From Halococcus saccharolyticus DSM 5350 (GTDB lineage: Archaea; Halobacteriota; Halobacteria; Halobacteriales; Halococcaceae), in NCBI RefSeq assembly GCF_000336915.1, contig NZ_AOMD01000004.1, forward strand, positions 1 through 41,771: DNA of 41,771 bases. Direction: 5' to 3'. Position 1 is the first letter of the stretch. Each line of letters opens with the position of its first letter. Position numbers and translations under genes: made by a program. Positions 1-41,771 of the stretch are shown here, piece by piece. Below the pieces are notes generated by a model that did not search any database, was not told the origin of the DNA, and worked only from the letters and a program-made list of their open reading frames with translations.

Positions 1-1344
1 GAGATCGTACTGTGGCGCGACGGTTTCGAGAAACGACTCGATCGGGGCCTGTGGGATGCGAGTTTCGATCCGGTTGGCGAACGGTTCGACGAGATCGGCG
101 AGCATCTCCTCGGCGTGTCGGCGGTCGGCCGACGAGTCGATACAGTGACAGACCACGATCTCGCCGGCCGAGCCTGCGAGCCGGCAGGCGAACCCGAGCA
201 TGCTGTGGGCCACGTCGCTCACGCTCCGGACCGGGACCAGCGCGCGTTGCCAGTCAGTCCGGCCATCGACCGAGCAGTGGACGAGCACGTCCATGTCGGT
301 CCGAAATAGCGACCGGATGTACGGTGCGGCGGTCCCCTCAGATTCCTCGTAGGGCGTCGCGATCAGGTCACAGTTGCTCTCGCAGGCGGTCCGAAGCACT
401 GCGGCTGCAAGCGACTCCATGCCGCTGTCAACGACTGCGACCTCACAGAGAACGCCAACAGTCGACTCGATCGTGGTGGCACGGTCTTCGAGCCCCGTGG
501 CGACATCCGTGGTGGACGAGTTGCCCCCTATCGTCTCGGTCGTGCCGCCGTCAGTCGCAAGGGACTCGCCGTCATCTGTGGCCGTCCGTTGGGTGGCCTC
601 GACGTCCGTTTCGTCGGCATCCACGACGTCGAGGAGCACGACCTTGCCGGCGTCGTGGGCGGCGGCGAGGCGGGCACCGAGCATGGCAGTCGCATCGGGG
701 TGCTCGCCACGCATCGGCACGAGAACGTGGTCGTCACCCTTGGTGGAGCGATAGAGATAGCGTGCGCGGTGGGCGTAGAACGCGCGGTGCCAAAGGACGA
801 ACACGCCGGCAACCAGCGCGCTCGACGCGGCGATCGAGATCACGTAGGAGATGTCGGTAGCGTCGCCGACGAGTGCGAGCAGTGCGGTCGAGTACGCGGC
901 GGGTTCCTCGATGTCGAACCCCCACGTCGTCGCGCCGGTGAGGAACATCGCGAGCGCCGCACCGGCGGCGTGAATCCGGTGCTGACTCGGCGGGGCGTGG
1001 TACAAGAGCGTCGCCGAGAGCTGAAGCGCGAGCCAGCCACACAGCGCGCCGAGGGTCAACCCGGCGACGAACCGCCCTGGCGACGCGTACCGTCCCGTCG
1101 GGTGGGCGAACAGCAGGTACGCTCCGGAGGCGAGCGGCGGAAAGAGCAGGAACGAGAGTTCGGCCGAGAGGTTCGAGATGGCCGTGACGACGGCGATCAG
1201 CAACGGGACGAACAGGAGCACCGAGAGGTGGACGAGGTTTCGAGTGTTTTCGACCCAGCGCCGGAACTCGTGGACTTCGCGGCGTTCGAGCCGTCTGGCG
1301 CGCGAGCACAGCGCAACGAGAATCCCACGCACGCCGTCGAACAT
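1..1344 (-). CDS. HPP-family membrane protein with universal-stress-like tail (partial)
   Basis: Reading from an ATG at 1344 toward the left edge gives 448 codons with no stop, so the C-terminus lies outside the window. The N-terminal ~190 residues are hydrophobic, with about five membrane segments (roughly 38-58, 61-80, 92-113, 122-143, 165-187). They include the FPPLASGAYLLFAHPTGRY stretch typical of haloarchaeal HPP-family proteins. From about residue 205 (DDHVLVPMRG) the protein becomes soluble and alternates strand and helix like a universal stress (UspA-type) domain. A Thr/Ser/Gly-rich acidic insert sits near 245-285. A second Usp-like repeat may start near residue 360 (RALVPVRSVSDV). 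The likely role is a membrane sensor or transporter with a cytoplasmic nucleotide-binding-like domain; the substrate is unknown. It is divergent from the zinc-ribbon gene at 1466. Confidence 0.8.
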   Translation of the reverse strand, partial: MFDGVRGILVALCSRARRLERREVHEFRRWVENTRNLVHLSVLLFVPLLIAVVTAISNLSAELSFLLFPPLASGAYLLFAHPTGRYASPGRFVAGLTLGALCGWLALQLSATLLYHAPPSQHRIHAAGAALAMFLTGATTWGFDIEEPAAYSTALLALVGDATDISYVISIAASSALVAGVFVLWHRAFYAHRARYLYRSTKGDDHVLVPMRGEHPDATAMLGARLAAAHDAGKVVLLDVVDADETDVEATQRTATDDGESLATDGGTTETIGGNSSTTDVATGLEDRATTIESTVGVLCEVAVVDSGMESLAAAVLRTACESNCDLIATPYEESEGTAAPYIRSLFRTDMDVLVHCSVDGRTDWQRALVPVRSVSDVAHSMLGFACRLAGSAGEIVVCHCIDSSADRRHAEEMLADLVEPFANRIETRIPQAPIESFLETVAPQYDL

Positions 1345-1465
1345 ACCGGTCGTTGCCTGTCGGTATAGAAGTGGGTTTCCCTCCCGGATAGCTCGTCACC
1401 CGGTGATAAGTGGGGTGCGTGATAAGGGCGTACACGTATTTCACTGGGCGCTGGCTTTCGGATGT

Positions 1466-1630
1466 ATGCCGGAGTGTAAGAACTGCGGGGGGTTCGTGAC
1501 TGCACAGTACGTGCGCGTGTTCGCTCCGGACGAGATGGAGAACGCGCGCGTCTGTCCGAACTGCGAAGACAAACTGCGCGACGGCAACGGGGTCCGGAGC
1601 GCACGCTCGCCACGCCACGCCGATGGGTGA
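1466..1630 (+). CDS. small double-CxxC zinc-ribbon protein (54 aa)
   Basis: A 54-residue protein starting MPECKNCGGF. Two CxxC knuckles (C4/C7 and C30/C33) form a complete zinc ribbon, followed by a basic tail. It matches a widespread haloarchaeal zinc-ribbon microprotein family (I recall it as DUF7563, name not checked). No enzymatic function can be read; such proteins are usually thought to bind nucleic acid or act as regulators. The chosen ATG at 1466 gives exactly the family-like N-terminus; longer in-frame starts upstream run into non-family sequence and the divergent promoter. The stop overlaps the start of the next gene by 8 nt, so the zinc ribbon and the HTH regulator are probably translationally coupled. 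Confidence 0.85.
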   Translation: MPECKNCGGFVTAQYVRVFAPDEMENARVCPNCEDKLRDGNGVRSARSPRHADG

Positions 1631-2339
1631 GCAAGCGTCGACGACGGATACACACCGGAACGCGTCCGTAGAAACCGACGCGACGACAGCCCGGATCGCG
1701 GTCACAGCCGAGGGGTTCGCGCTTGAAACCCTGTTCGAGCGGGCCCCGGGCGTGCGGGTCGAACTCGAACCCGCTGTCGCCGCTCCGGACAGCCGGGTAC
1801 TGCTCGTGATTCGGAGTGACGCGGCCATCCAGGACGACATCGCCGCTGCGCTCCACGCGGACTCGTCGGTGACGGCGGTCGAGTATCTCGCCGATCGGGG
1901 TGACGGGTGGGTGTTCCGCGTCGCGTGGGGCGAGCATCCACACCGGTTCGTCGAACGCGTTCGCGAGGAGGATGCCACGATCCTGTCGGCACGCGGGCGG
2001 GCCGGCGGGTGGACACTCCAACTGTTGCTTCCCGACCGCGACGCCCTCGCCCGGGCGTACGAGGCGATCGTGGACTGTGAGTGTGGGACCGAACTCGAAC
2101 GGATCGGCACGTACGGCGGCAGCCGTGGCGGCCGGTTCGACCTCACCGACGAGCAGCGCGAGGCGCTGATCGCGGCGTATGAGGCGGGCTACTACGAAGT
2201 GCCCCGCGCGGTCACGGCGGCCGATCTCGCCGACGAACTCGACATCTCCCACCAGGCGCTCTCCGAGCGGTTTCGTCGAGCCTACGGCCAGATCGTCGGT
2301 GGTGCGGTCGTCGACGGTCACGACTCTGTGACTGAGTGA
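1623..2339 (+). CDS. Bat-type helix-turn-helix transcriptional regulator
   Basis: A 238-aa protein with the layout of haloarchaeal bacterio-opsin-activator (Bat) family regulators. It has an N-terminal region of about 170 residues resembling the Bat/GAF-like ligand domain, then a C-terminal HTH_10 domain from about residue 178 (LTDEQREALIAAYEAGYY to LSERFRRAYGQIV). The segment ADLADELDISHQALSERFRR is the HTH itself. No PAS or receiver domain is visible, so any signal is unknown. It is expected to act as a cytoplasmic DNA-binding regulator. The ATG at 1623 lies inside the end of the zinc-ribbon gene (8-nt overlap), so the two probably share one mRNA. The PQQ-dehydrogenase gene 120 bp downstream has its own promoter and is a plausible but unproven target. 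Confidence 0.85.
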   Translation: MGEQASTTDTHRNASVETDATTARIAVTAEGFALETLFERAPGVRVELEPAVAAPDSRVLLVIRSDAAIQDDIAAALHADSSVTAVEYLADRGDGWVFRVAWGEHPHRFVERVREEDATILSARGRAGGWTLQLLLPDRDALARAYEAIVDCECGTELERIGTYGGSRGGRFDLTDEQREALIAAYEAGYYEVPRAVTAADLADELDISHQALSERFRRAYGQIVGGAVVDGHDSVTE

Positions 2340-2424
2340 ATCCGCGAACGGGGACCAGATCGTCGAACCACACTCTCGATCGACCCAATTGTGGGATGTC
2401 AGCTAACCACACGAGCCGGAGCCG

Positions 2425-2435
2425 TTAGTCTTAAT
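2425..2435 (+). promoter_or_regulatory. TATA-like box of the copper/PQQ dehydrogenase gene
   Basis: The AT-rich stretch TTAGTCTTAAT lies in a GC-rich gap. Its centre is about 28 nt before the GTG at 2459, the spacing of a leaderless haloarchaeal promoter. This decides the start: an alternative TTG at 2441 would lie upstream of the expected transcription start. Confidence 0.5.
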
Positions 2436-2458
2436 CCGCTTTGCGTACAGATACGACC

Positions 2459-4522
2459 GTGACGAGAGGACCGCCTACGCCCTCCATCCTTCCGACATCG
2501 TCCCGGCGGCGGTTCCTGAAGGCCGCCGCGGCGACCACCGCACTCGGGATGAGCGGCGTCGCCGGGGCACAGTCGACGGCGATTTTCGAGCTTGACGGGA
2601 ACACTACCGGCTGGGTCGGTCGAGTCCCTGACACGATCGCCGGGCAAACGAACCCCACGCTCTCCCTCACGCCCGGTGAGCGCTACGAGATCACGTGGAC
2701 CAACGTCGACGGACTGGACCACAACGTCGCACTGATCGACAGCGACGAGAACATACTCGAACGCACCGAAATCATCGCCGAGCAGGGTGCAACACAAACG
2801 CTCACGTTCACCGCGACCGAGGAGATGGCGGAGTATCTCTGTGAGGTACATCCGCAGTCGATGCGTGGCGACCTTCGTATAGACGGATCGACATCTACTA
2901 CAACGACCGCAGCTGAAGAGTCCTCGTCCGATCGGTTCATGCCGACGGGTGCAACAGTTCGGGTCGAAACCATCGCCGAGGGCGGGATGACCGCACCGAC
3001 GGCACTCGAAGTCCCGCCCGGTGACGACGATCGCCGCTTCGTGGTTGATCAAATCGGACAGGTTTTCACGCTCGGTGGGGATGGGTTGGAGCCGTTCCTC
3101 GACATCCGCGACCAGCTCGTCAACTTCGATAATCTTCCTGGTGAGAAGACGATCGACGAGCGCGGACTACTCGGACTTACCTTCCATCCAAACTTTCGTG
3201 ATAACCGGAAGTTCTACCTCCACTACAGCGCGCCGTCACGACCGGGGACGCCAAACGACTTCACCCATACTCAAGTGCTCTCTGAGTTTCGAGCGACCGA
3301 GGACTTCTCGGCCGGCGATCCCGACTCCGAACGCACCATCCTCGAAATCCCGTCGCCGTACTACACCCACAACGCCGGTGATATCCTGTTCGGTCCCGAC
3401 GACGGCTACCTCTACATGGGAATGGGCAACGGCGGCGGCGATCTCCGGATTCCCGGAAACGTCGACGACTGGTACGAAAACCGTGGCGGCAACGGGCAGG
3501 ACGTCGACGAGAACCTGCTGGGATCGATCCTCCGGATCGACGTCGACAGTCAAGAGGACGACAAACCCTACGGTATTCCCGACGATAACCCCCTCGTCGG
3601 CGAGGAAGGACTCGACGAACAGTTCGCGTGGGGCTTTCGCAACCCCTGGCGAATGAGCTTCAACAAGGGCAATCTGTTCGTCTGTGACGTCGGCCAATTC
3701 GAATACGAAGAGGTCAGTATCGTTGTGAAAGGGAAAAACTACGGCTGGAACGTCAAGGAAGGAAGTCACTGTTTCGCCAGCGCGGAGCGCCGGCCGATCT
3801 CGGACTGCCCGGACCGGACTCCCGAAAACGTCCGCGGCGGCGAGCCGCTCATCGATCCGATCATCGAGTACCCACACACTTACGAGGGCGATGGCGTCGG
3901 CGTGGCTGTCACTGGCGGGACGATCTATCAGAACGCGACGATCCCTGCCCTTCGCGGGAAGTTCGTCTTCGGCGATTACAGCAAAACCGGTCGACCGGGC
4001 GGCTCGGTGTTCGCCGCAACGCCCCCGAGAGAGGGGCAGTGGTCCTTGGAGGAAGTCACGTTCGAGGGGTACGAGAACGGGACGCTCGATTCGTACGTAC
4101 TCGGCGTCTACCCCGATTCACGTGGCGAACTCTACGTCTTGACGACCGACAACCTCGGGGTTCGTGGTGAGACCGGCGCGGTCCACAAGATCAACCCTCC
4201 CAGTCCCGAGACGGCGACGTCGACTGCCACCGCAACGCCCGACCAACCACCGACCGCGACGCCAACGCCGACACCAACGCCCACGCCGACCCCGACGCCG
4301 ACACCCACACCGACGCCAACGGCGTCACCGACACCGACGAGCGATGCGACGGCCACGACCGATCGATCCACCGCAACGACGGACGCCGGGACGACTGGAG
4401 CCACCAACACCGGCGAGAGCGAGGGATGGGTCAGTCGCGTCGATGGCCCGGGATTCGGCGTGGTCGCAGCCCTCGCCGCCATCGGCGGCGTCGCTGCCCG
4501 CCTGCTTTCGAAACGCGAGTAA
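2459..4522 (+). CDS. secreted cupredoxin-PQQ-type sugar dehydrogenase fusion, PGF-CTERM anchored
   Basis: A 687-aa protein in four parts. First is a Tat signal (SRRRFLKAA at about residues 15-23, then a hydrophobic stretch ending GAQS). Next, at about residues 40-145, is a halocyanin/plastocyanin-like domain with all four type-1 copper ligands: H88, C128, H131 and M135 (YLCEVHPQSM). At about 165-570 is a soluble glucose/sorbosone-dehydrogenase beta-propeller (HNAGDILFGPDDGYLYMG, then AWGFRNPWRMSF and DVGQFEYEEV). Last come a PT-repeat linker, a Thr-rich stretch and a PGF-CTERM tripartite anchor (PGF at about 664, hydrophobic helix, basic end). By family it should oxidise a sugar or aldose outside the cell with PQQ. 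Export by Tat and ArtA-type processing are inferred. The fused copper domain suggests built-in electron transfer to the respiratory chain. Actual PQQ binding and substrate are not visible. Confidence 0.85.
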   Translation: MTRGPPTPSILPTSSRRRFLKAAAATTALGMSGVAGAQSTAIFELDGNTTGWVGRVPDTIAGQTNPTLSLTPGERYEITWTNVDGLDHNVALIDSDENILERTEIIAEQGATQTLTFTATEEMAEYLCEVHPQSMRGDLRIDGSTSTTTTAAEESSSDRFMPTGATVRVETIAEGGMTAPTALEVPPGDDDRRFVVDQIGQVFTLGGDGLEPFLDIRDQLVNFDNLPGEKTIDERGLLGLTFHPNFRDNRKFYLHYSAPSRPGTPNDFTHTQVLSEFRATEDFSAGDPDSERTILEIPSPYYTHNAGDILFGPDDGYLYMGMGNGGGDLRIPGNVDDWYENRGGNGQDVDENLLGSILRIDVDSQEDDKPYGIPDDNPLVGEEGLDEQFAWGFRNPWRMSFNKGNLFVCDVGQFEYEEVSIVVKGKNYGWNVKEGSHCFASAERRPISDCPDRTPENVRGGEPLIDPIIEYPHTYEGDGVGVAVTGGTIYQNATIPALRGKFVFGDYSKTGRPGGSVFAATPPREGQWSLEEVTFEGYENGTLDSYVLGVYPDSRGELYVLTTDNLGVRGETGAVHKINPPSPETATSTATATPDQPPTATPTPTPTPTPTPTPTPTPTPTASPTPTSDATATTDRSTATTDAGTTGATNTGESEGWVSRVDGPGFGVVAALAAIGGVAARLLSKRE
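4256..4341 (+). repeat. Pro-Thr repeat-coding minisatellite
   Basis: About 14 tandem copies of a degenerate hexamer (ACN CCN) encode an uninterrupted (PT)n linker between the sugar-dehydrogenase propeller and the PGF-CTERM anchor. Third bases vary among C, G and A, so the array is old or under codon-level drift rather than freshly expanded. Its length is likely to vary between strains. Confidence 0.85.
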
Positions 4523-4531
4523 GGGAACCGT

Positions 4532-6544
4532 TCAGCCCGATCCGTTCGCGGTGTTGGTGTTACCGACTGTTTCTCTCGACGCGACGGTGACGTTTTCGAG
4601 CGCGAGTCGTCCCTCACCGCCGGCCCGGACCGCGCGGAACTCGACGTTCGACTCCATCCGATCGAGCGAGAACTCGACCGTCACGTTCTCGGTCCCGTCG
4701 GTGTTCGTCACGGTCTCGTTGGCGACTTGACGGGGCGTGACGCCCGCAGCGACTTCGAGGTTCGCGACGGGCTGTGAGCTCTCGCTGGTCGCGTTGACCC
4801 GGAACGTCGCGGTGTACTCACCGGGCGGGAGCATCGTCCCTGGTCCGTACCAGTAGTAGATGCCCTCCGCACCGCCCGAACCGACCAGCTTGCCGTCGAT
4901 GGTCAGCGCGTCGTTCGGGATGAAGTCGTTCGGCTCGTAGGTGCGCGGCTCGACGGCGTACGAGCCGGAGAGTCCCGACGGTGAGCCGTTGTAGCCCCGT
5001 CTGAACACCCAGACCTCGTCCTCGTAGTACTGGAGACCGTAGGTGGTACCGAACTGGTCGAGGTAGATCTGGCGGATCGGTTGTGCCCACTCGATCCGCT
5101 GGGTTTCGAGTTGGGTGTCGAGCAGGATGTACTCGGGCTGTGGCCGCTCGTTCGCACGCTGGTACCGATAGAACAGCGTCCGGTTCGCGGTGAACGTCGC
5201 GTTCTCGCGGTCGGCGACGTGAGGGAAGACGTCGTTCTGGGTGAGTACGGAGGCGTTCGCGGGGATCGCTTCGATCCCCTCGTGGAGGGTTTCGGTGTGG
5301 TCGTTCGTCGTCGGTACCGCGTTCTTCTGGGCGGCCATCCCCACGCCGACCACGAGGTTGGCGACGAGCACGAGGACGAGCAAGCCGGAGAGAACTGTCC
5401 GCGCCGACGCCCGGACATCCTCTCGCTCGATCGTGGCGTCGAGGTCAAGCCACGCGAGGACGCGCACTGCGCCAATGTAGACGAACGGCAGGAGATAGAG
5501 CGGGTAGTGCGCCCCGAAGGTGTAGTAGACGTCCCGCCCCGCGAACACCCACGCGAACCCGAAGAAGGGGACGAGTGCGCCGAGCGAGACCTCGTCGACC
5601 GCCGCGACGAACAGCACGGGAATCAACAACAATACGAGAAACGTCGCCTTGTCGAGGACGTCGACCGCGATCGAGTCGATGATGAGCGTCGGGTTAGCGA
5701 GCACGATCTCGATCAGCCGGCCGAGACCGACCCGTGATCCCTCGACGTACGCCTGTAGTGGGGCCGCGATGACGTCGGTCGGCAGCCCCGAAGTATCGCT
5801 ATACTGGCCGATCGCCCAGTTCGCGATCGTGCGGGCGACGACGAGGATTCCGATCGCGACGCCGAACACCCACGCTTCCGCTCGGAGTCGACCGCCGCGA
5901 TAGGATGCGACCGCAAGACCCACGAGAAAGCCCCCAGCCAACAGCGTCACGAACTCGTTGGTGAACAGCGATAGCGTGAGAAAGGCAAGGAAGGCGACGT
6001 AACGCCGCTGGGCGTAGGTGTAGTACGCCGCGAACAGCAGGAGTGGCAACAGAATCTGTTCCTGAAAGTCGAACAGCCACGCCGACCAGAGGAACGGGTT
6101 GAGTGCGTACGAGGCGGTCAGCAACCCCGCGATCCGATCAGAGTCGAGGTGTTCTCGTGCGAGCACCCAGAGCATCGGGACGCTCGCCGCGAGCAGGGCC
6201 GATTTGATGACGAGCAGCGTGTACGGCGACGGGAACAGGGCGTAGATCGGGAGGAAGGCGAGCAGCGTCGCGGTGAAGTGGCCACCCCAGTAGGAGCTCT
6301 CCGGGCCGCGGACGGTGAACTTCCCCTGTTCGAGGAAGCCGCTGCCGTCAAGCGTGGTTTCGAACATGTGGACGTAGCTGCCGAAGTCCGCGCCAGTGAG
6401 CCAGAAGCTCCGGTAGAGCAGCGACAGGTAGATCGAGAAGCCGATGAACAGCGCGAGCGCGAGTCCGAGCACGTACCACGTCGGGTCGCCACGCTCGGGG
6501 AGGTACGCACGCGCGGTCTCGCCGAGCCGGTCGGCAGTGCTCAT
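4532..6544 (-). CDS. DUF2079 membrane protein, second of a tandem pair
   Basis: A 670-aa protein with about ten membrane segments in residues 25-420, then a soluble, presumably extracellular part of about 250 residues. The membrane part carries the DUF2079 hallmarks seen also in its neighbour: RGDPTWYVLGLALALFIGFS, then TGADFGSYVHMFETTLDG, SYALNPFLWSAWLFDFQEQI and FGAHYPLYLLPFVYIGAV. DUF2079 proteins resemble GT-C glycosyltransferases in topology, so a polyprenyl-sugar-dependent transfer outside the membrane is plausible but unproven. The C-terminal ~120 residues (GEYTATFRVNATS onward) look like a beta-sandwich, possibly carbohydrate-binding. It starts inside the stop of the upstream paralogue (ATGA at 6541-6544) and ends 9 bp from the convergent dehydrogenase gene. 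Confidence 0.85.
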   Translation of the reverse strand: MSTADRLGETARAYLPERGDPTWYVLGLALALFIGFSIYLSLLYRSFWLTGADFGSYVHMFETTLDGSGFLEQGKFTVRGPESSYWGGHFTATLLAFLPIYALFPSPYTLLVIKSALLAASVPMLWVLAREHLDSDRIAGLLTASYALNPFLWSAWLFDFQEQILLPLLLFAAYYTYAQRRYVAFLAFLTLSLFTNEFVTLLAGGFLVGLAVASYRGGRLRAEAWVFGVAIGILVVARTIANWAIGQYSDTSGLPTDVIAAPLQAYVEGSRVGLGRLIEIVLANPTLIIDSIAVDVLDKATFLVLLLIPVLFVAAVDEVSLGALVPFFGFAWVFAGRDVYYTFGAHYPLYLLPFVYIGAVRVLAWLDLDATIEREDVRASARTVLSGLLVLVLVANLVVGVGMAAQKNAVPTTNDHTETLHEGIEAIPANASVLTQNDVFPHVADRENATFTANRTLFYRYQRANERPQPEYILLDTQLETQRIEWAQPIRQIYLDQFGTTYGLQYYEDEVWVFRRGYNGSPSGLSGSYAVEPRTYEPNDFIPNDALTIDGKLVGSGGAEGIYYWYGPGTMLPPGEYTATFRVNATSESSQPVANLEVAAGVTPRQVANETVTNTDGTENVTVEFSLDRMESNVEFRAVRAGGEGRLALENVTVASRETVGNTNTANGSG

Positions 6545-8613
6545 CCGTCACCCCCCGCCGGAATCGTGGTCGCCGTCGTGTCGGCAGCGAGCCGACTGGC
6601 GTTCGCGCCGGCATCCGGCGATTCGTAGTTCACTCGAACGCCGTCGAACGTCACTCGTCCCTCTCCCTGACGGATACCGCGGAACTCGACGTCAGTCACG
6701 GTCTCGTCGACCGTGAACTGCATCGTGACGTTCTGTTGGCCCGGCTGTGGCGTCACGTCCTCGCTCGCGACGATCTCGTGATCGCTTCCGACCGCGACGT
6801 CGGCTCGCAGCACCGGATCGGCGTTCCCGTCGGTGGCGTTGATTCGGAAGGTCGCCGTGTAGGTCCCCGGCGTCAGGATGTCGTACGGCCCGAACCAGAT
6901 GTAATCGCCGGAGGAGCCGTTGGTGCTGACGATCCGGCCGTTGCGCTCCGTTCCGGTTCCCGTAGCGAAGTCAGCGGGGGCGTACTGACGTGCTCCGGGT
7001 TCCTCGCTCGTGATCCCGCGCACCGGGCCGTCGTAGCCCTGTCTGAAGACCTGGATGCCGTCCTCGTAGCGGTAAAGGCCGTACTCGGAGCCCAGACGGT
7101 CGGCGTAGGTCCGCTGGACGGTGCGTGCCCACGGCGCGTTCGGGTTGAGCTGGCTGTCGATCAGGATGTACTCGGGCGTGACCGGTCCGTATTCACGCTC
7201 GTACGCGCTGAAGGTCCCCTGACTCACGATGAACCCCGCGTTCTCGCGGGTGGCGACGTGCGGGTAGATGTCGTTCTGGGCGATCAACGAGGCGTTCGGT
7301 GGAATCGAATCGATCGCCGCGTCGAGGGTTTCGCTGTGGTCCGGCTGTGCGTCGGGCGGGCGGGCGAGATGGCCACCACCCGAGGCCACGCCGGCCACGA
7401 GACTCGCGACGAGCACGAACGCGACGAGCACCGAGAACACCGCCCGTGACGGCGTTTCGATCGGTCCGAACCGTGCCGACAGCCGATCGAGTGCGCCCAT
7501 CGTGCCGACGTAGACGAACGGCAGGAGATACAGCGGGTAATGCGCGCCGAACTGGTAGTAGACCGCCTTCGCCTCACCGGTGAACACCCACGCAAAACCC
7601 AAAAACGGGAGGAGCGCGAACAGCGATCGCTCGTCGAACAGTGCGAGGAACGCGACCGGCAGCATGAACGCAGCGAAAAAGACTGCCTTCTGCTCGACTG
7701 CGAACGTCGTCGAGTCGATCAGAAGGACGGGATTCGCGAGGACGACACCGAGGAGATCGATCAGCGAGACCCGCGCGGACTCGATGAACGGCTGGAGCGG
7801 CTCCGCCACCACGTACGACGGTAGTCCGCCGAACTCGCTGTAGTAGCTCATGACCCTCGTCGAGACGAAGCGCGCGATTCCCACGAGAACGAACGCCCCC
7901 ACGAGTGCGGGTGCGCGCTCGCGCAGCCGCCCCGCTCGGGCCGCCGCGACGACCAAGCCGCCGACGAACCCCACCGTGACGAAGATCACGAACTCGTTGG
8001 TGAACAGCACGGCGGCGAGGAAGCCGAGGAAGACGAGATGGTGGTCCTTCCGGTAGGCGTAGTACGCAGCGAACAGCAACGGTGGAATCAGTATCTGTTC
8101 CTGGAAATCGAACGACCACGCCGACCAGAGGAACGGGTTGAACGCGTACGAGAGCGTCACGACGCCCGCGAGCCGGTCGGAGTCGAGGACCTCACGCGCG
8201 AGCAGCCAGCAGAGGACGACGCTCGACGCGAGCACGAACGACTTGGCGACCAGCAGCGTGTAGACGGAGGGAACGAGCGCGAACAGCGGCAGGAACAGGA
8301 GAAGAGTGAGCGAGAAGTGGGCCCCCCAGTACGAGCCGGTCGGCTGGCTCACACGATACTTCCCGTGGAGAAGCCAACCCTCACCGTCGAGCGTGCTCGC
8401 GAACATGTGGGTGTACGCACCGAGATCGGCCCCAGTCGAGCCAAAGCGCGCGTGAACGATCGAGGTGTAGATCGAAAAGCCGACGAACAGCACGAACGCG
8501 AGCCCCACCACGTACCACGTTGGATCACCGCGATCGGGGAGCATATCGAGCACTCTGTCGGTGGCGGAGTCGGACGACTCGGCCGTACCGACGGCTTCGC
8601 TGAGCCTACTCAC
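6541..8613 (-). CDS. DUF2079 membrane protein, first of a tandem pair
   Basis: A 690-aa paralogue of the protein encoded at 4532-6544, with the same order of parts. There is a short cytoplasmic N-terminus, about ten membrane helices containing RGDPTWYVVGLAFVLFVGFS, TGADLGAYTHMFASTLDG and SYAFNPFLWSAWSFDFQEQI, then a soluble domain ending in a beta-rich module (GTYTATFRINATDGNADP). The two copies are clearly alignable over their whole length but have diverged, so this is an old tandem duplication. By topology it is GT-C-like; the donor and acceptor are unknown. Translation starts at GTG 8613, overlapping the gtrA-like gene by 8 nt. The setting, behind a GT4 transferase and a GtrA protein, points to surface-glycan assembly. 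Confidence 0.85.
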   Translation of the reverse strand: MSRLSEAVGTAESSDSATDRVLDMLPDRGDPTWYVVGLAFVLFVGFSIYTSIVHARFGSTGADLGAYTHMFASTLDGEGWLLHGKYRVSQPTGSYWGAHFSLTLLLFLPLFALVPSVYTLLVAKSFVLASSVVLCWLLAREVLDSDRLAGVVTLSYAFNPFLWSAWSFDFQEQILIPPLLFAAYYAYRKDHHLVFLGFLAAVLFTNEFVIFVTVGFVGGLVVAAARAGRLRERAPALVGAFVLVGIARFVSTRVMSYYSEFGGLPSYVVAEPLQPFIESARVSLIDLLGVVLANPVLLIDSTTFAVEQKAVFFAAFMLPVAFLALFDERSLFALLPFLGFAWVFTGEAKAVYYQFGAHYPLYLLPFVYVGTMGALDRLSARFGPIETPSRAVFSVLVAFVLVASLVAGVASGGGHLARPPDAQPDHSETLDAAIDSIPPNASLIAQNDIYPHVATRENAGFIVSQGTFSAYEREYGPVTPEYILIDSQLNPNAPWARTVQRTYADRLGSEYGLYRYEDGIQVFRQGYDGPVRGITSEEPGARQYAPADFATGTGTERNGRIVSTNGSSGDYIWFGPYDILTPGTYTATFRINATDGNADPVLRADVAVGSDHEIVASEDVTPQPGQQNVTMQFTVDETVTDVEFRGIRQGEGRVTFDGVRVNYESPDAGANASRLAADTTATTIPAGGDG

Positions 8614-9100
8614 GCTTGCCCTCGCCCGAGAGTGAGAGCATCTGTTTGATTTTCTCGAACGACAGCGAGGAGTCCTCGGACGCCCAGACCCATTTCTCGC
8701 TCGCGCCGAATCCCCAGATCACGCCGACGCCGATCCGAAGGATGTTCGAAATCGCCGGCTCGATTCCGATGAGCTCGACAAAGACGAACAGCGAGACGAG
8801 GCCGATACCGACCCCGACGACGCGTGTCGCGCCGTACTTCACCGCGCGCCAAAGCCACTGGCCGAAGCCCGCCGTGCCGTTCTCACGCCACGTCCAACTG
8901 TCGTTCATGATGTAGTTGGCAAAGATACTTACAGCGCTGCCGAGCAGTCCGGCGATAACGTATGGAACGATATCGACCGTGAGCAAGAACACCCCTTGAT
9001 TGATCGCGATACCCATGACCCCAACGATGAGGTATTTGACGAGCCGCTTGTTCTGTGGGTGGAACAGGGATCGCTCACGAACGGAATCGAGAACGCTCAT
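8606..9100 (-). CDS. GtrA-family membrane protein
   Basis: A 164-aa protein with four hydrophobic segments. The family-typical N-terminus is FVKYLIVG-like (here RLVKYLIVGVMGIAINQG), with the later NYIMNDSWTWRE motif that marks GtrA/DPMS-flippase-like proteins. Members are thought to flip or present polyprenyl-phosphate-linked sugars across the membrane, or to help glycosyltransferases do so. It lies between a GT4 transferase gene (4-nt ATGA overlap at 9097-9100) and the DUF2079 pair (8-nt overlap). That supports supply of a lipid-linked sugar to the DUF2079 proteins. The highly conserved order and overlaps argue for one operon. Confidence 0.9.
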   Translation of the reverse strand: MSVLDSVRERSLFHPQNKRLVKYLIVGVMGIAINQGVFLLTVDIVPYVIAGLLGSAVSIFANYIMNDSWTWRENGTAGFGQWLWRAVKYGATRVVGVGIGLVSLFVFVELIGIEPAISNILRIGVGVIWGFGASEKWVWASEDSSLSFEKIKQMLSLSGEGKRE

Positions 9101-10140
9101 ACGCGCACCTCCGTTCGGGTCGTACCGGCCTGAGCGGTCGGCGGCGACGTGAGCAGGTCCTTGAGCCGCGGATAGATCTCGTCGAAACCGTGTGTCTCCC
9201 CCTCCTCACGCGCGCGCTGACAGCGCTCGTCGTAGCCATCGTCGTGCCGCCATCCGGCGTGGAGGAGCTCGATGGCGTGGGCCATCCCGCGGGGTGTCTC
9301 CGCCTGAAGGATGGCCTCGTTCTCGCGGACGTGGGTCGCGAGCGGCGTCGTCACCACGGGAGTGCCCGACGCGCAGGCCTCGTTGATCACCATGCTGTCG
9401 GTGTCGACCCGCGCCGGGTGGAGGACGACGTGGGCGCGGGCGTAGGCGTCGGCGAGCTCGTCCTCGTCGAGGAAGCCGAGTCCCTCGACCGCTCCGGCAC
9501 CGTCGCCGGTCGTCACGACCCGGATTTCGGGCGAGAGGCGTTCTGCCACCGTCTGGATCGTGTCCCACCCCTTCTCCTGGATGTGGGCGGCGGTCGTCAG
9601 TACGGTGAACTCCTCGGCGCGGTCCTGTCTGTCGGGGCGGAACCGTTCGACATCGACGAAGTTCGGGATGTGGATCGTGTTCGGGTGAGGCGAATCGTAG
9701 GCCGGCGTCACGGTGTGGACCGCGTCGAACCGACCGAGATCGCGCTCGCCGATTGCCCGATAGAGGAGCTTTGTCGCGGTAGGAACGACCCCGTAGTGGG
9801 ACTCGAACAGTTTTCGTGAGACGAACGCCCACGAGTGGATGCCGGCAATGCGGGTCCCGCCACCGGAGAAGAACACCTCCGAGAGCGGGTTGTAGAAGAC
9901 GTACGCGGTGTCGAACCCGGAGAGATCGTGGTGCCACGCCTCTCGATAGGGGACTTCCGGGTGAAGGACGTCACGAACGTCGACGCGGCGCTCGCCGCCA
10001 GGGGCGTACGGCAGCGCGCGGATCACGACGTCGACCCCGTCGGCCGCGAGTCGGTTCGCGAGCGCGGTGACCCACTTCTCGCCGCCGCGGTAGTGCTCGA
10101 CCGAGAGATGGGGGCACAGAGCGATGCGCGTCCCAGCCAT
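9097..10140 (-). CDS. GT4-type (GT-B fold) glycosyltransferase
   Basis: A 347-aa cytoplasmic glycosyltransferase. The N-terminal Rossmann half begins with MAGTRIALCPHLSVEHYRGG (the acceptor side, with the GGxE motif of family 4). The C-terminal donor-binding half includes VLTTAAHIQEKGWDT and the sugar-nucleotide loop DTDSMVINEACASGTPVV. The usual EX7E motif appears as D-X7-E, so the first Glu is Asp. The length is normal for family 4. The donor and acceptor cannot be read. It is the first gene of a four-gene operon with gtrA-like and two DUF2079 genes and is divergent from the sulfatase-fold gene. The most likely role is building a lipid-linked surface glycan. Confidence 0.85.
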   Translation of the reverse strand: MAGTRIALCPHLSVEHYRGGEKWVTALANRLAADGVDVVIRALPYAPGGERRVDVRDVLHPEVPYREAWHHDLSGFDTAYVFYNPLSEVFFSGGGTRIAGIHSWAFVSRKLFESHYGVVPTATKLLYRAIGERDLGRFDAVHTVTPAYDSPHPNTIHIPNFVDVERFRPDRQDRAEEFTVLTTAAHIQEKGWDTIQTVAERLSPEIRVVTTGDGAGAVEGLGFLDEDELADAYARAHVVLHPARVDTDSMVINEACASGTPVVTTPLATHVRENEAILQAETPRGMAHAIELLHAGWRHDDGYDERCQRAREEGETHGFDEIYPRLKDLLTSPPTAQAGTTRTEVRV

Positions 10141-10249
10141 GACTATACAGTGGCGAGATCGTCGTTTGCAGTCGTTTCAGGCGATGTCGGGGACGAAGAG
10201 CGAACGGAGAAGCCGGTGTCGCGTGGAGGAACAGTCATTGACCGAACCG

Positions 10250-10265
10250 ATTGGCCGAAGCCAAT
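10250..10265 (-). repeat. inverted repeat forming a cUUCGg tetraloop hairpin
   Basis: On the minus strand the sequence ATTGGC-TTCG-GCCAAT makes a perfect 6-bp stem closed by C-G around a UUCG loop, one of the most stable RNA tetraloops. It abuts the AT-rich promoter-like TTTAAT box of the GT4 operon, so it may be a regulator site in DNA or a hairpin at the 5' end of the transcript. Confidence 0.45.
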
Positions 10266-10414
10266 TAAACATACCTATCGTTACCCGCTCGGGCCGCCGT
10301 CCGGGGTGAGCGCCCGTCCGAGCGACCGGCCGACGCCCGAACGGCCGCCGATTTCATCGATTGGCTGGGTCGTGGTTTGCCATCCGGTGGCGACGCCGCT
10401 CCGATGTATAGTAA

Positions 10415-10421
10415 GATAAAT
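10415..10421 (+). promoter_or_regulatory. TATA-like box of the sulfatase-fold gene
   Basis: GATAAAT is centred about 30 nt before the ATG at 10448, consistent with a leaderless or very short-leader transcript. Confidence 0.5.
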
Positions 10422-10447
10422 CCCCGCCCGAGCGGTTCGGTCCGACA

Positions 10448-11800
10448 ATGAAGACGCTGCTGCTCACCATCGACGCGTGGCGCGCCTCGCACGCCTCGTT
10501 CATGCCCGATCCGGCGGGCGATCACACGCCAAACCTCGCGCGGCTCGCAGAGGACGGCGTCGTGTTCACCGAAGGCGTAAGCCACGGCCCCGCGACGCCG
10601 TACGCCTTTCCATCCGTGTTCACCTCGACGCTCCCGCTCGATCATGGCGGGTACGAGCATCTGAGCGAGGACCGGACTCTCGTGAGCGAGGCACTCGACC
10701 GAGCGGGCTGGCGGTCGGTCGGCGTCCACGCCAACCCGTGGCTCGGCGAGAAGTACGGCTACGCCCGGGGGTACACCGACTACCGCGACGTCGGCGAGTT
10801 CGGTCTCCCGGGTCTCGAACGCGGCCGGCAGTTCCTGCTCAACAACTTCTCGCTCGATCATCCCGTCTATCGCGCCGCGCAGTACGTCTATCGCTACGCC
10901 CAGAAACCACTTCGTACAGTCACGGGCGACGCCGCCGAAATCGAGATCGCGCGCGAGGCGCTCGAAGACGCCGACGACGACACGTTCGTCTGGACCCATC
11001 TGCTCGAACCCCACGCCCCCTACACCCCGCCGAAACGCCACCGCGAGGCGGTCGGCGTGCCAGAAATCGAGGATAGCCCCGCACAGCTCGTGACGCGCGC
11101 CCAGCACGAACCCGAATCGTTCACCGAACGCGAGCGCCGGGTCGTCCGGGGACTGTACGCTGCATCGGTCCGTCACGCCGACGAGAAGGCAGGCAAACTT
11201 CTCCGGAGTGTGGACGACGACACACTCGTGATCGTGACCGCCGATCACGGCGAGGCGCTGTTCGAGCACGGGCAGGTCGGCCACGAGCCGAACCTTCACG
11301 ACGAGCTGGTCCACGTCCCGTTCTTGGTCCGGCCACCGGCTGGCGCGGAGACGAGTATCGGCACCGTCGACACACAGGTGCGCCACATCGACATCGCACC
11401 GACGATCCTCGACTACGCCGGTGTCGATGCCCCGACAAGCTACCGAGGCCGATCACTCCGACCGGCGATCGAAGGCGACGACCTCGACGACGAACTCGTG
11501 ATCAGCGAGGTCGCCTCGACCCCGACCGAGCCGGGTCGGCTCGCACCGGACGCGCTCCAAGTCGCGGTCCGAACGCCGGAACGGAAGCTGATCTACACTA
11601 ACGACGGGATCGAGGGGTTCGATCGTCGGGACGATCCCGGCGAGCGCGATCCGATCGCGGACCCGACCGGCGAGGACTGGGACGCGCTCCGCGCCGCACT
11701 CGACGACCGCCTCGCAGCGATCGAGATCGCGGATAGCGACGGTGTCGAACGGGACGAAGACGTCCAGAAGCGACTCCAGGATCTCGGCTACCTCGAATAA
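10448..11800 (+). CDS. sulfatase/alkaline-phosphatase-fold hydrolase
   Basis: A 450-aa cytoplasmic-looking protein (no signal peptide) of the alkaline-phosphatase superfamily, sulfatase branch. Visible features are the N-terminal metal Asp in LLLTIDAWR (D9), the nucleophile region ATPYAFPSVFTSTLP (residues 49-63), HLLEPHAPYTPP (residues 184-195), and the metal-binding TADHGE (D266, H267) followed by GHEPNLHDELVHVPFLV. The classical sulfatase C/S-x-P-x-R signature is absent. The aligned position is Thr50 followed by Pro, with Phe in place of Arg, so formylglycine chemistry is unlikely. The true activity could be a phosphodiesterase, phospho-sugar transferase or threonine-type sulfatase. It is divergent from the glycan operon and close to an arylsulfotransferase-like gene, which suggests a surface polysaccharide role. 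Confidence 0.8.
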   Translation: MKTLLLTIDAWRASHASFMPDPAGDHTPNLARLAEDGVVFTEGVSHGPATPYAFPSVFTSTLPLDHGGYEHLSEDRTLVSEALDRAGWRSVGVHANPWLGEKYGYARGYTDYRDVGEFGLPGLERGRQFLLNNFSLDHPVYRAAQYVYRYAQKPLRTVTGDAAEIEIAREALEDADDDTFVWTHLLEPHAPYTPPKRHREAVGVPEIEDSPAQLVTRAQHEPESFTERERRVVRGLYAASVRHADEKAGKLLRSVDDDTLVIVTADHGEALFEHGQVGHEPNLHDELVHVPFLVRPPAGAETSIGTVDTQVRHIDIAPTILDYAGVDAPTSYRGRSLRPAIEGDDLDDELVISEVASTPTEPGRLAPDALQVAVRTPERKLIYTNDGIEGFDRRDDPGERDPIADPTGEDWDALRAALDDRLAAIEIADSDGVERDEDVQKRLQDLGYLE

Positions 11801-11846
11801 GCACCGTCCGAAGTTTTCTGCTCGCGCGGTCGAGTCGCTGCCGTTC

Positions 11847-12035
11847 TCAGAGCGTCCACTGTGGATCGCGCGGCCGCCAGATCACCCGTTCGTCGAACAT
11901 CGGGCTCCGACCGCGGTGATCCTCGCAGGGCGCTCCCGGGACCGATACCTCCTGCAAACACGGTTGTTCGTCCTCCCCAGGACGGGCGCACACCGGCGCT
12001 CCGCTTTCGTTCGTCGGGTACGTTCCACTCCCCAT
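11847..12035 (-). CDS. small cysteine-containing protein, probably N-terminally incomplete as called
   Basis: From the only ATG in this frame (12035) the protein has 62 residues, with C16, C26, C37 and H40 arranged like a possible metal site (VCARPGEDEQPC, then APCEDH). The composition is acidic and third codon positions are mostly G/C. The same frame stays open upstream to 12125 and reads like protein (IERRQQLGDILRAHAGRE, then DFLDLLDNGC directly before the ATG), but contains no ATG, GTG or TTG before the TGA at 12126-12128. Either translation starts at 12035, a non-standard start is used, or an indel has damaged the start. It lies between the convergent sulfatase-fold and arylsulfotransferase-family genes, in the 345-bp gap at 11801-12145. 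I do not recognise the family with certainty. Confidence 0.5.
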   Translation of the reverse strand: MGSGTYPTNESGAPVCARPGEDEQPCLQEVSVPGAPCEDHRGRSPMFDERVIWRPRDPQWTL

Positions 12036-12145
12036 ACACCCGTTATCGAGTAGGTCGAGAAAGTCCTCGCGGCCTGCGTGTGCTCGTAGTATATCACCCA
12101 GTTGCTGGCGTCTCTCGATTTCACCTCAATCGTGGCGGACAGAAG

Positions 12146-13474
12146 CTATCGGTTCCACCGACCACTCACGATCAACACGCCCCCGACGAGCGTGAGGATG
12201 ACCGCGCCCGCGATCACACCGATGTGCCACGGCTGGAACCACGTCGGGAGCGAAACCACGAACGAGAGCCCGGCGTAGGCCCGATCGACGAGCGGGAGCG
12301 CGGATCCGGTCGATCGGCCAGGAGTGTCGCCGCTCCCGTTGAGCCGCGAGGTTCGATCGTCGTTGATGAGTTCACCGTAGGGGAGTCGCTCGGCCTCGTA
12401 GGGCCAAATCCCGGTGTCGGCGCTCCACACCGTGGTGCCGTTCGGCGTGACCTCGACGACACGGTTGTTTCGGGAGTCGGTGATCAACGTATTGCCGTTC
12501 GGCAGGCGGTCGGCGTCGCGCGGCCAGTCGTACCGGACGCCGTTCGAGGTGTCGACCCCCCACGAGACGTCCCACTCGCCCTCGTTCTCGTGGAGTTCGA
12601 TCACGCGGTCGTTCTCGCTGTCGGCGACGAGAACCGCGCCGGAATCGAGTGACTGCGGGTTGTGCTGGTGGTCCATGACCTCGGGATCGCCACACCGCAC
12701 GTCGCCACCGCTGTCGTTGCTGTAGTCCGCGAGCCCGTTGTTCCGCTTGCAGTTCGCGTCGTTGCCTTGCTCGCGGTCCTCGTTGATCACGTCGACCACA
12801 CCCTCACCGCGCTCGATGACCAGTAGCTGGTTCGCGTTCCGGACCGACACCATGTAGCGACCGTCGCCGACCCGATCGACGTCGTTGATGTGAAGCCAGT
12901 CGGTGGTCGTCACGTCGGGCGGCGCGTCGTAGTGCTGGCTGGCGTTCCACTGCCAGGTGATCGTGCCGTTTTCGGCGACGGTGAGGATCCGCTCGTACTC
13001 CATGTCGGTCAGGAGGTACTCGCCCGAGGGCAGCTTCTCGACGTCGTGGACCTCACTGTTGAGTTTCGTCCGTACTGGGAACGACCACTCGTTCGCGACG
13101 GTGGGCTCCGGCCCGGGTTCGATCAGCCGAAAGCCCGTCCGGGAACACGGCGATTCGTACGGGCCACAGGACTGCTGACCCTCAGCAACGAACCCCGCGA
13201 GAACGGAGCCGTTGTCGAGCATCGTGACGTCGAAGTAATCGACGTTATCGCTCCCGATCCGCCAGAGCGGGTCGCCGTTCGCATCGAGCATCGCGACTCG
13301 CCCCTCGGCCTGCATCCCGACGAGCGTCCGGCCACGATCGGTCGTCGAGTCGTTCGCCGATCCCGCCCCGGCACCGGGTGTGGTCGCCGCACTCACCGCG
13401 AACGATCCGACGACGCCCACGACGGCAAGAAGGATCAGTACCGCCCCGAGTCGCTGGCGGGAAAGCGAACGCAT
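12146..13474 (-). CDS. arylsulfotransferase-family (ASST-like) membrane-anchored beta-propeller
   Basis: A 442-aa protein with membrane helices at about 8-30 and 417-437 and an extracytoplasmic propeller between them. Its repeated blades include WRIGSDNVDYFDVTMLDNG and YDWPRDADRLPNGNTLITD. Three His motifs match the arylsulfate sulfotransferase pattern: EVHDVEKLPSG (H143), WLHINDVD (H195) and MDHQHNPQSL (H269, H271). Members with known activity move sulfate between phenolic molecules without PAPS; haloarchaeal members are uncharacterised, so the substrate is open. Four Cys in the propeller (103, 110, 242, 261) could form disulfides. It lies between the sulfatase-fold gene and the DPM1-like gene and is transcribed with the latter's orientation, fitting a sulfated-glycan role. 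Confidence 0.85.
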   Translation of the reverse strand: MRSLSRQRLGAVLILLAVVGVVGSFAVSAATTPGAGAGSANDSTTDRGRTLVGMQAEGRVAMLDANGDPLWRIGSDNVDYFDVTMLDNGSVLAGFVAEGQQSCGPYESPCSRTGFRLIEPGPEPTVANEWSFPVRTKLNSEVHDVEKLPSGEYLLTDMEYERILTVAENGTITWQWNASQHYDAPPDVTTTDWLHINDVDRVGDGRYMVSVRNANQLLVIERGEGVVDVINEDREQGNDANCKRNNGLADYSNDSGGDVRCGDPEVMDHQHNPQSLDSGAVLVADSENDRVIELHENEGEWDVSWGVDTSNGVRYDWPRDADRLPNGNTLITDSRNNRVVEVTPNGTTVWSADTGIWPYEAERLPYGELINDDRTSRLNGSGDTPGRSTGSALPLVDRAYAGLSFVVSLPTWFQPWHIGVIAGAVILTLVGGVLIVSGRWNR

Positions 13475-13541
13475 GATACGCGAATCGAAGGTCGGGACCC
13501 GATTTAGTGCTATTGGTTCGTCGCTCAGGGCTCCGGCGCGG

Positions 13542-14288
13542 CTACGGACTCTCGACTGAAACCGGAACGTCCCGCTCGCGTTCGGCGTAGCCGTTGCGCC
13601 GGAGGTCGTAGATATGCGCGAGGAAGCCGAGATACTCGTCGGCAGTCAGTTTCGACTCGCCGCGCTCGCGTTCGGTGAACACGTACGGCACCTCCGCGAT
13701 CCGGTCGTACTCACATTTCATCAGGACTTCGAGCAGGATCTTGTAGCCGGTGGGCGCGAGCGCAACGCCGTCGATGATCTCGCGTCGGATGGCGAAAAAC
13801 CCGCTCATTGGGTCCGAGATACCGCGTGTCGGGGCAAGTGCGAGCTTGGTGATCGTCATCGCGCCGCGGCTGACGATCCGGCGGAGCAGCGACCAGTTCT
13901 CGACACCACCGCCGGCGACGTGGCGACTCCCGATCACGATGTCCGCGCCGGTGTCGAACGCCTCGATGAGTGCGGGGAGCTTCTCGGGCGGATGCTGGAG
14001 ATCGGCGTCGATGACCGCACACAGCTCGGCGGTCGCTTCGTCGAACCCGCGTGAAACCGCGGTTGCCAGGCCGGATTCCTCGGTGCGGCGGACGATCCGC
14101 ACCGCTTCTGCCCCCTCGTACGCGTCGGCGACGAGCTGCCACGTCTTGTCGGGCGAGTCGTCGTCGACGACCACGATCTCGAAACGGTAGTCCGCAAGCG
14201 CCGCCCGACATCGGTCGACGACGCGCTCGATGTTCTCGCGCTCGTTGTAGGTCGGAATGATGATCGAGACCGATCGCGACCCCGTCAC
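13542..14288 (-). CDS. DPM1-like polyprenyl-phosphate mannosyltransferase (GT2)
   Basis: A 248-aa GT2 enzyme without membrane helices, like DPM1-type dolichol-phosphate mannose synthases. Motifs are VSIIIPTYNERENI at the N-terminus, VVVDDDSPDKTW (about 39-50), the metal-binding DAD (residues 94-96) in AVIDADLQHPPEKLP, ISDPMSGFFAIRR, and a C-terminal ERERGESKLTADEY. It should transfer a hexose (probably mannose or glucose) from a nucleotide sugar to dolichyl phosphate on the cytoplasmic face. Such lipid-linked sugars feed GT-C-type transferases like the DUF2079 candidates nearby. The start is GTG 14288, overlapping the TGA of a 35-codon upstream ORF; the nearest good promoter box is 135 nt upstream. 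Confidence 0.88.
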   Translation of the reverse strand: MTGSRSVSIIIPTYNERENIERVVDRCRAALADYRFEIVVVDDDSPDKTWQLVADAYEGAEAVRIVRRTEESGLATAVSRGFDEATAELCAVIDADLQHPPEKLPALIEAFDTGADIVIGSRHVAGGGVENWSLLRRIVSRGAMTITKLALAPTRGISDPMSGFFAIRREIIDGVALAPTGYKILLEVLMKCEYDRIAEVPYVFTERERGESKLTADEYLGFLAHIYDLRRNGYAERERDVPVSVESP

Positions 14289-14392
14289 GGTTCCTCGGCC
14301 ACCCCCATCCAGCCGGCGGCTGTGGCTCCCTCGGCCGATCTCCGGCTCGGGGTTCGCGTCGTCGGCACACCACCGGGCGCTATGCGTTGCAT
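14285..14392 (-). CDS. possible 35-aa upstream ORF coupled to the DPM1-like gene
   Basis: An ATG at 14392 opens a 35-codon frame (MQRIAPGGVPTTRT...GVAEEP) whose TGA overlaps the GTG start of the mannosyltransferase gene (GTGA at 14288-14285). The strong TATA-like box at 14422-14430 would start transcription only a few nucleotides before this ATG. The first ribosome entry on a leaderless mRNA would therefore be this ORF. No domain is visible and the composition is poor in acidic residues, so it may be only a leader or chance frame. Confidence 0.35.
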   Translation of the reverse strand: MQRIAPGGVPTTRTPSRRSAEGATAAGWMGVAEEP

Positions 14393-14421
14393 TCGATCGT
14401 AGCGACCCTCCCGCGCCGAGG

Positions 14422-14430
14422 GATAAAAAC
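14422..14430 (-). promoter_or_regulatory. TATA box of the DPM1-like transcript
   Basis: Read on the minus strand the sequence is GTTTTTATC, a good haloarchaeal TATA box in GC-rich surroundings. It predicts a start of transcription near 14400, about 110 nt before the DPM1-like GTG and about 8 nt before the 35-codon upstream ORF. Confidence 0.55.
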
Positions 14431-14521
14431 CGCTCGTCCTTGGATCGTACGCTTCGACCGGTATCCCCACCCCGACGACGGACGAAAACGCGTAAGTCCG
14501 TGCTCGCCGTGGTTTCGGGGG

Positions 14522-15064
14522 ATGACCTCGGGCGTCGAATCGACCGACTGGCTCCCCCTCACCCCTGGAGAGGAGGTGCTCTGGGCCGGGACACCGAGCC
14601 TCGCCCCGGCGACGCTTCCGATGGCGATCGGGTTCGGCCTGAGCATGGTCGGCGTGTGGCTCTCGCGCGAGGTCGAGGTTCCGCGGGTACCTGAGCAGTT
14701 CGCGCTCGTCCTCGTCCCGATCGGGCTCGCGATCGTCGCGTGGGCGTATCTCTCGCGGTGGAGCACCCGGTACGTGTTCACGACGAAGGCGATCTACGAG
14801 AAGTCCGGCGTGTTCTCGCTGTCGGTCACGCGAGTTCCGATCGGGCGAGTCCAGAACACCGCCTTCGATCAGTCGTTGATCGAACGCACGTTCTCGTACG
14901 GCGACATCGCAGTCTACACCGCCGGTTCTGGTGGCGTGAACCTCGCACTCAGCAACGTTCCCGACCCGGAGCACGTGAACGGGCTGGTGACCACACAGCT
15001 CAGCGAGTCGGCAGCCAGCGGGACCGAGCGCGAGGTGGCGAGCGCGGGTCGTCCCACATCGTAA
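14522..15064 (+). CDS. bacterial-type PH-domain (bPH2) membrane protein
   Basis: A 180-aa protein beginning MTSGVESTDWLPLTPGEEVL. Two adjacent membrane helices (about 38-76) are followed by a YdbT/bPH2-type pleckstrin-homology-like domain. Its typical line is RYVFTTKAIYEKSGVFSLSV, then RVPIGRVQNTAFDQS and GDIAVYTAGSGG. Family members sit in the membrane and have no known enzymatic role; some are linked to stress or envelope maintenance. Longer in-frame starts upstream are rejected because they would extend into the promoter region. The next gene begins 3 bp after the stop, so the two form an operon. Confidence 0.85.
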   Translation: MTSGVESTDWLPLTPGEEVLWAGTPSLAPATLPMAIGFGLSMVGVWLSREVEVPRVPEQFALVLVPIGLAIVAWAYLSRWSTRYVFTTKAIYEKSGVFSLSVTRVPIGRVQNTAFDQSLIERTFSYGDIAVYTAGSGGVNLALSNVPDPEHVNGLVTTQLSESAASGTEREVASAGRPTS

Positions 15065-15066
15065 CC

Positions 15067-15327
15067 GTGTCGCGACCGCCCCGATCGATCTACGGCGTCG
15101 ATCCACGAACCGTGATCAGGCTCGTCACCGTCGTCGTGGTGTTCGTTCCTCTCTTTGCACTGTTCCACGAGGTACTGTCCGCATACGTCGATCTTCTCAC
15201 CGCGACCGGAGTCCCATCGAGCCGGGAGCTAACGCTGGCGTTGCTGGCGGCGTTCTCGATCTTCCCGCCACTCATGATCGCCATACGGATCGCTGATCTG
15301 CTCTACGATCGGTACATCGACGAGTGA
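15067..15327 (+). CDS. small two-helix membrane protein
   Basis: An 86-aa protein from GTG 15067, 3 bp after the bPH2 gene. It has a short basic N-terminus (VSRPPRSIYGVDPRTV) and two hydrophobic segments (about 16-40 and 50-75), and ends in an acidic YDRYIDE. I do not recognise a family. The spacing implies co-translation with the PH-domain protein, and both are membrane proteins, so a partner role is reasonable inference. It is convergent with btuD, with 2 bp between their stops. Confidence 0.65.
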   Translation: MSRPPRSIYGVDPRTVIRLVTVVVVFVPLFALFHEVLSAYVDLLTATGVPSSRELTLALLAAFSIFPPLMIAIRIADLLYDRYIDE

Positions 15328-15329
15328 GC

Positions 15330-16571
15330 TCAGTCGTCGGCCGCTGCCTCGGGCTGTTCCGGATCGGCCGTGGCCTGGATCGCCCTCTCAACGCCGGCAG
15401 GTAGCCTCTCAACATCGACGACACACGCGGGCCGAAGGCGCTCGTCGAACGCGCCGGTGGTCGCTCGTGGTTCCGCGTTCGACAGCCCATTCTCGACGAT
15501 CACCACTCGTCCGGCTTCGGCGGCGAGCCCGCGGTTCGTTCCCTCGGCGACCCCGGCCAGCACCACGACGTCAGCCTCCCGAACCGCTCCCGCAGCCCGT
15601 TCGCGGGTGCGTTCGTCGATCGGTGCGAACGGCTCCGCGGTGACAGTCTCGACGCCGTGGGCGGTGGCGGCCTCGGTCGCAACGTCGCCACTCGGAAGGA
15701 CGCCCGCCGAAATCGTAAACCCGGCCTCGGCGAGCGTGGCGATGGCCCGTGCGGCCATCCGTCCGCCGCCGAGGACGTGAACCCGGCTGTCGCGCTCTGC
15801 TCCACCGGTCGTCGCGGTCACGTCGACCGCTCCCGTGACGGGGTGGCGGGTCACGGCAGCATCGGCGTCGAACGCGCGCTCGACGTGGGCCTCTGTCAGC
15901 ACCGCCTCGGGGGAGCCGGTGGCGACCACGCGACCGTCGGCGAGCAACGCGAGCCGATCACAGAACCGGGCGGCGAGCGAGAGGTCGTGGATCGCACACA
16001 GCGCCGCTCGACCATCGGCGACGAACTCCCGGACGAGCGACAGCGTGCGGACCTGGTGATTGATATCGAGGCTGGCGGTCGGCTCGTCGAGAAGGAGGGC
16101 TTCGGGGTCCTGACAGAGCGCTCGGGCGAGCACCACGCGCTGGCGCTCGCCGCCGCTGACTTCGTCGATAGCGCGGTCGGCGAAGCGCTTTATACCTGTG
16201 CGCTCCATCGCGCGCCGGGTGTGCTCGCGATCGGTCGCCGAGGCTCGCTCGAACCGCGAACGGTAAGCCGTTCGGCCCATCGCCACCACCTCACGGACCG
16301 GAAAGGAAAACGAGAGGCTCGTCTCCTGTGGAACCGTCGCGACCCGGCGGGCGATCGCACGCGCCGAGAGCTCCGCAACGTCGTCGCCAGCGATGCGAAC
16401 ACTCCCGTCGGTGGGATCGACCAGTCCGTTGATCGCACCCAGGAGAGTCGTCTTTCCCGCCCCGTTCGGCCCGACCAGCCCCACGATCTCGCCACGGTCG
16501 ACGGTGAGGGTGGCGTCGCTCACGGCCTCCACGTCGCCGAACCCGACCGAGAGGTCCTCGACGTCGATCAC
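15330..16571 (-). CDS. btuD: corrinoid ABC transporter ATPase with extra C-terminal domain
   Basis: A 413-aa protein. Residues 1-250 form a complete FecE/BtuD-type ABC ATPase: Walker [10 protein letters not shown] (34-42), signature VSGGE (138-142), Walker B ALLLDE (158-163) and switch His195. Residues about 262-413 form a second domain beginning [20 protein letters not shown], which looks Rossmann-like (GGGxxA at 268-272 and alternating beta-alpha pattern). Haloarchaeal BtuD proteins of about 400 residues are known from the Halobacterium cobalamin uptake system. The C-terminal domain's function is not established. It works in the cytoplasm with BtuC to import cobalamin or cobinamide. It overlaps btuC by 4 nt (ATGA). 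Confidence 0.85.
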
Positions 16572-17677
16572 AGCGCGTGGACCTCCTGGCGGCGGAGCAA
16601 GTAGAGGAAAAATGGCGCGCCGACCGCCGCGGTCACGATCCCGACGGGGAGCTCGGCGGGCCCCGATCGAGCGAGAGTGTCGGCAGCGACGAGGAAGCCC
16701 CCGCCGGCGAGCGTACTGGTCGGCAACAGGATCCGGTGGTCGGGGCCGACGAGCAGCCGCATCACGTGGGGAACGATCAGTCCCACGAACCCGATCACAC
16801 CCGAAACCGCGACCGCGGCCGCCGTCAGCACGCTCGACACCGCGAGCAACACCCGCTTGGTGCGCTCGACTTCGATTCCCAGCGAGTGAGCGTCGCTCTC
16901 TCCGAGCAGGAGGACGTTGAGATCGCGGCTGTACGCGAGCAGGACGACGAAGGCGAGGACGACGACCGGCAGGGTGGTCGTGACCTCGTCCCAGCCCGCG
17001 TTGTGGAGGTGACCCATCAGCCAGTAGGTCACCTGTCGGAGGCTCTCACCCGATTGGACCAGCATGTACGAAATCACCGCTCCCAGAAACGTCTGAATCG
17101 CAACGCCCGCGAGTAGCAGGGTCGCCACCGGTGTCCGGCCACCCTCGGTGGCGATCAGGTAGACCCCGAACGCCGCGATCAGCGCGCCGGCGAAGGCCGC
17201 ACCCTGGAGGCCGAGTCCGAACGGGATCGCGAGCGGGAAAACGATCGACGCGACCGCGCCGACCGCCGCACCAGTCGAAACTCCGATGATCGACGGATCG
17301 GCCATCGGGTTCCGGAAAAACCCCTGCATCACGGTGCCCGCACCGCCGAGCGCACACCCCACGACCGCCGCGAGCGCGATCCGGGGCAGTCGGATGCCAA
17401 GAACGATGGTCGCTGCGGTTTCGGGAACGCGAACCGAGAACCACGGAAGCGCGTCGAGCACGACCTTCGCGACCACGCCGTACTCGATCCCGACCGGCCC
17501 GACCGTCGCGCCGGCGAGCACCACCGCGATCAACGCGATCGCAAGGCCGACCGACCACGCGACCGCGCGTCGAAGCACGCCCGACGCCGCCGCGTCCGCA
17601 TCGGGGTTGGCGTCCACATCGGCGTTTGCCTCCGTGGCCGCGGCAGTTTCGGATCCGGTTCGCGTCCCCGTTCCCAT
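16568..17677 (-). CDS. btuC: corrinoid ABC transporter permease
   Basis: A 369-aa FecCD-family permease with about ten membrane helices. The family motif [19 protein letters not shown] is intact, and the C-terminus has the usual [21 protein letters not shown]. The first ~35 residues (from [20 protein letters not shown]) are an acidic, Ala-rich cytoplasmic tail. The ATG at 17677 is chosen because it sits about 29 nt from the shared AT-box. A longer reading frame would run through the promoter and into btuF. BtuC pairs with BtuD (4-nt overlap) and receives substrate from the divergently encoded BtuF. By homology the cargo is a corrinoid; another FecCD substrate such as a siderophore cannot be excluded from sequence alone. 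Confidence 0.87.
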
Positions 17678-17681
17678 GGCT

Positions 17682-17695
17682 GCAACCCGGGTTGC
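17682..17695. promoter_or_regulatory. 14-bp perfect palindrome in the btuC/btuF promoter
   Basis: GCAACCCGGGTTGC is a perfect palindrome located between the shared AT-box and the btuC ATG, in a divergent gap of only 58 bp. It would cover the btuC transcription start and lie upstream of the btuF box, a good place for a dimeric repressor. Confidence 0.5.
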
Positions 17696-17701
17696 TTTAG
17701 G

Positions 17702-17712
17702 TAAATATTTAT
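17702..17712. promoter_or_regulatory. bidirectional TATA element for btuC and btuF
   Basis: The stretch contains AAATATTT (17703-17710), itself palindromic. Its centre is about 29 nt from both the btuC ATG (17677, leftward) and the btuF ATG (17736, rightward), so one AT-box could serve both leaderless transcripts. Confidence 0.6.
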
Positions 17713-17735
17713 TGTGTCGCTTGCACCGTTCGTTC

Positions 17736-19085
17736 ATGCGAACAGACGTCTTTTCGATGATTCTCGCGGCGGTGGTACTGCTCAGTGCAGTCGGGCCGGC
17801 CGCGGCGACGACCAGCGCAGCGACCGCAGGGACCACGACCGAAAGGATCGGTGGGCCGACGGCACCCGACGTTCAGCAGGCGACCTGTTCGTTCCCGACG
17901 ACGGCGACCGACGCGACCGGGACCGAAATCACCGTCGAGGACGAACCGGAATCAGTCGTCACGCTCTCACCGAGCGCCGCCCAGACGATGTGGGAGATCG
18001 GTGCACGCGAGAAGGTAGTAGGACTCACGAAGTACGCCAGCTACCTCGAGGGAGCCGAGACGCGGACGAACGTCTCGGGCGCGGGGCAGCAGTACGCCAA
18101 CGTCGAGGCGGTGGTAGGGCTCGAACCCGATCTCGTGCTCGCGCCGAACGTGATCCCGAACGAGACGGTCGAAAGCCTTCGTAGCGCCGGACTGACCGTG
18201 TTCAAGTTCGGCTTTGCCGGATCGATCGAGGATGTCTCCGAGAAGACTCGGCTCACCGGCGAACTCGTCGGTGCGTGCGAGGGCGCGAACCGCATCGCGG
18301 ACACGATGGATTCCCACGTCGAGTCGATCCGCAACGCGGTTGCCAACGAGTCCAGGCCACAGACGCTCTACCTGCTTGGTGGTGGGTACGTCGCGGGCAA
18401 CAACACGTTCATCGGCTCGATGATCGAGACCGCCGGCGGGACCAACCTCGCAGCGAACGCCAGCATCGAGGGATACAAGCAGATCAGCGACGAGGTGATC
18501 GCCCAACGCGACCCCGAGTGGCTTGTCGTCTCTAGCCCGACGGCGATACCCAACGGCACGCCGTGGGCGGACACGACCGCCATCCAGGAGAATCAGACCA
18601 TCGTCGTAAACAACAGCTACGTCAACCAGCCCGCACCCCGAGTGATGCTGCCGTTGATGGAAATGGCCCGGCAGCTCCATCCCGACGCGATCGAAGGGGC
18701 GAACCTTACTGACTCCGCCATCGGCCCCGCGAACCTCACGGCGGCGAACGCGACTGCGGCTGCGACCGACGGTGGAAACACGACGGCCACCGACAGCAAC
18801 GAAACGATCGACGGCAACGAGACGGCCGCTGGAGCGACCGACGGGACGACGATGACTGAATCAACTGCTGACGGAACGACCGGCGACACGACTTCGACCG
18901 AAACCGGCGACGCGACGACCGAGGAAGCGACCGCCACGGCCGACGATGCTGGAGCGGCCACGACCGGCGATAGCGGGAATGCGACGACGACCAGCTCGGG
19001 TAGCGGTCCTGGCTTCGGGCCCGCGGTCGCAGTCATCGCAGTACTCGCCGGAACGTTGCTCGTGGTCGGGAGAAACGGACGATAA
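17736..19085 (+). CDS. btuF: corrinoid-binding surface lipoprotein-like receptor, PGF-CTERM anchored
   Basis: A 449-aa secreted binding protein. It has a Sec signal peptide ([20 protein letters not shown]), then a class III helical-backbone binding domain at about 60-320 ([55 protein letters not shown]). A long Thr/Ala/Glu/Asp-rich stalk follows (about 325-420), then a PGF-CTERM anchor (PGFGPAV at about 425, hydrophobic helix, RNGR end). It should capture cobalamin-type corrinoids outside the cell and deliver them to BtuCD. Anchoring by an archaeosortase is inferred from the tail. Many NxT/NxS sites imply N-glycosylation. The start is set by the shared promoter; longer in-frame readings overlap btuC. 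Confidence 0.88.
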
Positions 19086-19107
19086 CGTCGCTTCAGGGCA
19101 TCCAGAG

Positions 19108-20973
19108 CTAGCTTTTCGAATCAGTGGTGATCTCGGTCGCTCCCCTGCCGATCGGATCAAGCGTCTCGCCCGGCTCGGCCTGGTTGAGATAGAGCACGGC
19201 GTTGATGAGCCCGATGTGGCTGAACGCCTGCGGGAAGTTGCCACGGTGCTCGCCGGTTTCGGGATCGATCTCCTCGGCGAACAGCCCGATCGGGCTCAGA
19301 TGCTCCGTCGCGCTCTCGAAAACGTCGTGGGCTTCCTCGACACGTCCGGAGAGCGCGAGACATTCGACCAGCCAGTACGAGCACAGCACGAACGCTCCCT
19401 CCTCGCCGGGAAGGCCGTCGTCGCCCTCGTAGCGCATCACGAGGCCCTCGTCAGTCATGAGGTGATCCATCACGGCGTCGATCGTGCTCTGCATCCGGTC
19501 GTCGTCGAACGGGAGCAAGCCGACGCTGCCGAGTCTCAGTGCGGCCGCATCGACGGTTTCACCCTCGAACGTCTGGGTGAAGCAGCCGAGTTCCTCGTCG
19601 AACCCCTCTTCGAGGACGGTTTCACGGATCGTATCACGCTCGCCTTTCCAGCGGTCGATCGGGGCGTCGAAATCGTTGTCTTCGGCGATCTTGATCCCCC
19701 TGTCGAGCGCCGCCCAGCAAAGCGCTTTCGAGTGGACGACATGCTTGGGCTCGCTGCGGACCTCCCAGATGCCCTTGTCCTTGTTCGTCCAGACCCCGGA
19801 GACGTGATCGATCACCTCCTCAATGACCTCCCACTCGCCCGCGAAGATCTCCTCGCCGTAGTCGGTCGCGGTGTAGATCGCGGTGATGAGTTCGCCGTAG
19901 GTGTCGAGTTGCTGCTGGTCGCCGGCCGCGTTGCCGATGCGCACGGGTTTGGAGTGACGGTAGCCCGAGAAGTGATCCAACTCCTCCTCGACCATCTCGG
20001 GCGGGTAGTGGAGGCCGTACAGCGGGTGGCCGATCTCGCCCGGATCGTCCTTGTGACACATCGTGAGACACCAGTCGAACCCGTTGCGGGCTTCGCGTTC
20101 GTGGCCGAGTTCGTTGAGTGCCTGGATGGTGTAGGAGACGTCCCGGATCCACGCGTAGCGGTAATCCCAGTTGCGAACGCCGCCGACCTCCTCGGGCAGC
20201 GAGGTGGTGGGCGCGGCCGCGATAGCGTGGGTCTGGGGGTTCATCAAGAGCCGGAGCACGAGCCCCGATCGGATCACGTCGTCGTGGTAGGGGCCTTCGA
20301 ACGGGCAGCCCGATGCGTCGAGACACTGGTGAGTCCAGTCCTGCCAGTAATCGATGGTCTCGCGTAGCAGCGCCGCACAGTCGGCGGCGTCGATCGGCTC
20401 GCGGTCGTTGTACTGGAGCACGAACCACATCGTCTCGTCGGCGCGGAGGGTTTCGGTTGCCTCGGCGTGTTCTTCCTCACCCTCCGAGGACTCGAAGTCC
20501 GCCGGACTCCAGAGGTAGAGCTGTTCGCCGTTACCGCGTGCGATGACACCCTCGCTGGTCTGCTCGACCGTGGTTCCGACACGATCGTAGTCGAACCGGG
20601 GCTCGAACGTGGCATCCAGTTCGATCGTGCCCTCAGTACAGGTCACCTTCCGGTAGATCGCGCTCGTAGTGTGGCCGAGCTCCACTCCGTCGACCACAGG
20701 CATGAAATCGGTCAGCGTCATCGTTCCCGAGTCAGTTTCGAAGGTCGTCCGGAGCACGTTCGTCCGGGTGACGTACTCCTGTGCCGACTCGAACTCGCCA
20801 CTGGGCTGAATGGCGAAATGGCCACCGCCGTCGTCGTCGAGGATGCCGGCAAAGACGCTCGACGACTCGATGTGGGGGAAACAACACCAGTCGATCGAAC
20901 CATCGTTCCCGATCAACGGGCAGGTTTCGAGGTTCCCGATGACGCCGTAGTCCTCGATCTGCGTGAATGCCAT
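19108..20973 (-). CDS. GH15 glucoamylase / glucodextranase-like glycosidase
   Basis: A 621-aa protein with the two-domain layout of archaeal/bacterial GH15 enzymes. The N-terminal super-beta-sandwich begins MAFTQIEDYGVIGNLETCPL and DGSIDWCCFPHIES. The (alpha/alpha)6 barrel carries RNWDYRYAWIRDVS (267-280), GIWEVRSEPKHVVHSKALCW (401-420, catalytic acid probably E404), and LPGEEGAFVLCSYWLVECL (521-539, base probably E525). It should release glucose from alpha-glucans or trehalose. No signal peptide is visible, so it probably acts on internal storage glycogen or trehalose. The ATG at 20973 is supported by a TATA-like box 27 nt upstream. Confidence 0.9.
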   Translation of the reverse strand: MAFTQIEDYGVIGNLETCPLIGNDGSIDWCCFPHIESSSVFAGILDDDGGGHFAIQPSGEFESAQEYVTRTNVLRTTFETDSGTMTLTDFMPVVDGVELGHTTSAIYRKVTCTEGTIELDATFEPRFDYDRVGTTVEQTSEGVIARGNGEQLYLWSPADFESSEGEEEHAEATETLRADETMWFVLQYNDREPIDAADCAALLRETIDYWQDWTHQCLDASGCPFEGPYHDDVIRSGLVLRLLMNPQTHAIAAAPTTSLPEEVGGVRNWDYRYAWIRDVSYTIQALNELGHEREARNGFDWCLTMCHKDDPGEIGHPLYGLHYPPEMVEEELDHFSGYRHSKPVRIGNAAGDQQQLDTYGELITAIYTATDYGEEIFAGEWEVIEEVIDHVSGVWTNKDKGIWEVRSEPKHVVHSKALCWAALDRGIKIAEDNDFDAPIDRWKGERDTIRETVLEEGFDEELGCFTQTFEGETVDAAALRLGSVGLLPFDDDRMQSTIDAVMDHLMTDEGLVMRYEGDDGLPGEEGAFVLCSYWLVECLALSGRVEEAHDVFESATEHLSPIGLFAEEIDPETGEHRGNFPQAFSHIGLINAVLYLNQAEPGETLDPIGRGATEITTDSKS

Positions 20974-20995
20974 GCGTCGTGTGGATGGAGGGGCC

Positions 20996-21004
20996 ACAAA
21001 TAGC
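20996..21004 (-). promoter_or_regulatory. TATA-like box of the GH15 gene
   Basis: Read on the minus strand it is GCTATTTGT, centred 27 nt from the ATG at 20973, indicating a leaderless transcript and supporting that start over longer frames. Confidence 0.5.
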
Positions 21005-21070
21005 TCATCCTTGCGTCCGATACGATGGCCAGAACCGAGTCGGTCGACGGTCCGGTTTCGGCGTGTCTCT

Positions 21071-21086
21071 CGGTAGGTACATACCG
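21071..21086 (+). promoter_or_regulatory. promoter/interrupted palindrome before the DUF6684-like gene
   Basis: CGGTA-GGTACA-TACCG has 5-bp inverted arms around an AT-containing centre about 30 nt before the ATG at 21109. It may be the promoter core overlapped by a regulator site. Confidence 0.35.
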
Positions 21087-21108
21087 CTCCGGGGGTTACG
21101 TCAGGTCG

Positions 21109-21405
21109 ATGGCAGAGCGTGTCTTCGACCGCGAAACGCTGCTCGATCTCACGGTCAACTTCATCCCGCTCGGGATGTTGCTGTTTTTCATTCTCCTGTT
21201 CGCCGGGACCACCGTTGGCGGCCCGGCTCCGGTCGCGAGGCTCGTCAGTCAGGCACTGCTCGTGGTGCCGTTCGTCGCGCTCGTGGGCATCACGTATTTC
21301 ACCGGCCGAATCATCGCCGAGAGCGAACGGACGGGCCACTCCGAGACCGCCAGGGCGATCACCGCCCTCGTCACCGGCGAGGAGCCCGACGAGGACGAGG
21401 GGTGA
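21109..21405 (+). CDS. small membrane protein of the cytochrome oxidase region (DUF6684-like)
   Basis: A 98-aa protein starting MAERVFDRETLLDLTVNFIP. Two membrane helices (about 18-38 and 48-70) are followed by an amphipathic helix and an acidic EEPDEDEG tail. It resembles a haloarchaea-specific family regularly encoded next to cytochrome oxidase genes (I recall DUF6684, not checked). No catalytic residues are visible, so it may be a subunit or assembly partner of the oxidase. The ATG at 21109 is chosen for the family-like N-terminus and promoter spacing. Confidence 0.75.
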   Translation: MAERVFDRETLLDLTVNFIPLGMLLFFILLFAGTTVGGPAPVARLVSQALLVVPFVALVGITYFTGRIIAESERTGHSETARAITALVTGEEPDEDEG

Positions 21406-21429
21406 TCGGCCGCAGCGTCGCGGAGTCGT

Positions 21430-21660
21430 TCAGTCGGCCGAGCGTTCGCGCTGGATCAACACGCCGCCAGCGACGGCGAGCACGAGGCCCGCGACGGGGA
21501 TGGCGAGAACCGGGACGCGATACACGGCGTCGATCCCGCCCCACGCGGAGAGCCCAACACCGAGGAGGACGACGAGGTAACCCACCGTTGCGGCGATCAG
21601 CCCGATCGCGACCCGCCACGAGGGCGACGCGACGACGGCGGTGTTCGGTGTGGACGTCAT
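21430..21660 (-). CDS. small two-helix membrane protein in the cox region
   Basis: A 76-aa protein (MTSTPNTAVVASPSWRVAIG...). Two hydrophobic segments (about 15-37 and 46-66) are separated by a short loop, and it ends in QRERSAD. I do not recognise the family for certain; similar small proteins are commonly found beside haloarchaeal cox genes. It is divergent from coxC and convergent with the DUF6684-like gene. A GATAAAT box at 21694-21700 (minus strand ATTTATC) lies about 36 nt before the ATG. Confidence 0.65.
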   Translation of the reverse strand: MTSTPNTAVVASPSWRVAIGLIAATVGYLVVLLGVGLSAWGGIDAVYRVPVLAIPVAGLVLAVAGGVLIQRERSAD

Positions 21661-21775
21661 CGATGGCGTCGTTTCGAGTCCGACGGCCGGGGAGATAAAT
21701 CGCCCGTCCGAAGAAGGAGGGGAGAAATGAGCCACGGACGACGGGCCACGGAACGATAGCGGGGCGCAGGCGGGG

Positions 21776-21783
21776 TCTTTTTG
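21776..21783 (+). promoter_or_regulatory. TATA-like box of coxC
   Basis: TCTTTTTG inside GTCTTTTTGC, with its first base 32 nt before the coxC ATG at 21808. The same ten bases occur at the same distance before the membrane-protein gene at 25437. Confidence 0.55.
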
Positions 21784-21807
21784 CCGGACTGCGTCCAACC
21801 CGATGAC

Positions 21808-22674
21808 ATGGGAACGGCAACCGACACTGGCGAGGACACGGACGCCCACGATCCGCCGGTCGGGATGGATTTCCCGCTCGGCCGCGACGAGGCGACGTGG
21901 TGGCCGATCGTCTGTGCGATCGGGGCCACCGGGCTGTATCTCGGGGCCGGGCTGTACTTTCTCGGCCACGGCGAGGTCGCGATCATTCCCGGGTTCGTCG
22001 GGCCGGTAGTGTTCGGCGGCGGTGCGCTCGTCTTCCTCGCTGGGCTGTTCGGCTGGCTGTACCAGGGGTTCGTCGCGGATTTCTGGACACGCTCGACGGA
22101 CGAACGCGAGCCGGGATCGCTCCGGGGCGCGATGTACCTCTTCCTCGCGACCGACGTGTTCACGTTCGCCGGCGGGTTCATCTACTACTTCTTCATCCGG
22201 GCGGGCGGCTGGCCGCCCGGCGAGATCCCCGAACTACTGACCACGGTGTTGGTCGTGAACACCGCGCTCCTCGTGGTGAGCAGTTTCACGCTACACTTCG
22301 CTCACTCGGCGCTCGAAAAGGGTAATCGGCGACGGTTCGGGTTCCTGCTCGTGACGACGTTCGTGCTCGGCCTGCTGTTCGTCGCGGGGCAGATCTACGA
22401 GTATCACGACCTCATCGTCGGCGAGGGGTTCACGATCGCGTCGGGGATCTTCGGGAGCGCCTTCTACGGCCTCACCGGGCTCCACGGTCTCCACGTCGCG
22501 CTCGGGACGATCCTGCTCGGAATCCTCGTCGTGCGTGCGCACCTCGGCCAGTACGAGCCCGGTCGTGACACTTCGATCGCGACGGTTTCGCTGTACTGGC
22601 ATTTCGTCGACGTCGTCTGGGTGTTCCTCGTCGCCGTCCTCTACGTCGGCGCGTCGGTCACACCGGTCCTCTGA
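21808..22674 (+). CDS. coxC: cytochrome c oxidase-type subunit III
   Basis: A 288-aa protein with seven membrane helices. Typical subunit III segments include REPGSLRGAMYLFLATDVFT, GFIYYFFIRAGGWPP, FYGLTGLHGLHVALGTILLG and the C-terminal SLYWHFVDVVWVFLVAVLYV, with the conserved WHFVDxxW motif. The first ~30 residues are an acidic cytoplasmic tail. Subunit III has no metal centre; it stabilises subunit I and proton uptake. The ATG at 21808 is chosen over an in-frame start 27 nt upstream because the promoter box would overlap the longer version. coxA and coxB are encoded within 7 kb on the opposite strand. Confidence 0.9.
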   Translation: MGTATDTGEDTDAHDPPVGMDFPLGRDEATWWPIVCAIGATGLYLGAGLYFLGHGEVAIIPGFVGPVVFGGGALVFLAGLFGWLYQGFVADFWTRSTDEREPGSLRGAMYLFLATDVFTFAGGFIYYFFIRAGGWPPGEIPELLTTVLVVNTALLVVSSFTLHFAHSALEKGNRRRFGFLLVTTFVLGLLFVAGQIYEYHDLIVGEGFTIASGIFGSAFYGLTGLHGLHVALGTILLGILVVRAHLGQYEPGRDTSIATVSLYWHFVDVVWVFLVAVLYVGASVTPVL

Positions 22675-22761
22675 CGACCTGTATCCCGCAGGAACCAGGA
22701 ATCGCGTCTTTGTATTCTTGTATGCCGGTCGACAGCATTCTCCCGATCTGAACCACCGGAT

Positions 22762-22768
22762 GCTTTAG
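22762..22768 (+). promoter_or_regulatory. TATA-like box of the gamma-glutamyltransferase gene
   Basis: GCTTTAG is centred 28 nt before the GTG at 22793 and supports that start. A very similar GCTTTAGGT sequence occurs at the btu promoter. Confidence 0.4.
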
Positions 22769-22792
22769 GTCGATACCGGTTCGAGCTATCGT

Positions 22793-24472
22793 GTGCCCGA
22801 ACCAGACCTCGACCGGTTCACCTCGCGCCGATCGACCGTCTACGCCGATCGCGGCATCGTCGCCACCAGCCAGCCGCTCGCCGCCGAAGCCGGCGTCGAG
22901 ATCCTCCGCAACGGCGGCAACGCGTTCGACGCCGCCGTCGCCACCGCCGCCGCGCTCAACGTGGTTGAGCCGACGAGCACGGGGCTGGGTGGCGACGCGT
23001 TCGCACTCTACCGGACTGCGGACGGCGAGACCGGTGCGATGCGGGCCTGTGGCGGTGCACCCGCCGAGGCGACGATCGAAAACGTCCGGACCTCGGTCCG
23101 CGAGCACGACGACGCCGACGATTGGTACCCCAGCGAGCGCGGGTACGCGGTCGACGGCAGCGACACCGCCGCCGAGATCGAAATGCCGTTTCTCGGTCCC
23201 CACGCTGTCACCGTCCCTGGCACCGCTCGGGGGTGGGAGGCGACCGTCGAGCGCCACGGTCGTCGATCGCTCGGCGAGGTCCTCCAACCCGCGATCCGCT
23301 ACGCGACCGAGGGGTATCCCGTTTCGGAGATCATCGCTCACCACTGGCAGGCGGCGGAGGAGCTGTTCACCGACGCGAACGCCGCCGACGCCTACCTGAA
23401 GAACGGATCCGCACCCAGTGTCGGCGAACGAATGCGCCTGCCCCGTCTCGGCGAGAGCCTCCGGATGATCGCCGAACAGGGGGCTGACGTGGTGTACAAT
23501 GGCGAAATCGGCGAGGAAATCGCGAACGAAGTCCAATCGAAGGGCGGCTTCCTCACCGTCGACGATCTCGCGGCCTTCGAACCCGAGTTCCCCGACCCCG
23601 TCTCGACACGGTACAACGGGGCCGAGGTGTACGAACTCCCACCGAACAACCAGGGGCTGATCGCGCTCGAAGCGCTCAACATTGCGGCGGAGATCGATGC
23701 GGGCGAGTACCCCCTCGACTCGCCCGAGCGCGTCCACTACTTCGCGGAGGCCACGAAACGCGCGTTCCACGACGGCCACCGCTATATCACCGATCCCGCC
23801 TACGAGGACGTCCCGCCGCTCACCTCCAGCGAATGGGCGCGGCGGCGCGCCGCGGACGTCGACGCGACCGCGAGCGACGTGAGCTTCGGCGTCCCCGACG
23901 CACGCGCCGAGGACGCCGACACCGTCCTGCTCTGTGTCGCCGACGACGCAGGCAACGTCGTTTCGTTCATCAACTCCCGGTTCGCCGGGTTCGGCTCCGG
24001 GCTGGTCGCCGGCGATACCGGGATCGCCCTCCAGAACCGCGGCGCGTCGTTCTCGCTCGATCCCGACCACCCGAACAGCCTCGAACCCGGCAAACGGCCG
24101 TTCCACACGCTGATCCCCGGTATCATCGATCTCGCGCCCGATTCTCCGGAGGACGACTGGGCGGCGTTCGGCGTCATGGGCGGGTACATGCAGCCACAGG
24201 GCCACGTCCAGGTCGTCTCGAACCTCGTCGATTACGACCTCCCGCTCCAGGCCGCGCTCGACCGCCCACGGTGGCGCTACCGTGAGGACGGCTCGCTCGC
24301 GGTCGAGGGACGGATCGACGGCACACTCGCGACGAAGCTCGCCCGGATGGGTCACGACGTCCGCGTGCTCGCGCCGTCGCTGTTCGGCGGCGCGCAGATC
24401 GCCAGAAACCGGGATGGTGTGCTTTCGGGTGCGACCGAACCCCGGAAGGACGGGTCGGTCGCCGGGTTCTGA
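22793..24472 (+). CDS. ggt: gamma-glutamyltransferase-family Ntn hydrolase
   Basis: A 559-aa protein beginning at GTG. Family landmarks are ILRNGGNAFDAAVATAAALN (38-57), TSTGLGGDAFALYRT (61-75), VTVPGTARGWEA (139-150), and the autoprocessing site DADTVLLCVADDAGNVVSF, with Thr377 as the probable small-subunit N-terminal nucleophile. ALQNRGASFSLDPDHPN and KRPFHTLIPGI follow, and MGGYMQPQGHVQV lies near the C-terminus. No signal peptide is visible, so it is probably cytoplasmic. The family cleaves or transfers gamma-glutamyl groups; haloarchaea use gamma-glutamylcysteine as a thiol, a plausible substrate. It sits between coxC (same strand, 118 bp) and convergent coxB (26 bp), with its own promoter. 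Confidence 0.85.
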   Translation: MPEPDLDRFTSRRSTVYADRGIVATSQPLAAEAGVEILRNGGNAFDAAVATAAALNVVEPTSTGLGGDAFALYRTADGETGAMRACGGAPAEATIENVRTSVREHDDADDWYPSERGYAVDGSDTAAEIEMPFLGPHAVTVPGTARGWEATVERHGRRSLGEVLQPAIRYATEGYPVSEIIAHHWQAAEELFTDANAADAYLKNGSAPSVGERMRLPRLGESLRMIAEQGADVVYNGEIGEEIANEVQSKGGFLTVDDLAAFEPEFPDPVSTRYNGAEVYELPPNNQGLIALEALNIAAEIDAGEYPLDSPERVHYFAEATKRAFHDGHRYITDPAYEDVPPLTSSEWARRRAADVDATASDVSFGVPDARAEDADTVLLCVADDAGNVVSFINSRFAGFGSGLVAGDTGIALQNRGASFSLDPDHPNSLEPGKRPFHTLIPGIIDLAPDSPEDDWAAFGVMGGYMQPQGHVQVVSNLVDYDLPLQAALDRPRWRYREDGSLAVEGRIDGTLATKLARMGHDVRVLAPSLFGGAQIARNRDGVLSGATEPRKDGSVAGF

Positions 24473-24498
24473 CGGCGGCAGGTCGCGCCCGCTCCGAT

Positions 24499-25320
24499 TC
24501 AGGCCGGCGCGGGTCGGGCTGCGGAGCCGTTCGTCGACGAAACGTTCGTGGTGTTGGTCGCTTCGGGGTCATTGCCGGCTCGCTGCTCGTCGAGCCAGGA
24601 CTGATACCGATCCTGACTCACCACCGTGAGGTTCGCGTACATCCGGGAGTGGCCCGCGCCGCAGAACTCCGAGCAGTAGACCCGGTACTCGCCGGTCTCG
24701 CCGACGTTCGTCCGGATGGTGTTGTACTCACCCGGGACCGCGTCCTGTTTCAGTCCGAGTTCGGGTGCGTGGAACGCGTGGATCACCTCACGAGCGGTGA
24801 GATGGTAGTAGATGTCGGTGTTCGCCGGCACGACCGTGGTGTTGTGGGTGGTGACGTTCGCCTCGGGATAGACGAACTCCCAGCCCCAGCGGTACGCGAT
24901 CACCTCGACCTCGGTCGCGTTCGGATCGTCGGGGACGGCCGCCCCCTGGAGGGCTTGTTCGGAGGCGTTCGTCTGGATCTCGGCGTCGCCGAGAGTCGGC
25001 GAGATGTACGGGCTCAGGAGGACGTTGTACGACGCGAACCCGACGAATAGCAGGATGATCGCGGTCGCGATGGTCCACGTGATCTCGAGCGATCGGTTCT
25101 CCTTGGTCGGCGAGGGGTCCCGGTTGTTGCGGTGTTTCCAGACCGCATAGAAGAGGATGGTCTCGACCAGGATCGCGATCGGCGCGGCGACGTACAGCAG
25201 CTGCCGATTCAGATTTTGGATCAGCGCCCGATTGATCGACTGGGCCGCGGCCGGCTCGACGGCGACGGCGAACAGCGCGACGGCGAACATGCCTCCCGCT
25301 TTCGCGCGCCTGCGTGCCAT
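24499..25320 (-). CDS. coxB: cytochrome c oxidase-type subunit II with CuA site
   Basis: A 273-aa protein. It has an N-terminal hydrophobic signal (MFAVALFAVAVEPAAAQS), two membrane helices (about 41-61 and 79-101), and an extracytoplasmic cupredoxin domain with a complete CuA centre: H181 in REVIHAFHAPELGLKQDAVP, then C216, E218, C220, H224 and M227 in YCSEFCGAGHSRM. The C-terminal tail is NxT/NxS-rich. It accepts electrons, probably from a halocyanin-type copper protein, and passes them to subunit I. The ATG at 25320 is preferred because a TATA-like box is centred 29 nt upstream; longer frames would overlap it. Confidence 0.93.
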   Translation of the reverse strand: MARRRAKAGGMFAVALFAVAVEPAAAQSINRALIQNLNRQLLYVAAPIAILVETILFYAVWKHRNNRDPSPTKENRSLEITWTIATAIILLFVGFASYNVLLSPYISPTLGDAEIQTNASEQALQGAAVPDDPNATEVEVIAYRWGWEFVYPEANVTTHNTTVVPANTDIYYHLTAREVIHAFHAPELGLKQDAVPGEYNTIRTNVGETGEYRVYCSEFCGAGHSRMYANLTVVSQDRYQSWLDEQRAGNDPEATNTTNVSSTNGSAARPAPA

Positions 25321-25343
25321 TGGACGATCCTCGCGGGGAACGC

Positions 25344-25353
25344 ACAAGTATCT
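25344..25353 (-). promoter_or_regulatory. TATA-like box of coxB
   Basis: Read on the minus strand it is GATACTTGTG, centred about 29 nt from the coxB ATG at 25320, consistent with a leaderless transcript. It decides the shorter start. Confidence 0.5.
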
Positions 25354-25405
25354 ACTGTCAGCGGCTGCCGGTACCGCGAACGCAGGGTGAGAATCGTGGT
25401 GGGTG

Positions 25406-25413
25406 TCTTTTTG
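25406..25413 (+). promoter_or_regulatory. TATA-like box identical to that of coxC
   Basis: TCTTTTTG within GTCTTTTTGC, 31 nt before the ATG at 25437. The decamer and spacing match the coxC promoter, which suggests co-expression of the two genes. Confidence 0.55.
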
Positions 25414-25436
25414 CGCCCGGGGGTCGAAGAGCAGTC

Positions 25437-25976
25437 ATGGTCAACGCTGGGTCCCTCATCGAACGGGTGACGGGCCAACCCGAATCCGCAGCGCTCGCGG
25501 ACCTCAGACGGATCGTCGTCGGCGGGGTCGTCGGCGCGATCGCCGGCGGGCTCGGCACGCTCGCGTTCTCGATCGTCCTCTATATCGCGATCGTTCTCGG
25601 CGCGTTCGAACCCGCCCAGTTCGGCGAACTCGCGGGACTCGCCGGAATCGGCGACCCGATCGTGGGCGAGGGCAACCCACTGGTCGGCTACCTCATCTTC
25701 GTCGGCGGCGGGATGACGACGTGGCCGTTCCTGTTCGCCGCGCTCCATCACTACCTCCCCGGCTGGCGGATGGCGGTCAGCGGGATCACCTTCGCGGCCA
25801 TCGGGTGGGCCGGCTTCTCGATCGCCTTCTATTCGGGCCAGACCGGCACCGATCTCCTCCTCTTCGTCGTACTCACGTTCGTCGGCCAGTGTCTCTACGG
25901 GTTCGTCCTCGGGTTGGTCTTCGAGTACGCCGAACCCCGCGTCGACGTCGCCTTCGTCGGAACGACGTTCCAGTGA
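25437..25976 (+). CDS. four-helix membrane protein of the cytochrome oxidase region (DUF6789-like)
   Basis: A 179-aa protein (MVNAGSLIERVTGQPESAAL...) with four membrane helices (about 25-50, 82-104, 110-130, 138-160). It has glycine-rich stretches (GGVVGAIAGGLGTLAF) and conserved-looking HHYLPGWR and YSGQTGTDLL loops. I recall a haloarchaeal family of this type, DUF6789, but have not checked. No catalytic motif is visible. It is divergent from coxB and shares a coxC-like promoter box, so it is probably an oxidase-associated membrane component. Confidence 0.75.
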   Translation: MVNAGSLIERVTGQPESAALADLRRIVVGGVVGAIAGGLGTLAFSIVLYIAIVLGAFEPAQFGELAGLAGIGDPIVGEGNPLVGYLIFVGGGMTTWPFLFAALHHYLPGWRMAVSGITFAAIGWAGFSIAFYSGQTGTDLLLFVVLTFVGQCLYGFVLGLVFEYAEPRVDVAFVGTTFQ

Positions 25977-26003
25977 GAGGCCCAGCGCCGGGTCGTCGAT
26001 TCA

Positions 26004-26534
26004 TTACCGACGGAGCCGATCGATCGCGACTGACGTGCCGGCGAGAAAGAGGAGACCGACAGCGGCGCGCGTCGAGGACGGTATCGCGTGACCCACGCTG
26101 ATGATCCCGCTGCCGTCGTTGTCGTCGTTATTACGGCCGCCGTCTCCGGTGGCCATCACCGCACGCTCTTCGTCCGACCATGTACCGGGAAGCCGGACAT
26201 CGTCGAACCCCTCGAACTGCTCGTGGCCGAGTTCGTCGATCAATGCCTCGACGTCCGCCCTGGTCTCGTCGTCGAGGTCCGCGATCCCCTCGACACCGTA
26301 CGGTCCACGCTTCGCAGCCCAGAGTGCATTGTAGCTGAGCTCCCCTCGATCGGTGACGACCGGCAGCGCGAGATCCTCGAAGGAGTCGGGATCGTCGAAC
26401 CCCGATTTCGAGAGCAGGAACCGATCGGCAACCGCCGAGAGATCGTCGGTGTCGATGCCCGCTTCCGACGGGAACTCCCAGTTGTTCCGCGTCGTGGCCG
26501 AAAACCGTGGCCGGTGGAGTTCGTACTCACTCAT
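26004..26534 (-). CDS. unrecognised membrane-tethered protein coupled to the coxA operon
   Basis: A 176-aa acidic protein. Residues 1-~125 are soluble, and a single hydrophobic helix lies at the C-terminus (about 152-170, ending DRLRR), so it is tail-anchored, probably facing the cytoplasm. The segment LALPVVTDRGELSYNALWAA, followed by an acidic helix (DLDDETRADVEALIDELG), is reminiscent of a short module common in phage-derived proteins, where a Pro-Val strand precedes NAL-helix pairs. That similarity is weak. No enzyme motif is visible. It overlaps the upstream membrane-protein gene by 8 nt, which in turn overlaps coxA by 4 nt, so all three are very likely made from one mRNA. A role in oxidase assembly or stability is inferred from context only. 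Confidence 0.7.
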   Translation of the reverse strand: MSEYELHRPRFSATTRNNWEFPSEAGIDTDDLSAVADRFLLSKSGFDDPDSFEDLALPVVTDRGELSYNALWAAKRGPYGVEGIADLDDETRADVEALIDELGHEQFEGFDDVRLPGTWSDEERAVMATGDGGRNNDDNDGSGIISVGHAIPSSTRAAVGLLFLAGTSVAIDRLRR

Positions 26535-27120
26535 CGACGGCCTCCCCGTTCCCGTTTCCGCGAAGCCGCCACAGTCCCGGCGCGATCACCATTCCCGATC
26601 CCACGACCAGCCCCACGATGGACAGCGGGAGGCTAAACGAGTCCGTGACACAGTCGTTGCGCGACCCGATCACCGCGTAGTGTTCTTCTCCCTGATGGGT
26701 GACGATCGCGCCGTCGCGGAACGCCGAGCGGTGCTCGACATCCCCCTCGATCGGTTTCACGCCGTTCGCAGAGGCGAGCGCCGCCCGGAACGCACGCTGT
26801 TCGGCCGACGATAGCTCGTCGTAGTCGAGGCGGGCGAACTCGGGAACGTCGTTGTCAGCGGTGAGTTCGGCAGTCTCTTCCGCCGAGGAGACTTCGAGAT
26901 AGGGATCGCTACACAGCCCGTAGTCCTCCTGGACGGTGGCGTACGCGCCGACGACAGCGGGGCCGATACTCGCGGAGAGGATCACCACGCCCACGAACGA
27001 GATCGCGTAGACCTGGATCGTCCGGCTCGTGACCGTTCGTCGAACGCTTCGTGCGACCGGCGCGAAGTGCTCGCGGAAGTCCTGCTCGTCGCTGCCCTCC
27101 AGCTCGTCGTCGCCGCTCAT
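26527..27120 (-). CDS. unrecognised two-helix membrane protein between coxA and a tail-anchored protein
   Basis: A 197-aa protein with an acidic N-terminus, one membrane helix at about 36-60 (IQVYAISFVGVVILSASIGP), an extracytoplasmic domain of about 100 residues, and a second helix at about 163-182. The outside domain has exactly two Cys (in YGLCSDPYLE and SRNDCVTDS), one near each membrane boundary, which could form a disulfide or hold a metal. It also contains DYDELSSAEQRAFRAAL, a pattern I associate with other haloarchaeal surface proteins. It starts in the stop of coxA (ATGA at 27117-27120) and overlaps the next gene by 8 nt. Candidate oxidase subunit or copper/assembly factor, from context only. 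Confidence 0.7.
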   Translation of the reverse strand: MSGDDELEGSDEQDFREHFAPVARSVRRTVTSRTIQVYAISFVGVVILSASIGPAVVGAYATVQEDYGLCSDPYLEVSSAEETAELTADNDVPEFARLDYDELSSAEQRAFRAALASANGVKPIEGDVEHRSAFRDGAIVTHQGEEHYAVIGSRNDCVTDSFSLPLSIVGLVVGSGMVIAPGLWRLRGNGNGEAVDE

Positions 27121-28991
27121 TCGTCTCCCTCGCCAGTACCGTCGGGTATGGCCCGATGATGCTCACGCTTGCCGGAGCCATCGGCCGCGTAGCGCTCGCG
27201 GAGCTGTTCCTCGAAGTGCTGCCACTCGCGGGTGAACTGGCCGACTTCTTTCAGGTCCCAGACGTCGGCCTCAGTGATCCGCGAGCCCCAGAAGTACGAC
27301 TTAAGCATGTTCCACAGCCACAGCAGCACGCTGATGCCGATGACGTACGCCCCGATCGTCGTGATTTCCATCAGCGGCGCGAACTCCGCGGGGTAGCTCG
27401 CGTACCGCCGCGGCAGTCCGAGCGCACCGGTGATCAACATCGCGCCGAAGGTCACGATCACGCCAACCACCATCAGGACGGCCTGAAAGCGGGCGAGCGG
27501 CTGATCGTACATCCGTTCGGTGAGGATCGGGAACCAGTAGTACCCCGCTGCCATCATCATGAACGGGATGATTCCCATCAGGATCATGTGGAAGTGGCCC
27601 ACGACGTAGTAGGTGTCGTGATACAACAGGTCGACGGGGATCGATGCGAGAAACACGCCCGTGATCCCGCCGATCACGAACGTACTCAGCCCGCCGACAC
27701 AGAAGATCATCGGTGCGGTAAGTCTCACTCTCCCTTTCCAGATCGTGGTGATCCAGTTGAACTCCTTGATCGCGCTCGGGATCGCGATCGCGAGCGAGAC
27801 CGCCATGAAGCTCGCCCGGATCCGGGGATCGATCCCGGTCGAGAACATGTGATGAGCCCAGACGCCAAAGGAGAGCACCCCGATCGCGAACGTCGAGTAG
27901 ATCACGTACTTCCGGCCGAACAGCGTCCGCCCCGCGAACTTCGGCAGGATCGTGCTCATCAGCCCGAACCCCGGAAGCACAATGATATACACCTCCGGAT
28001 GGCCCCAGAACCAGAAGATATGCTGCCAGAGGATGGGACCACCGCCTTCGAGCGCGAAGAAGGTCGTCCCGAAGTTCCGATCGAGCAACAGCATCACGAG
28101 CGCGGCCCCGAGCAGCGAGAACGCGAGCAGCGCGATCCCCGCCGTCGTCACGAGCGTCCACGTGAACAGATCGACATCGGCCCACGAGACCTCCTCGTCG
28201 CGCTCGGCGAACACGGTGATGATGAAGTTGATCGAGGCGAGGACGGTTGAGATCCCACTCAGATGGAGCCCGAGCAGGAGGAAGTCGACCTGTGGGTTGC
28301 CCGACTGGAGCGACAGCGGCGCGTACATGTACCACCCGATCTCGGGCGGTTTGATCTCGAAGAGAAAGGAGATCGCGTCGACCGGCACCCAGACGCCGAG
28401 GAACTTCGCGAAGAGGTTCACCACGAGACCGCCGCGGATGAGGAGCAACGCCGGTGGGAGGAGCCAGAAACTGAGCGCGTTGAGCCGGGGGAAGGCGAGG
28501 TCGTCGGCCCCGATCAGGATGGGGAGGAAGTAGTTCGCCATCCCGAAGAACACGGGTGTGACGAACAGGATCAACATCGTGAGCCCGTGGGTGGTGAAGA
28601 GGGCGTTGTACGTGCCCTCGGTCCAGAGGTCCGCCGCGGGCGTCAGGAGCTCGGTCCGGATCATCATCGCATCGGTGCCGCCCCACAGCCCCGCGATCGT
28701 CCCAAAGACGATGTACATGATCCCGATGTCCTTGTGATCGACAGTAGTCAACCAGCGCGTGAGGCCAGCCGATTTGGCCTCGGTCTCCGCGCCGGTCTCG
28801 GTGGTGGGGTTTTCGGGGAGGTACCCGCCGTCGGACCGGGGGCCCGACGAGGATCGCCTCACTCCGTTCGGCTCACCACCATCTGGCTGTGGCAGCTCTG
28901 GCGGAGCCGTCTTGCGATTTGCGTGGATCCGCCACGCGAGTACGGCGAGGACGAGTCCGACTGCGGCGACCCCGACGATCACCTCAGACAT
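27117..28991 (-). CDS. coxA: cytochrome c oxidase-type subunit I (haem-copper oxidase)
   Basis: A 624-aa protein with all redox ligands: H135 and H468 (low-spin haem), H466 (haem a3), and CuB ligands H331 (HPEVY, cross-linked Y335), H380 and H381. K409 in IPSAIKEFNW is the K-channel lysine, which with the HPEVY motif marks an A-type oxidase. An extra N-terminal helix (residues 1-20) and an acidic/polar linker of about 55 residues precede the conserved core, which begins LTRWLTTVDHKDIGIMYIVF. It reduces oxygen to water and pumps protons. A TATA-like box at 29114-29123 predicts a leader of about 100 nt. Downstream, two unrecognised genes are translationally coupled. Confidence 0.95.
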   Translation of the reverse strand: MSEVIVGVAAVGLVLAVLAWRIHANRKTAPPELPQPDGGEPNGVRRSSSGPRSDGGYLPENPTTETGAETEAKSAGLTRWLTTVDHKDIGIMYIVFGTIAGLWGGTDAMMIRTELLTPAADLWTEGTYNALFTTHGLTMLILFVTPVFFGMANYFLPILIGADDLAFPRLNALSFWLLPPALLLIRGGLVVNLFAKFLGVWVPVDAISFLFEIKPPEIGWYMYAPLSLQSGNPQVDFLLLGLHLSGISTVLASINFIITVFAERDEEVSWADVDLFTWTLVTTAGIALLAFSLLGAALVMLLLDRNFGTTFFALEGGGPILWQHIFWFWGHPEVYIIVLPGFGLMSTILPKFAGRTLFGRKYVIYSTFAIGVLSFGVWAHHMFSTGIDPRIRASFMAVSLAIAIPSAIKEFNWITTIWKGRVRLTAPMIFCVGGLSTFVIGGITGVFLASIPVDLLYHDTYYVVGHFHMILMGIIPFMMMAAGYYWFPILTERMYDQPLARFQAVLMVVGVIVTFGAMLITGALGLPRRYASYPAEFAPLMEITTIGAYVIGISVLLWLWNMLKSYFWGSRITEADVWDLKEVGQFTREWQHFEEQLRERYAADGSGKREHHRAIPDGTGEGDE

Positions 28992-29113
28992 GGTTGGTGT
29001 CGTTGGTGATGCAGAGCGAGGACGGGACTGGTTCGCCTGCTACCGCAACCGTCGCCGCGGCAAGACTCCCGATGGACGCCGCACTGTTCATACACGGATA
29101 TCGGAGCCGATCG

Positions 29114-29123
29114 ACAAATAATC
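29114..29123 (-). promoter_or_regulatory. candidate promoter of the coxA operon
   Basis: Read on the minus strand the stretch contains GATTATTTGT. It is the only AT-rich box in the 217-bp coxA/srp19 gap and lies about 128 nt before the coxA ATG, implying a leader of about 100 nt. The rest of the gap shows no gene. Confidence 0.4.
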
Positions 29124-29208
29124 AGCGGACGGCCCGACCGCTTTCCGGGAGTCACCACCCCGCACGCCGGACCGAAGACGTTACGCCGCGCCCGAAGAAG
29201 GCGGCAGT

Positions 29209-29487
29209 ATGGTCGAGAACGTCATCTGGCCCGCCTACCTCGATCGGGAGTTGAGCCGAAGCGAGGGCCGACGGGTCCCCCGATCGTCGGCCGTCCCGGA
29301 GCCGACCGTCGACGAGATCGCACGCGCCGCCGGCCAGGTCGGATACGACGTGGTGATCGAACGCGAGAAGACCTATCCGCGCGAGTACGAACCGCGCGGG
29401 CGAGTCTTGATCGAGAACGCCGACGACGCCGGCAAGTCGGATCTCCTCCAGGCGGTGGCGGCGTACGTCGCTGTCCTCCGCGAATGA
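29209..29487 (+). CDS. srp19: signal recognition particle 19 kDa protein
   Basis: A 92-aa archaeal SRP19. The N-terminus [20 protein letters not shown] and the middle [20 protein letters not shown] match the family, and the length is normal. SRP19 binds the tips of helices 6 and 8 of 7S RNA in the cytoplasm and lets SRP54 assemble. The stop overlaps the gar1 start by 4 nt (ATGA at 29484-29487), so the two RNA-binding proteins are coupled. Confidence 0.95.
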
Positions 29488-29705
29488 AGCGCGCCGGCGA
29501 GGTCGTGCGGGTCGCCCAGGGACTCGCGATCGTTCGCTGTCCCGACGAGACACATCCCGACATCGGAACCGAACTCAGCGATCAGGAGCTCGCGACCGTG
29601 GGCCGAGTGGTCGATGTGTTCGGCCCGGTCGAACGGCCGTATGTCGCAGTCGACCCGCGGAACGAGCCGGCGCTATTGCTCGGCAGCCGGCTCTACGCCG
29701 AATAA
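29484..29705 (+). CDS. gar1: H/ACA ribonucleoprotein protein Gar1
   Basis: A 73-aa archaeal Gar1, consisting only of the beta-barrel core ([20 protein letters not shown], then [18 protein letters not shown]) without the GAR tails of eukaryotic versions. It binds Cbf5 in H/ACA guide RNPs that make pseudouridine in rRNA. It is translationally coupled to srp19. The convergent BrkB gene follows after a repeat-filled 98-bp gap. Confidence 0.92.
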
Positions 29706-29808
29706 CGGCGACGAACGCTCGGTTTCCACTCACTTCGTTCGCGTTCATTCCCGAAAGTCGAGCAAAGCGCGTCTTCCGACGTTCGCGCTCGCTTTGCTCG
29801 CGCTCACC
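29706..29808. repeat. short GC-rich haloarchaeal repeat cluster with inverted repeat
   Basis: The gap between convergent gar1 and the BrkB gene is built from GAGCGAAGCGAG-like motifs (minus strand: GTGAGCGCGAGCAAAGCGAG) and a CACTCACTTCGTTCGCG motif. It includes a perfect 10-bp inverted repeat, GAGCAAAGCG (29760-29769) and CGCTTTGCTC (29790-29799), with a 20-nt loop. It may serve as a bidirectional terminator or be a relic of small dispersed repeats. A close copy lies inside the MFS gene at 34064-34090. Confidence 0.6.
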
Positions 29809-30670
29809 ACCGCCACCGCCCGCCGTCGGGAGCGGTGTCGGCGGAGCGGGAGCCATCGAGCGGCGCACGCTCGTCGCCGAGATGGGTGGAGCGCCCAGCG
29901 AGAACGACGTTCACGACCGCGCCCAGCATGAGTACGAGGGCGCTGTAGTAGAGCCAGATCAACACGAGGAGGACGCCACCGATCACGCCGTAGGCGGCGT
30001 ACCGACCGGCGTAGGCGACGTAGAACTGGAAGGCGAACTCGGTGACGGCCCAGCCGAGAGCGGCGAGCACCGTTCCCGGCAGCACTTCGACGATCGAGAC
30101 GTCGACGTCCGGTAAGAAGTAATACAGCGGCAGAAAGGTCAGCGAGAGGCCGACGACGAGGAGCAGCGGGTGAAAATCCTCGACGTACGGGATTGTAGGG
30201 AAGAGCGCGAGCGCCGCGCCGGTGACAACGATCACACCGACTGCGAACCCGACACCGACGAGGACGACCACACCGTCGCGGAGTTGGGCGAGCAACGACT
30301 TCGGCCGCCGCACGCCGTAGATCGCGTCGAACGCGATGTCGAGCCCGCGAAACAGTTTGAGCGCGCTCCACAGCAGCGTCACCAGCCCGAGTACTGATGC
30401 GCCGGTCTGGCCCGACGAGTCGGTCAGCACGTCCGCGAGGAGGTCGCGCGCGCTCTCGGTCAGCGTCGATTCGAGCAGTTCGGTGATCTGCGTCGCGAAC
30501 GCCTCGCCGCCGACGACCGACGCCGCGACGAACGCCAGCACGAACAGCGGCACCAGCGAGACGAACGCGTAGAACGCGAGACTGCCCGCCATGAAGGTGA
30601 GGTGGTTCTCGCGGACCTCGGCGATCGTCGCCCGAGCGAGCCTCGCCGGCCGGGACGAGCGGACGTTCAC
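29804..30670 (-). CDS. YihY/BrkB-family membrane protein
   Basis: A 288-aa protein from GTG 30670 with six membrane helices. Typical segments are HLTFMAGSLAFYAFVSLVPL near the N-terminus, KSLLAQLRDGVVVLVGVGFA, PDVDVSIVEVLPGTVLAALG, and YGVIGGVLLVLIWLYYSALV at the end. The family was once called ribonuclease BN, wrongly; its true function is unknown, with transport or envelope roles proposed. A TTTCACATA-type box at 30696-30705 (minus strand) lies about 30 nt before the start, supporting GTG 30670. The C-terminal ~25 residues are charged and Gly/Asp-rich, overlapping the repeat cluster at the 3' end. Confidence 0.85.
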   Translation of the reverse strand: MNVRSSRPARLARATIAEVRENHLTFMAGSLAFYAFVSLVPLFVLAFVAASVVGGEAFATQITELLESTLTESARDLLADVLTDSSGQTGASVLGLVTLLWSALKLFRGLDIAFDAIYGVRRPKSLLAQLRDGVVVLVGVGFAVGVIVVTGAALALFPTIPYVEDFHPLLLVVGLSLTFLPLYYFLPDVDVSIVEVLPGTVLAALGWAVTEFAFQFYVAYAGRYAAYGVIGGVLLVLIWLYYSALVLMLGAVVNVVLAGRSTHLGDERAPLDGSRSADTAPDGGRWRW

Positions 30671-30695
30671 GGATTCACGCCTCTCGGAAACGGAG

Positions 30696-30705
30696 GGTAT
30701 GTGAA
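30696..30705 (-). promoter_or_regulatory. TATA-like box of the BrkB-family gene
   Basis: Minus-strand TTTCACATAC, centred 30 nt before GTG 30670. Supports the GTG start and a leaderless mRNA. Confidence 0.4.
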
Positions 30706-30798
30706 ACCCTAACTCTTCGCATTATCGCGGTTTTCACTCGTTCGGTAGCCACGAGGCCGCAGCGAAACCCCAAAGGGTGCGCCGGGAAAGAAACAGTC

Positions 30799-31845
30799 AT
30801 GCACCAGCGCAGGCGGGTCGTCGCGGCCGGCGGAGCCACGGTCGCGATCTTTCTGGCGGTCCAGGTGGGCGCGCTCGCGCTCGTCGGCCCGTTCGAGTCG
30901 GCGGGCTACCAGGCGGTGGAGAACCCCTCGAACCCGGTGAACAGCGCGATCTACCTCGGTGCGATCCTCGTCGCCACCGCGGCGATGCTCGGAACGATCA
31001 AAGTCGGTGCGGACTGGGTACTCCGGGGATTCGTGGTCCTCGCAAGCGGATTCGTTTCGTTGTACGTCTTCTCAGTACTGCTGCCCGCCCCGCTCGGCTG
31101 GTCGATCGCCGGAATCGCGACCTCGCCGCTCGCGCTCGCCGCGGCTGGCCTGCTCGTGATCGCCCTCCTCGTCCATCCGGAGTGGTACGTGATCGACGCC
31201 GCCGGGATCGTGATGGGAGCCGGCGCGGCAGCACTCTTCGGTATCAGTTTCGGCCTCCTCCCCGCGATCGTCCTCCTCGTAGCGCTCGCGGTCTACGACG
31301 CCATCTCGGTGTACGGCACCGAGCACATGCTCGCGCTCGCCGACGGCGTGATGGACCTCAAACTCCCGGTCGTGCTGGTGATCCCGCTTACCCTGTCGTA
31401 TTCGTTTCTCGACGACAGCCCCTCGACGACGGACGATCCGGACGAACGGGCCGTCGAAGCCGATGGGAGCGGTGATACCGAAGCGGCCGGTGAATCGACC
31501 GACACCAACCACGATAACGCTGCCGACCGGCCTGGCCTCGACGAGCGCGACGCTCTCTTCGTCGGTCTCGGCGACGCGGTGATGCCGGGCGTGATGGTCG
31601 CGAGCGCTGCGGTGTTCGCGCCCGCGCCGCCGTTGGTCGCCGGGTTCGCGCTCACCCTCCCCGCGCTCACGGCGATGATCGGGACGATCTGCGGGCTGGT
31701 GGCGCTGCTCTGGTTCGTGTTGCAAGGTCGCGCACACGCCGGTCTGCCGCTGCTCAATGGCGGCGCGGTCGGCGGCTACCTCCTCGGTGCGCTCGCGGCT
31801 GGAATTCCGCTGGTGCGCGCGCTCGGTCTCGGACCGTACGTCTGA
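30799..31845 (+). CDS. presenilin-type intramembrane aspartyl protease (PSH)
   Basis: A 348-aa membrane protein with about nine helices and the complete presenilin/signal-peptide-peptidase signature: YD (Y166-D167, in ALAVYDAISVYGTEHM), GLGD (256-259, in LFVGLGDAVMPGVM) and PAL (288-290). Between the two catalytic Asp helices lies an acidic, variable cytoplasmic loop (about 205-250). By family it cleaves membrane helices within the bilayer; natural archaeal substrates are unknown. A purine-rich GGAAAG 8-13 nt before the ATG could act as a ribosome binding site. It is divergent from the BrkB gene and lies close to gar1/srp19. Confidence 0.9.
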   Translation: MHQRRRVVAAGGATVAIFLAVQVGALALVGPFESAGYQAVENPSNPVNSAIYLGAILVATAAMLGTIKVGADWVLRGFVVLASGFVSLYVFSVLLPAPLGWSIAGIATSPLALAAAGLLVIALLVHPEWYVIDAAGIVMGAGAAALFGISFGLLPAIVLLVALAVYDAISVYGTEHMLALADGVMDLKLPVVLVIPLTLSYSFLDDSPSTTDDPDERAVEADGSGDTEAAGESTDTNHDNAADRPGLDERDALFVGLGDAVMPGVMVASAAVFAPAPPLVAGFALTLPALTAMIGTICGLVALLWFVLQGRAHAGLPLLNGGAVGGYLLGALAAGIPLVRALGLGPYV

Positions 31846-31872
31846 GCGACTTTCGCGGTTGTCGTCACTCCG

Positions 31873-32889
31873 TCACTCGCCGGTGAGTGCCTGACTCGCC
31901 GGCGAGAACTCGATCGGCGTGCCGAGCCCCTTCTCGCGGGCCGCCTCGTAGAGTAGGTGAGCAGCCGCCACGGTTTCGATCCCCGTCCCGCCCGAGTCGA
32001 ACACCGTGATCTCATCGTCGGTCTCCCGGCCCGGTGCCTCGTCCGCGACGACCTCCCCCAACTCGGCGTGGATCGCGTCCTCGCTGACGACGCCCTCCTC
32101 GACCGCGTGGATGAACGAGCCTGCGTCCTGGGTGACGCGCTCGCGAAGGTCGGGGACGTACGTCGCGCGCTCGATGGTCGTCGCATCGAGTTCGTGTTTC
32201 TCGGGGTGGTACTGACCCATCGCGGTGACGTGCGCGCCGGTTTCGAGGAGGTCGCCGTCGAAGACCGGCTCCGGACTGTTCGTCGCGGTGATGATCACGT
32301 CGGCGTCCTCGACCGCGGCGGCGCTGGAAGCGACCGCGGCCACTGCGGGATCGAGACGTTCGTTCATCGTCGCGGCGAACGACTCGCGGTGGTCGGCAGT
32401 CGGCGAGTAGACGTTCACGGTGTCGAACTCCCGAACTGTGGCCGCCGCTCGGAGCTGCCCGCGGGCCTGCGCACCGCTCCCGATGACCGCGAGCGTCGTG
32501 GCGTCCTCGCGTGCGAGCGCGTCGATTCCCACCGCACCCGCCGCACCCGTCTTGAATGGATTGAGACTCGCGCCGTCGAGCAGCGCGAGCGGCGCACCCG
32601 AGTCGGCGTCGAACAACGGGAGCATGAAGTGGGCATCGTGATCGCCGAACCCGGCAGCGTAGGTGTACCCGCCCATCGCGCCCGTTTCGGGCAGGATGGC
32701 AGTGTAGCCCGTCAACATCCCCGGCGGATCGTCGTTTCTGAGCGTCGTCCGCGGAGCTGCTGGTGCGCCGTGGCCCCGCTGGCGGTAGCCCTCCCGGACC
32801 GCCGCGACGTACTCCGCAGGCGTCGCGAGGCCTGCACACTCCTCGCTCGTGAGAAACAGCGTCTCGTCGGGTTCGGTGGCCGGCGTCAT
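31873..32889 (-). CDS. ornithine cyclodeaminase / mu-crystallin family dehydrogenase
   Basis: A 338-aa NAD(P)-dependent enzyme of the OCD/mu-crystallin/archaeal alanine dehydrogenase family. Motifs are RTTLRNDDPPGMLTGYTAIL and FDADSGAPLALLDGASLNPF (substrate side), the Rossmann loop AVIGSGAQARGQLRAA, and the C-terminal FDSGGTGIETVAAAHLLYEA with the conserved Asp. It could be ornithine cyclodeaminase, archaeal alanine dehydrogenase or a ketimine reductase; the sequence does not separate these. The ATG at 32889 fits the family N-terminus and lies about 28 nt from a CCATAAGC box (32914-32921, minus strand). It stands alone between convergent PSH and a small membrane-protein gene. Confidence 0.87.
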   Translation of the reverse strand: MTPATEPDETLFLTSEECAGLATPAEYVAAVREGYRQRGHGAPAAPRTTLRNDDPPGMLTGYTAILPETGAMGGYTYAAGFGDHDAHFMLPLFDADSGAPLALLDGASLNPFKTGAAGAVGIDALAREDATTLAVIGSGAQARGQLRAAATVREFDTVNVYSPTADHRESFAATMNERLDPAVAAVASSAAAVEDADVIITATNSPEPVFDGDLLETGAHVTAMGQYHPEKHELDATTIERATYVPDLRERVTQDAGSFIHAVEEGVVSEDAIHAELGEVVADEAPGRETDDEITVFDSGGTGIETVAAAHLLYEAAREKGLGTPIEFSPASQALTGE

Positions 32890-32913
32890 TGTGTGTTCCT
32901 CGGCGGAGCGACG

Positions 32914-32921
32914 GCTTATGG
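32914..32921 (-). promoter_or_regulatory. TATA-like box of the OCD-family gene
   Basis: Minus-strand CCATAAGC, centred 28 nt before the ATG at 32889. It rules out much longer upstream starts. Confidence 0.4.
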
Positions 32922-32978
32922 CTGGTGGCTCGGAGGGATGAGAGAACGGTAAAAGGACGAAAACGAGAAGAGAGCGAT

Positions 32979-33206
32979 TCAGTCGGCGGATTCGAACGAG
33001 GAAACGTCGGCCCGTGGCGCAGGTGCGGGAGCCGGTTCGGCACCCGGGGCCCGGACGAACATCCCGTGGCCGATCAGTGCGACCGCGACGCTCGCCGCGA
33101 GCGGGACGGCAACCGTAATCGAGACACCGATGGCGGCGAGCAGCGCGGTGATACCGCCGAGTGCGAGCGGGATGAGACCGAGAACGTAATCGTAGTACTG
33201 AGCCAT
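32979..33206 (-). CDS. small membrane protein (75 aa)
   Basis: A 75-residue protein with two hydrophobic stretches (about 6-27 and 30-48, MAQYYDYVLGLIPLALGGIT...) and a Pro/Ala-rich hydrophilic tail (EPAPAPAPRADVSSFESAD). It resembles many uncharacterised haloarchaeal two-helix proteins; no function can be assigned. A CACTTATGTGG box at 33231-33241 (minus strand) is centred 30 nt before the ATG, so it is probably expressed on its own. Confidence 0.7.
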   Translation of the reverse strand: MAQYYDYVLGLIPLALGGITALLAAIGVSITVAVPLAASVAVALIGHGMFVRAPGAEPAPAPAPRADVSSFESAD

Positions 33207-33300
33207 TGTACACTATCGTATGGACGTGTGCCACATAAGTGTTTCCCATAGGTGGGTAGTTGGTCCTGCGTAGGAGCGAAGCGTTCTACAAGGAAGTTTC

Positions 33301-33312
33301 TCATAAGTTATA
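33301..33312 (+). promoter_or_regulatory. candidate promoter of the MFS gene
   Basis: TCATAAGTTATA is the strongest AT-rich box in the 224-bp gap before the MFS gene. It would start transcription near 33333, giving a leader of about 95-100 nt that contains the two overlapping inverted repeats described separately. Other parts of the gap hold only the leftward promoter. Confidence 0.4.
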
Positions 33313-33365
33313 GAGCAACGTCTCGTGATCAGTCCCGTTGTCGGCACCGACGGGATAGGGAGCGA

Positions 33366-33422
33366 GGCAACGCGAAGCCACGAGTTGCCCCGACCGATGG
33401 GTTGAAACCGCTCGTCGGGGCA
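33366..33422 (+). promoter_or_regulatory. overlapping alternative hairpins before the MFS start
   Basis: Hairpin A pairs GGCAAC (33366-33371) with GTTGCC (33384-33389). Hairpin B pairs TGCCCCGAC (33386-33394) with GTCGGGGCA (33414-33422), a perfect 9-bp stem. The two share 33386-33389, so they exclude each other. Hairpin B ends 8 nt before the GTG at 33431 and would bury the only G-rich stretch near the start. Confidence 0.4.
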
Positions 33423-33430
33423 GTACAGGT

Positions 33431-34744
33431 GTGAACGGGAACGACCGCGCAATCGTCGGCCTCGTGATGGGTGCACACGCGATGGTCCACACCTACGAGC
33501 TCTCGATCCCGATCCTCGTCTCGGTCTGGCTCGTGGAGTTCGACACCATCGCAGTGCTTTCCGCGGAGTTCCCAGTCAACGCGGCCACGCTTGGGGTCGT
33601 GGTGTCGGCGGGCTACGCGCTGTTCGGGCTCGGCGCGCTGCTGGCGGGTGTGCTCGCCGACACGTACGGCTCGCGGCCTCTGATCGCACTCTGCTTGTTC
33701 GGGATGGGTGGTTCCTTTCTCCTGCTCGGGCTCGCACCCGGCGTCGTCGTGATCGCGCTCGCGCTGGTCTGCTGGGGCGCGGCGGCGAGCGTCTACCACC
33801 CCTCGGGGCTCGCGCTGATCAGCAAGGGCGTCCACGAACGCGGGAGCGCGTTCGCGTACCACGGGATGGCCGGCAACCTCGGGATCGCGCTCGGACCGCT
33901 CGCCACCACGGTCGCGCTGCTGGCGTTCGACTGGCGCGCCGTCGTCGGCCTGCTCGCGATCCCCGCCCTGATCGCGGGACTGTTCGCGCTCCGGGCCGAC
34001 ATCGACGAGACCGCAGCGGTCGGCGCGAGTGAAGACGGTGTCGAGAACGCGGCCGCTGACGGCGGTGAGCGCGAGCGAAGCGAGGGCGAGGAGACCGGTG
34101 GAATCAGGTCGTTCGGTGAGTTCCTCGCCAGCTCGAAAGCACTCTTCACGGGCGTGTTCGTCCTCGTTTTCGGGGTGGCGATGCTCTCGGGACTCTACTA
34201 TCGAGGTGTGCTCACCTTCCTTCCTGAGATCCTCACGAAGTTCCCGGCGTTCCAGCCCGTCGAGATCGCCGGCTCCGAACTCCAGCCAGAACGGTACTTC
34301 TACGCCGGGCTGCTGATGGTCGGCGTACTCGGCCAGTACGTTGGCGGACGGCTCACCGACTACATTCGGCCCGCGGCGGGGATCGCCGGCGGCTACGGCG
34401 TCCTCGGCGCGCTCGCCATCCTTTTCCTGCCCGTGGCACGGGCCGGGATCGTTCCGCTCCTGATCGTCGGGGCCGCACTCGGCTTTTTCCTGTTTTTCGT
34501 CCAGCCGCTCTACCAGGCCGCAATCGCGGAGTTCAGCCCGCCCGAGGCGCGTGGCATCTCCTACGGCTATACCTATCTCGGCGTGTTCGGGATCGGCGCG
34601 CTCGGTGGGACCATCGCCGGCGCGATCCTGACTGCACTCTCGCCGGCGGCACTGTTCGCCACGCTCGCCGGGTTCGGCGCGCTCGCGGCACTGCTGGGCG
34701 TGGCAGTTCTCGTCCGTACCGAGGGATCGCTCACGACGGTCTGA
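33431..34744 (+). CDS. major facilitator superfamily transporter
   Basis: A 437-aa protein from GTG with 12 predicted membrane helices. Family features include the loop 2-3 region VLADTYGSRPLIALCLFGMG, ASVYHPSGLALISKGVHERG (helix 4-5 region, resembling the fosmidomycin-resistance type), and GGRLTDYIRPAAGIAGGYGV in the second half. The substrate is unknown; efflux or uptake cannot be decided. The central cytoplasmic loop (about 195-230) is unusually acidic and contains GGERERSEGEE, encoded by a copy of a short dispersed repeat. The preceding leader of about 95 nt can fold into alternative hairpins, which is unusual among the mostly leaderless genes here. Confidence 0.85.
   Translation: MNGNDRAIVGLVMGAHAMVHTYELSIPILVSVWLVEFDTIAVLSAEFPVNAATLGVVVSAGYALFGLGALLAGVLADTYGSRPLIALCLFGMGGSFLLLGLAPGVVVIALALVCWGAAASVYHPSGLALISKGVHERGSAFAYHGMAGNLGIALGPLATTVALLAFDWRAVVGLLAIPALIAGLFALRADIDETAAVGASEDGVENAAADGGERERSEGEETGGIRSFGEFLASSKALFTGVFVLVFGVAMLSGLYYRGVLTFLPEILTKFPAFQPVEIAGSELQPERYFYAGLLMVGVLGQYVGGRLTDYIRPAAGIAGGYGVLGALAILFLPVARAGIVPLLIVGAALGFFLFFVQPLYQAAIAEFSPPEARGISYGYTYLGVFGIGALGGTIAGAILTALSPAALFATLAGFGALAALLGVAVLVRTEGSLTTV
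34064..34090 (+). repeat. dispersed repeat copy inside the MFS coding region
   Basis: The 27 bases from GGTGAGCGCGAGCGAAGCGA onward match the minus strand of 29782-29808 at about 24 of 27 positions. It is read in frame as GGERERSEGEE in the central cytoplasmic loop, where extra charged residues are tolerated. It looks like a small repeat that landed in coding DNA. Confidence 0.5.
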
Positions 34745-34750
34745 CCGGCG

Positions 34751-35089
34751 CTACACCAACCACCGCGAGAGCGCCGCGAACGCCGCCACCACGGGCGGGA
34801 GGGCGAGACTGATGGCGACGATCTGCCCCATCGCGAGGTACTGGGCGAGGTCGCCGCCGACGAACAGCGTCGTCACGAATATCGCCACGACGAGCACGCC
34901 GAACCCGAGTCCGGCGAGCAGCGCGCGGCCGCGCGTGGCCGACGCGAGCCCCACGAGCGCGCCGCCGAGGAACAGTCCGGCCCAGTGAAGCCACGCCGCG
35001 ACGAGCCCGACAGCGATGGCGGCGACCATCGTCAGCCATCGCCACCCCTCGGCCGACCGGAACCGTCGCCATCGGTTCGCGAGGCTCAT
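34751..35089 (-). CDS. small membrane protein coupled to the penicillin-acylase gene
   Basis: A 112-aa protein (MSLANRWRRFRSAEGWRWLT...) with a basic N-terminus and about four hydrophobic segments (19-36, 38-48, 54-76, 83-105). I do not recognise the family. Its ATG overlaps the stop of the upstream acylase gene by 4 nt (ATGA at 35086-35089), so it is produced from the same mRNA. It might anchor, process or export the acylase; this is context inference. It is convergent with the MFS gene, 6 bp apart. Confidence 0.7.
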   Translation of the reverse strand: MSLANRWRRFRSAEGWRWLTMVAAIAVGLVAAWLHWAGLFLGGALVGLASATRGRALLAGLGFGVLVVAIFVTTLFVGGDLAQYLAMGQIVAISLALPPVVAAFAALSRWLV

Positions 35090-37473
35090 TGGCCGTCCTC
35101 CCCTTCGAACGTGAGTGTCGTCTCGCCCTGGATCTCCCGGCTCATCGACTTGTACTCGACGTCGGCCCACATCCGGAGCTGGTCGTCGTAGTGGTCGGAG
35201 AAGTACTCCCCGGAGTTCCCGCCGGGAATCACCGACGACGACGACCCGTCCATTGGGCAGACCATCCGCCAGCTGCTCCCCGTGGGGTTCTCGACGGCGT
35301 AGTTGTTCACCGTCTCGCGCGAGCCGTCGACCGCCATCGCGGGGTAATTGAGAAAGGCGAGCCCGAGCGGATGGGTCATCGCGCCGGTGGTGTTGTACCC
35401 GCCGTAGGTGTCGTACTCGGCGTTCTCGATCCTCTCGATCGCCGCATCGAGTGCGTCGAGCATGACTTCGGCGCGCGAGCGTCCCTCGAACCACCGACTG
35501 TTGGGACCGAGATGTTGGAGCACCCAGTCGTTCGGGTAGTACGACGCGTCGAGGTCGTGGTCACTGAAGGTCGGGCCGAACACCCGCTCGCGATACTGCT
35601 CGAACCATCGTGCGAACACCAGCGCCGCGAGCGAGTCGCGGTCCATCCGGTGGTCCCACTCGTCGAGTGCGTCGACGTACTGCCCGATCGCCGTCGTATC
35701 GTCCGCTGCGCGCGCCACTTCGACGAGCAGCGGCACGAGCGCTTCGGCGCGCAAGTCAAGCGTATCGCGCTGGAGGTCCTTCACGAACTCCGGGTCGATC
35801 GGCTCGTCCGATCGGACTCGTCGGTCGAGCCGGTCGTAAATCCGGATGCCACGGTACGGATCGGAGTACGCTTCGGCGAGGTAATGCTCGGGATCGTCCA
35901 CGACCCGCTGGTTCGCCGTCCCGATGTAGTTGGGGTTCATCACGTGTGGCTTCTCCTCGAACGGCACGAACCCCTCCCACGAGGAGGTGCCGAAGGGCGT
36001 GAACCCCTGCCACTCGCCCTCGCTGGCCGACCCATCGAAGATCCGGTCCCCCGGAACTTCTTCGCCGTCGGTGGTTCGAATCGGAATCTTGCCGGTGACG
36101 TAGTAGAGCGTGTTGCCGTCGCGGTCTGCGTACACGAGATTCTGCGTTGGCACGTCGAAGTTCTCCGTGGCAGCCACGATGTCGTCGACCCCCTCGCTCC
36201 GGCTGAACTCGTAGATCGCCTGGGGCGTCGACTCCGCGGTGTGGCCGGTCCACGCGACTCCGACGCGTGCTCCCTCGCGCTCGATGACCGGGCCGTGAAC
36301 GGTCTTCCTAACGGTCACCTGCCTGTCCTCACCGTCGCTGACCGCGATGGTCCGCTGCTCGGTGTCGAACTCGCGCCACTCACCCTCGTATCGGTACTCG
36401 CCGTCCCGCGTGTCGTAGCGATAGAAGTCGATCACGTCCACACCGGTGTTCGTGAATCCCCACGCACCGGCGTCGTTCTCGCCGATGACCACGAACGGCA
36501 CCCCCGGAAAGGTCACGCCGCGAACGCTCGTTTCCGGGAGACTGAGGTTCATTTCGTACCAGACGGGCGGGGCCATCAGGCTCAGATGCGGGTCGTTCGC
36601 CACGATCGGCGCGCCGCTTGCGGTGTGTTCGCCCGAAACGACCCAACTGTTCGAGCCGATCCCCGACGGCGACTCGAACTGGCTCAACCAATCGGCGAGT
36701 GCGGGATCGACGGTGTGCGTCGACGGTTCGTGTTCGGTCTGGCTCCGCGCCCGCTTTCGATTCTCTTGGCCGGTTTGCTGGTCGCGGATGATTGGCGACT
36801 CGTGATCGAGCCGCGACGGGTAGAGCTCGTTCGCAACTTCCTCGCCGAGCCGGTCGGCCACGAGCGCTGTTCGGAGCGTCCGGAAGCTCCCCGTAAGCGT
36901 CCACGCGATCTGCTTTTGCATCAGGATCGTGTCGACCGGCGTCCACGGGTCGGGTTCGTACTCTAGTAAGGAAAATTCGAGCGCCGACGGGTCGTCCGTC
37001 ATGATCTCGTTGACGCCCGCCGCATAGGCCTCGGTGAGCGCACCCGCCCTAGAATCCGCGAGCGATTCCCATGTCACTTGCGCCGCGCCCGCGAAGTCCA
37101 TCTTCACGTTGAACTCGTCGGAGTCAAGGGTTTGATCGCCGACGACAGCCGACAGCTCGCCGCGCATCTGTCGGCGCTGGAGGTCCAGCTGGAAGGCACG
37201 GTCGCGCGCCTGGGCATAGCCGACCGCAAAATAAACTGCTTCCTCGCTCTCGCCGGTGACGTTTGGCACGCCGTACTCGTCGTAGCGCACCTCGGCAGTC
37301 CCGTATGGACTCTCGATCGTTCGGGATTCCGGCGGATCGGTCGCGTCCCACGCCGATCCCGAGAGCGGCGCGAACCGTTCGAGATATCCCCTGATTGGCG
37401 AGAACGTGCTCGCGCCGACACCGCCCGCGAGGATCGCCCCCACGAGCGCGCGTCGCGTGAGATCGGTGTCCAT
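35086..37473 (-). CDS. penicillin-acylase-family Ntn hydrolase, exported
   Basis: A 795-aa S45-family enzyme. The N-terminus (DLTRRALVGAILAGGVGAS) looks like a Tat signal. The alpha-chain region begins SPYGTAEVRYDEYGVPNVTG and contains YFAVGYAQARDRAFQLDLQR. The autocleavage site is GIGSNSWVVSG, with S274 as the beta-chain N-terminal nucleophile. TASGAPIVANDPHLSL and PGVPFVVIGENDAGAWGFTN are also typical. The family hydrolyses amide bonds, including acyl-homoserine lactones, penicillins and N-acyl amino acids; the natural substrate here is unknown. A TTTATATCAC box at 37493-37502 (minus strand) lies about 25 nt from the ATG at 37473 and favours it over a GTG at 37482. A small membrane protein is coupled downstream. 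Confidence 0.88.
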   Translation of the reverse strand: MDTDLTRRALVGAILAGGVGASTFSPIRGYLERFAPLSGSAWDATDPPESRTIESPYGTAEVRYDEYGVPNVTGESEEAVYFAVGYAQARDRAFQLDLQRRQMRGELSAVVGDQTLDSDEFNVKMDFAGAAQVTWESLADSRAGALTEAYAAGVNEIMTDDPSALEFSLLEYEPDPWTPVDTILMQKQIAWTLTGSFRTLRTALVADRLGEEVANELYPSRLDHESPIIRDQQTGQENRKRARSQTEHEPSTHTVDPALADWLSQFESPSGIGSNSWVVSGEHTASGAPIVANDPHLSLMAPPVWYEMNLSLPETSVRGVTFPGVPFVVIGENDAGAWGFTNTGVDVIDFYRYDTRDGEYRYEGEWREFDTEQRTIAVSDGEDRQVTVRKTVHGPVIEREGARVGVAWTGHTAESTPQAIYEFSRSEGVDDIVAATENFDVPTQNLVYADRDGNTLYYVTGKIPIRTTDGEEVPGDRIFDGSASEGEWQGFTPFGTSSWEGFVPFEEKPHVMNPNYIGTANQRVVDDPEHYLAEAYSDPYRGIRIYDRLDRRVRSDEPIDPEFVKDLQRDTLDLRAEALVPLLVEVARAADDTTAIGQYVDALDEWDHRMDRDSLAALVFARWFEQYRERVFGPTFSDHDLDASYYPNDWVLQHLGPNSRWFEGRSRAEVMLDALDAAIERIENAEYDTYGGYNTTGAMTHPLGLAFLNYPAMAVDGSRETVNNYAVENPTGSSWRMVCPMDGSSSSVIPGGNSGEYFSDHYDDQLRMWADVEYKSMSREIQGETTLTFEGEDGQ

Positions 37474-37492
37474 GCGTGTCACTACATGGCGT

Positions 37493-37502
37493 GTGATATA
37501 AA
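37493..37502 (-). promoter_or_regulatory. TATA box of the penicillin-acylase operon
   Basis: Minus-strand TTTATATCAC, a strong box centred 25 nt before ATG 37473 and only 16 nt before the alternative GTG 37482. It decides the start. Confidence 0.55.
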
Positions 37503-37558
37503 GCCGCGAAAACGGAAATGAACCGATCGGCGGTTCAGCGCTCTGCGAGGCTGACCGT

Positions 37559-38041
37559 TCAGTGGTCGTCCGCGTCCTCGTAGACCCACGCCGCGGTGTC
37601 GTGTTCCCAGTCGACGAGTTCGCTATCGTCGAAGAACAGCTCGATCTCGCGCTCGTTGGCCCCTTCGTCCTCGTGGTCGCTCCCGTGGATCAAGTTGTGA
37701 CCGAGATCGTTGCCGAGATCGCCACGAATCGTTCCCGGGGCGGCCTCCTGGGCGTCGGTTTCCCCCATCAGTCGGCGGACCTGGCGTGTGGCGTCAGCGC
37801 CCTCCCAGACCATCGCGAACACGGGTCCAGAGGTGATGAACTCGACGAGCCCCTCGAAGAAGGGCTTGCCCTCGTGTTCGGCGTAGTGTTCGTGGGCGAG
37901 CTCCTCGTCGATCTGCATGAACTTCCCGCCGACCATCGTGAGACCTTTCCCTTCGAGCCGGGAGACGATCTCGCCGATCAGCCCGCGCTGGACCGCGTCG
38001 GGCTTCGCCATCACGAACGTCCGCTCGTCGTGGTGGCTCAT
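37559..38041 (-). CDS. ndk: nucleoside-diphosphate kinase
   Basis: A 160-aa NDK. The N-terminus (DERTFVMAKPDAVQRGLIGE) and the active-site region NLIHGSDHEDEGANEREIEL are intact, with catalytic His119. The C-terminus is extended by about 10 acidic residues, as usual in haloarchaea. It transfers phosphate from NTPs to NDPs in the cytoplasm. It is the last gene of the ribosomal operon; its ATG overlaps the rpl24e stop (ATGA at 38038-38041), a conserved archaeal arrangement. Confidence 0.97.
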   Translation of the reverse strand: MSHHDERTFVMAKPDAVQRGLIGEIVSRLEGKGLTMVGGKFMQIDEELAHEHYAEHEGKPFFEGLVEFITSGPVFAMVWEGADATRQVRRLMGETDAQEAAPGTIRGDLGNDLGHNLIHGSDHEDEGANEREIELFFDDSELVDWEHDTAAWVYEDADDH

Positions 38042-38577
38042 TCGTCGGTGTCCTCGTCGGTGTCGCGAACCGTCTCCTCGTCATCGACGTTTGCCTCGGC
38101 CTCGTCGGCGTCGGCCGCGGAGGACGTCTTGTCCTCGTCCTCGCGACCGCCGGCCGGCCGGCCCTCGATCTCGTCGAGTTCCTCGGTGTCGGCTTCGGCG
38201 GTGTCGTCGACCCGATCGTCGGTGTCGCCCGCCGGCTCACCCGATCGCGAGCCAGCGTCGCCCGCCGCGGCGGCGACCGCCTCGGCCTCGGACTCGTCCG
38301 GTACCGTGTCGACCTCGTCGGCGACGGTGTCGGCCTCCTCTTCGGGCGGCTCGGCAGCGACCTGTTCGACTTCGTCGGCCGTGCCGGCCTCGCTGCCCGC
38401 CATTCGCTGGCCCTCGGCGGTCCATTCGAGGTCACGCGCGGCCCGGCCGAGGTCGGCGTTGTTCTCACACTTCGACGAGCAGTAGTGGACGACGCGCCCG
38501 TCGACGTGGACGAACATCGTCCCGGTACCGGGCTCGATGTCCGTGCCGCAGTAATCACACGAACGCGTGCGAACCAT
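38038..38577 (-). CDS. rpl24e: ribosomal protein L24e with long acidic C-terminal extension
   Basis: A 179-aa protein. Residues 1-~60 are a normal archaeal eL24 ([20 protein letters not shown]...) with zinc ligands C7, C10, C33 and C37. Archaeal L24e normally ends near here at about 55-70 residues. The remaining ~115 residues are a low-complexity, Glu/Asp/Ala-rich tail (for example EEEADTVADEVDTVPDE). The tail is in frame without a stop, and ndk starts in its stop codon, so it is not an assembly fusion of two genes. It shares one base with the rps28e stop (TGATG). The tail's function is unknown. Confidence 0.92.
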   Translation of the reverse strand: MVRTRSCDYCGTDIEPGTGTMFVHVDGRVVHYCSSKCENNADLGRAARDLEWTAEGQRMAGSEAGTADEVEQVAAEPPEEEADTVADEVDTVPDESEAEAVAAAAGDAGSRSGEPAGDTDDRVDDTAEADTEELDEIEGRPAGGREDEDKTSSAADADEAEANVDDEETVRDTDEDTDE

Positions 38578-38798
38578 CAGCGACCCCCGATGGCGTCGGC
38601 CTCGCGAGCGGTCTCCCTGAGCTGGAGCACGTCGCCCTCGCGGACGGGGCCGAGACAGTTCCGTGTGATGATTCGTCCCCGGTTCTCGCCGCCCTGGATG
38701 CGGCATTTGACCTGCATCGCCTCGCCATGCATCCCGGTCTTGCCGACGACCTCGATGACTTCGGCGGGCGTGGAGTCGGACTCCTCTTCTGCGCTCAT
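38577..38798 (-). CDS. rps28e: 30S ribosomal protein S28e
   Basis: A 73-aa eS28 with the typical OB-fold sequence [20 protein letters not shown], then [20 protein letters not shown] and a final [14 protein letters not shown]. It binds near the mRNA exit region of the small subunit. The ATG at 38798 starts 4 bp after rpl7ae; the stop overlaps the rpl24e ATG by one base. The N-terminal MSAEEESDS is an acidic haloarchaeal addition. Confidence 0.95.
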
Positions 38799-38802
38799 CG
38801 TC

Positions 38803-39165
38803 CTATCGGAGGTCCTCGACCTTGGTCGTGATGTCCTCGACCTGCTCGTCGGCGTCGCCCGCGTCGACGATAGCCGCCGCGGCGCTGCCGACCTCGAGAC
38901 CCGCGGCGTGGCCGACATCGTCCTGGGTCTCGACGAACACGAAGGGGATCTCCTTCTCGTCGGCGAGCTCTGGCAGGTGCATCACGATCTCCTCGGGACT
39001 CACGTCCTCGGCGATGTAGACGAGTTCGGCGCTGTCACGCTCGACAGCCTTGGTCGTCTCGTTGGTCCCTTTCTTTACCGTGCCGGTGTCCCGGGCGACT
39101 TCGAGCGCCTCGATGGCGTCGTCCTCGAGATCCGCCGGGACGTCATAGGTGACGTATACTGACAT
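38803..39165 (-). CDS. rpl7ae: ribosomal protein L7Ae, kink-turn-binding
   Basis: A 120-aa eL8/L7Ae. Diagnostic segments are [20 protein letters not shown] (RNA-binding GxNExxK motif) and [21 protein letters not shown]7Ae binds kink-turns in 23S rRNA and in box C/D, H/ACA and RNase P RNAs. It is the first gene of the rpl7ae-rps28e-rpl24e-ndk operon. A strong Shine-Dalgarno (GGGAGG at 39175-39180, minus strand) precedes the ATG by 9 nt. The leader is about 130 nt and hairpin-rich, which is unusual here and fits possible autoregulation. Confidence 0.96.
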
Positions 39166-39174
39166 TGGTTGGTT

Positions 39175-39180
39175 CCTCCC
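39175..39180 (-). promoter_or_regulatory. strong Shine-Dalgarno site of rpl7ae
   Basis: Minus-strand GGGAGG with 9 nt to the ATG at 39165. Most nearby genes look leaderless, so a full Shine-Dalgarno supports a real 5' leader here. Confidence 0.7.
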
Positions 39181-39208
39181 GTGCGTGGGCTCTTCGTCCC
39201 CCGCCTTC

Positions 39209-39308
39209 GCCGAGATCACGTCGATCCCGACTGGCCGTCCCGCCGACGGCCTGAGAGTCCTGTGAGGCTGGGAGCGTCATCAACCCCGCACGGGTTGTAG
39301 CGCGGGGT
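39209..39308 (-). promoter_or_regulatory. hairpin-rich leader of the L7Ae operon
   Basis: The minus-strand leader can form: (1) ACCCCGC/GCGGGGT (39302-39308 with 39283-39289); (2) the mutually exclusive CAACCC/GGGTTG (39292-39297 with 39281-39286); (3) GGCCGTC/GACGGCC (39245-39251 with 39233-39239, 5-nt loop); (4) GTCGGGATC/GATCTCGGC (39223-39231 with 39209-39217, 9 bp with two G-U pairs, 5-nt loop). A TTGATGA motif, like a box C or kink-turn UGA, follows the first two hairpins. Confidence 0.5.
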
Positions 39309-39320
39309 AGCGGAGGCCTG

Positions 39321-39328
39321 CATAAAAA
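39321..39328 (-). promoter_or_regulatory. TATA box of the rpl7ae-rps28e-rpl24e-ndk operon
   Basis: Minus-strand TTTTTATG, the only strong AT-box in this part of the 261-bp gap. It places the transcription start near 39299, giving a leader of about 130 nt. The remaining part of the gap (39329-39426) holds only the promoter of the rightward gene. Confidence 0.55.
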
Positions 39329-39426
39329 CGCTTTCAACCGCTCACGGCGTGCGAGCCGAGCGCACGCCGACGTTGCCAGGCCGTCCCAAGGTTTTTGCTC
39401 TCATCGATTCGAACAGGAATATATCG

Positions 39427-39846
39427 ATGGCGACGCGAACCGACGAAGCGCCGGAGTTCCCGTTCGGGACCAGTCCGTTCCGGCACAGTTTCATCGTCGT
39501 TCTCTGGGCGGTTTGGGCGGCGCTGAACGTCAACGAGTACGTCGGCGACGCGTTCGAGTTCCCGGCGTTTTTGCTCGCGCTGCTCACGGGAGTGCTGCTT
39601 GGTGTCGCGCTCTTCGCGTGGGTCACGCGAACCAAACATGGCGAGAAAGCGAGACGGTTGTACGATGATGCACCGCTGGGTCAGCAGCTTTTGGTCAGTG
39701 TCGTGCTTTCGGTTCTGCTCATAGCGCTCGTGTTCGGTCTGGATACTACGGATGTGTCCCCTCTGCTCTTGCAGGTCGCGTTCATCAGTGTCATCTTCGG
39801 CTATCATCAGTCGAAGTTCGCCTCGGCGTACGCCCGTCTCGAATAG
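39427..39846 (+). CDS. four-helix membrane protein, unrecognised
   Basis: A 139-aa protein (MATRTDEAPEFPFGTSPFRH...) with four hydrophobic segments (about 21-38, 46-68, 88-106, 113-128) and short charged loops (TRTKHGEKARRLYDDAPLGQ). I do not recognise the family and no catalytic pattern is visible. A GTTTTTGCTC box at 39391-39400 lies about 31 nt before the ATG, so it has its own promoter, divergent from the ribosomal operon. It converges with the small gene at 39876. Confidence 0.7.
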   Translation: MATRTDEAPEFPFGTSPFRHSFIVVLWAVWAALNVNEYVGDAFEFPAFLLALLTGVLLGVALFAWVTRTKHGEKARRLYDDAPLGQQLLVSVVLSVLLIALVFGLDTTDVSPLLLQVAFISVIFGYHQSKFASAYARLE

Positions 39847-39875
39847 TCGCCGAACGCGACGGTCGACGCCGAGCG

Positions 39876-40205
39876 CTACACATTTCGGACTCCGAGCGCA
39901 ACGACGACCACGCAGACCACGGCCGCGATCAGCGTGACGCCGACGAGGATCGGCCAGAGAGTGCCGAGCAGTGCGGGGCCGCTCTCCCGAGCGAACGCCT
40001 CCGTTCGATCGATCGCGGTCGAGGCGAAACTCACGATCGCGCCGCCGAACGCCGCACCCACCACGAGAAGTATCTGGAGCACTGCCCCGTATCGCTGCCA
40101 CGCCGACTCCTCGGCCGAGTCGTCATCGTCAGACCCCGCTGACTCACCGAAGCGGCTCCGTAGTCGATCGAGCGGTGTCGTGGCGGAGCCGTCACGGTCG
40201 TCCAT
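39876..40205 (-). CDS. two-helix membrane protein with acidic N-terminus
   Basis: A 109-aa protein. The first ~38 residues are hydrophilic and acidic (DRLRSRFGESAGSDDDDSAE), followed by two membrane helices (about 42-63 and 81-105). It ends at the membrane (GVRNV). No known family is recognised. An ACTTATG box at 40231-40238 (minus strand) lies about 30 nt before the ATG. It is divergent from tmcA. Confidence 0.65.
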   Translation of the reverse strand: MDDRDGSATTPLDRLRSRFGESAGSDDDDSAEESAWQRYGAVLQILLVVGAAFGGAIVSFASTAIDRTEAFARESGPALLGTLWPILVGVTLIAAVVCVVVVALGVRNV

Positions 40206-40317
40206 CCTGTACCACGTTCGTGACCCATGACATAAGTTCTGTTGGTGGTCGAGGGTTTGTACTCGCTATCGTGGCTGAAATCGACGTTCCCATACCGCCC
40301 CATCACCGTACTCCTGC

Positions 40318-41744
40318 ATGATCGCCGACCTCGCGGGCCGGCTCCGCGACGAGGCTCGCCGGGCGAACGAGCGGCGGCTGCTCGTGCTCGCGGGTGAGCG
40401 CGAGGCGTGCTACACGGCGGCGGTGAACGCCCTCGACGGCGCGGGGATTCGTGAGTCGGAGACAACAGTAGTCGCGACCGAAAGCGCACTCGGCGCTGAT
40501 TTCCGCGATTGCGAGCACGTCACTCCGAAGCGCGCTAACACACTCCTCGGGACCACCCGGACGGCGGTCGTGCTCGACTGTCACGACGAGTGCCGGCCGA
40601 ACGCGCTCGGCCGCACGGTCGGCGCGGTCGACGGCGGCGGATTGGTGGTGCTCTGTACGCCGTCGCTCGATGCGTGGCCCGCCCGCCGGGACGATTTCGA
40701 CGAGACGCTTGCCGTCCCACCGTTCGACGGCAAGGCTGTCGGCGGTCGGTTCCGGACTCGACTCGTCGAGACGCTCTACGCTCATCCTGGGATCGCGATC
40801 GTCGATGTCGATTCCGGGGCCGTCGAGCGTGACGGGCTTACCGACCCACCTGCAGCAGAGGAGCAGCGGTCGCCAGCGCCACCGGACAACCACGCGTTCC
40901 CGCAGGCGGCCTACGACGCCTGTCTCACGGCTGACCAAGCCAACGTCCTCCAAACCCTCGAACGGCTGCGCGAGCCGGGACAGGCGCTCGTCGTAGAGGC
41001 CGACCGCGGGCGCGGGAAGTCGAGCGCCGCCGGCCTCGCCGCGGGCGCGCTGGCAGCTGAGGGGAAAGACGTGCTCGTGACTGCACCAAGCTACCGGAGC
41101 GCCGCCGCGGTGTTCGTCCGGGCGCACGAACTCCTGACGAGCCTCGATGCGCTCGCCGGCACGGATCGTGACGAGAACCCACAGCGACTCGACACGCCAG
41201 ACGGCGGACGGGTAGTGTTCGCGGAGCCGGCGGCCGCCGTCGATGGCGACGCACTCGCCACAGTCGACGTCGCCATCGTCGACGAGGCCGCCGCGCTGCC
41301 CGTCGATCGGCTCTCGGCGTTCCTCGACGCGCCGGCGGTCGCGTTCGTCACGACCGTTCACGGCTACGAAGGGGCGGGGCGCGGGTTTGCGGTCCGGTTC
41401 CGCGACCGACTCGCCGAAAGCGCGTTCGACGTGACCGAGCAGCGACTCGACGACCCGATCCGGTACGCCGCCGGCGATCCGGTCGAGGTGTGGCTCTTCC
41501 GAGCCCTCCTGCTTGACGCACGTCCGCCCGTCGCACCAGTCGTCGCCAAGGCCACGCCCGAAACCGTGACCCACGAACGCCTCGCCGCTGACGAGCTGCT
41601 CGCCGACGAGACGCGACTTCGGGAGGCGTTCGGGCTCCTCGTCGCGGCCCACTACCGGACGGAGCCGAACGATCTCGCGCGACTGCTCGACGCGCCGAAC
41701 GTCACCGTGCACGCGCTGTGTCACGACGGTCACGTGGTGTCGGT
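40318..41744 (+). CDS. tmcA: tRNA(Met) cytidine acetyltransferase TmcA (partial, 3' end missing)
   Basis: The first 475 residues of a TmcA/Kre33-type enzyme, normally about 700-800 residues. Visible parts are the N-terminal DUF1726-like domain (MIADLAGRLRDEARRANERR), the RNA-helicase-like module with Walker A ADRGRGKSSAA (from residue 228) and Walker B VDEAAALPVDRLSAF (DEAA 322-325), and HGYEGAGRGFAVRFRDRL. The family uses ATP and acetyl-CoA to form N4-acetylcytidine, in bacteria at the wobble base of elongator tRNA-Met and in archaea also in rRNA. The GNAT acetyltransferase domain is missing because genomic sequence stops at 41744. The apparent residues CLLYTSLM that follow come from adapter sequence. 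Confidence 0.9.
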
Positions 41745-41771
41745 CTGTCTCTTATACACATCTCTGATGGC
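41745..41771 (+). other. Nextera/Tn5 mosaic-end plus 454 adapter contamination
   Basis: Bases 41745-41763 are CTGTCTCTTATACACATCT, the exact 19-bp reverse complement of the Tn5 mosaic end used in Nextera libraries. The following CTGATGGC matches the start of the reverse complement of the Roche-454 A adapter used in early Nextera kits. This is not genomic DNA. It should be trimmed, and the contig ends at 41744. Confidence 0.95.

Follow-up and report, generated by a model that had tools for sequence, protein, structure and literature searches.

Remnant of a first-generation Nextera adaptor interrupts tmcA at a contig end in the draft genome of Halococcus saccharolyticus DSM 5350

The last 27 letters of contig C4 in the assembly of Halococcus saccharolyticus DSM 5350 are almost certainly the remnant of a first-generation Epicentre Nextera adaptor, reached when sequencing ran past the end of a short insert. 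This remnant is a technical artefact, without biological novelty. The window analysed here spans contig C4 completely (41771 bases), while the genome (G000) comprises 36 contigs and 3449700 bases. Since the window covers the contig in full, the adaptor lies at a true contig end; the opposite end of C4 is adaptor-free, and no tRNA genes were found in the window. Four things were observed directly: the identity of the sequence, the break in homology, the continuation of tmcA on contig C5 and the recurrence of the adaptor across the genome.

The terminus of the contig reads ...GTGGTGTCGGT, followed by CTGTCTCTTATACACATCT and then CTGATGGC. The second of these elements is the 19-bp mosaic end of Tn5, given here as it appears on the plus strand; it carries no mismatches and is the only match to the mosaic end in the window with up to three mismatches allowed. 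The third is an eight-base tail closing at 41771, the final base of the window. In the published oligonucleotide list for the Epicentre Nextera kit, GCCTCCCTCGCGCCATCAG forms the 3' part of Adaptor 1, and GCCTTGCCAGCCCGCTCAG that of Adaptor 2 (PMC3699833). Reverse-complemented, the former begins with our tail, CTGATGGC. With these oligonucleotides, a mosaic end is followed either by CTGATGGCGCG.. (adaptor A) or by CTGAGCGGGC.. (adaptor B), and our tail agrees with adaptor A at 8/8 bases. Taken together, the contig end fits the mosaic end plus Adaptor 1 at 27/27 bases, with 8 of 19 adaptor bases present in the C4 copy, and both adaptor kinds, A and B, occur elsewhere in the genome. The first-pass annotation, which had seen here an untrimmed transposon-library adapter with a 19-bp mosaic end from 41745 on and synthetic bases behind it, is borne out on its main points.

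Later Illumina Nextera and Nextera XT chemistry shares the 19-bp mosaic end but continues it with CCGAGCC.. or GACGCTG.., so that the bases following the mosaic end differ from the C4 tail. A search for these later continuations across the genome gave no matches, and we rejected this kit version on that ground.

One might also ask whether such a 27-mer could have arisen by chance in a GC-rich archaeal genome. However, 100 shuffles yielded no mosaic-end match, the reversed control pattern was found neither in G000 nor in any of the 392 sampled genomes, and the adaptor string was confined to 34 of these 392 assemblies. We therefore regard a chance origin as practically impossible.

The adaptor-derived string CTGTCTCTTATACACATCTCTGATGGC interrupts an open frame (40318–41769) that ends in ...HVVSV-CLLYTSLM. 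This frame is tmcA, encoding tRNA(Met) cytidine acetyltransferase, as it matches the NCBIfam equivalog NF041296 at 731 bits, above the cut-off of 700. The match spans profile positions 2–468 of 746 only, and the Pfam domains TmcA_N and NAT10_TcmA_helicase were recognised in this part. Relatives show 86–87% amino acid identity across all 475 residues, and their own frames reach about 750 amino acids. At the nucleotide level, agreement with the nearest relative (G003) falls at the junction from 97/100 bases upstream to 5/27 downstream, which agrees with the expectation of the first-pass annotation that the genome would continue differently after 41744. The same break at 41744/41745 was seen in three further genus mates: relatives read ...HVVSVALLAREG..., while contig C4 reads ...HVVSVCLLYTSLM. 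Base 41745, which completes the codon for Val-476, is likewise C in the relatives, and the position of the junction is hence uncertain by one base. As all codons from 41746 on consist of adaptor throughout, the earlier count of eight false TmcA residues (CLLYTSLM) is exact.

Table 1. Coordinates of the adaptor-derived features and of the gene part they interrupt (first four rows, positions in contig C4), with further scars and carriers
Feature	Location	Strand	Basis
Genuine N-terminal part of tmcA (475 codons and 2 bases)	40318..41744	+	NF041296, Pfam, relatives
Synthetic Tn5 mosaic end AGATGTGTATAAGAGACAG, 19 bp	41745..41763	-	Exact match; shuffles 0; PMC3347997
Epicentre Nextera Adaptor 1, first 8 bases past the mosaic end, GCCATCAG on -	41764..41771	-	Oligonucleotide in PMC3699833; 27/27 fit
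Eight spurious codons (CLLYTSLM) added to the tmcA frame	41746..41769	+	Relatives read VALLAREG...
Interior scars with a single coordinate, G000	C2:7423, C11:4093, C11:36916, C21:209572, C27:46468, C30:262959, C33:34646, C33:118138, C33:120077		
Head-to-head joins (adaptor, N, adaptor)	C21:345661-345724, C23:20590-20646, C30:328340-328376, C33:198350-198409		
Streptomyces/Actinoplanes carriers	L027, L031, L037, L050, L055; L034, L046, L101, L105		

The remainder of the gene was found in the same genome, at C5:2–757. There, an open frame with 86% identity to G003 represents the C-terminal part of tmcA; contig C5 opens with this piece of the gene, which keeps the frame and is correctly oriented. 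In alignments with G003 and with another relative, G002, C4 breaks off at relative position 2927 and C5 resumes at 3006; in each comparison, the interval amounts to 78 bases, equal to 26 codons. With an interval of exactly this length in two relatives, about 26 codons of tmcA are missing from the assembly. As judged from these alignments, tmcA is split by an assembly gap and not truncated, since the missing C-terminal part lies on C5 just past this gap. Such a conclusion accords with the earlier warning against reading a real gene truncation into the contig end. Admittedly, the open frame does end early at the contig end, as it would if the strain had a truly truncated or rearranged tmcA, with the adaptor lying at the break by coincidence. 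Yet the absent part opens C5 in frame and in the correct orientation, 26 codons past the break, and tmcA was found in all nine same-genus genomes searched, in eight of them over the entire query length. A genuine truncation is, accordingly, very unlikely.

Another scenario that deserves consideration is that of a real mobile-element end, belonging either to Tn5/IS50 or to a laboratory mini-Tn5, inserted into tmcA. The 19-mer is, after all, a functional transposase recognition end. The mosaic end itself is a chimera of the Tn5 outside and inside ends, optimised for use in vitro (PMC3347997). However, the natural outside end of Tn5/IS50, CTGACTCTTATACACAAGT, has 16/19 bases in common with the C4 mosaic end and differs from it at the other 3/19 positions (PMC3347997), and a genome search allowing three mismatches, which is able to catch natural Tn5 ends, returned adaptor copies only. 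What comes after the mosaic end is not transposon DNA, either in C4 or elsewhere, but sequencing-primer bases of two alternating kinds. Moreover, tmcA resumes on C5 after a loss of about 78 bases and without a 9-bp target duplication. A search of the genome for the Tn5-type transposase family PF02281 gave no match, the control genomes being silent too. Overall, we consider an inserted element extremely unlikely, and the caution of the first-pass annotation that the sequence might be mistaken for a mobile-element end was well placed.

The artefact extends far beyond C4. With up to three mismatches allowed, 25 adaptor copies were found at 21 sites of the assembly, in keeping with the tagmentation library that had been proposed from the C4 end. 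Of the 72 contig ends inspected, eight belong to these sites. The remaining 17 copies occupy 13 interior sites, which are scaffold joins, every one of them beside N; all 21 sites are, in other words, either contig ends or scaffold joins. Where their length suffices, the tails are identical to adaptor A or B, apart from one mismatch overall (in the copy at C33:198350). As a side observation, contig ends fall into two groups, with at least 19 adaptor bases (8 ends) or fewer than 5 (the remaining 64 of 72), and tails of 5–18 bases were never seen.

The 13 interior scars probably break genes and replace real sequence. In the head-to-head join on C33 (Table 1), 60 bases of adaptor and N stand in G000 where G003 has about 108 bases. 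The flank of the C21:345661 scar matches many paralogues in G003, and the gene concerned, read from this flank, looks like an ABC-transporter ATPase. Separately, the stretch just past the C27:46468 scar (L016:1530–1545) recurs in inverted orientation some 1.3 kb further downstream, at about L016:2875, and G003 also shows a 49-base match of 96% nearby, on the other strand (G003:C2:55949–55997). Either a genuine inverted repeat or a misjoin could account for this arrangement.

As for the origin of these remnants, the library would have been made with Tn5 transposase loaded with first-generation Epicentre Nextera oligonucleotides. Reads longer than their insert would leave genomic DNA and enter the mosaic end and then Adaptor 1. 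Under such read-through, reads at 41744 should switch from genomic DNA to CTGTCTCTTATACACATCTCTGATGGCGCGAGGGAGGC. Tagdust is a whole-read filter; reads that are partly adaptor may have survived cleaning, and partial tails may have escaped Tagdust. Where genomic coverage failed, as it presumably did over some 78 bases inside tmcA, the assembler would have carried the contig on into the adaptor before coming to a halt. Read pairs might later have bridged such ends, in which case the scaffolder would have retained the adaptor within the contig, next to a short stretch of N. We found no evidence against the read-through explanation. It is tempting to suppose that contig runs into adaptor mark a reproducible sequence property of haloarchaeal genes at which coverage fails, for instance strong GC-rich hairpins or Tn5 bias, but we think this unlikely.

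The same string is also present outside this genome. Among 392 sampled Halobacteriales assemblies, about 9% carry a 23-base adaptor string, and every one of these carriers holds several copies, while the other sampled assemblies have none. The named carriers among the matches listed are mostly haloarchaeal records with NZ_AO.. accessions, including Halorubrum, Haloferax, Natrinema, Natrialba, Natronococcus, Haloarcula and Halococcus. Genome G001 has a scar at C46:89327, and Halococcus morrhuae DSM 1307 (L063) has one at position 1327 of an 8000-base stretch of contig_46; the two would coincide if this stretch began at 88001, and G001 is thus probably the same strain. A few Streptomyces and Actinoplanes drafts among the matches listed (NRRL 'Doro1' scaffolds; Streptomyces sp. 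rh34) were likewise seen to carry the first-generation Epicentre string. These haloarchaeal and actinobacterial drafts share the 26-bp string of mosaic end and first-generation adaptor, at contig ends as well as in contig interiors; they differ from the C4 case in species but not in the kind of artefact.

The adaptor pattern fits a project in which 59 haloarchaea were sequenced, whose libraries included PCR-free Epicentre Nextera preparations with transposase purified from E. coli, and in which the A5 assembler was used and only E. coli and vector contigs were removed after assembly (PMC4230888). In A5, reads are cleaned by SGA and adapter contamination by Tagdust, with scaffolding and extension by SSPACE (PMC3441570). 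We infer that this genome belongs to the same project from its genus mates, the style of the assembler and the version of the adaptor, not from its accession. The artefact is project-wide as well as genome-wide, interior scars included.

Overall, our analysis adds to the first reading of this contig end the version of the kit, the place where tmcA continues, the length of the gap and how far the artefact reaches, interior scars included. Adaptor scars create false gene ends, such as CLLYTSLM, and false breaks within contigs at scaffold joins; at the two joins measured, roughly 80–110 bases were lost. They could pass for transposon ends, pseudogenes or strain-specific truncations. Depending on the frame in which the adaptor is read, the false C-termini are CLLYTSLM, VSYTHL-stop or LSLIHIS, and these peptides could help to find affected proteins in databases. 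The only use of the artefact is to caution that public haloarchaeal genomes still contain false gene ends and breaks.
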